Notes under the pieces: model-generated
Told to the model about the DNA's origin: nothing
Database searches by the model: none
Seen by the model: the letters and a program-made list of their open reading frames with translations, nothing else
Shown here: positions 1-64,000 of the stretch, one piece after another
How the letters are laid out: every line of letters begins with the position of its first letter
How positions within the stretch are numbered: the stretch's first letter is position 1
Assembly: GCA_944325895.1 (NCBI GenBank)
Contig: CALVCA010000003.1
Coordinates: 1-64,000 of the forward strand
Length of the DNA stretch: 64,000 nucleotides
Reading direction: 5' to 3'
Source: Candidatus Gastranaerophilales bacterium
GTDB taxonomy: Bacteria; Cyanobacteriota; Vampirovibrionia; Gastranaerophilales; Gastranaerophilaceae
Program-made: the position numbers and the translations under genes

Positions 1-43
1 TCATTGCTATCAAAACTTCCGCTAAAGTAAAACCTCTTTTCAT
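1..43 (-). CDS. Type IV prepilin-like protein, N-terminal fragment
   Basis: Only the first 14 codons lie in the window; the gene runs off the left edge. They encode MKRGFTLAEVLIAM, the class III signal of type IV prepilins/pseudopilins: a short basic leader, the G|F cleavage site for prepilin peptidase, a Glu at +5 and a hydrophobic stretch. The ATG is supported by an AGAGG ribosome-binding site at 51-55. Two other prepilins in this window carry the same FTLAEVLI core. Product identity beyond 'prepilin-like' cannot be judged. Confidence 0.75.
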   Translation of the reverse strand, partial: MKRGFTLAEVLIAM

Positions 44-74
44 ATAAATTCCTCTATAATAGTATTACACTACA

Positions 75-104
75 AATATACCACTTTTATCTTTTGACTG
101 TCAA
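75..104 (-). promoter_or_regulatory. Promoter of the partial prepilin gene
   Basis: Reading leftward, a perfect TTGACA -35 box (99-104) and a TATATT -10 box (75-80) are separated by 18 bases, upstream of the RBS at 51-55 and the ATG at 43. Confidence 0.55.
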
Positions 105-294
105 TATTTTAATAGTTTACATAAGTTAATATAAAGGCACATAAATTTTATTTGCAATATAATAAAAATATACATCGCTGCATCAATTGTTTAGATTTGT
201 AACAATGTAATTATACAAAATAGCAAATTTAATTTTTACAAGATTTAAATACATGACTAATGATTAATACATGGTTAAGAGTAAAGGAGTAAAA

Positions 295-1518
295 ATGCAA
301 GTACACAGTATTAATTCAATCAGCTTTAAAGGGATTGAAAAGAAAAATGATCCAAACTTAGTTCAAGTAAGTGTTAACGGAGCAGGAAGCGGTATTGGTA
401 AAAACTTCGGTCGTCAATACATTTTGGCAAAACACGCACCTTTAGGAGTTTATACATCCTGGGACAAATTAAGCAAAGTTTATGCAAATCAAAACTTAGT
501 AATGCTTAATATGGGTTCAATGGGTCTTAAAGACGGAAACACAATCAATAATGTTCCTGAAGAAGACTTAATTGCACAACTTACACACTCAAACGTATTG
601 GGTGCAATGCCTGATGACATCAAATTGAGTATACAAAGAGAAGATGACAAAACATTCTTGGAAGTCAACTCAACACGTGGCGGCAAAGAAACAATCGAAT
701 TGGTGGCTACTAGAAACCCTGTAGATTGGTCTTCTCAAAACACTGAAATAGTTGTTGATACAACAGGTGCTAATACAAAAAAAGACAAAATGCAAAAATT
801 ATTAGGCGGAACAGTAAAAGGTGCAGTACTTTCAGCACCTGCAAAAGACGATATGCTGACAATTATCCCCGGTATAAATGATGAAAGAATCTCTGAAATT
901 GCAGCAAACGGAAATGTTGTTTCAGCAGCAAGCTGCACAACAACTTGTATTTCACCTTACCTTAAACTAATTGATGAAAAATTCGGTATTGACAGTGCAG
1001 TCATTGATACAACACATGCTGCAACAGGTTCACAATCAGTTACAGATAAAGCTAAATCAACAGCTGATTCTAAAAACAGAGGTGCATTGGATGTAATGAT
1101 TCCGACATCAACAGGTGCAGCAAAAGCAACAGGAAAAGTTCTTCCTCAATTGTCAGGTAAAATGGACGGATTTGCAACAAGAGTTCCGACCTCAGCTGTT
1201 TCAATGGCAATACTTTCTGTAGTTACTAAGAAACCTTTAACTGAAGAAGCATTAAGAGAAGCTCTTAAAGAAGCTGAAAATGATCCTAAATACGCTAACT
1301 TAATTAAGAGAGCACCTAAAGGATCAACTTCAAGAGATGCTCAAGGTCAAGTAGAAAGCGGATTGTATATACCTGAAGCTATTAAAGTAGTAAACGGAAA
1401 CCACATCGGTATGAAAGTTTGGTACGATAATGAATTCGGTTACACAAGAAGCTTGGCTGAATTAACAAGCAAATACGGCGAACAGTTGAAAAAAGAAGAC
1501 AACATAGACGCAGCTTAA
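295..1518 (+). CDS. gap: Divergent glyceraldehyde-3-phosphate dehydrogenase
   Basis: GAPDH interconverts glyceraldehyde 3-phosphate and 1,3-bisphosphoglycerate in central glycolysis. The catalytic region reads SAASCTTTC with Cys214; the family norm is SNASCTTNC, so the Asn is replaced. The C-terminal WYDNEFGYTRSL matches the conserved WYDNEWGYS block. The N-terminal Rossmann loop (VNGAGSGIGKNFGRQ) is longer than the usual NGFGRIGR form. An ATG at 271 is in frame, but AAAGGAG at 283-289 points to the ATG at 295, giving 407 aa. That is about 70 aa over the usual length, partly from a leader MQVHSINSISFKGIE. A strong terminator follows, so it is probably monocistronic. Family call is secure; cofactor preference is not visible. 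Confidence 0.85.
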   Translation: MQVHSINSISFKGIEKKNDPNLVQVSVNGAGSGIGKNFGRQYILAKHAPLGVYTSWDKLSKVYANQNLVMLNMGSMGLKDGNTINNVPEEDLIAQLTHSNVLGAMPDDIKLSIQREDDKTFLEVNSTRGGKETIELVATRNPVDWSSQNTEIVVDTTGANTKKDKMQKLLGGTVKGAVLSAPAKDDMLTIIPGINDERISEIAANGNVVSAASCTTTCISPYLKLIDEKFGIDSAVIDTTHAATGSQSVTDKAKSTADSKNRGALDVMIPTSTGAAKATGKVLPQLSGKMDGFATRVPTSAVSMAILSVVTKKPLTEEALREALKEAENDPKYANLIKRAPKGSTSRDAQGQVESGLYIPEAIKVVNGNHIGMKVWYDNEFGYTRSLAELTSKYGEQLKKEDNIDAA

Positions 1519-1543
1519 TGCAACATTAAAATAAGCACTTTTA

Positions 1544-1569
1544 GGACCGGGGCAACCCGGTTCTTTTTT
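1544..1569 (+). terminator. Rho-independent terminator after the GAPDH gene
   Basis: An 8-bp GC-rich stem (GGACCGGG / CCCGGTTC, one G-U pair) with a GCAA tetraloop is followed directly by six T. Confidence 0.9.
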
Positions 1570-1570
1570 A

Positions 1571-1579
1571 TGCTATAAT
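1571..1579 (+). promoter_or_regulatory. Extended -10 promoter of the TolC-like gene
   Basis: TGCTATAAT is a perfect extended -10 element lying right behind the terminator. Only 9 bases separate it from the ATG at 1589, so the transcript would start within a few bases of the start codon. Confidence 0.6.
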
Positions 1580-1588
1580 ATAGAGAGT

Positions 1589-2893
1589 ATGAAAAGATTT
1601 ATAATAACAATATTAATTTTTGCTGCATGCTGCAACGGAGCAAATGCAATACAAGACATTAAAAAAGTCTATTTAAACGAAGCAATTGAGGCAGCCGTAA
1701 AAAACAATATAGACTTGCAGGCAGCACAAATCGACATTAATATAGCGAAAAACAACATAAAAGTTGCAAACCGGCTGCAAAACCCTGAACTTAACGCTTT
1801 TTACTTTTTGGGAGGAGCCGGTGCAAGCGAACCAAAACAAATAGGGGCTTCCCAAAGTATTGAAATTGCCAAAAGAAGTGCTCGAAAAAATCTTGCTATA
1901 TCAAATTTGGAACTTACGCAAAAAAACGTAAACTATACGACATTTGACTTAAAAATGGACGTCAGAGAAGCTTATATAAACCTCGTTGCCGCAAAATCAG
2001 TGCTTGAAGCACTGGAACAGCAACAGGAATTACAGGAAGAACTTTTGGAAATTGCTCGTAACAGAACAAAATCCAGCAAAGAACCTGAAATAGATACAAT
2101 ACAGGTTGAAATAGCTTTAAATCAATTAATTACACAGGTAAACACCGCTAAAGTTGACGTTAAAACAGCCATATCAAATTTTAATAAAATAATAAACGAC
2201 CCGAATAAAATAATATACGACAGCAAAGATGATTTATTTAACGAAAAAAATAATTTTGAAGAAATGGAAACACCAAACCCGAATCTAAAATTCCCTTCAA
2301 CCGACACTGTTATAGAAAAAGCACTTCAAAATCGCTATGATATACAAATAGCCAAACAAGAAATTGATATAGCACAAAAAAATCTGACAGTAGTTGCCCG
2401 CCAAAGAGTTCCTGACATAGAGCTTTCCAGCGGATATGCCTATCAGGTTGCAAGCCAAACTGACTCCGGTCATTTCAACAGCGGTGCCTACGTAGGGGCA
2501 AGTATCGTAAATATTCCATTATTCTATAACTATTCACCTGAAATTCAAAATGCCGCTTTTAAAGTCAGACAAGCAGAATTAAAATACAACTCTGTAAAAA
2601 ACAAAGCCGTAAAAGATATTACAGCTGCCTACGAAAGATTTTTAACAGCTGCTGAAAACCTCAGTCATTACGAAACAAAAATTCTTAAAAATTCCGAACA
2701 AATGATTGAAATGTCAAAAGACAGTTACGAAAACGGAGAAACTGATATTACGGCTCTTATTGTAATGAAACAATCTTACAGATCAATAATCATAGGTTAC
2801 ACCTATGCACTTGCCGAATACTACAACGATTGGACAAATTTTTTGAGAGAAATTAATGACGAAGATTTTGAGTTTTCTGAAACTACATTGTAA
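1589..2893 (+). CDS. TolC/CzcC-family outer membrane efflux protein
   Basis: Outer-membrane channel subunit of a tripartite efflux or type I secretion system. Residues 1-20 are a signal peptide ending ANA. The rest is two structural repeats of long amphipathic helices rich in Asn, Gln and Ala (for example the LNEAIEAAVKNNIDLQAAQ opening) that form the periplasmic barrel. The 434-aa length fits the family. No inner-membrane pump or adaptor gene is adjacent, so the partner system is unknown. A C-terminal Glu/Asp-rich tail (INDEDFEFSETTL) is unremarkable. Start supported by the signal peptide; the upstream GAGAG is only a weak RBS. Confidence 0.85.
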   Translation: MKRFIITILIFAACCNGANAIQDIKKVYLNEAIEAAVKNNIDLQAAQIDINIAKNNIKVANRLQNPELNAFYFLGGAGASEPKQIGASQSIEIAKRSARKNLAISNLELTQKNVNYTTFDLKMDVREAYINLVAAKSVLEALEQQQELQEELLEIARNRTKSSKEPEIDTIQVEIALNQLITQVNTAKVDVKTAISNFNKIINDPNKIIYDSKDDLFNEKNNFEEMETPNPNLKFPSTDTVIEKALQNRYDIQIAKQEIDIAQKNLTVVARQRVPDIELSSGYAYQVASQTDSGHFNSGAYVGASIVNIPLFYNYSPEIQNAAFKVRQAELKYNSVKNKAVKDITAAYERFLTAAENLSHYETKILKNSEQMIEMSKDSYENGETDITALIVMKQSYRSIIIGYTYALAEYYNDWTNFLREINDEDFEFSETTL

Positions 2894-2930
2894 GAACTTT
2901 TCATTGCATAAACTTCAACAAAGCTTCAGG

Positions 2931-2974
2931 AGAAAAAATTAACACAATCATTGATATTTACATCAATGATTGTG
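2931..2974 (-). terminator. Terminator of the alcohol dehydrogenase gene
   Basis: A perfect 13-bp inverted repeat (2943-2955 / 2962-2974, 6-base loop) is followed on the minus strand by a T-rich run including TTTTTT. There is no T tract on the plus side, so it serves the leftward gene. Confidence 0.75.
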
Positions 2975-2994
2975 CTGTCACCAATTACTACTAA

Positions 2995-4152
2995 TTAACA
3001 AGCCTTTACTATTTCATAAGCAACATCGGCATTAATTGTACCATTTTCACCCAAAACAGTATTGCGTTCACTAAAACGAGCACGAATTTTTTCGGCAGCT
3101 TCAAGTGAATTGATACCATAATCAGCTAATTTTGTTTTCATACCGATAGAATTGTAAAATTCTTCAATTTTGTCAATCGCAATATCAGCAGCTTTCAAAT
3201 CAACGCTTTCATTAACTTTAAATACTTCACGGGCAATTTTTGCAAGTTTAAAAGCTTTGGCAACTTTTTGATTACGTAATAACCTTGGCTGAACAATCGC
3301 CAAACTTTGACCGTGATCAATTCCGTAAAAAGCAGTCAATTCATGACCAATCATATGCGTAGACCAATCCTGAGGTACACCGCATGAAATCCAATAATTT
3401 AAACCGCATGTAGCACACCAAAAAAGATTAGCTCTTGCACCGTAATCAGATGGATTAGCCAAAACTTTCGGAGCTTCGGAAATTAACGTTCTTAAAATTC
3501 CCATTGCCCAAATATCCTGAAGGGGTGAATTAACATCATAAGTACAGTTAAATTCCATAGTATGAACAAACGTATCCACAATACCGTTAATCGTCTGCTT
3601 AACAGGCAACGAAAACGTAACAGAAGGATCTATTATTGAAAACTTAGGAAAAACATAGGGGCTATGAAATGCCAGTTTTTCTTTGGTAGCAAGGCGGGAT
3701 ATAACTCCGCCGTTATTCATTTCCGATCCTGTTGCAGGAAGCGTAATAACATCCGCCAATTCAACTGCAGAATTTGGAAGTTCACCTCTAACTAAAATAG
3801 CGTCATAAGCATCATCACCGTCATATTTAGAAGCCAAGGCAATAAATTTTGTGCCATCTAAAACAGAACCGCCGCCGACAGCAAGCAAAAAGTTAACACC
3901 TTCTTTTTTGACGATTTCAACAGCTTTTGCGAGAGTTTCATATTTAGGATTAGGCTCAATACCGCCGAATTCCAAAACATCAAATCCTTCGAGTGCTTTT
4001 TTAACTTGATCATAAACACCGTTTTTCTTTATTGAACCGCCGCCATATGTCATTAAAATTTTTCTGTCTTTCGGAATTAACCTTGAAAGCTCTTTTATAG
4101 TATCTTTACCAAACACAACACGTGTCGGACCGTAAAATTCAAAATTCTGCAT
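2995..4152 (-). CDS. yqhD: Iron-containing alcohol dehydrogenase, YqhD/BDH type
   Basis: Group III metal-dependent alcohol dehydrogenase, likely an NADPH-dependent aldehyde or butyraldehyde reductase working in fermentation or aldehyde detoxification. Visible features are the nucleotide-binding GGGSVLDGTKFIA, the ATGSEMNNGGVISR loop and the metal-site segment HMIGHELTAFYGIDHGQSLA, with further ligands in the VDTFVHTMEFNC region. Length 385 aa matches YqhD. Transcribed alone, with its own terminator downstream and a tRNA gene upstream. Exact substrate cannot be read from sequence. Confidence 0.88.
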   Translation of the reverse strand: MQNFEFYGPTRVVFGKDTIKELSRLIPKDRKILMTYGGGSIKKNGVYDQVKKALEGFDVLEFGGIEPNPKYETLAKAVEIVKKEGVNFLLAVGGGSVLDGTKFIALASKYDGDDAYDAILVRGELPNSAVELADVITLPATGSEMNNGGVISRLATKEKLAFHSPYVFPKFSIIDPSVTFSLPVKQTINGIVDTFVHTMEFNCTYDVNSPLQDIWAMGILRTLISEAPKVLANPSDYGARANLFWCATCGLNYWISCGVPQDWSTHMIGHELTAFYGIDHGQSLAIVQPRLLRNQKVAKAFKLAKIAREVFKVNESVDLKAADIAIDKIEEFYNSIGMKTKLADYGINSLEAAEKIRARFSERNTVLGENGTINADVAYEIVKAC

Positions 4153-4227
4153 AATTACCCCCTCTTAGTATATAGTAATATATTTTTATACAGCCGTCAA
4201 TATTAACGAGTATATTCATAAAAAAAA

Positions 4228-4302
4228 TTGCCGCAACTCGGAATTGAACCAAGGACACAGGGATTTTCAGTCCCTTGCTCTACCAACTGAGCTATTGCGG
4301 CA
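4228..4302 (-). tRNA. tRNA-Phe (GAA)
   Basis: Full cloverleaf on the minus strand. The TGCCGCA/TGCGGCA acceptor stem has 7 bp, with discriminator A. The D arm is AGCTCAG, the anticodon loop CTGAAAA (GAA) and the T arm contains GGTTCAATTCC. CCA is not encoded. Confidence 0.97.
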
Positions 4303-4449
4303 AATTTCTATTTTGTTTTCAAAGGAGTTAATAAAGATCTGTATATTTTTCGCTCAGACTTAGAGCAATTACGGCTTGATTCAATTTTTATCAATTGATA
4401 ATAGCCACATATACTATTCTATCCGCTAAAATTTTAACGTCAAGAACTT

Positions 4450-4980
4450 TTATTGAGGAGCTAAATACAAAGTAACGTTACGCCCTTCCAGCATTGGTTT
4501 TTTCTCAATTTGAAGCGGTTCATCCTTCAAATCTTCTATAAATCTTTTTGCCAAATCAAACGCTAATTCACTATGCTGCATCTCACGACCTCTTAGCATG
4601 ATAACAATTTTAACTTTATTTCCCTGTGAAATAAATTTTTTGATATTATTTATGCGAACTTGATAGTCATGTGTATCAATTTTATAGCGAACTTTAATTT
4701 CTTTAACCTCAACAACATGCTGTTTTTTCTTGGCTTCTTTTGCTCGTTTTTCAAGCTCGTACTTATATTTTCCGTAATTTAAAATTTTTGCGACAGGAGG
4801 TTCTTGATTGGGGCTTATTAATACTAAATCTAAATCAGCATCATATGCCATTTGCAAGGCTTTAATTGTCGGAACTATCCCGTGATTTTGACCTTTATCA
4901 TCTATTAATCTCACTTCTTTTGAACGTATCCGTTCGTTCATAATTGCATTATCCCTGTTATTTCTGTTATCGTTAGCTAT
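4450..4980 (-). CDS. infC: Translation initiation factor IF-3, probable AUA start
   Basis: IF-3 binds the 30S subunit, prevents 50S joining and checks start-codon fidelity. Conserved blocks include MNERIRSKEVRLID, the linker KYKYELEKRAKEAKKKQ and the C-domain segments VKEIKVRYKI and MLRGREMQH. The open frame extends to 5085, but those 35 extra residues are a hydrophobic run foreign to IF-3. A strong AAGGAG lies 8 bases before an ATA codon at 4980-4978. Starting there gives 176 aa with an N terminus of family-typical length. IF-3 genes are known for rare start codons used in autoregulation. The usual downstream rpmI-rplT pair is absent; tRNA-Phe follows instead. Start confidence is moderate, identity high. 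Confidence 0.9.
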   Translation of the reverse strand: MANDNRNNRDNAIMNERIRSKEVRLIDDKGQNHGIVPTIKALQMAYDADLDLVLISPNQEPPVAKILNYGKYKYELEKRAKEAKKKQHVVEVKEIKVRYKIDTHDYQVRINNIKKFISQGNKVKIVIMLRGREMQHSELAFDLAKRFIEDLKDEPLQIEKKPMLEGRNVTLYLAPQ

Positions 4981-5203
4981 TGTCCTGTCTCCTTTTATTA
5001 TGTAATACGTGTTTATAATAACACAACATCCTAAAAAAAGCCATATATTCATTAAAAACTTTTTTGTAACAAAATGTAAAAACATTTTTTACAGCTACAA
5101 TTCAACAATATCAAGAAATTTATTTTTTTAACAAAAAACATGATTAAAGTTTTTATAAAACAAAACCGATAAATAATTTGACAATAATATAGGAGTAGAA
5201 AGT

Positions 5204-5323
5204 ATGATTACTGAAACACAAGCTGATTTGTTAGGGACAGAAGAAGAGATTGACATGTCAATTCCGATTCAAACATTATTTGATGAATGTCTAAGCTTTA
5301 TATCGATATCGAGTTTCGAGTAA
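5204..5323 (+). CDS. 39-aa acidic small protein, unknown
   Basis: A 40-codon ORF with an AGGAG RBS (5191-5195) 8 bases before the ATG and a perfect terminator four bases after the stop, so it looks like a complete stand-alone gene. The peptide (begins MITETQADLLGTEEEID, ends CLSFISISSFE) is acidic with one Cys near the C terminus and no membrane segment. A TTGACA at 5178-5183 with TATGAT at 5203-5208 could instead start transcription inside the ORF, which would make this a small RNA. I do not recognise the family. Confidence 0.45.
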   Translation: MITETQADLLGTEEEIDMSIPIQTLFDECLSFISISSFE

Positions 5324-5326
5324 AGT

Positions 5327-5355
5327 AAGGGTAAATCGTACGATTTACCCTTTTT
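5327..5355 (+). terminator. Rho-independent terminator of the 39-codon gene
   Basis: A 12-bp perfect stem (AAGGGTAAATCG / CGATTTACCCTT, 2-base apex) ends in a T5 tract. Confidence 0.85.
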
Positions 5356-5418
5356 AATGATGTCGGCTATATACATATAAATATTCTTGTATTAAAATAA
5401 AATACAAGAGGTTTTAGT

Positions 5419-7533
5419 ATGTATAAATTTTGGATAAAAGCAACTAACAGTATAATCATAAGCATTCTGTTAATGAACTGTGCTTATGCAGGATTTAAAG
5501 AACATTATGATTTAGGTCAGGAATATCTTTCAAATTATCAATATTCAGGAGCTATAACCGAATTTAAAAATGCCTTAAGAATTAACTTTATGGATAATTC
5601 TGCAAGAATAGGATTAATAAATTCCTACCTTGCAAGAGGTATGTACTATGGCAAAGAAGAAAAAGATTATCAAAAAGCTGCAGATGACTACAGAAGTGCA
5701 CTGTTCTACATGGTATATTATCCAACAAAAACAACCTCTGCACAAGCAGTTCCGCAAGTTACGGCAAATCTAAACAAATGTTTAAATGCAATAAATTTTG
5801 ATACAACACCAACAAACAGATATGCAACAGCAAAACAACTTCGTGCTGAAGGCAATTTTGCAGCTGCGGGATATGAATTTAACCAAACATTGGCAGACAG
5901 AAGTCTACAAAAAGACAGCTTTGAACAAGTCGGCGACATTATGAAACTTCTAGGAAATAACAACAAGGCTGCTGAATATTACAGAAAAGCTGTTGCGGTA
6001 GCTCCTGACAATATTCCTTTAAGAATGTCATATGCCAAAATGCTGGATAGTTTAGGCAGTGAAAAAGCAGCTGTTGAAGAATATAATTATATTTTAACAA
6101 AAATTAAAGATGATAAAGATATATTATATGCACTTGAAAGAATATACAAAAAGAAACTGGAAGCTTCTCCAAGCGATGCTGATATAACAGCCAATTTAGG
6201 TGCAATAATGCAAAAGCAGGGAAAATTTGATGATGCTCTTTTATATTACCAAAAATCAGAATACTTAAACCCATCTAATATAAATACAAGACTTAATGTA
6301 GGAACTCTATACCAGCAAAAAGGCGATAATAAAACCGCAATAAAAGCATACGATTCTGTCTTAATATTATACCCTGATAACGTAAATGCCAATTTATACA
6401 AAGCACAGGCAAACGCAGCTTTAGGAGATACAAAAGCAGCAATTTCAGGGTATCAAAAAGTATTAAAACTTGATCCGTCAAACACAGAAGCCCAAGCACA
6501 AATGCTTAATTTAATAAAAGGATCAATGACCACTGCTGAATTTATTGATTATGTTAAGAAAAATATGGCTGCTTCAAATCCTGCTGAGCTTTTGTATACC
6601 TATGCATTAGACTTACACAAACAAAACAAGCTTGCAGATGCAATAAACATTTATAATGAAGCCTTAAAACTCAATTCTCAAAACCCGGAAATTTATATGA
6701 ACTTAGCAATAGCACAAAATCAAGCAGGAAACTCAGATGATGCAATTTTAACACTGCAAAATGCTGCGGCAAAATTTCCGTCAGATACTCAAATAAAAGA
6801 TGTCTTAAACTCTGTTAAAAATGATGCGGTTAACAACAAACTTTCAAATGCTGCCGCTTTTTACGAAGCAAAAGATTATCAAAAAGCCATATCCGAATAT
6901 TTAAAAATTAATCCTCCTACAGTAGATTCAATGCTTGGAACAGCATCAAGCTATCAGGCCATGGGCGACAATTCAAATGCTATAAAATACTACGAACAGG
7001 CTTTTAAACTAAAACCTGCAGATTCCGATATTGCATACTTTATAGCAGCTTTATATGCAGAAAATCAAGACTTTGAAAATGCAAAATCATACATAAATAA
7101 ATCTCTTGCTCTAAATAAAAATAATCAAAAATCACTGGATTTAATGAAAGCCTTGAATGAACAGACAAATTTGGAAGAACTTAATAGAGCAATTACAATG
7201 TATGAATCCGGACAATATGCCGAAAGTCTTGTTATTTTGAACAAAATTTTAGAAAAAGATACATCTAATTCTTATGCATACTATTATCGGGGAATGATAT
7301 ATGATGCACAAGAAAAAAGAGCTCAAGCAATAGAAGATTACAAAAAAGCTTATGCTTTAAACAGTTTGGATTTTGAAATAATCAATTATTTAATAGCGGT
7401 AGACTATGACATGTTAGGCAAAACAAAAGAAGCCTGCGAATATTATACACTCTACGCCAATTCCAAAGCAGCAGACGATGAATACAAGCAATATGCAAAA
7501 TCACGTGCGGAAGAACTAAATGCAGGAAAATAG
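5419..7533 (+). CDS. Exported TPR-repeat protein
   Basis: 704 aa. The N terminus is hydrophobic and signal-like (SIIISILLMNCAYAG, cleavage near residue 25), so it is probably periplasmic, or a lipoprotein via the Cys21 region. The rest is a near-continuous array of tetratricopeptide repeats with the A8-G-Y11-A20-P32 pattern, for example AAEYYRKAVAVAPDN and AIKYYEQAFKLKPADSD. TPR arrays scaffold protein complexes, often for envelope assembly. The next gene, dus, overlaps its 3' end by 14 bases, so they are co-transcribed. Partners unknown. Confidence 0.8.
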   Translation: MYKFWIKATNSIIISILLMNCAYAGFKEHYDLGQEYLSNYQYSGAITEFKNALRINFMDNSARIGLINSYLARGMYYGKEEKDYQKAADDYRSALFYMVYYPTKTTSAQAVPQVTANLNKCLNAINFDTTPTNRYATAKQLRAEGNFAAAGYEFNQTLADRSLQKDSFEQVGDIMKLLGNNNKAAEYYRKAVAVAPDNIPLRMSYAKMLDSLGSEKAAVEEYNYILTKIKDDKDILYALERIYKKKLEASPSDADITANLGAIMQKQGKFDDALLYYQKSEYLNPSNINTRLNVGTLYQQKGDNKTAIKAYDSVLILYPDNVNANLYKAQANAALGDTKAAISGYQKVLKLDPSNTEAQAQMLNLIKGSMTTAEFIDYVKKNMAASNPAELLYTYALDLHKQNKLADAINIYNEALKLNSQNPEIYMNLAIAQNQAGNSDDAILTLQNAAAKFPSDTQIKDVLNSVKNDAVNNKLSNAAAFYEAKDYQKAISEYLKINPPTVDSMLGTASSYQAMGDNSNAIKYYEQAFKLKPADSDIAYFIAALYAENQDFENAKSYINKSLALNKNNQKSLDLMKALNEQTNLEELNRAITMYESGQYAESLVILNKILEKDTSNSYAYYYRGMIYDAQEKRAQAIEDYKKAYALNSLDFEIINYLIAVDYDMLGKTKEACEYYTLYANSKAADDEYKQYAKSRAEELNAGK

Positions 7534-8494
7534 AGTCAAAAAACTTATAAAAAGTCGTGTATCACTTGCACCAATGGCAGGAATAACCGACTATGTGCTA
7601 AGAAGTCTTATAAGAAAATATTCAAAGACCTGTCTTATAACGACTGAAATGATAAGTTCCGAATTTTTAGCACAGACGCTACAGGGAAGAAGCGGTACAG
7701 AAATATTAAAACGTGATTTAAATCATTCTCCGATATCCTATCAAATAAGCGGTCACAAACCTCATCTGATGAATTTAGCAGCAAAAACTTTAAGTCCGAC
7801 AGCAGATATGATTGATATAAACATGGGCTGTCCGGTTAATAAAGTTGTTAAAGGACAAGACGGATGTGCATTGATGAAAAACCCAAATCTTGCATCAGAC
7901 CTGGTAAAAGCCGTAAAAGACGGTACTGATAAACCCGTTAGCGTAAAATTTCGTTTAGGATATAATACTATGAATTATGTTGAATTCGGACAAAAAATGC
8001 AAGAAGCAGGTGCCGAATTTATAACAATCCATGCCAGGACTCGTTCACAAATGTATTCAGGCAAAGCAAACTGGGCTTTAGTAAAAAGCCTTAAAGAAAA
8101 TGTTGATATACCTGTTTTTGTTAACGGTGATATAACTTCTATTGAAAGTGCAGTTGAAGCACTTGAAAAATCAAAAGCTGATGGAGTTGCTATCGGTCGT
8201 GGAGCGTTAGGAGATCCGACACTTTTATACCGAATTGAACGATATTTATCAAATGGAGAAAAACTTTCTGAGCCTGATATAACCGAAAAAATGGCATTGC
8301 TTAAATTACATTTAGATGAAGAAATAAAACTCAGAGGCGAAATTACCGGCATAAAATTTGTACGTAAATTTTATCCTTATTATCTGTCAGGATTTAAAAA
8401 CGCAAAACAACTACGCACAAAACTTGTTGTTGAAGAAGATTATAATACTATAATCAAAACTTTAAACAGCCTTACATCCTCTCCGGTGCTGTAA
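7520..8494 (+). CDS. dusB: tRNA-dihydrouridine synthase, DusB type
   Basis: FMN-dependent reduction of uridine to dihydrouridine in the tRNA D loop. Signatures are SLAPMAGITDYVLRSL at the N terminus, the active-site block DINMGCPVNKVVKGQDGCAL with the catalytic Cys, HARTRSQMYSG, and the phosphate-binding IGRGALGDP. 324 aa is normal. The ATG lies inside the TPR gene (14-base overlap). Its 3' end overlaps convergent argS by 23 bases. Confidence 0.93.
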   Translation: MQENRVKKLIKSRVSLAPMAGITDYVLRSLIRKYSKTCLITTEMISSEFLAQTLQGRSGTEILKRDLNHSPISYQISGHKPHLMNLAAKTLSPTADMIDINMGCPVNKVVKGQDGCALMKNPNLASDLVKAVKDGTDKPVSVKFRLGYNTMNYVEFGQKMQEAGAEFITIHARTRSQMYSGKANWALVKSLKENVDIPVFVNGDITSIESAVEALEKSKADGVAIGRGALGDPTLLYRIERYLSNGEKLSEPDITEKMALLKLHLDEEIKLRGEITGIKFVRKFYPYYLSGFKNAKQLRTKLVVEEDYNTIIKTLNSLTSSPVL

Positions 8495-10184
8495 CAGCCA
8501 AAATATCCATTGCATTATTAAGCACTGTTTTAACTGAATAAACGAGAGCTAAACGAGCTTTCGTCAAATTTATATCGTCATTGATAACTCTAACTGCATT
8601 ATAGAAAGAATGAAATTCAGCTGCAAGCTCTTGAACATATCTGCAAATAGTATAAACCTGTCTTGTCTTTGCAGATGTTTCAATCATTGATTTGTATTCT
8701 TCAAGTTTAAGCACTAATCTGCGAGCATCATGAATATTATTTTCCAAAATGGATTTATCAAAATTGTTTATAAATTTATTAAAATCGTCTTTGGAAAGTA
8801 TTGCAGGAATTGTTTCACCCGTTTCTGTATCAAGTTTTTCATTAATAATATTTCTAATAATAGAACAGGCTCTAGCATGTGCATATTGAACATAGAATAC
8901 CGGATTTTCATCAGTATTTGTTTTAGCAAGTTCAATATCGAAATCAAGAGTAGTATCAATATTTCTCATACACATCCAAAAACGAGTTGCATCAACTCCG
9001 ACTTCATCAATTAAATCATCCAGCGTAACCATATTTTTACGTTTACCCATACGGACTTCTTCACCGTTGACGACAAGATTAACAAGCTGCCCCAAAAGAA
9101 TTTCCAGCTTATCAGGATCATAACCCAATGCTGCAATTGAAGCTTTTACCCTTGCGACATAGCCATGATGATCTGCACCCCAAATGTTAATCATTCTGTC
9201 AAATCCACGCTGGAGCTTATCTATATGATACGCAATATCAGCTGTTAAATAAGTATTGGAGCCGTCAGCTTTTTTGATTACTCTATCCTGATCATCACCA
9301 AAATCAGAAGATTTAAACCAAACAGCACCGCCTTTTTCATAAATTTTTCCGCTGTTTTTAAGCTTATTTACGCATTCCTCAACTTTTCCTGAATTATGTA
9401 AAGTAAGCTCCGAATAAAAATTATCAAAATGTACTCTGAAGTTATCCAACAATTCTTTTTGAAGTCTTTCCATTTCAAATTTTGCGAAATCAGACAACTC
9501 TGAAACATTATCAGGAAGATTAGAATGTGTTTCAAGATATTTTTTAGCAACCGGAATCAAGTAATCACCGGGATAATAATTTTTACGTTCAGTTTCGTCC
9601 GTCGGAAAATCAATATTTTCGCCAAGTTGCTGTCTTATCCGAATAGCAAGCGAATTTCCCAACTTTTGAATTTGGGAACCTGCATCATTAATATAAAATT
9701 CCTGATAAACGTCATGCCCGTAAAATTTTAAAAGATTTGCAAGAGCTGAACCCATGGCTGCCCAGCGACCATGTCCGATATGGAAAGGTCCTGTCGGATT
9801 TGCCGAAACATACTCAAGAATAATTTTTTCTTTTTCTATATTCTCAGGTTTTCCGAACAATGTTTTTTTCTTAAAAATTTCATCAATAAGCTCTATAAGA
9901 AGTGTTTTACCCGATTTAAAATTAATAAAACCGGCAACTACAGAATATTCATTATCTTCTCTGTCTATAAAATCTACAATGGATTGTGCAATTACGGGAG
10001 GTGCAATTTTTGCATTCCTGGCAAGACAGGAAACATTTATCGCATAATCACCAAAATCACTATTCTTAGGCTTTTCCACAATTAATGTACCTGCCGCATA
10101 TTCAGTCATTTGTCCTAATTTACCGGCTTTTAAAGCTTTTTGCAAAGCATCTTCTACCTTATTTAAAAAATAATCTTTTATCAT
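8472..10184 (-). CDS. argS: Arginyl-tRNA synthetase
   Basis: Class Ia synthetase charging tRNA-Arg. Visible are the ANPTGPFHIGHGRWAAMG block with the HIGH signature, the INDAGSQIQKLGNS segment, the KMSKS-equivalent loop MGKRKNMVTL, and the C-terminal DALR anticodon-binding helical domain ending in LAVTAPERM. 570 aa is full length. AGGAG sits 8-9 bases before the ATG. Two tRNA-Arg genes lie 3.6 kb away. Confidence 0.96.
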   Translation of the reverse strand: MIKDYFLNKVEDALQKALKAGKLGQMTEYAAGTLIVEKPKNSDFGDYAINVSCLARNAKIAPPVIAQSIVDFIDREDNEYSVVAGFINFKSGKTLLIELIDEIFKKKTLFGKPENIEKEKIILEYVSANPTGPFHIGHGRWAAMGSALANLLKFYGHDVYQEFYINDAGSQIQKLGNSLAIRIRQQLGENIDFPTDETERKNYYPGDYLIPVAKKYLETHSNLPDNVSELSDFAKFEMERLQKELLDNFRVHFDNFYSELTLHNSGKVEECVNKLKNSGKIYEKGGAVWFKSSDFGDDQDRVIKKADGSNTYLTADIAYHIDKLQRGFDRMINIWGADHHGYVARVKASIAALGYDPDKLEILLGQLVNLVVNGEEVRMGKRKNMVTLDDLIDEVGVDATRFWMCMRNIDTTLDFDIELAKTNTDENPVFYVQYAHARACSIIRNIINEKLDTETGETIPAILSKDDFNKFINNFDKSILENNIHDARRLVLKLEEYKSMIETSAKTRQVYTICRYVQELAAEFHSFYNAVRVINDDINLTKARLALVYSVKTVLNNAMDILAVTAPERM

Positions 10185-10224
10185 ATTTTCTACTCCTGTA
10201 AGATTATTTTATCATAAACAAAAA

Positions 10225-10284
10225 CTACCAGGGATAATCAGGAAAAATTTGCCAACCATCGTATTGAATTAATGTACCGCACGG
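10225..10284 (-). pseudogene. Remnant of a prepilin C terminus
   Basis: The argS-mgtE gap holds a minus-strand fragment reading CGTLIQYDGWQIFPDYPW then stop, preceded in frame by a TAA. The intact prepilin at 26202-27107 ends similarly (SGWKIPDWYPVKV), so this looks like the decayed tail of a lost pilin-type gene. The opposite strand keeps a 27-codon open stretch (10277-10357) without a start codon, which I cannot assign. Confidence 0.4.
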
Positions 10285-10355
10285 TTACGTATTAGATGCA
10301 AAAAATATTGCGGAAATTCTCGGATACAAAATGGGAATGAATTATATGTTTGTAA

Positions 10356-10361
10356 TATAAT
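10356..10361 (+). promoter_or_regulatory. -10 box of mgtE, leaderless arrangement
   Basis: A perfect TATAAT ends 6 bases before the ATG at 10368 (a second ATG follows at 10371). No Shine-Dalgarno is present. A start point 7 bases downstream would fall on the start codon. Confidence 0.55.
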
Positions 10362-10367
10362 ATTAAT

Positions 10368-11735
10368 ATGATGAACGTTCAAAACATAATCGACAGAATA
10401 CGTGAAATTATGAACGACGAAACAGTTATTCAGCTAAAAGAGGAGTTGAACAGCTATCACGTTGCGGATTTGGCTGATATTTTTCAGGAGCTGAAACCTG
10501 AAGAAAGATTAAAGTGTTTCAAACTTCTTGAAATCGAAAAAGCAGCCGATTTAATAGAATATTTAACTCCTCAGCTGCAAGTTGAACTGTTAGGAGATAT
10601 AGACGAAGAACTGGCTTCCAAAATTATAACGAAATTACCGCATGATGCAGCGGCAGACGTATTGGGCGACATGGAAGACGACGAGAGTGAAACATATCTT
10701 GATAAATTGCCGCACAAGTTTTCTGCAGAAGTAAGAGAACTTTTAACATATAACGAAGACACCGCCGGCGGTATCATGAATCCATCCGTTTTAACGGTAA
10801 ATTGTGATATGACAGTACTTGACGTATTAAACTACATAAGAATAAAAGCCGAACAGGATAATTTGGAACTTTATTATATTTATGTTGTTGATAAGCAAAA
10901 CCACCTTTTAGGAGTTGTATCATTAAGAAGTCTTTTAACTTCACCTATTAATAAAAAAATTGAAGACATAATGATATGCGACATAGTAAAACTTCATATA
11001 GACGATTATCAAGACTATATAGCTGATGTATTTATGAAATACCAATATAATGCACTGCCGGTAGTAGATTTATACAACAGATTAAAAGGTATGATAACCT
11101 GGGATGACGTTCAAGATATTGTAGAAGAAGAAACAACAGAAAGTATCTATCAGTCCTCCGGTATTTCTACGGAATTAGTTGATGAAGATGAAATTTTATC
11201 AGGGAATATTTTAAATGCAATAAAAGCACGTACACCATGGCTTTTTATAACTTTAATCGGAGAATTTATAGCAGTAAATGTTGCACATCATTTTGACTCA
11301 ACACTATCTGCATTACCTATAATTGCAATATTTATGCCGCTGTTAGCGGGGCTTGGCGGGAATATCGGCACTCAAAGTATAACTCTTATGGTCAGAGGGC
11401 TTTCTACAGGTCAGGTAACACTAAGTTCAGCCGTTTACCATATAATGAGAGAAATGCTTATCGGGCTTTGTATAGGCATATTTTTCGGCGGCATGACAAC
11501 GCTTGTTACATGGGGCTGGCAGCATAATGTTGAGCTGGGCATTGTTGTCGGAATAGCTATGGCAATAAACATGACAATGGCAACTGTCATCGGAACTTTT
11601 ACACCTTTTGCATTAAAAACAGTTAATATAGACCCTGCCGTTGCATCAGGTCCCGTTATTGCCACAACTATTGATGTTATCGGGCTTGCAGTTTACTTTA
11701 CGCTTGTTTCCACATTTTTACTACACGTTATTTAA
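10368..11735 (+). CDS. mgtE: MgtE-family magnesium transporter
   Basis: Mg2+-gated channel of the inner membrane. Domains in order are the MgtE N domain (about residues 10-130, with repeated LPHDAAADVLGDMEDDE-like elements), two CBS domains (about 135-255), a connecting helix, then the five-helix membrane domain (about 285-455) containing PLLAGLGGNIGTQS. The family's pore motif and acidic Mg-sensing residues are in place. 455 aa is normal. Followed 13 bases later by the LCP gene. Translation probably starts from a near-leaderless mRNA. Confidence 0.93.
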   Translation: MMNVQNIIDRIREIMNDETVIQLKEELNSYHVADLADIFQELKPEERLKCFKLLEIEKAADLIEYLTPQLQVELLGDIDEELASKIITKLPHDAAADVLGDMEDDESETYLDKLPHKFSAEVRELLTYNEDTAGGIMNPSVLTVNCDMTVLDVLNYIRIKAEQDNLELYYIYVVDKQNHLLGVVSLRSLLTSPINKKIEDIMICDIVKLHIDDYQDYIADVFMKYQYNALPVVDLYNRLKGMITWDDVQDIVEEETTESIYQSSGISTELVDEDEILSGNILNAIKARTPWLFITLIGEFIAVNVAHHFDSTLSALPIIAIFMPLLAGLGGNIGTQSITLMVRGLSTGQVTLSSAVYHIMREMLIGLCIGIFFGGMTTLVTWGWQHNVELGIVVGIAMAINMTMATVIGTFTPFALKTVNIDPAVASGPVIATTIDVIGLAVYFTLVSTFLLHVI

Positions 11736-11748
11736 AAGGTAAGGAATT

Positions 11749-13071
11749 ATGACAAATTATACAGAAGAAACCCCTATTGATAAATATCTAAATGAAAACG
11801 AAGATGAAAAAAAAGATAAATCCACATTTATAAAAATAGTCATAGTTATGACAATAATTTTTATAGGTGTACTTTTTGCAATATTTTTATTTGCAGACAA
11901 TAAAGAATTTTTGGAAGATGAATTCGGACAAGATTCATTTATTACAAAATTATTTATAAAACTGACACAAAGCAACAACGACAAAGAAAAAGCAGAGTTT
12001 GCACTGCCTTTTGGACCTAGGAAACAAAATATTTTATTATTAGGCGTGGATTCCAACGGTGAAGGCAGCGACTTGTGGAAGGGTACAAGAACTGATACAA
12101 TCGTAGTTTTAAATATTGATCCCAAAAGCAAATCTTTAAATGCAATATCAATTCCCCGTGACAGTAAAGTTTATCTGCCCGGAGATAATGGCATTCAAAA
12201 GATTAATGCAGCACATGCAATAGGCGGCATAAACATGACTGTACGAACTATTGAAGACACTTTAGGAATAAGAATAGATAAATATATTATGGTTCATGAC
12301 GAAGCCGTCAGAAAAATAGTGGAAGCTTTAGGCGGAGTTGATATTTATGTTGAAAAAAACATGCACTACAATGATTATTCAGGCAATTTACATATCAATC
12401 TTACAAAAGGGCCGCACCACTTAGATGCTGATGAAGTTATAGGTTATTTAAGATTTAGACATGACGCTATGGGCGACATAGGAAGAACTCAACGCCAGCA
12501 ATGGTTTTTAAGAGGCTTATTACAAGAAATACAAAAACCCGAAACCATTGCTAAAATACCGGAAATTCTTTCTATTGCAAAGGAATATGTCAAAACAAAT
12601 ATGTCACTATACGAAATGTCACAGTATGCAGCTTTAGCCAAACATTTTGACATAGATAATATCGAAATCGCTACCCTACCCGGTTCTCCGAATAAAAAAG
12701 GCTATACAAGTTATTGGATTTTAGATCCCGAAAAAACTCAAGAAGTTATAAACCGATTAATTTACAGAGAAAAAATTCAATCCGATAAAACCCAATTCGT
12801 AGCCAGCGTACTATACACAAATGAAAACACTCAGGATGCAAAAAAACTTATTGAAATGTTAAAAACTAATAATGTTGAAGTAAAATGCACCGACAGAACT
12901 ATGGCAACACATTCACAATTTATAGCACATACAAAATACGTCACAAAAGAATATTATAACTGGCTGGAGAAAAAAGTTCCAGATTTGGATAATGCAAGAC
13001 AATTCGTATATGATCCGATTAATTATTACTGTGCAGATACTGATTTCACAATTATTTTAGCCGGTCAATAA
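11749..13071 (+). CDS. LytR-CpsA-Psr (LCP) family cell-wall transferase
   Basis: LCP proteins transfer undecaprenyl-linked glycopolymers to peptidoglycan. A charged cytoplasmic N terminus (1-27) precedes one membrane helix (about 28-48). The extracytoplasmic LCP domain has NILLLGVDSNGEG, the TRTDTIVVLNIDP and SIPRDSKVYLPG blocks and the arginine segment YLRFRHDAMGDIGRTQRQQ. A C-terminal LytR_C-like domain (about 345-440) follows. 440 aa. Lies between mgtE and lemA on the same strand, likely one transcript. Which glycan it attaches is unknown. Confidence 0.9.
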   Translation: MTNYTEETPIDKYLNENEDEKKDKSTFIKIVIVMTIIFIGVLFAIFLFADNKEFLEDEFGQDSFITKLFIKLTQSNNDKEKAEFALPFGPRKQNILLLGVDSNGEGSDLWKGTRTDTIVVLNIDPKSKSLNAISIPRDSKVYLPGDNGIQKINAAHAIGGINMTVRTIEDTLGIRIDKYIMVHDEAVRKIVEALGGVDIYVEKNMHYNDYSGNLHINLTKGPHHLDADEVIGYLRFRHDAMGDIGRTQRQQWFLRGLLQEIQKPETIAKIPEILSIAKEYVKTNMSLYEMSQYAALAKHFDIDNIEIATLPGSPNKKGYTSYWILDPEKTQEVINRLIYREKIQSDKTQFVASVLYTNENTQDAKKLIEMLKTNNVEVKCTDRTMATHSQFIAHTKYVTKEYYNWLEKKVPDLDNARQFVYDPINYYCADTDFTIILAGQ

Positions 13072-13128
13072 ATTTAAATAGACAAAATAAAAAAAACATG
13101 TTAAAATAATAAAATACGGAGGCAATTA

Positions 13129-13776
13129 ATGGATAGTACAACATTAACACCTGAACAGGTAAATCAGCTTTTGGCACAAGCTGCCGCAGCCCAGTCGCCG
13201 GATTATTTAAAAATATTTTTGATAACCGTAGGTTTAATTTTATTATTTTTGTACATAGTATATGTTTTGCTGATAATGAAAAAAAACAAAGTCAAAGAAG
13301 CTTTGGCAAGCATTGATGTACAATTAAAAAAACGTTATGATCTTATTCCTAATATATTATTTTTGGCAAACAAATTTATGGAGCATGAAAGAGGGCTGTT
13401 AGACGAAATAACAAGGTTAAGAACTGAAGCGTTAAAGTTAAGCTCCGGATTTGATAATATAAAAGATAAAATCAATTTGGATAATGAGATTAAAAACAAA
13501 ATGGGACAGTTGATGGTATCAGTGGAAAACTATCCGCAGTTAAAATCAAATGAAACAATGATGCAGGCAATGTCAACGTATTCAGAAGTTGAAGAACATA
13601 TAGCTGCAGCAAGAAGATTTTACAACAGTGCTGTTTTGGATTTAAACAATGCAGTTGAAATATTACCCAGCAAATGGTTTGCTGATAAACTCGGTATAAA
13701 ATCAGAATTACCGTACTTTGAAATAACAAATGAAGAAGAACGAAAAAGTATAAATGCGAAAGCATACTTTTCATAA
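13129..13776 (+). CDS. lemA: LemA-family membrane protein
   Basis: 215 aa with one N-terminal membrane helix (about residues 28-50) and a long helical domain typical of LemA, opening ASIDVQLKKRYDLIPN, the family hallmark. The ATG has a GGAGG RBS. An unusual Gln/Ala-rich head precedes the helix. Function of LemA proteins is unsettled (envelope stress or protease partners). The stop codon TAA directly abuts the first base of a tRNA-Arg gene, so the mRNA and tRNA may share a transcript. Confidence 0.88.
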   Translation: MDSTTLTPEQVNQLLAQAAAAQSPDYLKIFLITVGLILLFLYIVYVLLIMKKNKVKEALASIDVQLKKRYDLIPNILFLANKFMEHERGLLDEITRLRTEALKLSSGFDNIKDKINLDNEIKNKMGQLMVSVENYPQLKSNETMMQAMSTYSEVEEHIAAARRFYNSAVLDLNNAVEILPSKWFADKLGIKSELPYFEITNEEERKSINAKAYFS

Positions 13777-13850
13777 GTGCCTGTAGCTCAGTAGAATAGA
13801 GCGTCGGTCTCCGAAGCCGAAGGTCACGGGTTTGACTCCCGTCAGGCATA
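13777..13850 (+). tRNA. tRNA-Arg (CCG)
   Basis: Acceptor GTGCCTG/CAGGCAT (one G-U pair), D arm GCTCAG, anticodon loop CTCCGAA (CCG), T arm CGGGTTTGACTCCCG, discriminator A. It begins at the base after the lemA stop codon. CCA not encoded. Confidence 0.95.
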
Positions 13851-13851
13851 A

Positions 13852-13924
13852 GGGTTCGTAGCTCAGTAGGAAGAGCAACGGTTTCCTAAACCGGAGATCG
13901 CGGGTTCGACTCCCGCCGGGCCCA
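13852..13924 (+). tRNA. tRNA-Arg (CCU)
   Basis: Acceptor GGGTTCG/CGGGCCC (two G-U pairs), D arm GCTCAG, anticodon loop TTCCTAA (CCU), T arm CGGGTTCGACTCCCG, discriminator A. One base separates it from the preceding tRNA-Arg, so both are processed from one precursor. Confidence 0.94.
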
Positions 13925-13948
13925 AATATTTTAATAGGAGTTAGAATA

Positions 13949-15430
13949 ATGTTTTTAAAAATCATCAACAAAATTAAAGATATCGGATTATCAAGTATTA
14001 TCGCAATCTTAATAATACTATCAGGATTAATATTCGGCTTAATGGTATTTCAAACACCGAAGCAGCAGTACGCATTTCCGTCAGCACAAGGTTACGGTGC
14101 GTTTACCAGCGGCGGCAGAGGCGGTGTTGTTTACCATGTCAGAACACTTGAAGATAAAAATGAATTAGGTTCTTTGAGATATGCAATTGAACAAAAAGGT
14201 CCAAGAACTATCGTTTTTGATATTTCAGGCATAATAGATTTAAAATCACCGCTGGTCATCAAAAACGGCGATTTAACTATAGCAGGACAAACAGCCCCCG
14301 GGGACGGTATATGTATAAGAAATTATCCGGTATCAATAGAAGCAGACAATATAATAATAAGATATATACGTTTCAGACTCGGTGATAAATCGAACGGAAC
14401 TGCACTTACAGCAAAAAACAGGCACGACATTATTTTAGACCATTGCTCCTTCAGCTGGGCATCAATAGACAATGTAGCTTTGTATAATAACAGAAACCTT
14501 ACAATGCAATGGTGTATAATCAGTGAAGCATTGAATACAGGTAATGCTGACAATGGCATGGGTGCAACACTCGGCGGCTATAGTTCAACATATCACCACA
14601 ATTTATTTGCAAGCAACAGAACTAATAACCCTAATTTTTACAAAGCATCACATGCTAACAAACTGGATTTGGAAACTGTTGATTTCAGAAATAACGTATT
14701 ATATAACTGGGGTTCTTCATCAATAAGCGGAGCCGAAAGCGGTTCATACAATATTGTTAATAATTATTTCAAATTCGGACCGGCGACACAAATTGCATCA
14801 AGAAGCCAAATTATGGAAGTTACAAATGTCGGACGCTATGGAATAGCGTATGTAAACGGCAACTATGTATATATAAATCCGCTGCAAACAAATGATAACT
14901 GGATGGGTGTATATCCGAATATGGATTATATAAGAACTTCTACAAACCCGATATTAACCCGCTCGGAATTTTATCATGAACCCGTATTAACACATAGTGC
15001 TGAAAGAGCATTTGAAAATGTATTGGCACATGCCGGTGCTTCATATAAACGAGATTTTGTAGATAACAGAATTGTAAAAGACGTAAACACATATATGTCC
15101 GGTTCAACATCCAATACAGGGCTTATAACATCTCCTAAAGATGTAGGGGACTACCCGAAATACAACAGCGATGTACCGGTGGTAGATTCAGACAGCGACG
15201 GTATACCTGATGATTGGGAATTCAATCATAATTTAAACCCTTATGACACAGGTGATGCAAAAAATTTAACAGAATCAGGTTATACTTATTTGGAAGTATA
15301 TTTGAACAGTCTTGTTGGTGATATAACAAAACAGCAGAACGTAAAATCTTTGCCGACTTTTGATTCTATAAGACTATTAGTACAAAAAACAGCAAACAAA
15401 ATTAAGAAGCATGAAACAATTGAGCCTTAG
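13949..15430 (+). CDS. Membrane-anchored pectate-lyase-like protein (PL1-type beta-helix)
   Basis: 493 aa. An N-terminal membrane helix (about residues 12-33) serves as anchor or signal. A right-handed parallel beta-helix domain follows, with pectate-lyase hallmarks: AFPSAQGYGAFTSGGRGG, GSLRYAIEQKGPRTIVFDISG, LTIAGQTAPGDG, DHCSFSWASIDN and YHHNLFASNRTNNP. The C terminus has a calcium-binding DSDSDGIPDDWE stretch (thrombospondin type 3-like) before a helical tail. Probably cleaves pectin or a related uronate polymer outside the inner membrane. TAGGAG precedes the ATG. Its 3' end overlaps convergent thyX by 29 bases. Substrate is inferred. Confidence 0.82.
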   Translation: MFLKIINKIKDIGLSSIIAILIILSGLIFGLMVFQTPKQQYAFPSAQGYGAFTSGGRGGVVYHVRTLEDKNELGSLRYAIEQKGPRTIVFDISGIIDLKSPLVIKNGDLTIAGQTAPGDGICIRNYPVSIEADNIIIRYIRFRLGDKSNGTALTAKNRHDIILDHCSFSWASIDNVALYNNRNLTMQWCIISEALNTGNADNGMGATLGGYSSTYHHNLFASNRTNNPNFYKASHANKLDLETVDFRNNVLYNWGSSSISGAESGSYNIVNNYFKFGPATQIASRSQIMEVTNVGRYGIAYVNGNYVYINPLQTNDNWMGVYPNMDYIRTSTNPILTRSEFYHEPVLTHSAERAFENVLAHAGASYKRDFVDNRIVKDVNTYMSGSTSNTGLITSPKDVGDYPKYNSDVPVVDSDSDGIPDDWEFNHNLNPYDTGDAKNLTESGYTYLEVYLNSLVGDITKQQNVKSLPTFDSIRLLVQKTANKIKKHETIEP

Positions 15431-16106
15431 TTTTCATTCTGCCGCACGATTTATCTTCATCGCAAAAACCTAACCTTTCACATTTAGGAACAAGGTAAGG
15501 TTTAAGCCATGGTTCTTGAGCTGTAAGCTCATCACACATAAGTTTAACCATTGTTCTGATTTCGTACTGAGCACGTGTACAAAGACGCAAGTTAGCCAAA
15601 TGAATCATTTCTCTCAAGTTTAAGCTTGCAACAATTGAACTTGCTGCAGCATTGGGCAAAACAAAACGGGCATCTTCTGCCGGAATACCGGCTTCAACAA
15701 ATTCTTGATACTGCTTTGAAATTTCATTCATAAAATTTTCAAATTTAGATTTTAATTCAGGATTTTTTTCAATTGTAGGAGGAATTATATAATCAAATTG
15801 CCCCTTTTCTTTTACATATCTTTGAGATTTTTGAGAAAAAGACATATGCCTATGACGCACCAGCTGGTGAGTACAGGCACGGGAAACATTTGATATTGCA
15901 AAAGTAACCTGTATATGTTCTACAGTTGAATAATGACCTGAAGAAATAACTCTTTCAATAAGCTTAAGCATCTTATCATTATCAACGGCATTTTCATAGA
16001 TATCAGCCGGATATTCAGCACTATAACAAGTTCTGCAGGCCGTATAAATAGTTTTAAGCATATTGTCAGGCTTTGCAATCAACTTAACAACAGGTTTGTT
16101 ATTCAT
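15402..16106 (-). CDS. thyX: Flavin-dependent thymidylate synthase
   Basis: Makes dTMP from dUMP using FAD, methylene-tetrahydrofolate and NADPH. The ThyX motif RHRHMSFSQKSQRY (RHR-X7-S) is intact, as is the ARFVLPNAAASS segment. An in-frame ATG at 16118 exists, but GGGGGT just upstream of the ATG at 16106 favours the shorter 234-aa form starting MNNKPVVKLI. Lies behind rpmE and its terminator on the same strand. The implied dependence on ThyX means no thyA need be present. Confidence 0.95.
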   Translation of the reverse strand: MNNKPVVKLIAKPDNMLKTIYTACRTCYSAEYPADIYENAVDNDKMLKLIERVISSGHYSTVEHIQVTFAISNVSRACTHQLVRHRHMSFSQKSQRYVKEKGQFDYIIPPTIEKNPELKSKFENFMNEISKQYQEFVEAGIPAEDARFVLPNAAASSIVASLNLREMIHLANLRLCTRAQYEIRTMVKLMCDELTAQEPWLKPYLVPKCERLGFCDEDKSCGRMKTKAQLFHAS

Positions 16107-16120
16107 AAATACCCCCATAA

Positions 16121-16147
16121 AAAAATGTAGCCGAAGGCTACATTTTT
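16121..16147 (-). terminator. Terminator at the end of rpmE
   Basis: A perfect 12-bp stem (AAAAATGTAGCC/GGCTACATTTTT, 3-base loop) sits at the rpmE stop codon and runs into a T stretch on the minus strand. It would separate rpmE from thyX. Confidence 0.8.
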
Positions 16148-16346
16148 ATTTATTACCGTAACGTTTATTAAATCTTTCAACTCTGCCTTCAGAGTCAAGA
16201 ATTTTTTGCTGTCCTGTATAGAACGGATGGCATTTGTTACAGATTTCAACGGTTATGTTATCTGAAACAGAACCTGTTTCAATTTCATTACCGCATACAC
16301 ATTTGATTACAGTTTTCTTATAATCCGGATGTATACCTTGTTTCAT
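16146..16346 (-). CDS. rpmE: 50S ribosomal protein L31, zinc type
   Basis: 66 aa. It keeps the zinc-binding cysteines (CVC near residues 16-18 and CNKC near 36-39), so it is the Zn-containing form rather than the Zn-independent paralogue. Conserved [12 protein letters not shown] start and [20 protein letters not shown] core. RBS AAAGAGG precedes the ATG. Confidence 0.97.
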
Positions 16347-16551
16347 TTTTTACCTCTTTTCTTTAAGATTCCAAACTTAAATATTTCGACTAATTATATT
16401 TTATTCCGCTAAATGCAAAAACGCAAGTTTTTTTAAGAAATATTTTCATGCATTTGTATTAGAAAAATATGAACAGATTATATAAAAAGTTGATGTAATT
16501 TTTAAAAGATTTTGAAATAATATAAAAGTTGCTCACATTTAACGGGAAATA

Positions 16552-16716
16552 ATGATGAATCTTCACGAAGAATGCTTATTAAGATATTTAAAAATTCCGG
16601 ATGAATTATCATATTCAACAGAAATCTTGAAACTAAACAACTTTATACTTGAAAAAAAATTTATATCAAAAAATTTTGTTGCCAAAAGTTTGACATTCAG
16701 CTATACTGATGAATAG
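16552..16716 (+). CDS. 54-aa small protein coupled to a diguanylate cyclase gene
   Basis: ORF of 54 codons starting MMNLHEECLLRYLKIPDE, with a GGGA upstream of the ATG. Its stop codon lies only two bases before the start of the CHASE2-GGDEF gene, the usual sign of translational coupling. No membrane segment or known motif is visible; it is Leu/Lys-rich and probably helical. The 205 bases before it hold no other gene. Confidence 0.5.
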   Translation: MMNLHEECLLRYLKIPDELSYSTEILKLNNFILEKKFISKNFVAKSLTFSYTDE

Positions 16717-16718
16717 TT

Positions 16719-18497
16719 ATGCTAAAGAAAATATTATATTCAATATGGATATCTGTATTTATGCTGCTGGTAATCTTCACAGCAAAAAATACAAATTTTA
16801 ATACATTTTTAGATTCCGTAGAGAACAAAACTTTTGACTTAAGACAAAATTTAATAGTAAAATCAGGTTACAAAAAACCGAACAAAGATATTGTAATAAT
16901 TGCTATTGATGATGCCAGTTATGAATATATTTTGGATAAATACGGAGAATGGCCGTTACCACGTGATGTTTATGCTCAAATAATAGAATATTTAGAAGCA
17001 CAACATCCAAAAATAATTGCTTTTGATTTAATGTTTGTTAAATCAATCAAGAGTAAAACAGATGCAGATCAAGCACTTACAAATACTTTTAAAAAATACA
17101 ACAACATATACACCGCAATGAATTTAGACAATCAGTCTGTCGAATTGCGTTTACCGACAGAATTACCCCAAAAATTGAGTGTTGAAGTTGCAAATTATTC
17201 ACAAGACATAAATTTTGAATCCCTGACATTCCAAAACTGCCGGACAATTTTGCCTGAATTACTTAATGCAACGTCGAATATCGGCATGATAAACGTATCA
17301 CGTGCAGATGACGGAATATTAAGGAAAATGCCCATTTTCTTAATATATCAAGGCAAATATTATCCGCAGCTAGCTTTTAAAGTCGGTATGGGGATTTTAA
17401 AACAGGAAGAAAGCTACAATCCGCCAAGGTTTATTATCAATAGGGGATCAGAACTTCTTTTAAATAAACGAAAAATTTTCATAGATAATGATGGCGGTGC
17501 AATTTTGAACTGGTACGGTCCAACAGGGACATACCAACAAATTTCAATGTTCAGATTAATAAAAGCAGTTGAAAAAAAAGAAAAATTTAACTACAACTTT
17601 AATAACAAAATAATATACTTCGGAACAACGGCATCAAGCTTATTTGATATAAAAACAGTTCCTGTTGCAAAACTTTATCCGGGAGTAGAAGTACAGGCAA
17701 CATATTTAAATAACATGCTTGATGACAGTTTTATTTCAAAAATTGATAAAAGAATAACTATTCTTCTAGGGATAATAATGGCGGTAATTACAGGTTATTT
17801 AGTTATAAATGTAAATTCAGCGGCAATTGTCACGCTATCATTTGTGTCCATGTATTCTTTATACATCATGTTTACCTACTTTATGATGAAATACCATAAT
17901 CTTTGGATAGGTATAGTATACCCGCTGATTCTCGGACTTTTGGTATTTATATCAGCATTTGTCGTAAAATATATTATAAAATCAAGAGATTTTGAACAGC
18001 AATATTTACTGGCAACAACTGACGGATTGACCGAACTATACAATCACAGATATTTTCAGGAACAAATGCGAATGCAGGTAGAACAAGCTAAACGATACGA
18101 AGCACCGTTTTCTTTAATAATAATTGATATTGATTTTTTCAAAAAATTTAATGATACATTCGGACACCAGGCAGGAGATGCCGTATTAAAACAGGTTGCA
18201 CAGCTTTTGAAACAAAGTGTGCGAGCAACGGATATAGTTTGCCGATACGGAGGCGAAGAAATGAGCATAATTTTGCCTAATACACCGAAAGATATGTCCG
18301 TAATTACTGCTGAAAAAATATGTAAACGTGTTGCAGCCAAAAGATTTCGATTAAATAATTCACAGGAAAGCAACGTAACAATAAGTCTTGGTGTTGCTAC
18401 ATTTCCTGATGACGGAACAAGTGCTGCAGAAATTATAGAAGCAGCTGATAAAAGACTTTATCAATCAAAAAATAACGGAAGAAATCAGGTAAATTAA
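16719..18497 (+). CDS. CHASE2-sensor diguanylate cyclase
   Basis: 592 aa. An N-terminal membrane helix (about 5-22), an extracytoplasmic CHASE2 sensor (about 25-335, starting FDLRQNLIVKSGYKKPNKD), then three closely spaced membrane helices (about 340-415) and a cytoplasmic GGDEF domain (about 425-592). The active-site loop is GGEEM, an accepted variant, with LTELYNHRYFQEQM and DIDFFKKFNDTFGHQAGD upstream. An RATD placed five residues before the loop fits the inhibitory I-site. It should make cyclic di-GMP in response to an outside signal. Heads a same-strand run that ends with proS. Confidence 0.9.
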   Translation: MLKKILYSIWISVFMLLVIFTAKNTNFNTFLDSVENKTFDLRQNLIVKSGYKKPNKDIVIIAIDDASYEYILDKYGEWPLPRDVYAQIIEYLEAQHPKIIAFDLMFVKSIKSKTDADQALTNTFKKYNNIYTAMNLDNQSVELRLPTELPQKLSVEVANYSQDINFESLTFQNCRTILPELLNATSNIGMINVSRADDGILRKMPIFLIYQGKYYPQLAFKVGMGILKQEESYNPPRFIINRGSELLLNKRKIFIDNDGGAILNWYGPTGTYQQISMFRLIKAVEKKEKFNYNFNNKIIYFGTTASSLFDIKTVPVAKLYPGVEVQATYLNNMLDDSFISKIDKRITILLGIIMAVITGYLVINVNSAAIVTLSFVSMYSLYIMFTYFMMKYHNLWIGIVYPLILGLLVFISAFVVKYIIKSRDFEQQYLLATTDGLTELYNHRYFQEQMRMQVEQAKRYEAPFSLIIIDIDFFKKFNDTFGHQAGDAVLKQVAQLLKQSVRATDIVCRYGGEEMSIILPNTPKDMSVITAEKICKRVAAKRFRLNNSQESNVTISLGVATFPDDGTSAAEIIEAADKRLYQSKNNGRNQVN

Positions 18498-18509
18498 GGA
18501 GAGAACACT

Positions 18510-19196
18510 ATGAAAATAAAAATAATAACAATGTTAATAATAATGGCATTCGCAATACAAACGGCATTCGCAGCCCCGTTTAATGCAAATGCCAAGACAA
18601 AAAGAATACCTGCCGGTACAAAACTCAGCATAAAACTTTTGACACCGCTCGGTACCGCTGCGAATTTAGAAGGAGCAGCATTTACAGCTATGCTTATAAC
18701 AGAACAGACATCAGACAATGATGTAATCTTACCGATGGGTTCAATCGTCAGAGGAACTGTTGAAAAAATCGTACCTTCACAAAGAATGTCAAAAGGAGCA
18801 GTTTTATATATGAACTTTGACCATGTCGTTACACCTAGCGGCAGACAATTACCGTTATCTCTCAACCTCGTCGGCAGAGAAGATTTAACTTATGATGGCG
18901 GGATTACAACGACAAAAGGTTATGGAGATGCTTTTAAATTAACCTGCAAAAAATCCGGTGAAATAGCAAAAGAGTCCACTCAATGGGGTTTTGACACCGG
19001 TGAAGACTATTGGAACGGCTATATGCAAATTTTAACGGTTCCGGTCGGCATAATCGGCGGCGGATTAGGTTGTGCAGGATATTTTATATATGACAGCATA
19101 GCTGATATGATTCGCAAAGGCAAAGATGTTCAGTTAAATAAAGGCGAAATTTTGAATGTGATTTTAACTGAACCTATTGATGTTCCGGTAATTTAA
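18510..19196 (+). CDS. Exported protein of unknown function
   Basis: 228 aa with a clear signal peptide (1-22, ending AFAA). The mature part has a basic, beta-rich N-terminal domain (PAGTKLSIKLLTPLG; LPMGSIVRGTVEKIVPSQ) resembling the pore-lining or SH3-like beta domains of envelope proteins. A Gly-rich hydrophobic segment (VPVGIIGGGLGCAGYFIYD, about 170-190) and a C-terminal beta stretch follow. RBS GGAGAG precedes the ATG. Co-directional with the diguanylate cyclase (12-base gap) and a TPR gene (2-base gap). I do not recognise a family. Confidence 0.6.
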   Translation: MKIKIITMLIIMAFAIQTAFAAPFNANAKTKRIPAGTKLSIKLLTPLGTAANLEGAAFTAMLITEQTSDNDVILPMGSIVRGTVEKIVPSQRMSKGAVLYMNFDHVVTPSGRQLPLSLNLVGREDLTYDGGITTTKGYGDAFKLTCKKSGEIAKESTQWGFDTGEDYWNGYMQILTVPVGIIGGGLGCAGYFIYDSIADMIRKGKDVQLNKGEILNVILTEPIDVPVI

Positions 19197-19198
19197 TT

Positions 19199-20128
19199 AT
19201 GTCAAAGCTTGATAAAATTGAAGAATTACAGAATATATTAAAAGAAGATGCCACTAATTTTCCGGTAAGAAGGCAATTAGCTGTCTTGCTTTTAGATACG
19301 GGATATGCCGAAGAAGCTCTGCAACACTTTTTATATTTGGCACAAATTTTTCAACAAGACAGCGGAATTTACTATAATTTAGGAATTGTATATGAAAAGT
19401 TAAAACAATTTGAAAAAGCCAGAGATGCTTATATAAAAGCAATAGAATATTCACCTGAAGAAACTGATGCTCAATACAATTTAGGATTGGTTTATATAGA
19501 ATTAAAAGAATATGACAAAGCAATATACTGCTTTGAAAAAGTCGTAGAAACTGATAATGATGATTCAAATTCATATTTCAACATAGGAATTGCCAACTTT
19601 AAAAAAGGCGATTTAATTGAAGCAATGGATAATTTCCAGCGTACAGTAGATTTAAATGATGAAGATATATATGCACATTTTTATATCGGTAATATTTTTA
19701 AAGAATTTGGAGATAATGAGTCAGCTGCAGATGAATTTAAAAAAGTTTTGAAGATTTCTCCTGACTACAGCTGGGCATACTACAATTTAGGAGTAATTGA
19801 TTTTGAAAAAGGGGATATTGAAGGAGCCATGAATAACCTTGAAAAAACTCTTGAATTAAACCCGAAAGACATAGAAGCATATAAAATATATGCCAAAATA
19901 ACAGCAAAAGAAAACAACATTGAAAAAGCAAATGATATAATAAAAACCGCACTGAAAAACTGCGGTCCAAACGGTGATTTACTATACATATATGCAGAAA
20001 TTAAAAAACTATTAAACGATAATGATGCATATATAAATTATCTGAAAAAAGCACTTGAAAATAATGACACACTAACTATTTCGCCAAAAACAGTCAAATC
20101 AGAACTAGATAAATTATTAGCACAATAA
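19199..20128 (+). CDS. Cytoplasmic TPR-repeat protein
   Basis: 309 aa, no signal peptide. About seven tetratricopeptide repeats between residues 35 and 240, for example GIYYNLGIVYEKLKQFEKA and AYYNLGVIDFEKGDIEGA, followed by a short helical tail. Starts two bases after the preceding stop codon, so it is translationally linked to the exported protein. Role unknown; a scaffold is the default inference. Confidence 0.82.
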   Translation: MSKLDKIEELQNILKEDATNFPVRRQLAVLLLDTGYAEEALQHFLYLAQIFQQDSGIYYNLGIVYEKLKQFEKARDAYIKAIEYSPEETDAQYNLGLVYIELKEYDKAIYCFEKVVETDNDDSNSYFNIGIANFKKGDLIEAMDNFQRTVDLNDEDIYAHFYIGNIFKEFGDNESAADEFKKVLKISPDYSWAYYNLGVIDFEKGDIEGAMNNLEKTLELNPKDIEAYKIYAKITAKENNIEKANDIIKTALKNCGPNGDLLYIYAEIKKLLNDNDAYINYLKKALENNDTLTISPKTVKSELDKLLAQ

Positions 20129-20169
20129 TTTTCAGCATGGTAAAATAAAGAAAAAAGGATTAAGTAACT

Positions 20170-21897
20170 ATGAAAATGTCAAAATTATTTGTGCAAACAT
20201 TAAGAGAATATCCGTCTGATGCTGAGGTAATTTCGCATAAAATGCTTGTCAGAGCCGGATACATAAGAAAACTTACATCAGGCGTATACAATTTTTTACC
20301 GTTAATGTGGCGAGTATTGAAAAAAATTGAAAATATTATAAGAGAAGAAATGGATGCAGCCGGAGCACAGGAGCTTTTGATGCCTTTTGTGCAGCCAAAA
20401 GAGTTATGGGAAGAATCCGGCAGATGGGATGCATACGGAAAAGAACTGATGAGATTAAAAGACAGGCATGACAGAATAATGTGCTTAGGTCCGACTCACG
20501 AAGAAGTTATAACAGCCGTAGCCCGGGACGGATTAAAATCATACAAGCAGCTGCCCGTAAATTTATACCAAATACAATCAAAATTCCGTGATGAAGTTCG
20601 TCCGAGATACGGGCTTTTAAGAGGTCGTGAATTCATAATGAAAGATGCATACAGCTTTGATATTGATGAAACCGGATTAGACAGAGAATATGAAAATATG
20701 GCAAAAGCATATAAAAAAATATTCGACCGCTGCGGGCTTGATACCAAAATGGTACAATCAGATTCCGGAGCAATCGGAGGTTCAGTATCACATGAATTTA
20801 TGGTCATAACAGATACTGATGCAGGTGAAAACGATGTATTTTACTGTAACAACTGTGATTATTCCGCAAACTCAAACCACGCAGTGTCAAAACTCGGTGA
20901 TGCAATTACTGATGGCGGACAATATTTTGCAGAAACAAAAATCATAGATACTCCTAACACTCATACTATTGATGAATTATGCGAATTTTTAAACATACCG
21001 TCAACTATTATTTTAAAAACATTAGTTTACATAATCGATAAAAAACCAGTACTTGCATTAATAAGAGCTGACAGAAATATAGAAGAAACCAAGTTAATGA
21101 ACGCATTTGGAGGCACCGAAATAAGAATAGCCTCAAGTGCTGAAATTACAGAACTAATGCAAAAACATAATTTCGATGCTGTTGCCGGTTTTATAGGACC
21201 TTTTAAAGGTATTCCCATAATAGCAGATGAAACAGTAAAAGATTTGAAAAACTTTGTTGTCGGAGTAAACAAAAACGACAAACACATGGTAAAAGCGAAT
21301 TTAAGTGATTTGAATTTTGACGAAATCACCTATAAAGATATTAGACTTGTTGAAGCAGGGGATTATTGCCCTGAATGCGGTAAACCGCTGTTTATTACAA
21401 AAGGTATAGAAGTCGGAAATATCTTTAAACTCGGCACAAAATATTCAAAACCTATGAATGCGGTTTATACCGATGAAAACGGGAAAGCTCATCCCTATGT
21501 AATGGGCTGTTACGGTATTGGTGTAACAAGAACAGCTGCAGCCGCAGTAGAAGCTCATCACGATGATTTTGGCATAAAATGGCCTATTTCAATAGCCCCC
21601 TATCATGTTGTTGTTGTACCTGTAAGTACAAATGATCAACTGCAAATGAATTGTGCTGAAAAAATATACAATGAATTACTGGAACAAGGAATAGAAGTTG
21701 TTCTTGACGATCGGGACGAAAGAGCCGGTGTAAAATTTAAAGATGCAGATTTGATAGGTTTCCCTTATAGAATAACTGCCGGAAAAACTCTTTCCGACGG
21801 TCTTGTTGAGTTAAAAGTGCGTGAAACCGGCGAGTTGATGACATTAACACCGGATGAAGCTGTTAAATATATTATAAATATTTTTAAAAACGTTTAA
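20170..21897 (+). CDS. proS: Prolyl-tRNA synthetase, bacterial type
   Basis: Class II synthetase. 575 aa with the bacterial layout: motif 1 near residues 45-85, motif 2 (LGPTHEEVITAVARD, then FRDEVRPRYGLLRGREF), an inserted YbaK-like editing domain for Ala-tRNA-Pro (about 225-385), motif 3 (MGCYGIGVTRTAAA) and a C-terminal anticodon-binding domain. AAAGGA RBS. Its last bases overlap the convergent gtrA-like gene by 14. Confidence 0.96.
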   Translation: MKMSKLFVQTLREYPSDAEVISHKMLVRAGYIRKLTSGVYNFLPLMWRVLKKIENIIREEMDAAGAQELLMPFVQPKELWEESGRWDAYGKELMRLKDRHDRIMCLGPTHEEVITAVARDGLKSYKQLPVNLYQIQSKFRDEVRPRYGLLRGREFIMKDAYSFDIDETGLDREYENMAKAYKKIFDRCGLDTKMVQSDSGAIGGSVSHEFMVITDTDAGENDVFYCNNCDYSANSNHAVSKLGDAITDGGQYFAETKIIDTPNTHTIDELCEFLNIPSTIILKTLVYIIDKKPVLALIRADRNIEETKLMNAFGGTEIRIASSAEITELMQKHNFDAVAGFIGPFKGIPIIADETVKDLKNFVVGVNKNDKHMVKANLSDLNFDEITYKDIRLVEAGDYCPECGKPLFITKGIEVGNIFKLGTKYSKPMNAVYTDENGKAHPYVMGCYGIGVTRTAAAAVEAHHDDFGIKWPISIAPYHVVVVPVSTNDQLQMNCAEKIYNELLEQGIEVVLDDRDERAGVKFKDADLIGFPYRITAGKTLSDGLVELKVRETGELMTLTPDEAVKYIINIFKNV

Positions 21898-22273
21898 AAG
21901 CAAAGTATTTAAATAATATATAGGTAATGACTGAAACCAAAAATATAGATATAAACTGTGCTAAATACGCATTTAAACTGTGTATTAACAATTCTAATAT
22001 CAAAACATTTATAATATAGCCAACAAGCCACGTTGTACAGCACTTAAAATATTCTTTTAAGTAATTTCCTTTCGTACAAAATACAAAAAACTTTTGATTT
22101 AAATAGGAAAAAACAGAAGAAATACTCCACTGTAAAAATACTGCAAGCTGATAATATTTTTCACCCAAAAGCCATAAAGCCAAAGCAAATATTACATAAG
22201 AAATTGCAGCATTAACACAGCCTATAATTAAAAAACGCACTTTATCATCTAATTTATTCCATTCAAACATCAA
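21884..22273 (-). CDS. GtrA-family membrane protein
   Basis: 129 aa made of four predicted membrane helices, with the family features FLIIGCVNAAISYVIFALAL and a basic loop SYLNQKFFVF. GtrA proteins are thought to flip lipid-linked sugars or otherwise serve surface polysaccharide synthesis. The start codon overlaps the end of the upstream gatD-like gene by 4 bases (ATGA), so the two are translationally coupled. Confidence 0.85.
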   Translation of the reverse strand: MMFEWNKLDDKVRFLIIGCVNAAISYVIFALALWLLGEKYYQLAVFLQWSISSVFSYLNQKFFVFCTKGNYLKEYFKCCTTWLVGYIINVLILELLIHSLNAYLAQFISIFLVSVITYILFKYFAFKRF

Positions 22274-23004
22274 TAAGCCTTACCTGTCAAATTCTGATGC
22301 GTAATATTTTCTATAGCATCGTCAAGTTTTTCAAGAACTATTTTTTCGCCGTAGCGTTTTTCAAGAGCAAGCTCAATCAAAAAATCGGCAAATGCAGGAT
22401 TTTTAGGCAAAAAAGAACCGTGCAAATATGTACCGAATACATTTTTATAATAAGCACCTTCTGTTTTATCTTTTCCGTTGTTACCGCTGCCTGCTAAGAC
22501 ATAAGCCAAAGGTTTAGTATCGCCTTTTAGGTAAGTCAACCCGCTGTGGTTTTCAAACCCGACAAGAGTATTTGGTTCGACAAGAGATGTTTGAGCAGTA
22601 ACATTTCCGATAAATCTTTTGTTTCCTGCAACCGTATAAGCATCCAATAAAGAAATTCCTTCAAGTCTTTCAGCATTGTGCGGCTGGTAATAATGTCCGA
22701 AAAGCTGATATCCTCCGCATATTGCTAAAAACACCGCACCTTCATCACGCTGCGTTAAAAGGTTATTTTTATTTTTTAAAAGTTCTTTTGCGACATCTCT
22801 TTGCTGTTTATCCTGACCGCCGCCGATAAAATATAAGTCATGCTCTTTTATATCATCACTCAGGTTAATTTCTTCAAATTCTACATCTATACCCCGCCAA
22901 ATACAACGTTTTCTTAAAGTTATAACATTGCCGACATCGCCGTATAAATTAAGCAATTTCGGATATAAATGAGCTATTGAAATTTTTAAATTTTTGTTTG
23001 CCAC
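22270..23004 (-). CDS. gatD: GatD/CobQ-like glutamine amidotransferase
   Basis: Type I glutamine amidotransferase of the CobB/CobQ group, closest in style to GatD, which with MurT amidates lipid II. The nucleophile motif AVFLAICGGYQLFG holds the catalytic Cys, and FGTYLHGSFLPKNP the His. The open frame reaches 23028 via TTG, but a perfect extended -10 (TGTTATAAT) ends 7 bases before a GTG at 23004. A leaderless GTG start giving MANKNLKISIAHLYPK therefore fits best. MurT is not adjacent; gtrA follows instead. Could act on another ligase partner. Confidence 0.8.
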   Translation of the reverse strand: MANKNLKISIAHLYPKLLNLYGDVGNVITLRKRCIWRGIDVEFEEINLSDDIKEHDLYFIGGGQDKQQRDVAKELLKNKNNLLTQRDEGAVFLAICGGYQLFGHYYQPHNAERLEGISLLDAYTVAGNKRFIGNVTAQTSLVEPNTLVGFENHSGLTYLKGDTKPLAYVLAGSGNNGKDKTEGAYYKNVFGTYLHGSFLPKNPAFADFLIELALEKRYGEKIVLEKLDDAIENITHQNLTGKAY

Positions 23005-23011
23005 ATTTTGA

Positions 23012-23017
23012 ATTATA
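23012..23017 (-). promoter_or_regulatory. Extended -10 promoter of the gatD-like gene
   Basis: TGTTATAAT on the minus strand, 7 bases before the proposed GTG start, implies a transcript starting at the initiation codon. Confidence 0.55.
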
Positions 23018-23115
23018 ACACATAACAATCAACAGTGAAGCAAATTTAATTTTATGTAAATTAAATATAGCGTTTTTTTTATGTTTTTGGTAGTATAAAA
23101 CACAGGAGAGAAAAA

Positions 23116-24894
23116 ATGATTAAAACTAGAATGAAAGACCACAATTGCGGAGAACTTAATTTAAACAATATTGATGAATACGTAACCCTATCAGGCTGGG
23201 TAGCAACAATAAGAGATTTAGGCGGAATATTATTTATAGAATTACGTGACCGTTCGGGATTTTTCCAACTTGTTGCAAACCCGCAGATAAATCCTGATGT
23301 TCATAAAATTTTTGAAAAAATCAAAAGCGAATATGTAATAACAGTTAAAGGTAAAGTTACGAAACGACCGGAAGAAACATACAACGAAAAATATCCGACA
23401 GGACAGGTTGAAATGTATCCTGAAAGTGTTGAAATTTTATCGGAAGCTAAAACTTTACCGTTTGTTTTGGATGATGAAAACGTATCGGAGGACGTACGTT
23501 TAAAATACAGATATCTAGATATCAGACGTGATGCAATGAAATCTAAATTAATTTTACGTCATAATATAGTTCAAGCAGTACGAAATTATTTAAACGGCTT
23601 GGATTTTTTAGAAGTTGAAACACCTATTTTAATCAAAACAACACCTGAAGGGGCAAGAGATTATTTAGTGCCGTCGAGAGTTCAGGAAGGAAAATTTTAT
23701 GCATTACCGCAATCACCGCAAATATTTAAACAATTATTGATGGTTGGCGGTCTTGAAAGATATTATCAAATAGCAAAATGTTTCAGAGATGAAGATTTAA
23801 GAGCTGACAGACAGCCTGAATTCACACAAATTGATATGGAAATGTCATTTGTTGAACAGCAGGATGTAATAAAAGTAGTTGAAGGGCTGCTTGTAGATGC
23901 ATTCAAAGCAGCAGGAGTAGAGATAAAACCGCCTTTTATACAAATGCCGTGGCAAGAAGCAATGGACAGATACGGTTCTGATAAACCTGATACAAGATTT
24001 GGTTTAGAATTGTTTGATATCGGCGATATTATACTTCAGTCAAACTTTGAAATAGTAAAAAATACTTTACTAAACGGAGGCATTGTACGAGGAATAAGAA
24101 TTCCCGGCGGAGCAAAATTCTCCAGAAAAGATATTGATGATATAACAAAACTTGCAGTATCTTTTGGTGCAAAAGCACTTGCAAATATAATTTACAACGA
24201 AGACGGAACTGCAAAATCACCTGTTCTTAAATTCGTAACCGATGAGCAGGCAAAACAAATCCAAGAACGTGCACAAGCCGAAGCCGGTGATATAATATTC
24301 TTTGTTGCAGATAAACCGAAACTCGTTTATGACATTATGGGAAGATTAAGACTTCATTTCGGAAAAAGCTTAAACCTTATTGATGAAAACAAACACAACT
24401 TATTATGGGTAGTTGATTTTCCGATGTTTGAATGGAGTGATGAAGAAGGCAGATATATGGCAATGCACCATCCTTTCACATCGCCGTGCATAGAAGATTT
24501 GGACAAACTGAACAGCGGCGATTTGGGTAATGTCAAATCAATAGCTTATGATATAGTTTATAACGGAACTGAACTTGGTGGCGGAAGTGTAAGAATTCAC
24601 TCTTCAGAAGTCCAAAAAGCAATATTCAAAGCCTTAGGATTAACAGAAGAAGAAGCCAAAGAAAAATTCGGATTTATGGTAAATGCATTACAATACGGTA
24701 CACCGCCGCATGCAGGTTTAGCAATCGGTTTGGACAGACTTGTTGCATTATTGGCAAGAACTGATTCTATTCGTGACGTTATAGCATTCCCGAAAAACTC
24801 AGGAGCTAAAGATTTAATGAGTGATGCCCCGGGAGAAGCTTCATTACAGCAGCTTAGAGAACTTCACTTAAAAAGTACCGTTACTAAAAAATAA
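23116..24894 (+). CDS. aspS: Aspartyl-tRNA synthetase, bacterial type
   Basis: 592 aa. N-terminal OB-fold anticodon domain (about 15-105), class II catalytic core with motif 2 (FRDEDLRADRQPEFTQIDME), an inserted GAD domain of the bacterial form (about 285-400) and motif 3 (GLAIGLDRLVALLARTDS). CAGGAGAG precedes the ATG. Divergent from the gatD-like gene. Whether it is a discriminating enzyme or also charges Asn cannot be settled here. Confidence 0.96.
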   Translation: MIKTRMKDHNCGELNLNNIDEYVTLSGWVATIRDLGGILFIELRDRSGFFQLVANPQINPDVHKIFEKIKSEYVITVKGKVTKRPEETYNEKYPTGQVEMYPESVEILSEAKTLPFVLDDENVSEDVRLKYRYLDIRRDAMKSKLILRHNIVQAVRNYLNGLDFLEVETPILIKTTPEGARDYLVPSRVQEGKFYALPQSPQIFKQLLMVGGLERYYQIAKCFRDEDLRADRQPEFTQIDMEMSFVEQQDVIKVVEGLLVDAFKAAGVEIKPPFIQMPWQEAMDRYGSDKPDTRFGLELFDIGDIILQSNFEIVKNTLLNGGIVRGIRIPGGAKFSRKDIDDITKLAVSFGAKALANIIYNEDGTAKSPVLKFVTDEQAKQIQERAQAEAGDIIFFVADKPKLVYDIMGRLRLHFGKSLNLIDENKHNLLWVVDFPMFEWSDEEGRYMAMHHPFTSPCIEDLDKLNSGDLGNVKSIAYDIVYNGTELGGGSVRIHSSEVQKAIFKALGLTEEEAKEKFGFMVNALQYGTPPHAGLAIGLDRLVALLARTDSIRDVIAFPKNSGAKDLMSDAPGEASLQQLRELHLKSTVTKK

Positions 24895-25242
24895 TTACTT
24901 TAGTTTTGAATTATTTTTAAACTGCTTAAGCCTGCTTTTTGTACTTTTGGATGCTATATTTTCATTATAACGCCTGAGAGCTGTTTCAGCAAAAACCGTT
25001 TTAAGCCGATTAGGTGCGTTTTCAAGAACCAAACCTCTATATTTGCCGTTGTCAAAATGAACAAAACCGGATAATTCTCTGCCGTCATCAAGAGTTGTAG
25101 TTACTTTTATAATATCTTTTGTTTCAAATGTATTTGGAAAATTTTTAAAAGTTTTTTTATAAATGTAGTTCATCATTGATGAAAAATTTCTAGGCATATG
25201 CTTACCGCCAAAAGAGGGTGTAATTGAACAATTGTTAAACAT
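24895..25242 (-). CDS. 115-aa protein of unknown function
   Basis: Basic, no membrane segment. AGGAG lies 7 bases before the ATG and the stop codon abuts the end of aspS. The core (KVTTTLDDGRELSGFVHFDNGKY) reads like a small beta-barrel strand-turn-strand unit, followed by a Lys/Arg-rich helical tail that could bind nucleic acid. The leader NNCSITPSFGGKH resembles the SFKG-type leader of the GAPDH at 295. No family recognised. Confidence 0.6.
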   Translation of the reverse strand: MFNNCSITPSFGGKHMPRNFSSMMNYIYKKTFKNFPNTFETKDIIKVTTTLDDGRELSGFVHFDNGKYRGLVLENAPNRLKTVFAETALRRYNENIASKSTKSRLKQFKNNSKLK

Positions 25243-25318
25243 GACTTTCTCCTATAATACTTTTTAAAATATAAAAATAAAATTTTTTGCCCGTATGTAA
25301 CATAATGTAAATTTGTAT

Positions 25319-25324
25319 TATAAT
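25319..25324 (+). promoter_or_regulatory. -10 box of ribF, leaderless arrangement
   Basis: A perfect TATAAT ends 6 bases before the ATG at 25331, with no Shine-Dalgarno between them. Confidence 0.55.
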
Positions 25325-25330
25325 AAACAT

Positions 25331-26212
25331 ATGCAAATATACCATACATTAAATAAAAACCCTGATTTATCGATAGCTTTAGGCTATTTTGACGGTGTAC
25401 ATTTGGGGCATAAAAAAGTTATCAAATCAGCTGTAAATTATGCCAAATCACAAAACAAAAAATCTGCCGTCATAACTTTTAAAGACCATCCATATTGCTA
25501 TTTAAAAGGTGTATGCCCTAAATATATACTTTCACGAGAACAACGACAAAAAAAAATTGAAGAACTGGGAATTGACTATTTATACGAACTTGATTTTAAT
25601 GAAATATATACATTAACAGCAGAAGAATACATAGAAAGAATTTTAATAAAAAACTTTTCACCCATTGCAATATCAACAGGATACAACCACCATTTCGGTT
25701 CAAACAGAACAGGCAGTGCAGAACTGTTAAGAAATAATCAAGATAAATTTAATTACAAATACTTTGAAATACCACAGCAGAAATTAAACGGAGAAGCAAT
25801 AAGCAGCACTGCTATCAGAAAATTTCTACAAAACGGTGATATAAAAAAAGCAAATGAAATGCTTGGTTACAATTTTTCGATTAGCGGTAAAGTTATAAAA
25901 GGACAGCAATTAGGCAGAAAAATCGGTTTCAAAACAGCAAATATACCATATCCTGCTGAAATAATCGACATACCTTTCGGAGCATACGAAACCCTGACTA
26001 TTTTCGGCAGATCAATAACAAATTTTGGCATAAGACCGACCGTTAGTGATAACAATATAAGCGTCACTGAAACCCATATTTTAAATTTTGATAAAGACAT
26101 ATACAATACGAATTTAGAGGTTGAATTTATAAAAATGCTCCGTAAAGAACAAAAATTTAATTCAATTACGGAGCTGAAAAACCAAATACAAAGTGATATT
26201 TCTAAACTTTAA
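25331..26212 (+). CDS. ribF: Bifunctional riboflavin kinase / FAD synthetase
   Basis: Converts riboflavin to FMN and FMN to FAD. The N-terminal adenylyltransferase domain has ALGYFDGVHLGHKKVI and the ISSTAIRKFLQNGDI block. The C-terminal kinase domain follows from about residue 180 (GKVIKGQQLGRKIGFKTANI). 293 aa. A TTG at 25313 is in frame, but the -10 box overlaps it, so ATG 25331 is chosen. Its end overlaps the convergent prepilin gene by 11 bases. Confidence 0.94.
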   Translation: MQIYHTLNKNPDLSIALGYFDGVHLGHKKVIKSAVNYAKSQNKKSAVITFKDHPYCYLKGVCPKYILSREQRQKKIEELGIDYLYELDFNEIYTLTAEEYIERILIKNFSPIAISTGYNHHFGSNRTGSAELLRNNQDKFNYKYFEIPQQKLNGEAISSTAIRKFLQNGDIKKANEMLGYNFSISGKVIKGQQLGRKIGFKTANIPYPAEIIDIPFGAYETLTIFGRSITNFGIRPTVSDNNISVTETHILNFDKDIYNTNLEVEFIKMLRKEQKFNSITELKNQIQSDISKL

Positions 26213-27107
26213 CAGGATACCAGTCAGGGATTTTCCAACCGCTGCGTTTAATAACTTCCGTGCAAGATCTGCCTGTAACTAAACAATCCTGTTTAATTTC
26301 ACTGTCGCTTTTATTGTATCCATACGGGAATACAGATTTACCGGATTTATATTCAAAGAAAAATACATCTTTACCAACTACGTTCGGCTCTTTTGAACCG
26401 TTCAAATCAACAACAATATAGTTTTTATCTAATACAGGTAAACCGGTATCATCAGAGACAATAAAGAAGCACACTAGATAAAAAGCACCATCTTGACCTA
26501 AAAAAGCTTTTCGGCTTTGTGGATTCCAAACCAATAAAGAATCACTATAAGATTTAGGAGATTTAAAAGGCATATTTGAGGCATATCCGCAAGTTGAATA
26601 ACTGTCATTGCATAATTTTGCCATTTTAAAATAGGGTACCCAATAAGCATCAAATAATTTTTCCGCAACATTTAATGTCACTTTTATTTCGCCTATATTA
26701 CCATTTTGGACTTCAGCTAAAGTAAGGCTTTGGGCTAATGTTGAATTAATTTTTTTCAACTGGTTAACAAGAAGTTTTTCACGATAATTTGACATTAATG
26801 TCGGAATAGTCAATGCAGCAACAATACCAATAATCCCGAGGGTGATTAGAACCTCAGCTAACGTGAAAGCGGCACGACGATTGTTGTCAAACGTACCTAC
26901 GTGCGTAGCACTTTCGGCTAAAGCCTCAGGATGACGTGTAGAAGGCAAACCTAATGTGTCTATGTGCGTAGCACTTTCGCTTTGCTCAGAATGACGAATT
27001 GTGTGGAATAAGTTCGTTAAAAAGTTATTTTTGTGTAAAGTCTTAATAACATTATTAAAAAAGCTATCTGTTATTTCTTTAATCTCATTTACCCATTTAT
27101 AATTCAT
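26202..27107 (-). CDS. Type IV prepilin-like protein with an unusually long leader
   Basis: The prepilin signal RRAAFTLAEVLITLGIIGIV is followed by a hydrophobic helix, a helical spine and a globular C-terminal domain with several Cys, ending WKIPDWYPVKV. The ATG at 27107 follows a perfect promoter by 9 bases. From there the protein is 301 aa, and about 77 residues precede the cleavage site, where 5-20 is normal. Part of that leader (about residues 43-70) is the in-frame translation of palindromic repeats at 26897-26996. No in-frame ATG, GTG or TTG lies close to the signal. The insertion may have damaged the gene or lengthened its leader. Confidence 0.75.
   Translation of the reverse strand: MNYKWVNEIKEITDSFFNNVIKTLHKNNFLTNLFHTIRHSEQSESATHIDTLGLPSTRHPEALAESATHVGTFDNNRRAAFTLAEVLITLGIIGIVAALTIPTLMSNYREKLLVNQLKKINSTLAQSLTLAEVQNGNIGEIKVTLNVAEKLFDAYWVPYFKMAKLCNDSYSTCGYASNMPFKSPKSYSDSLLVWNPQSRKAFLGQDGAFYLVCFFIVSDDTGLPVLDKNYIVVDLNGSKEPNVVGKDVFFFEYKSGKSVFPYGYNKSDSEIKQDCLVTGRSCTEVIKRSGWKIPDWYPVKV
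26897..26996. repeat. Two tandem REP-like units inside a prepilin leader
   Basis: Units at 26897-26936 and 26960-26996 share CTAYGTGCGTAGCACTTTCG and end in TCAGRATGACG, the GTCATTCTGAG-type end seen in many bacterial dispersed palindromes. A related element lies at 55196-55258. They are read in frame through the prepilin gene (peptides HSEQSESATH and HPEALAESATH). Confidence 0.7.
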
Positions 27108-27116
27108 AATACTAGA

Positions 27117-27145
27117 ATTATAGTTTAATTTTAATATGCAGTCAA
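27117..27145 (-). promoter_or_regulatory. Prepilin promoter, shared form A
   Basis: TTGACT (27140-27145), a 17-base spacer and a perfect TATAAT (27117-27122), followed by TCTAGTATTATG that includes the start codon. An almost identical promoter and start region precedes the prepilin at 43587-44381. Confidence 0.8.
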
Positions 27146-27201
27146 CGGCTTTAAAAAACAATTTAAGCGAGGTGTTTACAAATCTCAAAAAACTCGATAT
27201 A

Positions 27202-27285
27202 TCAAAGCATTGAGCAAGTTGCCCCCCCCCCTGATTTAGACTGGGCAACGTTTTTAGACATACATTCTAATTCTTTACTAATCAT
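27202..27285 (-). CDS. 27-codon ORF with a 10-base G tract, upstream of a prepilin
   Basis: Starts immediately after the TAA of the isochorismatase-like gene, with AAAGGAG inside that gene's last codons as RBS, so it is well placed for translation. The peptide begins MISKELECMSKNVAQSKS, enters a GGG run coded by ten consecutive G (27222-27231), and stops at TGA. Loss of one G would instead carry the frame through the promoter region into the prepilin ORF. No known family. See the matching arrangement at 44458-44556. Confidence 0.45.
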   Translation of the reverse strand: MISKELECMSKNVAQSKSGGGATCSML

Positions 27286-27831
27286 TTAACACTCCTTTAT
27301 TAAATTCTGAATTTGTTTAAAATCTTTATGTTCAGCTGATTTTAGCCATTCAAACAATAACGTTTCAACACAGGTAACAAAAGCTCCGTTTTGTTTAATC
27401 AAATCCAAACCTGTTTCGGCTTCGAATGGCTTCCTTGCAGCACATGCATCTTTTACTACTTGAACATCATAATATTTTTTGAGCAAATCACAAACAGTCT
27501 GATAGACACAAATGTGGGTTTCTATTCCAAAAACAACGACATGATTTCGACCTGTTGATACAATTGCATCGTAAAAAGCCTCGTTATCCATTGCGGAAAA
27601 ACAAGTTTTTTCAACGTACACTGTATTTTCCGGCAAATTTTCTTTCAATTCCTGAACCGTAGTTCCCAGCCCTTTAGGATATTGTTCTGTCACTATAACC
27701 GGAATACCAAGGATTTTTGCAGCTTTGGCAATTTTGCAGGCATTATTTACCGGCGAATTATCTTTCACTGCATTAACAAGTTTTTCTTGAATATCAATAA
27801 TTACAACAACGCTGTTTTCTGTATCAAACAT
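27286..27831 (-). CDS. Isochorismatase-like cysteine hydrolase
   Basis: 181 aa, one alpha/beta domain. The catalytic triad expected for the family is visible: Asp in VVIIDIQEKL, Lys in YVEKTCFSA and Cys in GIETHICVYQTV. Members hydrolyse amide or ester bonds, for example nicotinamide or isochorismate-type substrates; the true substrate is not evident. Lies 2 bases after the receiver-GGDEF gene on the same strand, at the tail of the transketolase-ftsE-ftsX run. Confidence 0.85.
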   Translation of the reverse strand: MFDTENSVVVIIDIQEKLVNAVKDNSPVNNACKIAKAAKILGIPVIVTEQYPKGLGTTVQELKENLPENTVYVEKTCFSAMDNEAFYDAIVSTGRNHVVVFGIETHICVYQTVCDLLKKYYDVQVVKDACAARKPFEAETGLDLIKQNGAFVTCVETLLFEWLKSAEHKDFKQIQNLIKEC

Positions 27832-27833
27832 AA

Positions 27834-29057
27834 TTAATCCTTCATCGACTTCTTAAATTCTTTTATAAAATCTTCAACAATCTTTGCTAACGATTTTTGT
27901 GTAACTTCATTTAAATTAAGAGTAATTTCTTTATTTTCAGGGGAATCAAGTCCTTCGTGCGAAATAACAATAACTATTTTGGCAAACCCGGGATACAATA
28001 TTTTTAATCTGCTCTCACGCTCGCCATGCTTTAATTGAAATACACTTTGCAATTCATCGGAATACTGCTCGATTTTTGTTTGAAAAAGTTTTTCTTCATA
28101 AGTTTTTTGAAGCCTGAAAAAAACAGGAGTAATAACTTTTTCTAACTTATTATTATATGCATTTTGAAAAAGCTTAAAGTTTTTAGAATCATTTTCATCA
28201 AGCCACTCGTCAAGCGTCTTAACTTTTTCTTCCAAAAATACAGCTGTTTCATTTCTTTGACAAGCTTCGGCCATGCCGGCAAAACATTCTTTTTCCAAAC
28301 GTTCAATTGACTTATTTTGAATACGACACATACCGGCTCTGACAATCATTTTAACACCCAAAATATTTTGGACTTTATCTACAACCGCAAATGCACCTGA
28401 TTTATCTATATTAGGTAAAATAATATAAAATTTACCGCCCCTTACAATAGAAACAATATCGTCGCAACGAATAGAACGTTTAATAGCCTTTGCTAATTTA
28501 TCAGCTGAAAACCTTGTTTTAGATTCATCGTCCAGCCTTAAAATTATAAACATACCGTTTTGAATTCTTCTGTCCTTTATAAATTCCGCAAAAAGATCTT
28601 TGCACAATTTATATTTATAAAACCCGGTTTCTTCATCAATAACATCCAGCTGCTTTAATAAAATAATATCTCTTGCTGCTTTTACTTTAACAGCACGGGA
28701 TTTAAAACAATTTACCGTTCTTATAAGCATCTCATAAGGTTCTGCTTCAATAGAAAAATAATCGCATGCCCCTGAATCATATGCCGTCAATATAAAATCT
28801 TTATCATAATCATTTACAAGTAAGATAATATCGTAATTAAATGATTTAATTTCTTTAATAAAATCAATTGTAACCTGCTTATTGTCTTTTTCATGGAGAA
28901 TTACAACAGAAACCGCAGAATTTTTTAAAATTTTCTTTGCAGTATTATAATCGGAAACTGCAATACTATCGCTTTTTCTTAACAAAACAAGCTTGTTTAA
29001 AAGTTTATCAGCGGCATTATCGTCATCTGTAATCAGTAATATATTATCTTCAATCAT
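27834..29057 (-). CDS. Degenerate receiver-GGDEF signalling protein
   Basis: 407 aa. Residues about 1-120 fold like a response-regulator receiver (ILLITDDDN at the acidic pocket), but the strand that normally carries the phospho-acceptor Asp reads VVILHEKD, so it probably cannot be phosphorylated in the usual way. Residues about 135-270 are GGDEF-like with RGGKF in place of GGDEF, so cyclase activity is unlikely. An RCDD five residues earlier matches the c-di-GMP-binding I-site. A C-terminal helical/beta domain (about 290-407) is unfamiliar. May be a c-di-GMP receptor. Sits between ftsX and the isochorismatase-like gene. Confidence 0.7.
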   Translation of the reverse strand: MIEDNILLITDDDNAADKLLNKLVLLRKSDSIAVSDYNTAKKILKNSAVSVVILHEKDNKQVTIDFIKEIKSFNYDIILLVNDYDKDFILTAYDSGACDYFSIEAEPYEMLIRTVNCFKSRAVKVKAARDIILLKQLDVIDEETGFYKYKLCKDLFAEFIKDRRIQNGMFIILRLDDESKTRFSADKLAKAIKRSIRCDDIVSIVRGGKFYIILPNIDKSGAFAVVDKVQNILGVKMIVRAGMCRIQNKSIERLEKECFAGMAEACQRNETAVFLEEKVKTLDEWLDENDSKNFKLFQNAYNNKLEKVITPVFFRLQKTYEEKLFQTKIEQYSDELQSVFQLKHGERESRLKILYPGFAKIVIVISHEGLDSPENKEITLNLNEVTQKSLAKIVEDFIKEFKKSMKD

Positions 29058-29060
29058 TAT

Positions 29061-29969
29061 CTACACCTGCAAATGTTTCTTTATACATAAAAAACTGCCA
29101 CCGGCACCAAACAAAATTCCCATAGCAAACATTGTTATAACAACAATATTTTGAGCATATAAAGGTGACGGAACCATAAAGAATTGATGCATATTATTCA
29201 AACCATTTTGAACAACGTTCAACGGGAACAGAGCAATTACTGCCCCCATAAACCCGTAAAATGCACCCTGAATAATTAACGGGAAACGAATGTACCAGTT
29301 GCTGACCCCCATTAATCGCATAATTTCTATTTCGTCTTTTCTTGATTGTATAACAAGTTGAATAGTATTATTTATAATAGTAATTGTCAAAATAGCCATT
29401 ATTATAATTACAATCACTGTAATTGAATTAACAACTTTATTCAAAGTTTCAATTTTTTGAACAAGATCCTGAGCATAGCTCATATCTTCAACAATAGAAA
29501 GACTTTTCACGTTATTAAATACTTGATCAATATTTTCAGGTTTATCGACCTTTACATGCAGCGTATCAGGGAGAGGGTTATCAATATTCGGAAGCCCCAT
29601 TTCCCTTTTTAAATTTATCCAGGAAACTTCTTTTGAAATAACACGAACACCTTCAACATGATCAAATTCTTTAATGCGTTTTTTAGCGACATTTGTATCC
29701 GTACCTGATTTCAGATAAACCGAAATTTCCAATACATTACCTAATTCATGAGCAAATGTGGAAACAGACAGGGCAGTTCTAAAAAATGATGCAAAAATCA
29801 TTAAAATAGCTGCCATAGTGGTAATAATTACCAAATTAACAATTCCTGTACGTTTAATATCATTAAATGTTTCCATAGAAATTCTGTATAAAATACGCAG
29901 CTCACAAAGCCAGTCTTTTGGAATATGTTTTTTAACTTTTTTCTTTATCTTCATTTTTTGACTATTCAT
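29061..29969 (-). CDS. ftsX: Cell division ABC transporter permease FtsX
   Basis: 302 aa with a cytoplasmic N-terminal basic region, four membrane helices (one near residues 45-70, three in the C-terminal half) and a periplasmic domain between the first two. The conserved segment KDEIEIMRLMGVSNWYIRFP precedes the third helix. With FtsE it activates septal peptidoglycan hydrolases. The frame is open to 30005, but the ATG at 29969 overlaps the ftsE stop (ATGAATAG) and gives the usual length. Confidence 0.92.
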   Translation of the reverse strand: MNSQKMKIKKKVKKHIPKDWLCELRILYRISMETFNDIKRTGIVNLVIITTMAAILMIFASFFRTALSVSTFAHELGNVLEISVYLKSGTDTNVAKKRIKEFDHVEGVRVISKEVSWINLKREMGLPNIDNPLPDTLHVKVDKPENIDQVFNNVKSLSIVEDMSYAQDLVQKIETLNKVVNSITVIVIIIMAILTITIINNTIQLVIQSRKDEIEIMRLMGVSNWYIRFPLIIQGAFYGFMGAVIALFPLNVVQNGLNNMHQFFMVPSPLYAQNIVVITMFAMGILFGAGGSFLCIKKHLQV

Positions 29970-30639
29970 ATGTACCTGCCTGAATATCACGGACAACTTC
30001 GCCATTGTCCAGGGTTATAACACGTTTTCTAAAGTAATCCACCATTGCATTATCATGAGTAGACACAATAACAGTAATTCCTCTTTGATTAATTTGATCC
30101 AAAATTTGCATAATTTCCATAGAATTTTTAGGATCAAGATTACCGGTAGGTTCGTCCGCAATCAATAACGGAGGTCCATTGACAATTGCTCTTGCAATAC
30201 CGACTCTTTGTTGTTCACCGCCGGAAAGTTCCGAAGGCTTGGCATGCTTTTTATCATATAAGCCGACTATTTTCAAAGCACCGGAAACTCTTGCGTTAAT
30301 TTCTCTTGAACTTATCCCCAAAGTTCTGATAACATATGCAACATTATCATATACGCTATGATTTTGTAAAAGTTTATAATCTTGAAAAACAATTCCCATA
30401 CATCTTCTTAAATTAGGAACTCTGTCGTTGGATAAATTAGCTACATTGATACCTCCTATTGTTACAGTACCGCTTGATGGTTTTTCTTCACTGTATAACA
30501 GTTTCATCAAAGTAGACTTTCCAGCACCTGAAGCACCGACAATAAAAACAAATTCGCCTGATAAAATATCCAAGTTAACATTTTTCAGTGCATAATGATC
30601 ATTGTCATATCTTTTAGTTACATTACGAAATTGTATCAT
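29962..30639 (-). CDS. ftsE: Cell division ABC transporter ATPase FtsE
   Basis: 225 aa, full-length ABC ATPase. Walker A GASGAGKSTL, Q-loop VFQDYKLL, signature LSGGEQQRVGIARA, Walker B LLIADEPTGNLD and an H-loop (VSTHD) are all intact. Overlaps ftsX by 8 bases, the normal ftsEX arrangement, and follows the transketolase subunit gene by 5 bases. Confidence 0.96.
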   Translation of the reverse strand: MIQFRNVTKRYDNDHYALKNVNLDILSGEFVFIVGASGAGKSTLMKLLYSEEKPSSGTVTIGGINVANLSNDRVPNLRRCMGIVFQDYKLLQNHSVYDNVAYVIRTLGISSREINARVSGALKIVGLYDKKHAKPSELSGGEQQRVGIARAIVNGPPLLIADEPTGNLDPKNSMEIMQILDQINQRGITVIVSTHDNAMVDYFRKRVITLDNGEVVRDIQAGTYE

Positions 30640-30644
30640 TATTC

Positions 30645-31592
30645 TTAATCCTTTAATTTTGATTTAATTCTTTTGGCAATATTTTCTGCTGTCAAACCGT
30701 AATATTCCAATAATTCACGGGCTTCACCGCTTTGTCCGAATTCATCATTTATTCCTATTCTGTAAACTTTTGCAGGATATTCGGAACAAAGAACCTCGCA
30801 AACCGCTGAACCCAAACCGCCTATAATTGAATGATTTTCCACAGTAACAGCATAGTTTGTTTTCTTAACACTTTCAACTATCACGTTTGAACAAATAGGT
30901 TTAATTACGGGGACATGCACTACTTCAGCTGATATACCGTCTTTTTTTAATATTTCAGCCGCTTCCAGTACTTCCACTAAAGTTTCACCGTTCGTAAAAA
31001 TTGAAACATCCGAACCTTTTTCCATGACAAGAGCTTTATGCATATCAAAATGATAATCTTCGCCAAAAACATCTACAACATTGCTTCGTGCAATCCTTAT
31101 ATACATAGGTCCGTCATGCAAAGCCGCATATTTAATTACTTCGTCACATTCTTTAGAATCTGCCGGAACAACAACCGTCATGTTCGGAATATTACGCATC
31201 AATGCAACATCTTCAAGTGCTTGATGACTTGCACCGTCTTCACCGACAGTAATTCCGCCATGAGTTCCAACTATTTTTACATTAAAATTCGGATAAGCTG
31301 CAGAATTGCGAATTTGATCATACGTTCTGCCGGTCACAAACATTGCAAAACTGGATACAAACGGAATTTTTCCTTGAGAAGCAAGTCCTGCCGCCGTTGC
31401 TATCATATCCTGTTCTGCTATACCAAAATCAAAAAAACGTTCAGGAAAAGCCTTGGCAAACATTTGTGTTTGCGTAGAGCATGATAAATCGGCATCCATG
31501 ACTATAACTTTCGGATTTAATTCGCCGACTTGGCATAATGCGTTACCGAACGCAGAACGTATTGATTTTTTACTATTTTTATCTATTTTCAT
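30645..31592 (-). CDS. Transketolase, C-terminal (pyrimidine-binding) subunit
   Basis: 315 aa covering the transketolase Pyr and C-terminal domains only: VIVMDADLSCSTQTQMFAK, FFDFGIAEQDMIATAAGLAS, THGGITVGEDGASHQALEDV and VTVENHSIIGGLGSAV. Split transketolases have an N-terminal thiamine-diphosphate subunit encoded next door; none is adjacent here, so the partner must lie elsewhere. RBS GGGGA precedes the ATG at 31592 (a TTG at 31595 is in frame). First gene of the run through ftsE and ftsX. Confidence 0.88.
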   Translation of the reverse strand: MKIDKNSKKSIRSAFGNALCQVGELNPKVIVMDADLSCSTQTQMFAKAFPERFFDFGIAEQDMIATAAGLASQGKIPFVSSFAMFVTGRTYDQIRNSAAYPNFNVKIVGTHGGITVGEDGASHQALEDVALMRNIPNMTVVVPADSKECDEVIKYAALHDGPMYIRIARSNVVDVFGEDYHFDMHKALVMEKGSDVSIFTNGETLVEVLEAAEILKKDGISAEVVHVPVIKPICSNVIVESVKKTNYAVTVENHSIIGGLGSAVCEVLCSEYPAKVYRIGINDEFGQSGEARELLEYYGLTAENIAKRIKSKLKD

Positions 31593-31807
31593 CAAATCCC
31601 CGCTTCAATATTATTATAACATAAACAAAATACCTGTAGTATTAACTTTACCGATTATTTACATTCAAAAAACTTTTTAAAAGGGTATTTTTGACAATTT
31701 TTGTTAAGAATTATTAAAAAAAGTTAAAAAAAAGGCAATTTAATTTCTTGAGGAACATTTAAACGGTAGAATAGAATTATAAAAATATTTATTGAAAGGA
31801 AGATCAC

Positions 31808-32989
31808 ATGTTACAAGTTCCAAATTTACCCGGTTATCAATTACAACAGCCAAACTATAATGCTGTAAAAATTGATATTCACAATCCTTCGGTAGGTACA
31901 GCGTCTTGTCCGGTACAGCAGCCGCAATACAATCCGCAATATGCAACCGTGACAAACCCGTACTACTCCTATCCTCAAACACAATTATATGACTATCCGC
32001 AAGTTGTAAATGCACAGCCATATTATCCGCAGCCGCAACAGATTATACAACCGGCAGTACAGCCCGCTGTAATGCCTGCTCAACCTGTAGCACAACCCGT
32101 TGCTCAACCGGTAGCACAACCGGTAGCTCAACCTGTTCAGCCGGCAGCACAACCCGTTGTTCAGCCGGCAGTTCAGCCGGTTGCTCAACCTGTAGCTCAG
32201 CCGGTAGCGGAACAATCCGCAGCACAAACTTGTCCGCCATGCCCGCCATGTCCTCAAGTAGTTGAACAGCCGGTTGCTCAAGGACCTCAACAAGTAAACA
32301 TCAATCAGGCTCCGCAACCTGCTCCGGTAGCAACAGCACAACAAGCTCCGAAAGTTGAAGTAGTACCTCCTGTTGAGCCAATGCCGCAAGTTGATTTAAA
32401 CGGCTTTATTGCAAAATTGACAAATCCGGACTTTGAAGTTCAGGCAAATGCAATGGAAGAAATTGCAAACATGGTAAATACTGAACCTCAAAAAGCAACA
32501 GAACTTTTAGATTCAAAAATAATTGACTCTTTAGATAACATTATTAAAGCAGACTCCAGCAAGCTTGCAGGTCCGACTCAAGAACAAATTGATTTAAGAA
32601 AAAAATTGATGGACGGTCAACAGTTATCTGAAAAAGAACAAGCAATTGCAACTACTATAACTCCTATGGAACAAGCTGAAAGAAACAAAAGCTATGCAAT
32701 GTTTACATCAGCAATCCTTGAAAAACTCTATGGTGATGAAGTAACAAAATTAACAGGTAACAAAGTACCTTTAACTGAATTACCGGGAGCAATGACAATT
32801 GTAGATCAATTAAAAGACAACCCTAACCCGATGGTAAGAACTTCTGCAATTGAAGCGTTAAGCTATATTCAAAACCCTGAATACAAAAAAGACTTAACAA
32901 CTCTATTCACAATTGCTAAGAATGACCAGGACAAAGGCGTTCAACAAGCAGCAACAAATGCTCTTGAAAAATTAAACCAAATACAATAA
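31808..32989 (+). CDS. Pro/Gln-rich repeat protein with HEAT-like C terminus
   Basis: 393 aa. A Tyr/Pro/Gln-rich head (1-80) leads to a low-complexity linker (about 80-140) built of AQPV/VQPA units and a CPPCPPC cluster, then a linker to about 190. The helical C-terminal domain (about 195-393) looks like short HEAT or armadillo repeats (PMVRTSAIEALSYIQNPEYK). No signal peptide or membrane segment. AAAGGAAG RBS and a strong terminator make it monocistronic. Probably a scaffold or adhesion-type protein; function unknown. Confidence 0.65.
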   Translation: MLQVPNLPGYQLQQPNYNAVKIDIHNPSVGTASCPVQQPQYNPQYATVTNPYYSYPQTQLYDYPQVVNAQPYYPQPQQIIQPAVQPAVMPAQPVAQPVAQPVAQPVAQPVQPAAQPVVQPAVQPVAQPVAQPVAEQSAAQTCPPCPPCPQVVEQPVAQGPQQVNINQAPQPAPVATAQQAPKVEVVPPVEPMPQVDLNGFIAKLTNPDFEVQANAMEEIANMVNTEPQKATELLDSKIIDSLDNIIKADSSKLAGPTQEQIDLRKKLMDGQQLSEKEQAIATTITPMEQAERNKSYAMFTSAILEKLYGDEVTKLTGNKVPLTELPGAMTIVDQLKDNPNPMVRTSAIEALSYIQNPEYKKDLTTLFTIAKNDQDKGVQQAATNALEKLNQIQ

Positions 32990-33007
32990 AAATTCCTTTC
33001 TTTAAAT

Positions 33008-33036
33008 AAAAGCCTTCTTGAAAAAGAAGGCTTTTT
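33008..33036. terminator. Bidirectional terminator between convergent genes
   Basis: A stem AAAAGCCTTCTT/AAGAAGGCTTTTT with a 4-base loop is flanked by A and T runs on either side, so it can end both the rightward gene at 31808 and the leftward acyltransferase gene. Confidence 0.85.
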
Positions 33037-33037
33037 A

Positions 33038-33721
33038 TTATAAAACAGTTTTTTGAGGTTCAGGTATAAGATTTTCATAATCAGCATGCTCGGATATATA
33101 TTTACACCATTCGTAAATTATTTCTTCTTCACTGAGTTTATATGAAATCGGTTTTCCTATATAAATTTTAAATTTTCTGCGGGTAAAAGGTTTTAGTTTT
33201 GGATAACCTGAAAACTCAGCGATGGCAACAGGTACAATATCCGCTTTTGCATTTTTTGCAATAACAGCAAAACCTTTTTTAATTCCTTCTAATTTGCCAT
33301 AGGGATTAGTACCGCCTTGCGGAAAAACACCCAATGACCATTTTGTAGTAAAAATATCACGGACAGTTTTGAATGTTGCAATTTCCGGTTTTGTTCTGTT
33401 AACGGCAAAAGCACCGAGTCTTTTTACTAACCACTGACGTTTATCATTTGGCTCAAATAATTCTTCTTTTGCCATAAAAGCTATAAGTTTTCTGGTTGCA
33501 AAAGAAACAATAGGCGGATCGAAATTTGAAACATGATTTGCTGCATAAATATATTTACCGTTATCTTTAGGCAAATTTTCCCGACCGTAGACCTTATAAT
33601 CATAAAAAATTCTTAAAAAATTATCTACAACAGTAACTAAAAATGTCAGATAGAACAACGAGCGAAACCAGTTGTACTCTTTTGCATATCTTCTGTTGTA
33701 ATTTCTTTCACTCTTTTTCAT
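33038..33721 (-). CDS. plsC: PlsC-like 1-acyl-glycerol-3-phosphate acyltransferase (second copy)
   Basis: 227 aa. The acyltransferase block I reads NHVSNFD, an accepted form of NHxxxxD, and block III is FPQGGTN, where the usual EGTR-type sequence is altered. One hydrophobic N-terminal segment suggests membrane association. ATG 33721 is chosen because GGGGG lies just upstream. It overlaps the first copy by 14 bases. Likely acylates lysophosphatidate or a lyso-phospholipid. The altered block III makes the substrate less certain than for its neighbour. Confidence 0.82.
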   Translation of the reverse strand: MKKSERNYNRRYAKEYNWFRSLFYLTFLVTVVDNFLRIFYDYKVYGRENLPKDNGKYIYAANHVSNFDPPIVSFATRKLIAFMAKEELFEPNDKRQWLVKRLGAFAVNRTKPEIATFKTVRDIFTTKWSLGVFPQGGTNPYGKLEGIKKGFAVIAKNAKADIVPVAIAEFSGYPKLKPFTRRKFKIYIGKPISYKLSEEEIIYEWCKYISEHADYENLIPEPQKTVL

Positions 33722-34373
33722 AAACCCCCACAAATCCTGTTAATTCTTGAATTGCTTTAATCCATTCAGCTACCATGAAATCCAAATCATCGTTATACGG
33801 AATAATTTTACCTATACGTACAACAATGTGTCCTGAAAAAGGTAATCTTTTAACTTCATTTGTACCAGTAATTCCGACAGGTAAAATTCCGCATTTTGTA
33901 ACTTTTGCAAGACTTGCAAAACCTTTTGTAATCTCTCCTATTTCACCGGGTTCACACCTTGTACCCTGCGGAAACAGACCTAAAACCCAATCAGTTTGTT
34001 TAATAGATTTTGCGGTTTTTATAGTAGATGCACCCAAATGTTCACGGTTTACGGCGAATGCACCGAGCCAGTCCAGCCACCAGCGTAAAAATTTTATTTC
34101 AAACAATTCCTGTTTTGCCATAAAACATACAGGCCTTGGCATAACAGCTGCAACTAACGGAGGATCAAGCGTTGACAAATGATTGGCTGTCACAATATAA
34201 TTATTGTCTTTCGGAATATTTTCTTTTCCGTAAACTTTCAGGTTATAGACTAATTTAAATCTAATCATATAACCTACTTTTGTTACCAAAAACAAAAATA
34301 TTTTTCTAAAAATATTATATTCAGATGCCTCACGTTTACTATAACTGCGTTTCTTTTGATTAGTTTTACTCAT
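33708..34373 (-). CDS. plsC: PlsC-like 1-acyl-glycerol-3-phosphate acyltransferase
   Basis: 221 aa. Block I NHLSTLD, block III FPQGTR and the ILPVGITGTNE block are canonical. A basic N terminus and hydrophobic segment (about 25-45) place it at the inner membrane, where it makes phosphatidic acid for phospholipid synthesis. Paired with a second, more divergent copy downstream, apparently a tandem duplication. Confidence 0.88.
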   Translation of the reverse strand: MSKTNQKKRSYSKREASEYNIFRKIFLFLVTKVGYMIRFKLVYNLKVYGKENIPKDNNYIVTANHLSTLDPPLVAAVMPRPVCFMAKQELFEIKFLRWWLDWLGAFAVNREHLGASTIKTAKSIKQTDWVLGLFPQGTRCEPGEIGEITKGFASLAKVTKCGILPVGITGTNEVKRLPFSGHIVVRIGKIIPYNDDLDFMVAEWIKAIQELTGFVGVYEKE

Positions 34374-34471
34374 GTAACTCCCCTGTATTTAAATTATACA
34401 ATAAATAGTATTTTTAGCAAATAGACAATCAAATATCTTTTTTATATAATCAATAATAAAGGAGAGATTAT

Positions 34472-36712
34472 ATGGCAAATGAATTGGAAAACCAACTTTT
34501 TAAAAGTGTATATGACAAAACACCCGAACACATCAAAGATTTAAAATTGATGGATTTTGATAATAAAGGAGAATTCACATTTACCTTAAAGCGGGAACAT
34601 TTAATGCCATATGATGAAAGAAATCCTGAAGGTTTAAATTTAGAAGAATGGTTTGAAAATTATGCCAAAGAAGCAAAAGTTTCAACAGCAGGCATAAGAG
34701 GTCCGCAAAATATCCTATTTCCGCAAGACACACGTTTTCCGATTAATTTAGTGGGAATAGTGCTTGCAACCATTGCTAAATCACTTGTTGCAAAAGAAAA
34801 ATATTCAAATAAAAAAATCACAAAAATTGCAGGACGTGAAGTCCGCTATAATTCCGCATTATTCTTGGATGCAATTGCAAGAATACAAGCTGCACAAGGT
34901 ATAAGAACCCTTGTTCCAAAAGATAAACAATCTATTCCGATATGGCTGGCATCATTTTTAGCATTTAAACTTGACTTACTCGGAGGTGAATACATAACCT
35001 CAAGTCACGGTATTTCCGTTAAAAATGCAACAAAAGATTTAAACTGCCAGGGCAGTCAGTATCTTCCCGAAGAATCAATGGAATTTGTTAATAAAATAAA
35101 AGAAATTTTTGAAGAAACAAAACAAAAAGGTATTTACGAAATAAAAATTGCGGCTGAAAATAACCCGCTCATTGACCAAAAAGTAATGACACAGCTTGAT
35201 GATGGCATTAATTTATATGTTGAATATTTAAAATCAGGAGTAGCTCAAAAAATTAACCTTGATTTAATAAAAAGTCTAAAAAATAAAATCATGATAGAAA
35301 ACGTTGGCGGATCAGCCTACAGAACACTTAGCAGAGTTCTAAGCAAACTGGAAATATCGGGCAAATTTAATTGGTTCAATATTGAAGAAGATCCTTTCTT
35401 TCATTCAATAGGTAAATACGATATAACACCTAAAGGAGAAAAAGCTTTTTATGATTATTCGGTAGATGCAACGGTAATTGCACAGAAGCCTGACGGGACA
35501 AAGTTTTTTCCGGTTATAAATACAATGCATTATGACCAAAAAAATTTACCGGCGGGGACGGTTATTCTAATAACCGATCCTGATCATGACAGGCTCACAA
35601 TCACACAGGTTGAAGATGTTTCGAGAATTGATTTTCTGAAAAAACATGGCATCGACTACATTATGCTTACGGATAAAACAATTTTAACCGTATTTACAGC
35701 TAACCAGGCATTTTTAATGCTTATGGATTTTTGGGCAAAACAATTGAAAGAACAAAATTTATGGATAAATCATCCCAGATTTATAATAAAAACTACTGCG
35801 TCAGCACTATCATGGGATGAATGGGCAAAAAATAACGGAGTAAAAGTTATAAATGTTCCTGTTGGATTTAAAGAAATAGCAAACATAATGAAAAAAGTAG
35901 AATTAAAGTTAAAACAATCACCTGATAAAAACATTATGATAGAAGACGTATTCGGTAACAACATAGATTTAGGAATTAACCCCCGTCTTTTATTCGGCGG
36001 CGAAGAATCAGGCGGCATGATTATGGGGACTGAAGAACTGATAAAATCATTACACGGCAGATTTGCAATCGCAATGAGAGAAAAAAGTGCCACTGAAGCA
36101 ATAATTGTAGCTTCTTCGTTAATTGCAAAACTTGATAAAATGCCTCTTTCGGAATATTTAACAAAAGTTTTTGATGAAAATAATATAAAAGGCAGGTTTG
36201 ACACAAGGGTTGATATTGCATACTATAACGAATCAGAGCCTGATATAGAAAAGCTTAAACTTGCAAAGTCTGCCGGCGAAAAATTAAGAACTCAAAACGA
36301 TTTATTTTATCTTTCTATGGCAATGGGAATAAAAGAAAATATTTTAACATTGGAAAATGTCAAAGAAATTTTACAAGATGCATTTAAAGAGCTTGATTTT
36401 TCAAATCTAAAATCAATCAAATTTGTAGGTGACGGCACTTACATGGAATTTTCAGATAAATACATTGAAATCAGACCTTCGGGAACAGATGCTAAAACAA
36501 AGGCATACGGCGGCGGATTAGCTAAACATGACATTGAAAATTTTGCGGCAATTTTAGGCAACTACAGCGGCGAAAGAACAGCTCTTCACAAAAAATACAT
36601 TTCCGACAGTCTTTATAATACAGCAAAAGAAAAGGCAAACGACTATTATTTAGCTTTTGTTGCAAAAGATGCCAATAATGAAAAATTTGAAATACCTGAA
36701 TATGAGTTTTAA
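34472..36712 (+). CDS. Large phosphoglucomutase/phosphomannomutase-family protein
   Basis: 746 aa, well over the usual 450-580. Metal loop DPDHDR (Asp369, 371, 373), sugar-binding GGEESGG and the C-terminal phosphate loop RPSGTDAK are standard. The phosphoserine loop, normally TASHNP, reads TSSHGI (Thr176-Ser177-Ser178-His179), so the catalytic Ser may be kept but its context is altered. Extra length comes from insertions between domains and a C-terminal tail. GGAGAG RBS. Likely interconverts hexose 1- and 6-phosphates for glycan synthesis; substrate uncertain. Confidence 0.85.
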   Translation: MANELENQLFKSVYDKTPEHIKDLKLMDFDNKGEFTFTLKREHLMPYDERNPEGLNLEEWFENYAKEAKVSTAGIRGPQNILFPQDTRFPINLVGIVLATIAKSLVAKEKYSNKKITKIAGREVRYNSALFLDAIARIQAAQGIRTLVPKDKQSIPIWLASFLAFKLDLLGGEYITSSHGISVKNATKDLNCQGSQYLPEESMEFVNKIKEIFEETKQKGIYEIKIAAENNPLIDQKVMTQLDDGINLYVEYLKSGVAQKINLDLIKSLKNKIMIENVGGSAYRTLSRVLSKLEISGKFNWFNIEEDPFFHSIGKYDITPKGEKAFYDYSVDATVIAQKPDGTKFFPVINTMHYDQKNLPAGTVILITDPDHDRLTITQVEDVSRIDFLKKHGIDYIMLTDKTILTVFTANQAFLMLMDFWAKQLKEQNLWINHPRFIIKTTASALSWDEWAKNNGVKVINVPVGFKEIANIMKKVELKLKQSPDKNIMIEDVFGNNIDLGINPRLLFGGEESGGMIMGTEELIKSLHGRFAIAMREKSATEAIIVASSLIAKLDKMPLSEYLTKVFDENNIKGRFDTRVDIAYYNESEPDIEKLKLAKSAGEKLRTQNDLFYLSMAMGIKENILTLENVKEILQDAFKELDFSNLKSIKFVGDGTYMEFSDKYIEIRPSGTDAKTKAYGGGLAKHDIENFAAILGNYSGERTALHKKYISDSLYNTAKEKANDYYLAFVAKDANNEKFEIPEYEF

Positions 36713-36725
36713 AGAACTCATATTC
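36698..36725 (+). terminator. Probable terminator of the phosphohexomutase gene
   Basis: An 11-bp inverted repeat (GAATATGAGTT/AACTCATATTC) includes the stop codon and is followed by a weak T-rich stretch. Confidence 0.5.
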
Positions 36726-36764
36726 AAATTGTTTTATAGCAGCTGATTTTTAAAATCTCTTTAA

Positions 36765-37034
36765 TTAAGGACAAATATTTTCCCAATCTTCTTCCTCGTC
36801 AAGTTCACCCGGTTCTGTGATATGATCACCGCTTTCTAGCATAACAAGCAATGTCAACTTCAACTGAGATTTGTAATTTTCTCTTGCTTTTTCAATAGTT
36901 TTAGCACAAAATACAAAACTTGGAATTTCTTTTATTTCAATATAATGATAAGGATTGCCGTCAAAATCCAAATCTTCACCTTCAATAAGAGTCCAAGGCA
37001 AATTTAAATAATAATCCAAATCCTTATTATCCAT
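36765..37034 (-). CDS. HicB-like small protein
   Basis: 89 aa acidic protein. The pattern PYHYIEIKEIPSFVFCAKTI followed by EKARENYKSQLKLTL resembles the partial RNase H fold of HicB-type antitoxins (strand, strand, helix). No HicA-like toxin gene is adjacent and there is no DNA-binding tail, so it may be a stand-alone HicB-fold protein. Its start overlaps the end of the GerMN gene by 8 bases, making it last in the prfA-truB operon. Confidence 0.55.
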   Translation of the reverse strand: MDNKDLDYYLNLPWTLIEGEDLDFDGNPYHYIEIKEIPSFVFCAKTIEKARENYKSQLKLTLLVMLESGDHITEPGELDEEEDWENICP

Positions 37035-37620
37035 CTAGCGACCTGTCGTTTAACGGTTGTGACAACATTATCCCTTCACCGCCTATTACATCGGCACGTT
37101 TGCCTTCAATATATAAATAAACCGGAACATTCGAATTGCGTTTAGCTGTTTTTATCAATTGGTATAATCTTTTATAAAGACTATCAGTACCGCCGCCGGT
37201 TTCAAAATCATAAGACAAATTTACTACGGCTTTATCAGGAAGCTCCTGCACGGAAATAACCTCTGTACCTGCCGGTATTTCGGTATAAACACCTCTTGAA
37301 ACTTCACTCATTCTCGGACCTGCTATTAAAGAATTTATGGCAAATTTCAATTTAGATCCGTCAACTGACGCATCATATTCACGTTTTACAGCCTTATACA
37401 CTTCTTCTCTGTTTTCATTTTGACCTATAAAAAATACATTTACATATTCTTTTTCAATATTGTCAGGCTTTTGAATAACTTCTTCTGTTGTTCTTTCACT
37501 GACAGGCACATCCTCAGGTAAAATTTCTGTCGGAGAAAGCATCTCCAATCCGTAATATACCGCAAATGCCACCATTATTACACCTAATATCAATAAAAAT
37601 ATTTTTTGTTTTCCGCTCAT
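37027..37620 (-). CDS. GerMN-domain membrane-anchored protein
   Basis: 197 aa. One N-terminal membrane helix (about 6-25), a linker rich in Pro/Glu, then a GerMN domain (about 55-180): YVNVFFIGQNENREEVYKAV, LKFAINSLIAGP and VNLSYDFETGGGTDSL. The domain occurs in spore-germination and cell-wall proteins of Firmicutes and also in cyanobacteria, so it does not imply sporulation here. Probably binds a cell-wall or polysaccharide ligand in the periplasm. Confidence 0.8.
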   Translation of the reverse strand: MSGKQKIFLLILGVIMVAFAVYYGLEMLSPTEILPEDVPVSERTTEEVIQKPDNIEKEYVNVFFIGQNENREEVYKAVKREYDASVDGSKLKFAINSLIAGPRMSEVSRGVYTEIPAGTEVISVQELPDKAVVNLSYDFETGGGTDSLYKRLYQLIKTAKRNSNVPVYLYIEGKRADVIGGEGIMLSQPLNDRSLDG

Positions 37621-37631
37621 ATCAAAAATCC

Positions 37632-38483
37632 TTAATCTTTTGGTATAAATATTACGCCGTTTATGTAAATTTTAGAATCTTGAATTTTTATCATTTTTAC
37701 AGCAAGCTGTGCATGTTTATTTTCCAGTATTTTTAAAGAAAAATCAAGAGGGTTAAGATAATTTATTACTCGGTCGATTTGTTTTAAATCCAACAAAAAA
37801 TTTTTGTTAACAAGTTTGGAATTTGTTAAATCTATCTGACCTTTTGAAACCTGTAAATCTGACATCAAGATTACATTTTGAGGATTCTTAACAAAAGGGA
37901 TAGTTATTTTCAAAATATAATAAAATTTATTATCTTTAAGTCTTATTTGGCTTGAATCAACTCTAAAAACACCTAAACTGCTGCCTAACATGTTTAAATC
38001 TTCAATTACCTTCTTATACCCGGAACCTTGCATTGTTTTGTTAATATCGTCTTCCGTAAAAACAGCATTAAAAGACAAAGGTAAATCTTCTTTAAATACA
38101 GGATTTTTCGGATCTTCTAATGATATATAGTTGAAATCACACAAAGTTTTTATATCCAGCCGGCTAAAATAAACACCTTCTGTTGAAATATCTTTACCTT
38201 TTATATGAATACTTTTAAAAATCCCTTTTTTTAAATCTTTAACACTATAAGAATCTATATTTACACTAATTTTTCCTTCAACTGTTTTGTTTATTTCTTT
38301 TTTTAAAATCATTTGAGCTACTTGAACACCCAAAAAATTAGAGCCGGTCACATTGCTCATAAACCTTGAAATTCCAAAACTTAAATCATATGGCTCCGTA
38401 CAATTTATAAATGCACAATTTGAAGCAAAAACAGGGATATTCAGCATCATTATAAACACTAAAAATAACAAAATTTTTTTCAT
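37632..38483 (-). CDS. LmeA/DUF2993-like exported protein
   Basis: 283 aa with a signal peptide (1-20, ending VFA). The mature domain is beta-rich and repeats the DUF2993 pattern (IKGKDISTEGVYFSRLDIKT; VSKGQIDLTNSKLVN), a fold related to lipid-binding TULIP proteins. Cyanobacteria and actinobacteria carry relatives. Likely an envelope lipid- or glycan-related protein. Coupled to truB by an ATGA-type overlap. Confidence 0.65.
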   Translation of the reverse strand: MKKILLFLVFIMMLNIPVFASNCAFINCTEPYDLSFGISRFMSNVTGSNFLGVQVAQMILKKEINKTVEGKISVNIDSYSVKDLKKGIFKSIHIKGKDISTEGVYFSRLDIKTLCDFNYISLEDPKNPVFKEDLPLSFNAVFTEDDINKTMQGSGYKKVIEDLNMLGSSLGVFRVDSSQIRLKDNKFYYILKITIPFVKNPQNVILMSDLQVSKGQIDLTNSKLVNKNFLLDLKQIDRVINYLNPLDFSLKILENKHAQLAVKMIKIQDSKIYINGVIFIPKD

Positions 38484-39331
38484 AAAAATACCTTCTTCAC
38501 CTTAATCATGCCGCCTGAATTCTCTGCAACAGCACTTATGTTATTATTATAAACCAAAATCAATAAATTATTACACGGAGCTGATTTATTTTCAAAAGCT
38601 TGTCCGTAAAAAACTTTTTTATTTTCTTCTTCTGATAATTCAAATACCGGCAAATCAAGGACTTCCAGCGGATTAATCAAATTTTTCTCAATATCATAAA
38701 TATTATTTGGAAGCACAATAGAATTTTTAACTTCAAATTTGCCTGCTTTTGTTCTTATAAGTTTATAAAGATAAGCTCCGCACCCGAGCTTTTGTCCTAA
38801 ATCGTTCGCTATAGAGCGGATATATGTACCTTTAGAACACGATATTAAAATTTCAGCAGTTTGGTTAAATTCATCAAATTTTTGCAATTCAATATTTTTT
38901 ATAACAACCTTGCGAGGTTGAATTTCTACAGCCTGATTGTTTCTTGCGTATTCATATAGCTTTTTTCCTTTTAATTTAATCGCAGAATAAATAGGCGGAG
39001 TCTGAAAAATTTCACCCTCAAAATCTTTTAAAACATTTTTTACATCTGATTCGGACACCTTTAAATCCGACTTAGAAACAACACTACCTTCAATATCATA
39101 AGTGTCAGTTGCCGTGCCGAATTGAATATATGCAAGATATTCTTTATCATCGTGTAAATACTCAATTAATCTCGTTGCTTTACCGATTGATACAGGCAAA
39201 ACTCCTTCTGCAAAAGGATCTAAAGTGCCGGCATGCCCGATTTGCTTAATTTTTGTGATGCGACGCAAAAAAGCAACAACGTCGTGAGAAGTTTTACCGG
39301 CAGGTTTATATACATTCAAAAAACCAAACAA
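38480..39331 (-). CDS. truB: tRNA pseudouridine55 synthase
   Basis: Makes pseudouridine at position 55 in the tRNA T loop. The catalytic Asp lies in GHAGTLDPFAEGVLPV, and KGTYIRSIANDLG is the second conserved block. The open frame reaches 39361, inside rbfA, but AAGGGG lies 9 bases before a TTG at 39331, and a start there gives MFGFLNVYKPAGKTSHD, the classic TruB opening. That start is 2 bases after the rbfA stop. 283 aa. Confidence 0.93.
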   Translation of the reverse strand: MFGFLNVYKPAGKTSHDVVAFLRRITKIKQIGHAGTLDPFAEGVLPVSIGKATRLIEYLHDDKEYLAYIQFGTATDTYDIEGSVVSKSDLKVSESDVKNVLKDFEGEIFQTPPIYSAIKLKGKKLYEYARNNQAVEIQPRKVVIKNIELQKFDEFNQTAEILISCSKGTYIRSIANDLGQKLGCGAYLYKLIRTKAGKFEVKNSIVLPNNIYDIEKNLINPLEVLDLPVFELSEEENKKVFYGQAFENKSAPCNNLLILVYNNNISAVAENSGGMIKVKKVFL

Positions 39332-39332
39332 A

Positions 39333-39677
39333 CTACAGTTCCCCTTTGGAAATTTTATCAATAATTTCCGTTACTCTTGAACCTTTTTCAAAAGAGTCGC
39401 TGTAGACAAATTTCAATTCCGGCGTAAGCCTCAATCTGATACGTTTACCAACTTCATATCTGATTTTCGGAGTACTTTTTTCAATTATCTCTTTAGATTT
39501 TTCGATTTGTTCATCAGAACCTAAAACACTGTAAATAACCTTTGCAAAAGAATTATCATGCGAAACTTCAACATCAACAATAGACACAACACCTTCCAAA
39601 CCTCTGATTTCTTTATGCAAAATTTCAGAAATATCCCTCATAAGTTCTTTTCTGACACGTTCATTTCTTAATGTCAT
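39333..39677 (-). CDS. rbfA: Ribosome-binding factor A
   Basis: 114 aa KH-like protein needed for 16S rRNA 5' end maturation and cold adaptation. It opens TLRNERVRKELMRDISEIL and has the family segment VVSIVDVEVSHDNSFAKV. An AAGGAG at 7 bases supports the ATG at 39677; the frame upstream to 39734 is not family-like. Standard place between infB and truB. Confidence 0.94.
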   Translation of the reverse strand: MTLRNERVRKELMRDISEILHKEIRGLEGVVSIVDVEVSHDNSFAKVIYSVLGSDEQIEKSKEIIEKSTPKIRYEVGKRIRLRLTPELKFVYSDSFEKGSRVTEIIDKISKGEL

Positions 39678-39828
39678 AATTTTCTCCTTGTTAAAAAAAT
39701 TATAACATAAAATATTAATTACCGTCAAAATCAATAGAATAATTAATGGAGTTTACAAGATAAAGCGTACAAAATAGCTCCTCATCAGTCTAAATACCAA
39801 ATTGGGCCGCCAACAACAATTATGCCCG

Positions 39829-42222
39829 CTATAATTCTACACGTTCGACTTGTTCCGTAGTCGAAACTTGAATAATATCGCCTACCTGTATATCATTAAA
39901 TTTATTAAATGATATACCGCATTCAAACCCTTGAGCTACCTCTTTCACATCGTCTTTAAAACGTTTAAGCTGATCAATAGCACCTTTAAATATTTCAACA
40001 CCATTTCTCAAAAGAACTGCGTCTTTACTTCTTACAATCTTTCCTTCTATAACATAACAGCCTGCAATCTTGGTTGTTTTACCAATAGTAAACACCTGTC
40101 TGACTTCAGCTTTACCGAGTTCAACTTCTTTAACTTCAGGTTCAAGTAAAGAAAGCATGGTTTTTTCGATATCTTCAAGTATTTGATAAATAATATCATA
40201 TTTTTTAATAGTAACACCTTCACGTTCAGCGGCAGCCAAAGCATTGCTGTCCTCTTTTACGGTGAAGCCCAAAATCAAAGCATTAGATGCCGCTGCAAGC
40301 ATTACATCCGCTTCTGATATATCACCAACACCGACGTGAATAATTTTTGTTGTAATTTCTTTAGATTCCAATTGAGCAATAGCCTGAGAAACAGCCTCAG
40401 CTGCACCGTGAGTGTTTGCCTTTATAATCAAATTCAATTGAGGAATATCATCTTCACCGGCAACAGCTTCACGTCTGATATGAGCGGGAAGCATAGCCTC
40501 CAGTCGTTTATTACGAGCTTTTTCACGACGTTTTTCTACTATTGATTTCATTTCTTTTTCGTTTTGAACAACTTCAAAATAATCACCGGCCTGCGGAACT
40601 TCTGTCAAGCCTAAAATTTCAACAGGTGTTGAAGGCTCTGCTTTTTGAATTTTTTCACCGCTGTCTGATAATAATGCTCTCACTCTGCCGCAAGCTATAC
40701 CGACAACAATACAATTCCCGACTCTTAAAGTACCATTTTGCACTAAAAGTGTCGCAACAGGACCTTTACCTTTGTCCAAATTAGCTTCTATCACAACTCC
40801 TGAAGCTTCGGCTTTAGGATTAGCTTTTAAATCCTGTATTTCCGCTACTAAAAGTATATATTCCAACAACTCATCAATACCGGTTCCTTGCAATGCCGAA
40901 ACTTTGACAGTAATGGTATCTCCGCCCCATTCTTCAGGGACCAAACCGTGTTCTGTTAACTGCTGCAAAATTTTATCGGGATTTGCTCCGGGTTTATCAA
41001 TTTTATTGACTGCAACAATTATGGGCACATCCGCAGCTTTAGCATGGTTAATAGCCTCAATTGTCTGAGGCATTATGCCATCGTCAGCCGCAACAACAAG
41101 GATTGCAATATCAGTTGCTTTGGCACCTCTTGCACGCATTTCCGTAAATGCTTCGTGTCCCGGTGTATCAACAAATACAATTTTTTTATCTTTGTTATTA
41201 TCCAAATAAACAGTATACGCACCTATAGACTGCGTTATACCGCCGACTTCCGTTGCAACAATCTTATGTTTTGAAGCTCTGATGCTATCCAATAAAGTTG
41301 TTTTACCATGGTCAACATGCCCCATAATACTAACTACAGGTGCACGTCTTTTCAATAACTTTTTATCAATTTCAGAGAGTGCTTTTTTCTTTTCTTCTTT
41401 TTCGAGTTCTTCTTCAATATAAGCCTCTACGTCTTCATCCAAAACTTCCAAATTATACTCTGCACAAACTTTTTTTATAACATCAACATCAATAAGCTGG
41501 TTAACTGTTGCCATAATGCCTTGCAGCATCAAAAATTTAACGATTTCTGCCGGTGTTTTTTGAATTTTTTCAGAAAGCTCAGATATTGTCATGGGCTGAT
41601 TAACAACAATTTGTTTAACTTCTTCCACAACTTCATCTTTATGAACTTTCTTTTTATGTTTTTGTGCAGCAGCTTTTTCTAAAGATATACGTTCTTGTTC
41701 TTCTTTTTTAGAATTAAAATCTCTGTCTTTACGTTTATTATCAGGACGTTTTTTTGAACCGCCCTTGTTTTCGTAAATATCCTGCGGAATAATATGTCGT
41801 TGAATAGGTTTATCAGGTCTTGGAGTTACAGGACGAGGTCTTGCAGGCTTTGCGTCTTTAGACTGCTGAGGCTTCAATGGACGCTGAACGGGTTTTGGAG
41901 GAGCTTTTCTGACAATCTCCAAACGATTTTTAGGCTTTACAACCTCAACTACTGGTTTTTTAGGTTCAGCTTCGTTCTTTTTTTCTTCAACAGCAGGCTC
42001 AGGATTTTTAGATTTTTTTACAACAAATGCCTTAGGTTTTTTTACTTCTTTAACCCCGCCTGAAGCAATAAATTCTTTTAAGCGTTTAATTTGATCGACA
42101 GTTACGGTACTTGAATGAGTTTTTCCTTTTACACCTATTTGAGCAAATTTTTCAATAATTTCTTTGCTTGTCAAACCTAATTCTTTTGATAACTCATTTA
42201 TCCTTATTGTCTCGTAACTCAT
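39829..42222 (-). CDS. infB: Translation initiation factor IF-2
   Basis: 797 aa. Residues about 1-290 are a variable, charged N domain rich in Lys/Pro with two IF2_N-like helices ([20 protein letters not shown] at the start). The GTPase domain follows, with G1 GHVDHGKTT near residue 300, G3 DTPGHEAF and G4 NKID, then domains II, III and IV binding fMet-tRNA. No truncation. A 29-base overlap with ylxR couples their translation. A 151-base gap separates it from rbfA. Confidence 0.97.
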
Positions 42223-42451
42223 CTAACAATTTCCCTTTCAATTCTTTTGGTACAGGGGCTTTTAAAATCTTTTTCAATCTGTCTTTTTTAAAAGCATTCT
42301 CTATACAAGATTTATTATAGCAAAGATATGCCGATCTGCCAAATGTTTTTGAATTTCCGTTTATAACAACGTTTTCAGCGATATATTGTATTTTTATTAA
42401 ATCCTCACGGTTTTTAATAATACCGCAGCCGACACATTTTCTGTTTATCAC
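42194..42451 (-). CDS. ylxR: YlxR-family RNA-binding protein
   Basis: 85 aa of the DUF448/YlxR family. It has the RKCVGCGIIKNREDLIKI opening and the GRSAYLCYNKSCIENAFKK block. Small basic protein, in most bacteria found between nusA and infB; here prfA takes nusA's place upstream. Confidence 0.92.
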   Translation of the reverse strand: MINRKCVGCGIIKNREDLIKIQYIAENVVINGNSKTFGRSAYLCYNKSCIENAFKKDRLKKILKAPVPKELKGKLLDELRDNKDK

Positions 42452-42461
42452 AAAAACCGCC

Positions 42462-43544
42462 TTAATTTATTTGTGCCAATTTTTCAAGTTTTAATTTTTG
42501 ATCGTGCTCCATCAGCAAATTAATCAACTCATCCAAATCACCGTCAATAACAGTCCAAACATTCAGGTTATGATTAATTCTGTGATCGGTCAAACGTCCT
42601 TGCGGGAAATTATACGTCCTAATCCGTTCGCTTCTGTCGCCGGAGCCAACTTGAGATCGTCTTAAATCAGTAATTTCTTTCATTTGCTTTTGAACTTCCA
42701 TATCATAAAGTTTTGCTTTTAAAATTTGTAAAGCACGTTCTTTATTCTGCAATTGAGAACGTTCTTCCGTGCAAAATATCATGATACCGGTAGGTTTATG
42801 GAACACACGTGCGGCAGTTTCAACTTTGTTAACATTTTGCCCGCCTGCACCGCCGGATCGAGCTGTTGTTATTTCCACATCATTCATGTTAAGTTCAACT
42901 TCAACATCGTCAACCTCCGGCATAACTGCAACAGTTGCTGTTGAAGTATGTACACGACCTTGAGATTCCGTTGCGGGTACCCTTTGAACCCGGTGCACAC
43001 CTGATTCATATTTTAGTTTTGAATAAATACTATCTCCCTTCATTGAGATAATAATTTCAGAAACTCCGCCGGCTTCACATTCGGTTTTACTTAAAACTTG
43101 AGTTTGCCAACCCTGTTTATCCGCATAACGCATATACATTCTTGCTAAATCACCGGCAAAAATATTAGCTTCATCTCCGCCGGCTCCGCCTCTTATCTCA
43201 AGCATGATATCCTTATCATCCATCGGATCTCTCGGAAGCAAAAGAATTTTCATTCTTTCTTCGTATTCGGGCAACTTTGCTTCATTTGCTTCCATTTCAG
43301 ACTTTAAAAAGGCTTTCATTTCAGGATCAGATTCTGAATGTATCATTTCTTTTGCTTCTTCAATGGCATCAACAGCGTTTTTCCATGCATAATAAAGTTC
43401 TACTGTTTCTTCCATTGATTTCCGTTGTTTAGATAAATCTCTAAACCTGTTATAATCCTGTATTACTGCCGGATCTGACAGAATTTCACCTAATTCCTTA
43501 TACTTCTTCTCTATTTGAAGAATTTTGTCTAACATATCTTTCAT
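42462..43544 (-). CDS. prfA: Peptide chain release factor 1
   Basis: 360 aa. GGQ motif in [16 protein letters not shown] and the PAT tripeptide ([12 protein letters not shown]) that reads UAG/UAA, which separates it from RF2. First gene of the leftward run prfA-ylxR-infB-rbfA-truB and three further genes. The last two members, GerMN and HicB-like, are not usual partners. Confidence 0.97.
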
Positions 43545-43586
43545 AATTTAATTATAGCAAGAACATATTTTTTTACAAAATCATAG

Positions 43587-44381
43587 TTATTTTAACCCTG
43601 CAGCTTTCATTCTTTCGTCAAAATTTTTGCCGCCGTTTTCTATTAAATAGCCTGCCCTCATAATTTTAATGCCTGTTGAATAGTTTCCGGCAAATTTAAC
43701 ATCATATATGTCATATCCCCATTTATTCGGTCCTTTTTTTCCGTTTATATCAAATACAAATACAGGCTTACCATCGTATAAAGCTACATATTTGATTATA
43801 TAAGTACCATCTTTCAATACGATTGTAGGGTATTTCGTTTTCAAGTTATTATCCGAAAATTCTGCATAAGGCACAGGTTCATAATCTGGCTGAAAGTCCT
43901 GACGTATTTTATCCTGTCCTCGTATATCTGACGGCAAACACCCATTTGCCATTGAATTATTTTCACATATTTTTAGGACATTTAAAGTATTATCAAACAA
44001 TTGATGATAAAACCACGAACATTCAGATGTTGGCCCGGAATAATCCGACGGTATTGGTTTACCTGTTTCTTGACATATTCTATCTACATTACAATTACCG
44101 GTTTGTTCATTAAGATCGGGGCAATATGCAGTACAGTTTCCTGTATAAGGATTGCTATCCCAATAAAAACAACTTACCGGCCGACCTTCCAATGTTTGTA
44201 TACCTTGTACAGCCTGTGTAAATGTACTATAAAACTTCTTAAATGCAATATTTAATTGATAATCCTGTATATTTCTTAGTATTGTCGGAATTGTTAATGC
44301 CGCAACAACACCTATTATTCCTAACGTTATTAATACTTCCGCTAACGTAAATGCTCTTTTTCTCTTATTATAATTCTTAAT
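43587..44381 (-). CDS. Type IV prepilin-like protein without a standard start codon
   Basis: Signal KRAFTLAEVLITLGIIGVVA, hydrophobic helix and a Cys-rich globular domain (many Cys in the CFYWDSNPYTGNCTAYC region). The promoter -10 ends at 44388, so the transcript must begin near 44381. Between there and the cleavage site no ATG, GTG or TTG is in frame; the homologous prepilin has ATT-ATG-AAT where this one has ATT-AAG-AAT. I start it at the ATT (264 aa). A TTG at 44432 also opens the frame but lies upstream of the -35 box. Either ATT is used, an upstream transcript reads through, or the gene is silent. Confidence 0.72.
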   Translation of the reverse strand: MKNYNKRKRAFTLAEVLITLGIIGVVAALTIPTILRNIQDYQLNIAFKKFYSTFTQAVQGIQTLEGRPVSCFYWDSNPYTGNCTAYCPDLNEQTGNCNVDRICQETGKPIPSDYSGPTSECSWFYHQLFDNTLNVLKICENNSMANGCLPSDIRGQDKIRQDFQPDYEPVPYAEFSDNNLKTKYPTIVLKDGTYIIKYVALYDGKPVFVFDINGKKGPNKWGYDIYDVKFAGNYSTGIKIMRAGYLIENGGKNFDERMKAAGLK

Positions 44382-44387
44382 ACTAGA

Positions 44388-44416
44388 ATTATAGTTTATC
44401 TTATACTTACAGTCAA
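44388..44416 (-). promoter_or_regulatory. Prepilin promoter, shared form B
   Basis: TTGACT (44411-44416), 17-base spacer and TATAAT (44388-44393), followed by TCTAGTATTAAGAATTATAA. It is nearly the same as the promoter at 27117-27145, differing mainly inside the spacer and at the ATG/AAG position. Confidence 0.8.
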
Positions 44417-44457
44417 CTCCCCTAAAAAACAAATCAATTACATTACTTAATCTAGGT

Positions 44458-44556
44458 TTACCTCTGAAAACCCTGTCTAATAAGCCTTGAAGGGTCGCCC
44501 CCCCCCCCGTTGTTGTTTGCCGTTAAAACGCTTGATATATCTGTTTTTCCAACCAT
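44458..44556 (-). CDS. 32-codon ORF with an 11-base G tract, upstream of a prepilin
   Basis: Has its own extended -10 (TGATATAAT) and AAAGGAG RBS 8 bases before the ATG, so expression is plausible. The peptide begins MVGKTDISSVLTANNN, passes a Gly run encoded by 11 consecutive G (44498-44508), and ends GDPSRLIRQGFQR. The frame relation to the downstream prepilin is the same as at 27202-27285: losing one G would join them. No family recognised. Confidence 0.45.
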   Translation of the reverse strand: MVGKTDISSVLTANNNGGGGDPSRLIRQGFQR

Positions 44557-44686
44557 TTCACTTTCTCCTTTTCTTTTATATATAAATTTATTATATCATA
44601 ATAATAATCTTTTTATATACATTAAGATATTTTTACAATTAGAAAATCAGAAAAACTTATGCTAAACTTAAATTTGAGGAGTTGGA

Positions 44687-45523
44687 ATGGAACCAATTGT
44701 TAGCATTATAACTACAACACACAATATTGTAGAAAAAAATCAGGCTGATGACTTTAATCTAATGGTTACGCTGCTTGAAATGCAAACTTATCCGCATATT
44801 GAACACATAGTAATAGATAATGCATCAACGGATGAAACTCAGATTTTATTAAAAGATTATAAAAATAAAGGCTTTATAAATTTTTACTCAGAACCTGACA
44901 CCAATAAATTTAACGGCTACAACAAAGGAATAATGAGAGCAAAAGGCAAATATATATCCTTTTTAAGCTGTGATGATTTCTACCATGATATTACGGCTAT
45001 TCAGGACATGGTAAATCTTATGGAAGCAGAAAACGGTGATTTTTGTTTTTCTCCGTCATATTGCAGACACCCTGAAGGATTTGTTTTTTTGTTTATACCT
45101 TCCATGTTTAATGTATTTCAGGTAATGCCATGCCCGAGACAATGCTTTTTCTTTAAAAAATCCGTATTAGAAAAAGAAAACTATTTTGATGAAAAATTCA
45201 AATTACTGTCAGAATATGACCTTATAATCCGTTTGGTGATGAAAAGATATAAACCTGTCTATTTTAATATGAATTTCACGACCTACAAACTCGGTGACAA
45301 AATCGCCAAAGATCCAAGATCTGCCGATGATGAAGCTAAATTAATTTTTTATAAAAATTATAAAAATCTCTACCCTCTAAATGATAAAATTATTGAAGCA
45401 ATGGCCTACAAAAGCGAAATACCAAAGCCGCTTTTAGATAAATTTGCCGCAATGTTTCCTAAAGAAGATCAAAAACTTTTTTACGAAAGATATGAACAAG
45501 TACGACAGCTCAGAAACTCTTAA
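44687..45523 (+). CDS. Glycosyltransferase family 2
   Basis: 278 aa GT-A fold enzyme. It has SIITTTHN at the N terminus, EHIVIDNASTDETQILL with the nucleotide-sugar Asp, GYNKGIMRAKGKYI, and the DxD-like SCDDFYHD. No membrane helices. GAGGAG RBS. First gene of a rightward run with an oxidoreductase and a CDP-alcohol phosphatidyltransferase, which suggests glycan or glycolipid synthesis. Donor and acceptor unknown. Confidence 0.88.
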   Translation: MEPIVSIITTTHNIVEKNQADDFNLMVTLLEMQTYPHIEHIVIDNASTDETQILLKDYKNKGFINFYSEPDTNKFNGYNKGIMRAKGKYISFLSCDDFYHDITAIQDMVNLMEAENGDFCFSPSYCRHPEGFVFLFIPSMFNVFQVMPCPRQCFFFKKSVLEKENYFDEKFKLLSEYDLIIRLVMKRYKPVYFNMNFTTYKLGDKIAKDPRSADDEAKLIFYKNYKNLYPLNDKIIEAMAYKSEIPKPLLDKFAAMFPKEDQKLFYERYEQVRQLRNS

Positions 45524-45570
45524 ACATCAATAATTTTTCTGATATAATAAATTTAAAAGGAATGAAGAAT

Positions 45571-46575
45571 ATGAAAGAACAAAAAATAGCAGTTATAGGA
45601 TGCGGATTATGGGGAAGAAATATCGTACGTAATTTTTACAATTTAAACGTATTGGAAATGGTATGTGATCTTGATGAAGATAATATTTCTAAAGTTAAAG
45701 AAATGTACCCTAATATAAAAATTACACGGGACTTTCACGATATAATAAATAATTCTGAAATAACATCAGTTGCTGTTGTAACCCCGAGCCATACACACTA
45801 TAAAATGGTAAAAGCCATGCTTGAAGCAGGTAAAAACGTATATGTCGAAAAACCTATTTCAACAGTTGCTCAAGAAGCAAAAGATTTAAAAGATTTGGCG
45901 GACAGCAAAGGTTTGGTTTTGATGGTAGGTCATCTCCTGCTTTATCATCCTGCTGTTAACAGATTAAAAATGCTTATTGAAGAAGGGGCTTTGGGTGATA
46001 TTGTTTATGCTCAAAGCGACAGACTTAATGTAAATTATTTTAAAAATGACAGAAGTGTAATGTGGGATTTAGCACCGCATGATGTGTCAATGATGAGTTA
46101 TGTTACAGGTAAAGAACCTGTGAGAATAATTTCGGCAATCGGAAGTTCGACAGATAGAAACGATATCATGGATATAACACACCTTGGCATAGAATTTCAA
46201 GACGGCATGATAGGTCATATAACAGACAGCTGGATAACACCGAGAAAACACGTACAGCTTTTGGTCAGAGGAACAAAAGCAACTGCAATTCTTGATGACA
46301 CCCTGCCTGATCATAAATTAACAATTTATGATAACTTTAGTGCTGATAATACCAAAAATATCACACTTGATTATCTTGAAATTGAACCTTTAAAATTAGA
46401 GTGTCAGCATTTTATAAGCTGCTGTGAAACAGGCAAAAAAGCTCGCTCAGATGGTGATAACGGCTTTATGGTAACAAAAATCTTAGAGCAGGCTGAAAAA
46501 ATGATGCTCGGCGACAGAGCTAAAAAATTAGATGACGTTGATTATGGTTTATCAAGAGTAAAACAACATTTATAA
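45571..46575 (+). CDS. Gfo/Idh/MocA-family NAD(P)-dependent oxidoreductase
   Basis: 334 aa. N-terminal Rossmann motif AVIGCGLWGRNIVRNF and the signature EKPIS, with a C-terminal alpha/beta substrate domain (VMWDLAPHDVSMM). Acts on sugars or cyclitols, often making UDP-sugar derivatives. An ATG at 45562 is in frame, but AAAAGGA is correctly spaced only for 45571. Upstream lies the extended -10 TGATATAAT. Followed 8 bases later by a CDP-alcohol phosphatidyltransferase gene. Confidence 0.87.
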   Translation: MKEQKIAVIGCGLWGRNIVRNFYNLNVLEMVCDLDEDNISKVKEMYPNIKITRDFHDIINNSEITSVAVVTPSHTHYKMVKAMLEAGKNVYVEKPISTVAQEAKDLKDLADSKGLVLMVGHLLLYHPAVNRLKMLIEEGALGDIVYAQSDRLNVNYFKNDRSVMWDLAPHDVSMMSYVTGKEPVRIISAIGSSTDRNDIMDITHLGIEFQDGMIGHITDSWITPRKHVQLLVRGTKATAILDDTLPDHKLTIYDNFSADNTKNITLDYLEIEPLKLECQHFISCCETGKKARSDGDNGFMVTKILEQAEKMMLGDRAKKLDDVDYGLSRVKQHL

Positions 46576-46583
46576 GGAGAAAT

Positions 46584-47186
46584 ATGGCAAACTTTATATC
46601 TATTTTCAGAATTTTTGTAGCATTTTTTGCAATATATTTATTGTTTATCCCCACAACCTGGGCATATATTTTAGCTTTTATATTAACTGTAATTGCATTT
46701 TCGCTCGATGGTGTAGACGGTTATATAGCAAGAAAATTTAATGAATCATCAAAATTAGGATCAGTAATTGATATTATGGGCGACAGAATAGTAGAAGCTT
46801 CATACTGGATCATCTTTGCGGTTATGGGATGGCTTAGCCCGATATTTCCGATAATCTGTGTTGCAAGAGCTTTTACTACGGACAGTTTAAGAAGTGTAGC
46901 TTTGGCACAAGGTTATACCGCTTTTGGAGATACCTCAATGCAATCAAGCAAAATAGGCAAATTTATCTGTGCGTCAAAATTTATGAGAATCAGTTATGCC
47001 GTTGCCAAAGTTGTTGCATTTATTTTAATTATAGTTGCACATACTCCTGGATTTGAATTATATCCGGCATTTGACATAATGAATACAATTGCTGTTATAT
47101 TTGCGTGGATTGCAATAATCTTCTGCGTTGTAAGAGGGTTACCTGTTGTTTTGGAAAGTAAGAAACTATTTGAGAAAAATGTTTAA
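46584..47186 (+). CDS. CDP-alcohol phosphatidyltransferase (PgsA-like)
   Basis: 200 aa integral membrane enzyme with about five helices. The catalytic motif DG-x2-DG-x-AR-x8-G-x3-D-x3-D is complete in DGVDGYIARKF plus GSVIDIMGD. Transfers a phosphatidyl group to glycerol 3-phosphate, inositol phosphate or another alcohol. Because it sits after a sugar oxidoreductase the acceptor need not be glycerol phosphate. AAGGAG RBS. Confidence 0.88.
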   Translation: MANFISIFRIFVAFFAIYLLFIPTTWAYILAFILTVIAFSLDGVDGYIARKFNESSKLGSVIDIMGDRIVEASYWIIFAVMGWLSPIFPIICVARAFTTDSLRSVALAQGYTAFGDTSMQSSKIGKFICASKFMRISYAVAKVVAFILIIVAHTPGFELYPAFDIMNTIAVIFAWIAIIFCVVRGLPVVLESKKLFEKNV

Positions 47187-47622
47187 TGTAGTTTTATATG
47201 AACCTGAAATACCTCAAAACACCGGAAATATTGCACGGTTATGTGCATGCACCGGATCAAATCTGTTCCTTGTCGGAAAATTAGGCTTTTCTCTGTCCAG
47301 TAAATATACAAAACGTGCCGGACTTGACTACTGGGATGACGTTGATATTAAAAAAGTTGATTCTATGGAAGATTTATTCAATGAATTTCCAAATGCAAAT
47401 TTTTACTATTTAACAACAAAAACAAAAAGATTATATACTGATATTAAATTTAAAAACGGAGATTTTTTAGTTTTCGGACCGGAAACAAGAGGGCTTCCCG
47501 AAAAATATGTAAAAGATAAAAACGCATTAACAATACCGATGAAAGAAGGGCAAAGAAGCCTTAATCTGTCAAATTCAGCAGCAATAGTATTATATGAAGG
47601 GATAAGACAAAATGGAATTTAA
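47179..47622 (+). CDS. trmL: tRNA (cytidine/uridine-34-2'-O)-methyltransferase
   Basis: SPOUT methyltransferase of the TrmL/YibK type, modifying position 34 of tRNA-Leu. Motifs YEPEIPQNTGNIARLC, FGPETRGLP and SLNLSNSAAIVLYE form the trefoil-knot SAM site. The frame is open from 47146, but the ATG at 47179, overlapping the previous stop by 8 bases, gives the standard N terminus and 147 aa. Confidence 0.94.
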   Translation: MFNVVLYEPEIPQNTGNIARLCACTGSNLFLVGKLGFSLSSKYTKRAGLDYWDDVDIKKVDSMEDLFNEFPNANFYYLTTKTKRLYTDIKFKNGDFLVFGPETRGLPEKYVKDKNALTIPMKEGQRSLNLSNSAAIVLYEGIRQNGI

Positions 47623-48406
47623 ACAAAGAAATCAAAATTCACATAAAGGTACTTTCGGAAAAATTTTAAATATAGCAGGTTCAAAGTACATGCCTGGAGC
47701 AGCATATCTGTCAAGTGTTTCCGCTCTTAAAATCGGTGCGGGATATTGTTTCTTAGCAGCAGAAGATACCGTAATTCAGGCTGTTGCCGCACAAACTCAA
47801 AATGTCGTTTTTAAACCTTTATTTTCCTGGATAGACGATATTGAAACCTTTGATGTAATTTCTATAGGCTGCGGGCTTTCAATGTCAAATGATGCTAAAT
47901 GGAATGTTAAAAAAGTAATTAAATATTCTAAAGTTCCGACAGTTATAGATGCCGACGGATTAAATATTTTAGCAAAATTAGATTTAACAAGCTTACCAAC
48001 CAATACAATTTTAACACCGCATCCTGCTGAAGCAGCAAGGCTTTTAAGGACAACTGTTGACGATATAACAAGCAATTTAGAAAAAAATGCCAAAAACATA
48101 TCTGAAATGTATAATTGTGTAACAGTTTTAAAATCTCATAATACAGTTGTATGTTCAAAAGATTTAGAAATTTATGTAAATAATACCGGAAACAGTGCAC
48201 TTGCAAAAGCAGGAAGCGGCGATGTTTTAACCGGCATGATAGCCGGTCTTTTGGCTCAAAAAATGTCTTTATTTGAATCCGCTAAAATGGCTGTTCATTT
48301 ACATGGGCTTTGCGGAGAACTTGCATCAAAAGACTTAACTGAATATTCTGTAATGGCTGATGATTTAATTAATTATATTCCAATGGCTATTAAGAGTATT
48401 TTGTAA
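47612..48406 (+). CDS. nnrD: ADP-dependent NAD(P)H-hydrate dehydratase
   Basis: 264 aa, the YjeF C-terminal kinase-like domain alone. It has GTFGKILNIAGSKYMPGAA and the AGSGDVLTGMIAGLLAQ motif. Repairs hydrated NAD(P)H. The epimerase half (YjeF_N), fused in many bacteria, is missing from this gene and not seen nearby. Overlaps trmL by 11 bases and convergent anmK by 17. Confidence 0.92.
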   Translation: MEFKQRNQNSHKGTFGKILNIAGSKYMPGAAYLSSVSALKIGAGYCFLAAEDTVIQAVAAQTQNVVFKPLFSWIDDIETFDVISIGCGLSMSNDAKWNVKKVIKYSKVPTVIDADGLNILAKLDLTSLPTNTILTPHPAEAARLLRTTVDDITSNLEKNAKNISEMYNCVTVLKSHNTVVCSKDLEIYVNNTGNSALAKAGSGDVLTGMIAGLLAQKMSLFESAKMAVHLHGLCGELASKDLTEYSVMADDLINYIPMAIKSIL

Positions 48407-49499
48407 TTTTTCCCATAACTACACGTCTTTTTGCTCCGGTACAAGACGGTAAATTATTCGGAATATTATAATATGTGCAATAACCTAAAAGTGCAAATGC
48501 CATGACTTCTTTAAAATTGCTTGAGATACCGTAGTCTTCATGACGTTTCAATTCAATATATTTAGGAAGATACAATTTTAAAAGTTTCATCAAATAAGGA
48601 TTATATGCCCCGCCGCCACCGATAATAACTTCATTTATATCCTCAGGAACAAACCTTTCATATGCAAAAGCTATTGTTTTTGCAGTTAAAGCTGTAACTG
48701 TTGCTATAATATCTTTCGGATCATCAGGTGCGAACTTCAAGGCATTTTCAATATAAATTTTTGAAAAATATTCACGACCGGTCGTTTTGGGCGGATTTTT
48801 AAAATAGTACTCATCCTGCATTAAACAATCAAGCCAACTTTCACAAATTTTTCCGGAAAATCCTATTTCACCGTCTTTGTCATAAGGCATACCAAAAAAT
48901 TTATTCATACAATAATCAATAATGACATTTCCGGGACCTGTATCAAATCCGAAAGTTTCGTCCGATACTACCGTCACATTCGAAATTCCGCCTATGTTTT
49001 GAACAGCTGCTTTTTTAAACCATTTTTCATCTGCAAAACATACCAAAGGAGCACCTTCTCCTCCTGCTGCAACATCTGCTTCTCTGAAATTAGATATAAC
49101 GTCACAGCCGGTATTTTCAGCTATTACTGCACTATCTCCTATTTGCAAAGTACTTTTCAATGAAATATTATCAATTGAATCGTCAAACGGATAATGATAA
49201 ACTGTTTGACCATGACTTACAATAAAATCAGGCTTTCCGAACTCTGAAATTAAAAGATTTGCTGCATTGCTGAAACACTGCCCTATTGCAAAATTCATTT
49301 GACAAATATCTTTTATTCCGGCATTACCTGAAAAAATTTGAAAAATCTTTGATTTGATGTGTTCAGGATAATTATAATTAATTCCCGAAATCAATTTGCA
49401 AGATAAATCCGGATATACATCACACAAACCTGCATCAATACTATCACATGACGTTCCGGACATCAAAGCTATAATTCTTTTTGGTTTAAGTTCCTCCAT
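48390..49499 (-). CDS. anmK: Anhydro-N-acetylmuramic acid kinase
   Basis: 369 aa. ASKHA-fold sugar kinase with ALMSGTSCDSIDAGL, the VSHGQTVYHYP block, QNIGGISNVTVV and FDTGPGNVIIDYC. Phosphorylates 1,6-anhydro-MurNAc released in cell-wall recycling to MurNAc 6-phosphate. RBS AAGGGA. Its presence supports a peptidoglycan-recycling Gram-negative. Confidence 0.95.
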   Translation of the reverse strand: MEELKPKRIIALMSGTSCDSIDAGLCDVYPDLSCKLISGINYNYPEHIKSKIFQIFSGNAGIKDICQMNFAIGQCFSNAANLLISEFGKPDFIVSHGQTVYHYPFDDSIDNISLKSTLQIGDSAVIAENTGCDVISNFREADVAAGGEGAPLVCFADEKWFKKAAVQNIGGISNVTVVSDETFGFDTGPGNVIIDYCMNKFFGMPYDKDGEIGFSGKICESWLDCLMQDEYYFKNPPKTTGREYFSKIYIENALKFAPDDPKDIIATVTALTAKTIAFAYERFVPEDINEVIIGGGGAYNPYLMKLLKLYLPKYIELKRHEDYGISSNFKEVMAFALLGYCTYYNIPNNLPSCTGAKRRVVMGKITKYS

Positions 49500-49758
49500 T
49501 ATATCCCTTTATGCCATCACCTCCAAACTTTCTTATTTAAATGTAAAACTAAGTTAAATGTTTGACAAGCTAAAAAAAATTATTATTTTTTTACAATTGA
49601 CCATGCCTCTAGTTTTTATAAGCAAAAATTCAAGTTCTAAAATCTTAATGAAGGAAATTTAATGAAATTAAGTTAATTTTAGACACGTATTTTATTGACA
49701 AAAAAAAATTACAAATTTGATAAAAAGCATGCCAATTTTTTATAGTAAAATAAAATAT

Positions 49759-50700
49759 ATGAAAGAATTTATGAAAAACAACAAAGTAACATATAACCTT
49801 ATTTCTTTTACAGGATTTAAATCAATGCTGCTTTTTGAATGTCTTTTAAAAGGTCCTAAAACTTACGAAGAAATAAAGGAATATTTTGCTAATAATCCGT
49901 ATCTACATGAAACTATAACAATAGATACTCTAAGGGTATACATAAACTCTCTTGAACGATTCGGCTGTGAAATAGTCAGAGGCAAAAAATCCGAAGGCTC
50001 TAAATATAAACTTCTAAAACATCCTTTTGAGCTAAAATTAAGCGATGAGGAAACTAAAAGCTTAATAAAAGTTTTTAAAACAATATGTAAATCAATCGAA
50101 TTGGAAGATTTACTGGCTTTAACTAAATTTTTCAAAAAAATTGCTAACTATATAGAAAATGAAAAATTAAAACAAAATCTGTTAAATATTTCCCCGCTTA
50201 AAAATATAAATCAAGATATACTAAAAACTCTTATTTTAGCATGCCGAAAAAATGAAGAGATAACCATTCTATACAATTCACCATCCTCATCAACCAAAAA
50301 TATAGATATATTAACCGAAAAATTAGCACTTTCTAATAACAAATTATATTTATACGGAAAGAGTCCGCAATATCCAAATACTGCAAGCTTTTTAGTATCC
50401 AGGATAAAAGATGTTCCGACCATAAAACTTCAAAGAACCATTACAACACAAGATGAAGAATTCATAATCGGATGTGAAATATATGATAAAAATATACCTC
50501 TTTTGGAAAATGAAAAAATAATAGCTGAAGATGCTGACAAAATGACAATAGAAATAACATCATCCAATAAATTTTTAACAAGACAGCGAATATTATATTT
50601 AGGTAGTGACTGCAAAGTACTCTACCCTCAATCATTTAAAGATGATATATACTCTATTCTGAAAAAAATGAAGGAGGAGTACATTGCCGAAAAAATTTAA
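49759..50700 (+). CDS. WYL-domain transcriptional regulator, first of a tandem pair
   Basis: 313 aa from ATG 49759. N-terminal winged-helix-like region (about 15-95), helical linker, WYL domain (about 155-225; NKLYLYGKSPQYPNTASF) and a WCX-type C terminus (about 240-313). WYL domains sense ligands, often nucleic-acid-related, and control stress or defence genes. TTG 49717 and ATG 49729 are also in frame, but TTGATA-N18-TATAGT (49717-49746) makes 49759 the best start. It equals its partner in length, overlaps it by 17 bases, and both precede dnaE. Confidence 0.75.
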   Translation: MKEFMKNNKVTYNLISFTGFKSMLLFECLLKGPKTYEEIKEYFANNPYLHETITIDTLRVYINSLERFGCEIVRGKKSEGSKYKLLKHPFELKLSDEETKSLIKVFKTICKSIELEDLLALTKFFKKIANYIENEKLKQNLLNISPLKNINQDILKTLILACRKNEEITILYNSPSSSTKNIDILTEKLALSNNKLYLYGKSPQYPNTASFLVSRIKDVPTIKLQRTITTQDEEFIIGCEIYDKNIPLLENEKIIAEDADKMTIEITSSNKFLTRQRILYLGSDCKVLYPQSFKDDIYSILKKMKEEYIAEKI

Positions 50701-51625
50701 AGAAAAATATAATAACGGCTGTATTAAAATGTTTCAACTGCTACAAATGCTTTATGAAAATAATGCAGAATATGATAAAGTTATTGAAATATTTTCAGAT
50801 ACTGATACTATTTCCGAAAAGCATTCCGGAAAAAATAAAAAAACAACAGTTATCTTAAATAAATATCTAAATACTTTAAGAGTTTTCGGAATAAATGTAA
50901 AAAAAATAAAAAAACATTTTGTGATGCGAAGCGGAGCATTTTCTCTGAATTTCGACATGAACGATATTAAATCAGTCTATTTATTATCACAATTTTTAAA
51001 AATTTTACCGGACGGCAAAACAAAAAAAGGTTTGGAAAAATTTGTCGACACAATAGAATCAAGATTTGATGATGAAGCAAATTTGATGTTAAAAACCATT
51101 AGCACAAATAACAGTACTGATTTTTCATTTTACTATTTAAACTTAAGAGAACAACTTGAAAGATGCGAAGAAATTTGTCAAGACAAATTCAAAATTAATA
51201 TTCAATATAAATCAGACAAAGATATCCTTATTGAAACAATATGCAGTGCAAAACAAATTATATACGACACGAAAAATGCATATCTCAGAATATACAAAAA
51301 CAATGAACGCATATATGAAGATGTTCCGATAAGTCGTATAATATCAATTAAAAAATTGCCTACACAAAAAAACCCTGTTGAAATGACAACAACAGTAGTT
51401 TATAAACTAAAAGGCAGATTAGCCAAGGTTTATAATTTAAAAGAAAACGAATATATTAAAGAAACCTGTCCCGATGGTTCAAAAATAATCATAAACAAAG
51501 ACGAACCAATAAATCAATTATTAAAACGACTTATGCGATACGATTATGACTGCACAATAATATCACCTAAAATCTTAAGAGATGAAATGATGAAAATGAT
51601 TAATGATACTTTAAATAATTATTAA
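50684..51625 (+). CDS. WYL-domain transcriptional regulator, second of a tandem pair
   Basis: 313 aa starting at a TTG fixed by AAGGAGG 6 bases upstream. The N-terminal helical DNA-binding-like region spans about 1-95; the WYL-type domain lies at about 180-235 (KNAYLRIYKNNERIYEDVP; RIISIKKL), then a C-terminal WCX-like region. More diverged than its partner, and likely forms a heteromeric regulator with it. Targets not visible; dnaE is immediately downstream but has its own promoter. Confidence 0.65.
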   Translation: MPKKFKEKYNNGCIKMFQLLQMLYENNAEYDKVIEIFSDTDTISEKHSGKNKKTTVILNKYLNTLRVFGINVKKIKKHFVMRSGAFSLNFDMNDIKSVYLLSQFLKILPDGKTKKGLEKFVDTIESRFDDEANLMLKTISTNNSTDFSFYYLNLREQLERCEEICQDKFKINIQYKSDKDILIETICSAKQIIYDTKNAYLRIYKNNERIYEDVPISRIISIKKLPTQKNPVEMTTTVVYKLKGRLAKVYNLKENEYIKETCPDGSKIIINKDEPINQLLKRLMRYDYDCTIISPKILRDEMMKMINDTLNNY

Positions 51626-51674
51626 ATTTCGCAAAATTTTTTAATAAACAAATTATTTTTCCAAATAACCGTGT

Positions 51675-51680
51675 TACGAT
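51675..51680 (+). promoter_or_regulatory. Extended -10 promoter of dnaE, leaderless arrangement
   Basis: TGTTACGAT (TGT plus TACGAT) ends 6 bases before the ATG at 51687, without a Shine-Dalgarno. Confidence 0.5.
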
Positions 51681-51686
51681 ATAAAT

Positions 51687-54600
51687 ATGAATACGACATA
51701 CGTACCTTTACACTTACACAGTGAATATTCCTTACTTGATGGAGCAATAAGGGTAAAAGAATTGTGTGAATTTGCAAAAGCAAATAACATGCCTGCTGTT
51801 GCAATAACTGACCACGGAGTAATGTATTCTGCTATAGAATTTTACAGGGTAGCAAAAGAAACGGGAGTAAAAGCTCTTATCGGATGTGAATTTTATGTCC
51901 ATAACGGAGATATCCATGAAAAGAACCCTTCCAACAATCCATTATATCACCTGGTTTTAATAGCAAAAGATAAAACAGGTTATATGAATTTAGTCAAACT
52001 TGTTTCAATAGCACATTGTGAAGGTATGTATTACAAACCCCGTATAAATTTTGAATTATTAGAAAAATATCACGAAGGATTGGTTTGTTGTTCAGCATGC
52101 CTTGGCGGAGAAGTTTTACAAAACCTTTTAAAAAACGATTATGAAAAAGCCAAAGCCACCGCACAAAAATACAAAGATTTATTTAAAGATGATTATTACA
52201 TAGAACTGCAGGATCACGGGCTGGAAGAACAAAAACGCACTAATCCTGATTTAATAAAAATAGCAAAAGAACTTGAGATAAAAATGGTCATTACAAATGA
52301 CTCACATTATCTTAAAAAAGAAGATGCAGATTGGCATGACACATTATTATGCCTGCAGACAAACGCTCTAAAAGACGAACCAAACAGATTTCACTTCCCG
52401 AATAACGAATTTTATGTAAAAACAGTAACAGAATTACGGGATGCTTTTAAATGGATGGATAGCGAAATGTTTGATGAATGTATAAAAAACACCGTAGATA
52501 TTTCGGAAAAATGTCATCTGACGCTATTAGGCGACAAAAGTCCATTGCCTCATTATGAAGTTCCTAAAGGTCATACCGTTGAAAGTTATTTAGATTTAAA
52601 AGTACATGAAGGATTAAAAGCCCGTTACGGGGAAGTACCGCCTGAAATTGAAAAGCGTGTTAAATATGAACTCGGAATAATTGAGCAGATGGGATTTTCT
52701 GCATATTTTTTAATAACCTGGGATTTTATACATTTTGCAAAAACCCACGATATACCTGTCGGACCCGGCAGAGGTTCTGCGGCAGGCTCCGTTGTTGCAT
52801 ATGCACTCGGGATAACGGATTTGGATCCTATTGAACATCATTTATTGTTTGAAAGATTTTTAAACCCTGAAAGATACAGCATGCCTGATGTTGATATTGA
52901 CTTTTGCATAGAACGCCGAGGAGAAGTTATTGATTATGTAACTCAAAAATACGGAGCCGATAAAGTATGTCAAATTATAACATTCGGTACATATGCTGCA
53001 AAAGCGGCATTAAAAGGTGTGGCAAGAGTATTTAACATACCTTTTGCAAGAAGCAATTATTTATCCTCACTTATACCGTCTGAACCTAAAGCAAAAATTG
53101 AAGATGCACTGTTACCGGGTATGGAATTGAAAAAGCTTTATGATGAAGATCCTGAAGTAAAAAAACTTGTCGATATGGCACAAAAAATAGAAGGGATAAA
53201 GAATAATGTCGGAACACATGCCGCAGGAGTCATAATATCACATAAGCCTTTAAACGAAATTGTTCCGGTGCAGCCTTCAAAAGACGGTATTATTGTAACA
53301 GAATATCCCATGGCGGATTTGGAAAAACTAGGACTGTTGAAGATGGATTTTTTAGGTTTAAGGAACCTGACAATGATATCTAAAACAATGAAATTAATAA
53401 AACGCCGCAGAGGAATAGAATTTGATATAAACAAAATACCTTTGGATGATAAAGAAACTTATGAAATGCTGCAAGCGGGAGATACCGACGGCGTATTTCA
53501 GCTTGAATCTTCAGGAATGAAAAAACTTGTAAAAGATTTAAAACCTGACGTATTTGAAGATTTAGGTGCATTGGTAGCACTATTCAGACCAGGGCCATTA
53601 GAATCAGGGATGGTGCAGGATTTTGTTGAGAGAAAACACGGACGGCAAAAAATAACCTATGCACATCCGCTTTTGGAACCGGTATTAAAAGATACTTACG
53701 GAACAATAGTATATCAAGAACAGATTATGCAGGTCTTTCAAGTTTTAGCTGACTACACATTAGGACAGGCTGACATGGTACGCCGAATGATGGGTAAGAA
53801 AAAACTTGATGAAATGGCACAACAAAAAGGGAAATTCATAGAAGGTGCCGCAAGACACGGCATGAGTGCAAAAGATGCCGGTGCACTTTTTGAACAAATA
53901 GAAAAATTCGCATCATACTGCTTTAACAGATCGCACTCTGCAGCATATGCATTTGTCGCATATCAAACAGCTTATTTAAAATGCCATTATAAAGTAGAAT
54001 ACATTTCGTGTCTATTATCAAGTGTTTCGGGAGATCAGGAAAAGACACAATTATACATTGAGGAAGCACAAAAAAACGGAATAAAAGTAATGCCGCCCGA
54101 TATAAACAAATCATATGCAGAATTTACACCGGACGAAGGCAACATAAGATTTGGTCTTGCATCAATTAAACAAGTAGGAGATGTAGTTGTTGAAAATATA
54201 ATAAAAGAGCGTGAAGAAAATGGCGAATTTAAATCAATATATGATTTTTGTAAAAGAGTAGATCCAAAATGTACTAACAAACGTGTATTAGAAGGTTTAA
54301 TAAAATCAGGAGCATTTGCAGGTATAGAAAAAAGCAGAAAACAGCTCTTAGAAAATATGGAATATATAGTATCTACTGCAAATAAAGAAGCACAAGCAAA
54401 AGAACTCGGACAGGTAAGCTTATTTGCGGGACTGCAGGATAACGAAGATTTTGCCGGCACAAACTTTAAATTATCCGGCAGTGATGAAGAATTCGATCAA
54501 AGGCAGCTACAAAATTTTGAAAAAGAATTTTTGGGATTTTATGTATCAAGCCATCCTCTTTCAACAATAAGAGATAAATTGCCATTTTTAATGACACACA

Positions 54601-55154
54601 AAATAAGTGAAATTCCGGAGTTAGCTAATGAAAAAGTAGTAACAATTTGCGGTTTAATAACTTCTGTTCGCATGATTCCGACCAAAAAAGACCCGACTAA
54701 ATTTATAAAATTTGTAACGGTAGAGGATTTGAGCGGAAAAATAGAAACCATATGTTTTAACGGAAAAATTGCTGAATTCGGGACTATGCTGGAGCCTGAA
54801 CAGCGAGTAATAATTTCAGGGAAAGTAAACAGAAGAAGTGATGAAGAAGCACCATCAATACTTATAGATAATGTAAAACCGGTAGATAATTCAAATATTT
54901 TTACAATAGAAATATTAGAGGATATTCCGTTTGAAGAACTTGTTTATTTAAAACAGATACTCTGCAACAACCCCGGTTCGGATCCAGTAATGATAAAATT
55001 ACATGACGAAGGTGAAGAAATAAAAATATTATCGGCATCAATGTTTTGGGTAGATTCATCAAACGACTTGGTAAATGAAATAGAACGCAAATTCAAAGAC
55101 AGAATAAAAACAGATATAAAATCATTAGACACAGAAGAAACAGTTGCGGCATAA
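51687..55154 (+). CDS. dnaE: DNA polymerase III alpha subunit
   Basis: 1155 aa, like E. coli DnaE. An N-terminal PHP domain (about 1-280) retains metal-binding residues (HLHSEYSLLDGA, ITDHGVMYS, NDSHYL), so a PHP proofreading activity is possible. The catalytic Asp pair is in PDVDIDF (Asp401, Asp403). Fingers, beta-binding and HhH regions follow, then an OB-fold (about 985-1060) and a C-terminal tau-binding-like tail. Replicates the chromosome. Monocistronic, with a leaderless-type start. Confidence 0.97.
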   Translation: MNTTYVPLHLHSEYSLLDGAIRVKELCEFAKANNMPAVAITDHGVMYSAIEFYRVAKETGVKALIGCEFYVHNGDIHEKNPSNNPLYHLVLIAKDKTGYMNLVKLVSIAHCEGMYYKPRINFELLEKYHEGLVCCSACLGGEVLQNLLKNDYEKAKATAQKYKDLFKDDYYIELQDHGLEEQKRTNPDLIKIAKELEIKMVITNDSHYLKKEDADWHDTLLCLQTNALKDEPNRFHFPNNEFYVKTVTELRDAFKWMDSEMFDECIKNTVDISEKCHLTLLGDKSPLPHYEVPKGHTVESYLDLKVHEGLKARYGEVPPEIEKRVKYELGIIEQMGFSAYFLITWDFIHFAKTHDIPVGPGRGSAAGSVVAYALGITDLDPIEHHLLFERFLNPERYSMPDVDIDFCIERRGEVIDYVTQKYGADKVCQIITFGTYAAKAALKGVARVFNIPFARSNYLSSLIPSEPKAKIEDALLPGMELKKLYDEDPEVKKLVDMAQKIEGIKNNVGTHAAGVIISHKPLNEIVPVQPSKDGIIVTEYPMADLEKLGLLKMDFLGLRNLTMISKTMKLIKRRRGIEFDINKIPLDDKETYEMLQAGDTDGVFQLESSGMKKLVKDLKPDVFEDLGALVALFRPGPLESGMVQDFVERKHGRQKITYAHPLLEPVLKDTYGTIVYQEQIMQVFQVLADYTLGQADMVRRMMGKKKLDEMAQQKGKFIEGAARHGMSAKDAGALFEQIEKFASYCFNRSHSAAYAFVAYQTAYLKCHYKVEYISCLLSSVSGDQEKTQLYIEEAQKNGIKVMPPDINKSYAEFTPDEGNIRFGLASIKQVGDVVVENIIKEREENGEFKSIYDFCKRVDPKCTNKRVLEGLIKSGAFAGIEKSRKQLLENMEYIVSTANKEAQAKELGQVSLFAGLQDNEDFAGTNFKLSGSDEEFDQRQLQNFEKEFLGFYVSSHPLSTIRDKLPFLMTHKISEIPELANEKVVTICGLITSVRMIPTKKDPTKFIKFVTVEDLSGKIETICFNGKIAEFGTMLEPEQRVIISGKVNRRSDEEAPSILIDNVKPVDNSNIFTIEILEDIPFEELVYLKQILCNNPGSDPVMIKLHDEGEEIKILSASMFWVDSSNDLVNEIERKFKDRIKTDIKSLDTEETVAA

Positions 55155-55195
55155 AATAAAAAAATTTATATAACAAACCAAAAATTTTCAAAATT

Positions 55196-55258
55196 ACGTC
55201 AGAGCGTTAGCGAAGCAGCAAAAGAGATTCTTCGGGCAAAAGCCCTCAGAATGACGGA
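55196..55258. repeat. REP-like palindromic element
   Basis: Imperfect inverted repeat opening GTCAGAGCGTTAGCGAAGC and closing CCTCAGAATGACGGAC, the common CGTCATTCTGAG-type dispersed palindrome. Related units occur in the prepilin at 26897-26996. Lies in the dnaE to tRNA-Gly gap. Confidence 0.65.
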
Positions 55259-55309
55259 CTTTTAATAGTGTCTGTAAAATTTGCTATATAAGCTCCTAAA
55301 AAAAAACAC

Positions 55310-55337
55310 TTGCAAAAAAAATTTGCTCATGTATAAT
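55310..55337 (+). promoter_or_regulatory. Promoter of tRNA-Gly
   Basis: TTGCAA (55310-55315), 16-base spacer and a perfect TATAAT (55332-55337), 11 bases before the tRNA. Confidence 0.7.
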
Positions 55338-55348
55338 AGAATTACTAA

Positions 55349-55420
55349 GCGGGGGTAATTCAGTGGTAGAATGCCTCCTTGCCAAGGAGGATGTCGCGAG
55401 TTCGAGCCTCGTCTCCCGCT
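55349..55420 (+). tRNA. tRNA-Gly (GCC)
   Basis: Acceptor GCGGGGG/CTCCCGC (one G-U pair), D arm ATTCAGTGGTAGAAT, anticodon loop TTGCCAA (GCC), T arm GCGAGTTCGAGCCTCGT, discriminator T. CCA not encoded. It marks the left edge of the CRISPR island. Confidence 0.97.
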
Positions 55421-55462
55421 AATTAAAAGACCGTAGAACTTTTGTTCTACGGTCTTTTAATT
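55421..55462 (+). terminator. Terminator after tRNA-Gly
   Basis: A perfect 19-bp stem (55421-55439/55444-55462) with a TTTT loop and T-rich descending arm (GGTCTTTTAATT). Nearly symmetrical, so it can also stop leftward transcripts such as an extended tracrRNA. Confidence 0.85.
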
Positions 55463-55492
55463 AGGATAATATAATTTAATTGAAAAATTGGG

Positions 55493-55567
55493 ATGGATAA
55501 TAACTTTATGACCATATTTGTCGTAACGGTAATTTATTATGTCTATGTAAGCCGCAAAGGAGGCTAA
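55493..55567 (+). CDS. 24-codon hydrophobic upstream ORF
   Basis: Encodes a short peptide with a hydrophobic core (MTIFVVTVIYYVYV). Its last codons contain the AAAGGAGG RBS of the next gene, and the stop is two bases before that gene's ATG. It also contains the TATGAC-N7-GTCGTA inverted motif. No good RBS of its own, so translation is uncertain; a leader peptide is possible. Confidence 0.25.
   Translation: MDNNFMTIFVVTVIYYVYVSRKGG
55507..55525. promoter_or_regulatory. Putative WYL-regulator operator upstream of the CRISPR island
   Basis: TATGAC-CATATTT-GTCGTA. The same inverted motif with the same 7-base spacer (TATGAC-CGTTTTT-GTCATA) lies in the promoter region of the WYL gene at 61497-62459. 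Across 20 bases the two differ at three positions. It lies 45 bases before the ATG at 55570. Confidence 0.5.
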
Positions 55568-55569
55568 AT

Positions 55570-56160
55570 ATGGACGAAATAAAATTACAAATCAAAGGCA
55601 AGGAACACGATACATACGTAATTCATTATTCATGCGACGGATTTTATAACGGAGGTGCTTATGCTCCTGCAATATGCTCTATTTCATTGGTTAATTATGG
55701 AACAAAAGAATTACACTCTTTTGCTTTGAACAATTACCTTGTACTTGGTAAATCGCTTATGGAAAGTGAACAACAATTGCTTAAAGATTTTGTTGAATTT
55801 TATAAAAATTTAAACAATCCGATTTTTGTTCACTGGAATATGGACTATTTGGAATTCGGATTTAACACAATTCGTGCCCGTGCAGAAAATTTTGGGCTGC
55901 ACGATTTTGATTTAACGAAAATAAGAGATTACAATTTATGTGCAGTTTTTCACACAAGTCTTATTACTAGCCTTGAACAGAATAATTGTAAACGGGTTAC
56001 CGTCCTCAATGGCAAAGATGAAGCAAGTTGTTTTAATAAACGTGCGTTTGAAATGGTTAAAATGTCGACGGAAGGCAAAGTTCTCGGATTAGTTGACTTG
56101 TTTGAAAAATATCTTTCAAATGACTTAAAGGACAGTAGTGAAGATGATTATATTTATTAA
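55570..56160 (+). CDS. Unknown protein, possible RNase H-like/exonuclease fold, CRISPR-linked
   Basis: 196 aa, no membrane segment, with a strong AAAGGAGG RBS. The middle (ESEQQLLKDFVEFYKNLNNP then FVHWNMDYLEFGFN) resembles the central part of DEDD 3'-5' exonucleases, where a helix precedes a strand carrying an N-x-D motif. A clear D-x-E first motif is not visible (the region reads YSCDGFYNGG), so catalysis is in doubt. Lies tail-to-tail with the tracrRNA and 147 bases before cas9 on the same strand, behind the shared operator motif. Could be a new accessory factor of this type II-C system or an unrelated passenger. Confidence 0.5.
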   Translation: MDEIKLQIKGKEHDTYVIHYSCDGFYNGGAYAPAICSISLVNYGTKELHSFALNNYLVLGKSLMESEQQLLKDFVEFYKNLNNPIFVHWNMDYLEFGFNTIRARAENFGLHDFDLTKIRDYNLCAVFHTSLITSLEQNNCKRVTVLNGKDEASCFNKRAFEMVKMSTEGKVLGLVDLFEKYLSNDLKDSSEDDYIY

Positions 56161-56174
56161 AAAACTATGAAGGC

Positions 56175-56256
56175 TAAAAAGAAGATGTCCGGTTTCCCGG
56201 ACAGAACTTCACGAAACTTTCTTATTATAGTAACGTTTCGAAAGTATTTATTGTAT
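56175..56256 (-). ncRNA. tracrRNA, read leftward and divergently from cas9
   Basis: Positions 56224-56259 match the array repeat at 30 of 36 bases, in the orientation expected of an anti-repeat. When paired with the crRNA repeat, mismatches cluster at repeat positions 9, 10 and 12, giving the usual internal bulge. After the anti-repeat come ACTATAATAAG, similar to the conserved start of the tracrRNA tail in Neisseria-type II-C systems, and a terminator hairpin GTCCGG-GAAA-CCGGAC (56187-56202) with an outer GAAG/CTTC pair and a T5 run at 56176-56180. A consensus promoter precedes it. Ends are estimated. Confidence 0.9.
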
Positions 56257-56262
56257 GATATT

Positions 56263-56290
56263 ATTATAAAATAATAAATTTATTTGTCAA
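56263..56290 (-). promoter_or_regulatory. tracrRNA promoter
   Basis: Perfect TTGACA (56285-56290), 16-base spacer and perfect TATAAT (56263-56268) on the minus strand. Start would fall near 56256, at the beginning of the anti-repeat. The -35 box lies only 5 bases from the cas9 RBS. Confidence 0.85.
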
Positions 56291-56307
56291 CATTGGAGTA
56301 TAGAATA

Positions 56308-59300
56308 ATGGTTAAAGTATTAGGTTTAGATATTGGTATCGCATCAATTGGACATTCAATTGTAGAATTTGATGAAAAAGAACTTACTGGAAAATTTTTA
56401 AATTTAGGTGTTAGAGTTTTTACTGCTGCTGAACAACCAAAGACAGGAGCATCACTGGCTCAACCTAGAAGAGAAGCACGAAGTGCAAGACGCAGGTTGT
56501 CAAGACGTGCAAACCGTTTATATAATATTAAAAAATTTTTAATAGAAAAAAAATTTATTACTCAAGCTGAAATTGAAACTTTTTATAATTCAGCTGAAAT
56601 AAAAATTGATGTGTGGAATTTACGCAAAGAAGCGTTGGAAAGGCAATTGAGCAATATAGAATTTTATAGGATTTTAATACATATAGCAAAACGCAGGGGA
56701 TTTCAATCTATAAGAAAATCCGAAGAAGCAAAAACAGAAGGAGATTTATTAAAATCAATAAAGGAAACAACAGAAAATTTCGAACTGGGAAAATACAAAA
56801 CTGTTGGCGAAATGTTTGCACTTAAATATACCAATGATGAAGCAAAAAGAAATAAAGCAGGAAAATATAACAAATCTATTTCAAGAGAGTTGTTAAAACA
56901 AGAAATAGAAACTATTTTTAAAATACAACGAGATTTAGGTTCTAATATTGCAAGCGAAGAAATAGAAAATGGTTATAAAGAAATAGCATTTTACCAAAGG
57001 CCCTTGAAATCAATTCCTATAAATACTCCTTGTATTTTTGAACCTGATGAAATGAGAGCTCCGAAATGTTCTTATACTTCGGAAATTTTTATTGCTTTAA
57101 ATAAGCTTGTAAATATGCGTTTTATAAACGATGTTGGTGATACACGATTTCTTACGGCAGAAGAAATTGAAGATGCCATAAATCTTGCTCATAAACTTAC
57201 TAAAGTTACTTATAAACAATTAAGAAAAGAGCTTGGTATAGACAATGATATAAGATTTTTAAATCTTAATTATGGTAAAACGAATTCAAAAGGAGAAACA
57301 ATTGATATTGAAAATACAACTTTAATTGAACTTAAAAATTATCATGCCGTTAAAAAAGCAATAGTAGAGTCAGAACTGGGAAAATCATATTTTGATACGA
57401 TAAAAAATGATGAAAACTTTTTTAATGATATTGCTTTAGTTTTAACTTGTGAAAAAAGTGATGAGAGTATAGAAAAAGCCTTAAAAGAAAAAGGATTTGA
57501 AAATACAATAATAAATCTCGTCAAAGGGCTTTCAATGAGCAAAACTGCACATCTTTCAATTAAAGCAATGAAAAAACTTATTCCATTTATGATGCAAGGT
57601 ATGAAATATAGTGAAGCATGCGAAAAAGCCGGTTACAAAATTGAAAATAATAAAAAAGAAAAACAATCTTTACTTCCTGTTTTAAGCCAGGAAGAACTCA
57701 CAACAAACCCTGTTGTAAATAGAGCCATATCTCAAACAAGAAAAGTAGTAAATTCTTTAATTAAAAAATATGGTCCTTTTGATACTATAATTATTGAAAT
57801 GTCTAGAGATTTATCCAAATCAGTTACTGAAAGACGGGCAATTAAAAAAGCTCAAGACGAATTTCAGGCAGAAAAAGAAAAAGCCAAACAAAGGTGCATA
57901 GAACACGGTTTGAATCCGGATAATCCTAAAAGCAATCTTCTTAAATTCCGTCTTTGGGAAGAACAAGGAGGCTTCTGCGTTTATTCAGGTAAATACATTG
58001 ACCCGAAAAGGCTTGCTGAATCTGATTATGTTGATATAGATCATATTATTCCGTATTCAAGGAGTTTTGACGATAGCATAAATAATAAGGTGCTTTGTTT
58101 AACGGATGAAAATAGACAAAAAGGTAACAAAATACCCTATGAATATATTAGCGAAGATAAATGGTATGAATTTGTACAACGCATCAAATCTTATCATTTG
58201 AAGCAAGCAAAGATTAATCGTTTAACAAAGAAAAAATATGAACAGGAAGGTTTTAAATCAAGAAATTTAAACGACGCAAGGTACATTGCAAAATTTGTCA
58301 AAGATTATATAAAAGAGAACCTTGATTTTGATAATAATCTGAAAGTCGAGACAAGAAACGGTGCACTAACAGCATTTTTACGCACGCAATGGGGACTTGT
58401 AAAGAACAGGGATGAAAGTGACAAACATCATGCTCTTGATGCAGCTGTTATTGCTTGTTCAACACAGGGAATGGTTCAATATTTATCTACTGTTTCAGCA
58501 AGACTTGAAAATTATGATTATACAAAAGATAGAAAACCTCGTTTCAAAAAACCTTGGGAAACTTTTTCTGAAGATCTTGAACAGTTATTAAAACAGGTTT
58601 TTGTATCAAGGGCCGTTAGAAAGTCCGTTAAAGGAGAATTGCATGACGCAACAATAAGAAGTGCAAAACATCTTGATAAAGGCTTTACTACGGTTAAGAC
58701 ACCTATTGAAACAATTGATCTAAAAAAATTGGAAAAAATGTTTGACAAAGAACGAAATTATAAAATTTATAATGTTTTAAAAGAAAGATTAGAGAAATTT
58801 AATAATGATCCTAAAAAAGCTTTTGCAGAACCGGTATACATGCCTTTATCCGAAGAAAAAATGGCAAAAGGGCAACATCCGCATGAAATAAAATCAATAA
58901 AAATTAAAGATACCAGCACCTCAGGTATTTTAGTCAGAGGCGGATTTGCGAAAAATTCGTCTATGCCTAGATTGGATATCTTTACCAAAAAGAATAAAAA
59001 AGGCAAAAATGAATTTTTCCTGGTACCAATTTATGTATCGGATTTTGGGAAAGAATTACCCAATAAAGCTATTACAAACAAAAAAGACTGCTGGCTGGAA
59101 ATTACAGACGAATACCAATTTTTATTCAGCCTATTCCCCGATACTTTGATAGCAATAAACCCGACAGGAAAACCGGAGGATGAATTTTTAGGATATTATA
59201 AATGCTGTGACATTAGCAACGGAGTTTTAAAAATAGATTCTCCTGATAGAAATATCGTTGAAAAACGTTATGCTACAAAAACTGCAGCTTACATAAAAAA

Positions 59301-59394
59301 ATATCAAGTCGGAATACTCGGTGATTATTATGAGGTAAAACATGAAAAACGATTACCCATAAAAACAAAAAGAAAGGTAAAACATGGGATATAA
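56308..59394 (+). CDS. cas9: CRISPR-associated endonuclease Cas9, type II-C
   Basis: 1028 aa, the compact II-C size. RuvC-I (VLGLDIGIASIGHSIVEF) holds Asp8; an Arg-rich bridge helix follows (RREARSARRRLSRRANRLY, about 50-75) and then the recognition lobe. RuvC-II (IIIEMSRDLS) holds Glu497. The HNH domain holds DIDHII with His579 and ENRQKGN with Asn602, and RuvC-III (DKHHALDAAVI) holds His708 and Asp711. All nuclease residues are intact, so both DNA strands should be cut. A wedge/PAM-interacting domain ends the protein. GGAG at 56295-56298 fixes the ATG at 56308 over an upstream TTG at 56284. Overlaps cas1 by 11 bases. Confidence 0.97.
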   Translation: MVKVLGLDIGIASIGHSIVEFDEKELTGKFLNLGVRVFTAAEQPKTGASLAQPRREARSARRRLSRRANRLYNIKKFLIEKKFITQAEIETFYNSAEIKIDVWNLRKEALERQLSNIEFYRILIHIAKRRGFQSIRKSEEAKTEGDLLKSIKETTENFELGKYKTVGEMFALKYTNDEAKRNKAGKYNKSISRELLKQEIETIFKIQRDLGSNIASEEIENGYKEIAFYQRPLKSIPINTPCIFEPDEMRAPKCSYTSEIFIALNKLVNMRFINDVGDTRFLTAEEIEDAINLAHKLTKVTYKQLRKELGIDNDIRFLNLNYGKTNSKGETIDIENTTLIELKNYHAVKKAIVESELGKSYFDTIKNDENFFNDIALVLTCEKSDESIEKALKEKGFENTIINLVKGLSMSKTAHLSIKAMKKLIPFMMQGMKYSEACEKAGYKIENNKKEKQSLLPVLSQEELTTNPVVNRAISQTRKVVNSLIKKYGPFDTIIIEMSRDLSKSVTERRAIKKAQDEFQAEKEKAKQRCIEHGLNPDNPKSNLLKFRLWEEQGGFCVYSGKYIDPKRLAESDYVDIDHIIPYSRSFDDSINNKVLCLTDENRQKGNKIPYEYISEDKWYEFVQRIKSYHLKQAKINRLTKKKYEQEGFKSRNLNDARYIAKFVKDYIKENLDFDNNLKVETRNGALTAFLRTQWGLVKNRDESDKHHALDAAVIACSTQGMVQYLSTVSARLENYDYTKDRKPRFKKPWETFSEDLEQLLKQVFVSRAVRKSVKGELHDATIRSAKHLDKGFTTVKTPIETIDLKKLEKMFDKERNYKIYNVLKERLEKFNNDPKKAFAEPVYMPLSEEKMAKGQHPHEIKSIKIKDTSTSGILVRGGFAKNSSMPRLDIFTKKNKKGKNEFFLVPIYVSDFGKELPNKAITNKKDCWLEITDEYQFLFSLFPDTLIAINPTGKPEDEFLGYYKCCDISNGVLKIDSPDRNIVEKRYATKTAAYIKKYQVGILGDYYEVKHEKRLPIKTKRKVKHGI

Positions 59395-60265
59395 AACTCT
59401 TTTGTTTAGCAATCCTTGTAAACTTAGCGTTAAAAACTTTCAACTTGTGTATTCATCACAAGACAGCGAGATAAAAATTCCGCTTGAAGATATTTCTACA
59501 ATAATACTTGAAAATATGCAGATAGAAGTTACAAACTATCTTTTATCTGCATGTGGTGAATATAATATTACATTGTTTTCATGCGATAAAAAACATCGCC
59601 CGAACGTGGTTTTGACACCATTTTACCAGCATAGCAGAAATACAAAAATTGCTTTTAATCATATAAATATGTCTGAACCTTTGAAAAAAAGATTATGGCA
59701 AAAAATTATAAAACAAAAAATTAAAAATCAGTCTAATGTTTTAAAAATACTATTTGATAATGATATTTTGGATTATTTTTGTGAAAAAGTTAAATCCGGT
59801 GATACTACCAATATAGAAGCTCAAGTTTCAAAACAATACTGGGGTCTGTTGTTTGAAAATTTTAAACGTCATGCAGATACAAAACATAATGCAGCACTGG
59901 ATTACGGTTATGCAATAATCAGAGGTACACTGGCAAAATTCACATCGTCAAGCGGTCTTATCCCGTGCATTGGAGTTCATCATTGTAATGAGCTTAACTC
60001 TTTTAATCTGATCGAAGATTTAATAGAACCATTTAGACCTTTTGTTGATTTACTTGTATCAAATATGCAAACTTTAAATGAACCTGAATTATCCAAGCAA
60101 GATAAAGCATGCCTTTTGAATATATTAAACATGCAATGCCAGTATAAAGGTGAACAAATTACTGTTCAAAATGCTTGCGAAAGAGTTTGTCAAACTTTTG
60201 TAAAAAGTCTTGAACAAAATAACAGTAATATATTGGAACTTCCACAATTTATTGAGGCAAAATGA
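59384..60265 (+). CDS. cas1: CRISPR integrase Cas1, type II
   Basis: 293 aa. N-terminal beta domain, then the helical catalytic domain with the metal-binding Glu in NIEAQVSKQYW, the His in GVHHCNELNSFNL and the acidic pair in LIEDLIEPFRPFVD. With Cas2 it inserts new spacers. The ATG overlaps the end of cas9 by 11 bases and its stop overlaps cas2 by 4, so the three genes are one translationally coupled operon. No csn2 or cas4 is present, which defines subtype II-C. Confidence 0.96.
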   Translation: MGYKTLLFSNPCKLSVKNFQLVYSSQDSEIKIPLEDISTIILENMQIEVTNYLLSACGEYNITLFSCDKKHRPNVVLTPFYQHSRNTKIAFNHINMSEPLKKRLWQKIIKQKIKNQSNVLKILFDNDILDYFCEKVKSGDTTNIEAQVSKQYWGLLFENFKRHADTKHNAALDYGYAIIRGTLAKFTSSSGLIPCIGVHHCNELNSFNLIEDLIEPFRPFVDLLVSNMQTLNEPELSKQDKACLLNILNMQCQYKGEQITVQNACERVCQTFVKSLEQNNSNILELPQFIEAK

Positions 60266-60594
60266 GCGTAAAAGGTGACGATATTTTTATGAGATTATTT
60301 GTATTTTTTGATCTTCCTGTAACTCAAAAGAAACAGCGAAAAATAGCAACCCGCTTCAGAAAACAATTACTTAATGAAGGTTTTATTATGCTTCAATTTT
60401 CTGTTTATTGCAGGACATGCCGAGGTCAGGATATTGTAGACAGAGAAATTCGTCGAATTAAACAGATTATTCCGCCTGAAGGTAACGTCCGAATTCTTCA
60501 GGTAACAGACAAACAATATGGAGGCATGCTTTTTCTTGTCGGCAAACCTGAAAAAGAAGAAATTATTGGATGCGAACAACTTCTTTTGTTTTAA
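60262..60594 (+). CDS. cas2: CRISPR-associated protein Cas2
   Basis: 110 aa ferredoxin-like protein that bridges Cas1 dimers during spacer integration. FVFFDLPVTQKKQRK carries the conserved Asp after the first strand, and LQFSVYCRTCRGQD is the second family block. Starts in an ATGA overlap with cas1. The minus-strand crRNA terminator lies directly behind it. Confidence 0.95.
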   Translation: MSVKGDDIFMRLFVFFDLPVTQKKQRKIATRFRKQLLNEGFIMLQFSVYCRTCRGQDIVDREIRRIKQIIPPEGNVRILQVTDKQYGGMLFLVGKPEKEEIIGCEQLLLF

Positions 60595-60602
60595 AATTTT
60601 TT

Positions 60603-60654
60603 GTAATAAAAATACCAAACTCCTTGTCTATAGCAGATTTTGGAGTTTGGTATT
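60603..60654 (-). terminator. Terminator for the minus-strand CRISPR transcript
   Basis: A perfect 13-bp stem (60611-60623/60642-60654, 18-base loop) reaches three bases into the last repeat and is followed on the minus strand by TTTTATTAC. On the plus side no T run follows. This fits crRNA transcription leftward toward cas2. Confidence 0.7.
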
Positions 60655-61477
60655 ATACAATAAATATTTTCGAAAGGAAACTATAACATCTTCTGTACAT
60701 TCAAAAGTATCAAGATAATTATACAATAAATATTTTCGAAAGGAAACTATAACAATTCAGCGGTGTTGACTTAAATGCCTGGAATTATACAATAAATATT
60801 TTCGAAAGGAAACTATAACTATCTCAGATGTATAATATTTTTGACCTTTATTATACAATAAATATTTTCGAAAGGAAACTATAACAATTATATAGTTGAC
60901 AAATATATCGATTTGATTATACAATAAATATTTTCGAAAGGAAACTATAACTTTAAACCATATTCACCGCAATGCATAAAATTATACAATAAATATTTTC
61001 GAAAGGAAACTATAACGCTTGTAATGCTTTCGAAAATCCAAAATTAATTATACAATAAATATTTTCGAAAGGAAACTATAACTTGACCTGTAACTTAAAT
61101 ATATCTTAAAATATTATACAATAAATATTTTCGAAAGGAAACTATAACATTGCGTCAAGCGTTCCAAATGCAGGCATAATTATACAATAAATATTTTCGA
61201 AAGGAAACTATAACTTGTCGTCCTTCCGGTAGTTCAGGCGGTCCATTATACAATAAATATTTTCGAAAGGAAACTATAACCAACTGGGCGAGGTGACAGT
61301 CAATTTTTTTATTATACAATAAATATTTTCGAAAGGAAACTATAACGAGTAGGGGTAGAGGTTTGTGTTTCGATATATTATACAATAAATATTTTCTAAT
61401 GGAAACTATAACAATCCCGAAGAATTGGTGCAACTTATGTCATTATACAATAAATACTTTCAAACAAAGGTGCTGGC
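60652..61477 (-). CRISPR. Type II-C CRISPR array, 36-nt repeats, 12 spacers
   Basis: Eleven identical 36-base repeats (plus strand ATTATACAATAA...GAAACTATAAC), the first at 60652-60687 and the eleventh at 61311-61346. A twelfth (61377-61412) has two changes, and a thirteenth (61442-61477) keeps only its first 20 bases, with one change. Spacers are 30 bases, two of them 29, all different from one another. In crRNA sense (minus strand) the repeat starts GTTATAGTTTCC and ends TTGTATAAT, like Campylobacter/Neisseria II-C repeats. The degenerate repeats lie at the promoter end, intact ones next to cas2. The terminal TATAAT could be a promoter box within each repeat, though no good -35 accompanies it. 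Confidence 0.98.
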
Positions 61478-61482
61478 GGAGC

Positions 61483-61511
61483 ATTATAAAAACACTTCAA
61501 TAATTTTCCAA
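61483..61511 (-). promoter_or_regulatory. Putative promoter of the CRISPR array
   Basis: TTGGAA (61506-61511), a 17-base spacer and a perfect TATAAT (61483-61488) on the minus strand, overlapping the 3' end of the WYL gene. The start would lie near 61476, the outer end of the degenerate last repeat. Confidence 0.5.
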
Positions 61512-62459
61512 ATTTTCTTTCAAATATTTTATATATTCTTCTTTGAGGGATTTTGGTGTAATTATTTTACACCCTGCACCCCAACGGAATACATGCCAGA
61601 TAATTTCCCTGCTGCCGCTTGCTTTGAAATAAACCGTATAAGTCCCGTCATCATTCCATTTGCCTGATTGTGTCGGATGAAAATTGAATTGGCTTGCTTC
61701 CTGTGACAGGTCTTGCGAAAACAATAGTTCTACCTCCAAAATTTCACCGTGATAAACTCCAAACGACAAATTTGTGTATTTTTGCAGATCAAAATCACCT
61801 TTATCAAAGGTTTTATCTGTTAATTTCAGATTTTCAAATTTATGTAAAAGATAATTATAAATCCCGTCACCTTTTGATTTTTCACGAGCAACAAGATAAA
61901 TCTTTTCTCCGTAAATCATACCCAAAGGTTCAATTAAACGTTCTTTTTCATGATAAATGCCTGTAACCATTTTTGAATGCTGAACAGCCTCACGAATAAC
62001 CTCTAAAGTTTCAAGGCTGATTTTATATTGCGGCATCTGTCTGACGGCATAGCCTTCTGTCTGCATATAAAGTTCAATATTATTTTCCAGCGGATGTGTG
62101 TGTTTTCTGTTCAACGATTTAAGTTTTTCAACGGTTTTCCCGAGTTCTTCTTTCATCTCCTTATTCGTAGTACGTCTTTGAAGCTGCTCAATATTTGCAA
62201 TCTCTTTCGGGGTAAATGAAATCAGGTTTGAAATAGAATAGTTGACAAAACCCCAGTGTTTTTGTGTGTCGTCTGTTTCAATCTCATCAACGGACGGAAA
62301 AATACAAGTCAGACTATCACGCATACGCTCTGCCGTTCTGCGGGAAACATTGTACCTTTCAGCAATTTCTGTTATAGTAACCCCTTGAATTTTTGACGAC
62401 ATAAAAATCGCAAGGTCTAAAATATCTGAAATTCTTGAATATCTTGGCTTATATGACAT
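61497..62459 (-). CDS. HTH-WYL transcriptional regulator adjoining the CRISPR array
   Basis: 320 aa. An N-terminal helix-turn-helix (about 25-55; ITEIAERYNVSRRTAERMR) is followed by a helical linker, a WYL domain (about 140-215; MVTGIYHEKERLIEPLGMIYG, KIYLVAREKS) and a WCX C terminus (about 225-320; FRWGAGCKIITPKSL). AGGAG RBS. WYL proteins control CRISPR and other defence loci in cyanobacteria and elsewhere. It ends 20 bases from the array and a motif in its own promoter recurs before the island's first gene, so it is a good candidate regulator of the whole locus. Repressor or activator not decidable. Confidence 0.88.
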   Translation of the reverse strand: MSYKPRYSRISDILDLAIFMSSKIQGVTITEIAERYNVSRRTAERMRDSLTCIFPSVDEIETDDTQKHWGFVNYSISNLISFTPKEIANIEQLQRRTTNKEMKEELGKTVEKLKSLNRKHTHPLENNIELYMQTEGYAVRQMPQYKISLETLEVIREAVQHSKMVTGIYHEKERLIEPLGMIYGEKIYLVAREKSKGDGIYNYLLHKFENLKLTDKTFDKGDFDLQKYTNLSFGVYHGEILEVELLFSQDLSQEASQFNFHPTQSGKWNDDGTYTVYFKASGSREIIWHVFRWGAGCKIITPKSLKEEYIKYLKENLENY

Positions 62460-62494
62460 AATTTTCTCCTAAACTTAAATTTATTATACACCAA

Positions 62495-62513
62495 TATGAC
62501 CGTTTTTGTCATA
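62495..62513. promoter_or_regulatory. Putative autoregulatory operator of the WYL gene
   Basis: TATGAC-CGTTTTT-GTCATA, a perfect 6-bp inverted repeat upstream of the WYL gene's -10 (TATAAT on the minus strand, near 62483) and covering its -35 region. Counterpart at 55507-55525. Confidence 0.55.
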
Positions 62514-62627
62514 ATTTAAAATTATAATATGGCAGAAATAAATTCAAAAACTCATATTCTCATAAATTTTATTTTTTATTAACAAAAATAAAATTTACGG
62601 GATTTATATAAATATAAGGAACTAATT

Positions 62628-63104
62628 ATGAATACGATAAACAATCAACCTAATTTTACGGCAAGACTTGATATCAACAAACTCAACGGCAAACGATGGC
62701 AAAATATTGCACAAATTTTTGCCTGGAAAACAATGAAATACCCGAAAGATACTTTTGTTTTGACACCGCACGAAAACGGCGATATGACAATATATCAAGT
62801 ATTTCCGGGATCTAGCATAAATTACCACAGCAAACTTCGTAAAAGACAGACAGAAAATTTGCTGAAAAATTCTGACGAAACAATTGCTGAATCATTTGTA
62901 AGATTATTAGAAACAGTTAAATTTCACCATAGAAAAATCCAACATACAAATAAATTTTTAAACGCAATACAATTAGAAAGTAACGAAAAAGATACAGATT
63001 TCAGCACTAAAATTTGGGAAATTGTGTTTGAAAAATATTCAAAAGATATTGAAAAATCATTAAGCACAGATCCGCTTTTAAGAGTTTTTAAGAAAAATCA
63101 ATAA
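62628..63104 (+). CDS. 158-aa protein of unknown function
   Basis: Soluble, basic. Opens MNTINNQPNFTARLDINKL; the NFTARL leader recalls the SFKG and SFGG leaders of the proteins at 295 and 24895. The rest is mainly helical (ETIAESFVRLLETVKFHHRKI) with a short beta portion (DTFVLTPHENGDMTIYQVF). AAGGA RBS 7-8 bases before the ATG. Stands alone between the CRISPR island and tRNA-Ser. No family recognised. Confidence 0.6.
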   Translation: MNTINNQPNFTARLDINKLNGKRWQNIAQIFAWKTMKYPKDTFVLTPHENGDMTIYQVFPGSSINYHSKLRKRQTENLLKNSDETIAESFVRLLETVKFHHRKIQHTNKFLNAIQLESNEKDTDFSTKIWEIVFEKYSKDIEKSLSTDPLLRVFKKNQ

Positions 63105-63191
63105 TTTTGTAACAAAATATAAACTAAAAAATTTTACTATTTAAGTTTTCTCTGATTTAATCCGTAAACAAATCTAAAAGGAGAAAATTTT

Positions 63192-63209
63192 ATGAGTGGT
63201 GTAGACTGA
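63192..63209 (+). other. Five-codon ORF behind a strong ribosome-binding site
   Basis: AAAAGGAGAAAATTTT precedes ATG-AGT-GGT-GTA-GAC-TGA. The RBS is as good as any in the window, yet the frame stops after five codons and a tRNA gene follows on the other strand. It may be the stump of a gene cut off by rearrangement, or a regulatory minimal ORF. Confidence 0.25.
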
Positions 63210-63218
63210 AAGAAAATC

Positions 63219-63305
63219 CGGAGAGGGTGGGATTTGAACCCACGGAAGGTGTTACCCTTCACAGACTTTCGAGATCCGCACCTTAAGCCACTCGGACACC
63301 TCTCC
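63219..63305 (-). tRNA. tRNA-Ser (CGA)
   Basis: 87 nt with the long variable arm of class II tRNAs (GAAGGGTAACACCTTC). Acceptor GGAGAGG/CCTCTCC, anticodon loop CTCGAAA (CGA), T arm GTGGGTTCAAATCCCAC, discriminator G. CCA not encoded. Confidence 0.96.
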
Positions 63306-63376
63306 TGATAAATCCATTATAACAAAAAAAATTTAAATTTAAAACAAATATAAATTTAACAATATTTTAATTAACT

Positions 63377-64000
63377 ATGATAGAGCGTATAAAGAATACA
63401 ACAAATCAAATAAACATATCACAAAAAAACGTTCAATTTGAAGACGAATCATTTAACTTGAGTCTTTTTGGGAACGGATTTGCGGTAAACGAAATGTTTA
63501 ACGATATTTTAAAAGACTACGATACAGATAACAACGGTTTAATAGAAAATAAAGAAATTGAAGTATTTAAAAACGCTATTTTAAAAGCAGCAGGCGAAGA
63601 TAAAATTTTAGATACAAAAGAATTAAACAAATTATTTACCAAATCTGAAAAAACAACCGAATTTTCGACTAAAACAACAGCACTATTTAAAGCACTCTTA
63701 ACTGTTTTAAAAAACGGTCATGATAAATTAAAAATAACCAAACAAGATACGGGCAACTCTTTATCTTCTATAAACAAAGACGACTCAGGAGTAGAAATTT
63801 ACACATTTAAGACAAAAAATGACTTGGACGGCTACGTTATCAAATTTTATTCAAAAGACGGAAAGACAAAAGAATTAATAGCTAACAATGACACTGAATA
63901 CACTGATGAAGGAATCAGGCTTTTTGAAGGAGAAAAGAATCTAACTACACATATTTTATATAATGATAAAGAAGAAGTCGTAAAAAAAACCGTTATGTAT
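63377..64000 (+). CDS. EF-hand-containing protein, partial
   Basis: 208 codons open to the right edge, with no stop. An EF-hand loop DTDNNGLIENKE (about residues 50-61) has the D-x-D-x-N-G-x-I-x3-E pattern for calcium binding, and a weaker second one may follow near GEDKILDTKELN. After a helical stretch, residues 140-208 show beta-strand repeats (YVIKFYSKDGKTKELI; THILYNDKEEVVKK) reminiscent of YD/toxin-repeat-like or MORN-like surface proteins. No signal peptide at the N terminus; no clear RBS. Could be a secreted or surface protein using a non-Sec route. Confidence 0.6.
   Translation, partial: MIERIKNTTNQINISQKNVQFEDESFNLSLFGNGFAVNEMFNDILKDYDTDNNGLIENKEIEVFKNAILKAAGEDKILDTKELNKLFTKSEKTTEFSTKTTALFKALLTVLKNGHDKLKITKQDTGNSLSSINKDDSGVEIYTFKTKNDLDGYVIKFYSKDGKTKELIANNDTEYTDEGIRLFEGEKNLTTHILYNDKEEVVKKTVMY

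Follow-up and report, generated by a model that had tools for sequence, protein, structure and literature searches.

Putative operators of a DriD homologue at a type II-C CRISPR-Cas9 island in a Gastranaerophilales bacterium

The CRISPR-Cas9 island and its bordering genes

The window, i.e., the whole 64,000-nucleotide stretch of Candidatus Gastranaerophilales DNA that was analysed, holds a CRISPR-Cas9 island that can be assigned to type II-C, as its only cas genes are cas9, cas1, and cas2, its repeat is 36 bp long, and its tracrRNA carries a matching anti-repeat. Three of these features lie on the plus strand: cas9 (56308..59394, 1028 aa), cas1 (59384..60265), and cas2 (60262..60594). The CRISPR array follows (60652..61478), with its crRNA sense on the minus strand (GTTATAGTTTCC...TATAAT) and its repeats degenerate at the end that faces a gene for a WYL regulator (61497..62459, minus strand, 320 aa, HTH-WYL-WCX). 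This gene points toward the array and no terminator is predicted for it, so that WYL mRNA could read into the array. Every repeat of the array at 60652-61478 ends in TATAAT, which makes an extended -10 element, and repeat-borne promoters are known for II-C arrays.

Upstream of cas9 on the plus strand is a gene for a 196 aa protein (55570..56160, hereafter g55570). Between g55570 and cas9, in antisense, comparison with the repeat predicts a tracrRNA (56186..56258, minus strand) consisting of the anti-repeat and then a terminator hairpin (56203-56186), and tracrRNA homologues are found at the same place in relatives. Its promoter (56263..56290, minus strand) is a perfect consensus, TTGACA-16-TATAAT, without an operator. 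No plus-strand terminator was predicted between g55570 and cas9, so read-through from the former into the latter is likely; a weak promoter-like match is also present at 56238-56267, and cas9 may have its own promoter. Beyond the WYL gene and divergent from it lies a gene for a 158 aa protein of unassigned family (62628..63104, plus strand, hereafter 62628). On the other side, the island is bordered by a tRNA-Gly gene, and between that gene and dnaE lies a dispersed repeat (55160-55270, ending in ...AAAGCCCTCAGAATGACGGAC) with many copies in the genome.

The product of g55570 has the exonuclease fold of B-family DNA polymerases and lacks the conserved D-x-E. Its predicted structure (pLDDT 84) retrieved this fold in Foldseek with an E-value of 2.7e-5 and a TM-score of about 0.63, and the Pfam match to the B-family polymerase exonuclease was below the cut-off. 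NCBIfam gave no match, and sequence searches retrieved no solved relative. Among 17 homologues, the first strand reads IHYSCD or IHYACE and the acid pair of the catalytic D-x-E that defines the B-family polymerase 3'-5' exonuclease is not conserved.

Two putative operator sites and their promoter geometry

An inverted motif was originally predicted to bracket the CRISPR island and the WYL gene, and both copies are indeed present, differing at 3 of 19 positions. Site 1, TATGACCATATTTGTCGTA (55507..55525, plus strand), stands 44 nt before the ATG at 55570, and site 2, TATGACCGTTTTTGTCATA (62495..62513, plus strand), stands 35 nt before the ATG of the WYL gene. Whether such a motif is equally common at random places in the genome had been named as a point on which the prediction would fall, and the answer depends on how much of the element is counted. 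The short motif is unspecific: with one mismatch it has 24 matches in its own genome against 20 for a reversed control, and one further exact match (C5:32535) falls inside an unrelated ORF. The full element is specific: TRYGWCAAAWAYGGWCRTA with zero mismatches matches the 1.69 Mb genome twice, at sites 1 and 2, and the control nowhere. The same two sites are the only perfect matches in this genome when the operator is extended by 9 nt and TANNNT, again with none for the control. Across 16 genomes of the genus, the extended signature has 12 perfect matches and, with at most two mismatches, 43 matches versus 7 for the reversed control. A weight matrix trained on relatives only, with an expectation of about 0.3 matches per 64 kb at scores of 16 or more, gave the two sites scores of 27.6 and 25.5, and the next best score in the window was 15.6. 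We conclude that the two sites are a genuine regulatory pair.

Both operators overlap the -35 region of a promoter and both have their activating side to the right. Site 1 reads TATGACCATATTTGTCGTA-N9-TATTAT toward 55570 and then cas9, with the -10 box TATTAT (55535..55540, plus strand) exactly 9 nt past the operator and no good -35. Site 2 reads TATGACCGTTTTTGTCATA-N9-TATAAT toward 62628, its likely divergent target, with the -10 box TATAAT (62523..62528, plus strand) again exactly 9 nt past the operator. The operator core is asymmetric, with the fixed -10 box on one side only, and in relatives, when operators are read on one strand as TAYGACCRTWTTTGTCRTA, TANNNT occurs at offset 9 in 79 of 96 non-redundant operators, at offset 8 in one, and at offset 10 in none.

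On the minus strand, the WYL gene is preceded by its own promoter, ATGACA-18-TATAAT (62483..62512), whose -35 lies within site 2. The WYL protein had been proposed to be autoregulated, and an operator does stand before its gene; the activating side of that operator, however, points the other way, just as it does at Caulobacter driD, an arrangement that does not support simple autoregulation. Since site 2 covers the -35 of the WYL gene, binding there may still damp the gene by occlusion, a form of negative feedback.

By sequence, the WYL protein is a homologue of DriD, and the motif is the known DriD consensus, two points that the original prediction had missed. DriD of Caulobacter crescentus is an SOS-independent activator that responds to DNA damage (PDB 8tp8, 9pfq, 9pfv, and 9pga; PMC12340889). 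DriD and related WYL entries were the only significant PDB matches, at an E-value of 5e-38 from the single sequence and about 1e-50 from a profile, and the DriD entries matched include complexes with ssDNA, target DNA, and RNA polymerase. The homology spans the full length, with HTH, WYL, and WCX domains and 31% identity overall, and the stretch RRTAERMRD, which should hold the recognition helix, is identical in the two proteins. No match to BrxR, CapW, or PafBC was obtained in the PDB even at E 10, and a search of viral contigs with the WYL protein yielded no relatives.

The likeness extends to the DNA. The published DriD consensus is ATACGAC-N7-GTCGTAT, and DriD sites lie over poor -35 elements and keep a constant spacing to the -10 (PMC12340889); here the operator is likewise TACGAC-N7-GTCGTA with conserved guanines, lies over a poor -35, and keeps a fixed spacing to the -10. 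We counted the same 9 nt between operator and -10, in the same orientation, in two promoters whose sequences PMC12340889 prints, that of didA and that of the operon divergent from driD. At the driD locus itself, the target that DriD activates is this divergent operon, not driD (PMC12340889), just as the operator before the regulator gene in the window points at a divergent unit. The two systems differ in their targets, which are didA, bapE, dnaG, and recJ for DriD and would be g55570, 62628, and the CRISPR-Cas9 locus here, and in the WYL domain. In PafBC, an arginine pair, R-x-x-R, is required for ssDNA binding; this pair is not kept in the present protein, which has L-x-x-K at the position, conserved in its relatives, and the ligand may therefore differ from ssDNA. 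A PafBC-type promoter, which carries a TTGTC element near -26, was considered and dropped: the palindrome is complete, and the protein is homologous to DriD and not detectably to PafB or PafC.

Conservation of the sites and arrangement in relatives

Alignment of upstream regions had been suggested as a check on whether the motif is kept with the WYL gene, and TRYGWCAAAWAYGGWCRTA is matched 19 to 83 nt before the WYL start codon in 38 orthologue upstream regions. Across these 38 sites, variation is all but absent from the half-site guanines and from the central AAA and GG. The exact operator occurs in 48 of 239 genomes of the family, 40 of which are among the 101 genomes with a WYL homologue (Fisher p 1.6e-10, or 3e-14 for close homologues, with kinship among the 239 genomes not corrected for). 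Because the remaining 8 genomes carry the exact operator without a WYL gene, some sites are orphans or chance matches.

Site 1 is kept at eight other Cas9 loci, three of them without g55570. The nine operator-bearing Cas9 loci are not nine independent cases, since they form about six distinct sequence groups. In G006, G014, L095, L097, and G233, the operator lies about 45 bp before the g55570 orthologue, the same distance as in the window. In G159, G113, and G221, where g55570 is deleted, the tracrRNA-cas9 interval comes directly after the operator and its -10. Two of these tell against control by the WYL protein: G113 has the operator before cas9 but no WYL homologue at E<=1e-30, and the only WYL homologue in G221 is distant (38%). 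At four further Cas9 relatives (G107, G204, G141, and G169), no operator was found within 1 kb.

The WYL and g55570 genes also occur together without CRISPR. They lie tail to tail with overlapping stop codons in the CRISPR-less L034, L043, and L050, and divergently around one operator in other CRISPR-less relatives. In the window and in G006, G014, L095, and L097, the cassette of tracrRNA, cas9, cas1, cas2, and array sits exactly between the WYL and g55570 stops. As the cassette is also found without the WYL-g55570 pair, in G107, G204, and G141, insertion of the cassette is a simpler explanation than its loss. Both forms of the pair, with the cassette (L033) and without it (L034), lie about 25 kb apart on one contig (G014:C8), and in the CRISPR-bearing copy of G014, g55570 is shortened to about 127 aa. 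In G006 (C32:8054-8415), an intact operator stands before what is left of a broken WYL gene copy.

The genes most commonly found behind the operator-9-TANNNT element are relatives of g55570, of which 27 distinct sequences were found, down to about 33% identity. Further genes preceded by the operator encode an AAA ATPase, a UvrD-PDDEXK helicase-nuclease, an RNA-repair nucleotidyltransferase, and a metallo-beta-lactamase RNase. At L036 (G000:C29:3943-3976), a second operator-9-TANNNT element with 1 mismatch stands before a gene whose 658-aa AAA product has IetA/TRIP13-like matches; a WYL paralogue (54% identity) lies about 2 kb away. At L089:7591-10635 and L090:1961-5005, a gene just 3' of the WYL gene has its own operator and encodes a 1014-aa protein that joins a UvrD helicase to a PD-(D/E)XK (Cas4-like) nuclease and resembles GajB in PADLOC.

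Proposed regulation of the locus and its meaning

The WYL protein appears to have operators at both sites. The computation shows what the operator is, that it is conserved, that the protein is homologous to DriD, and how the promoters are laid out; activation rather than repression, ssDNA as the signal, and read-through into cas9 are inferred. The signal would be ssDNA arising from DNA damage, as in DriD, or perhaps from the replication of an invader. The activated dimer would bind the 19-bp element and bring RNA polymerase to a promoter whose -35 is poor and whose -10 is 9 nt past one end of the operator. From site 1, transcription would then run rightward through 55570 into cas9, cas1, and cas2, and from site 2 rightward into 62628. 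The original prediction that the WYL protein controls the first island gene fits the position of site 1 before 55570, and site 1 likely drives cas9 as well. Because the tracrRNA and the crRNAs have their own promoters without an operator, the levels set by the regulator would be those of Cas9 and the adaptation proteins. Taken together, the WYL protein is probably a DriD-type transcription activator with both sites as its operators and with g55570-cas9-cas1-cas2 and 62628 in its regulon.

The palindromes might be ascribed to chance on the grounds that the short motif, with one mismatch, barely outnumbers its control. We reject this with near certainty once the core and the -10 are counted in, as the full operator, with or without the -10, then matches two sites only and its control none, and as it is conserved in relatives with a fixed geometry. 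It is also rather unlikely that the WYL protein is a repressor that, like BrxR or CapW, covers the -35 of its own gene and of g55570-cas9 and is released on infection. The overlap of both operators with -35 regions and the good promoter of the WYL gene in site 2 would suit such a protein, and defence-associated WYL proteins such as BrxR do repress (PMC9122601). Repression, however, needs neither the strict 9-nt spacing nor promoters without a usable -35, such as those of g55570; the operator is the DriD consensus; and it is DriD, not the solved structures of BrxR, CapW, or PafBC, that the protein matches.

A less improbable alternative, though still one we doubt, is that the operator serves g55570 (and 62628) only, in which case cas9 would use a promoter of its own and the CRISPR cassette would be a passenger in a DriD-type regulon. 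WYL-g55570 pairs without CRISPR, Cas9 relatives without the operator, and the weak promoter-like match before cas9 all speak for it. Against it, the search for a terminator between 55570 and cas9 came up empty, and G159, G113, and G221 lack g55570 and yet have the operator and -10 immediately before cas9. The fuller reading, in which a DriD-type, ssDNA-responsive DNA-damage activator directly induces the II-C Cas9 and adaptation genes as an SOS-independent alarm, and in which the cassette was captured at the tail-to-tail junction of WYL and g55570, we put forward tentatively, as somewhat short of an even chance.

DriD and WYL-controlled defence loci are already known. SiwR of Mycobacterium smegmatis is likewise a WYL activator, with a 19-bp imperfect palindrome between the -35 and -10 of a neighbouring target, and it governs DinB-like genes, not CRISPR (PMC10693628). 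BrxR and CapW resemble the present protein in governing a defence locus via inverted repeats; unlike it, they are repressors, with BrxR sites made of 11-bp arms and a 5-bp spacer (PMC9122601), and they were not retrieved as its relatives. WYL proteins also adjoin CRISPR-Cas in the case of sll7009 (type I-D) and RspWYL1 (type VI-D). sll7009 regulates its type I-D locus, and we know of no use of DriD-type operators by sll7009 or RspWYL1. RspWYL1 differs in that it boosts Cas13d itself (PMC6547453). In the literature searched, we found no CRISPR-Cas9 locus behind DriD-type operators and nothing relevant on Gastranaerophilales CRISPR.

Little is known of how II-C CRISPR loci are induced, and the conserved operator of a named type with its fixed geometry makes DriD-type damage sensing a testable input for a Cas9 locus. 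The sites would also define a DriD-type regulon far from Caulobacter, in which a recurrent effector without an assigned function, g55570, would share its switch with other genes of DNA and RNA metabolism. As these switches match those of DriD in sequence and geometry, our analysis suggests that CRISPR immunity in this bacterium may be wired into a DNA-damage alarm.
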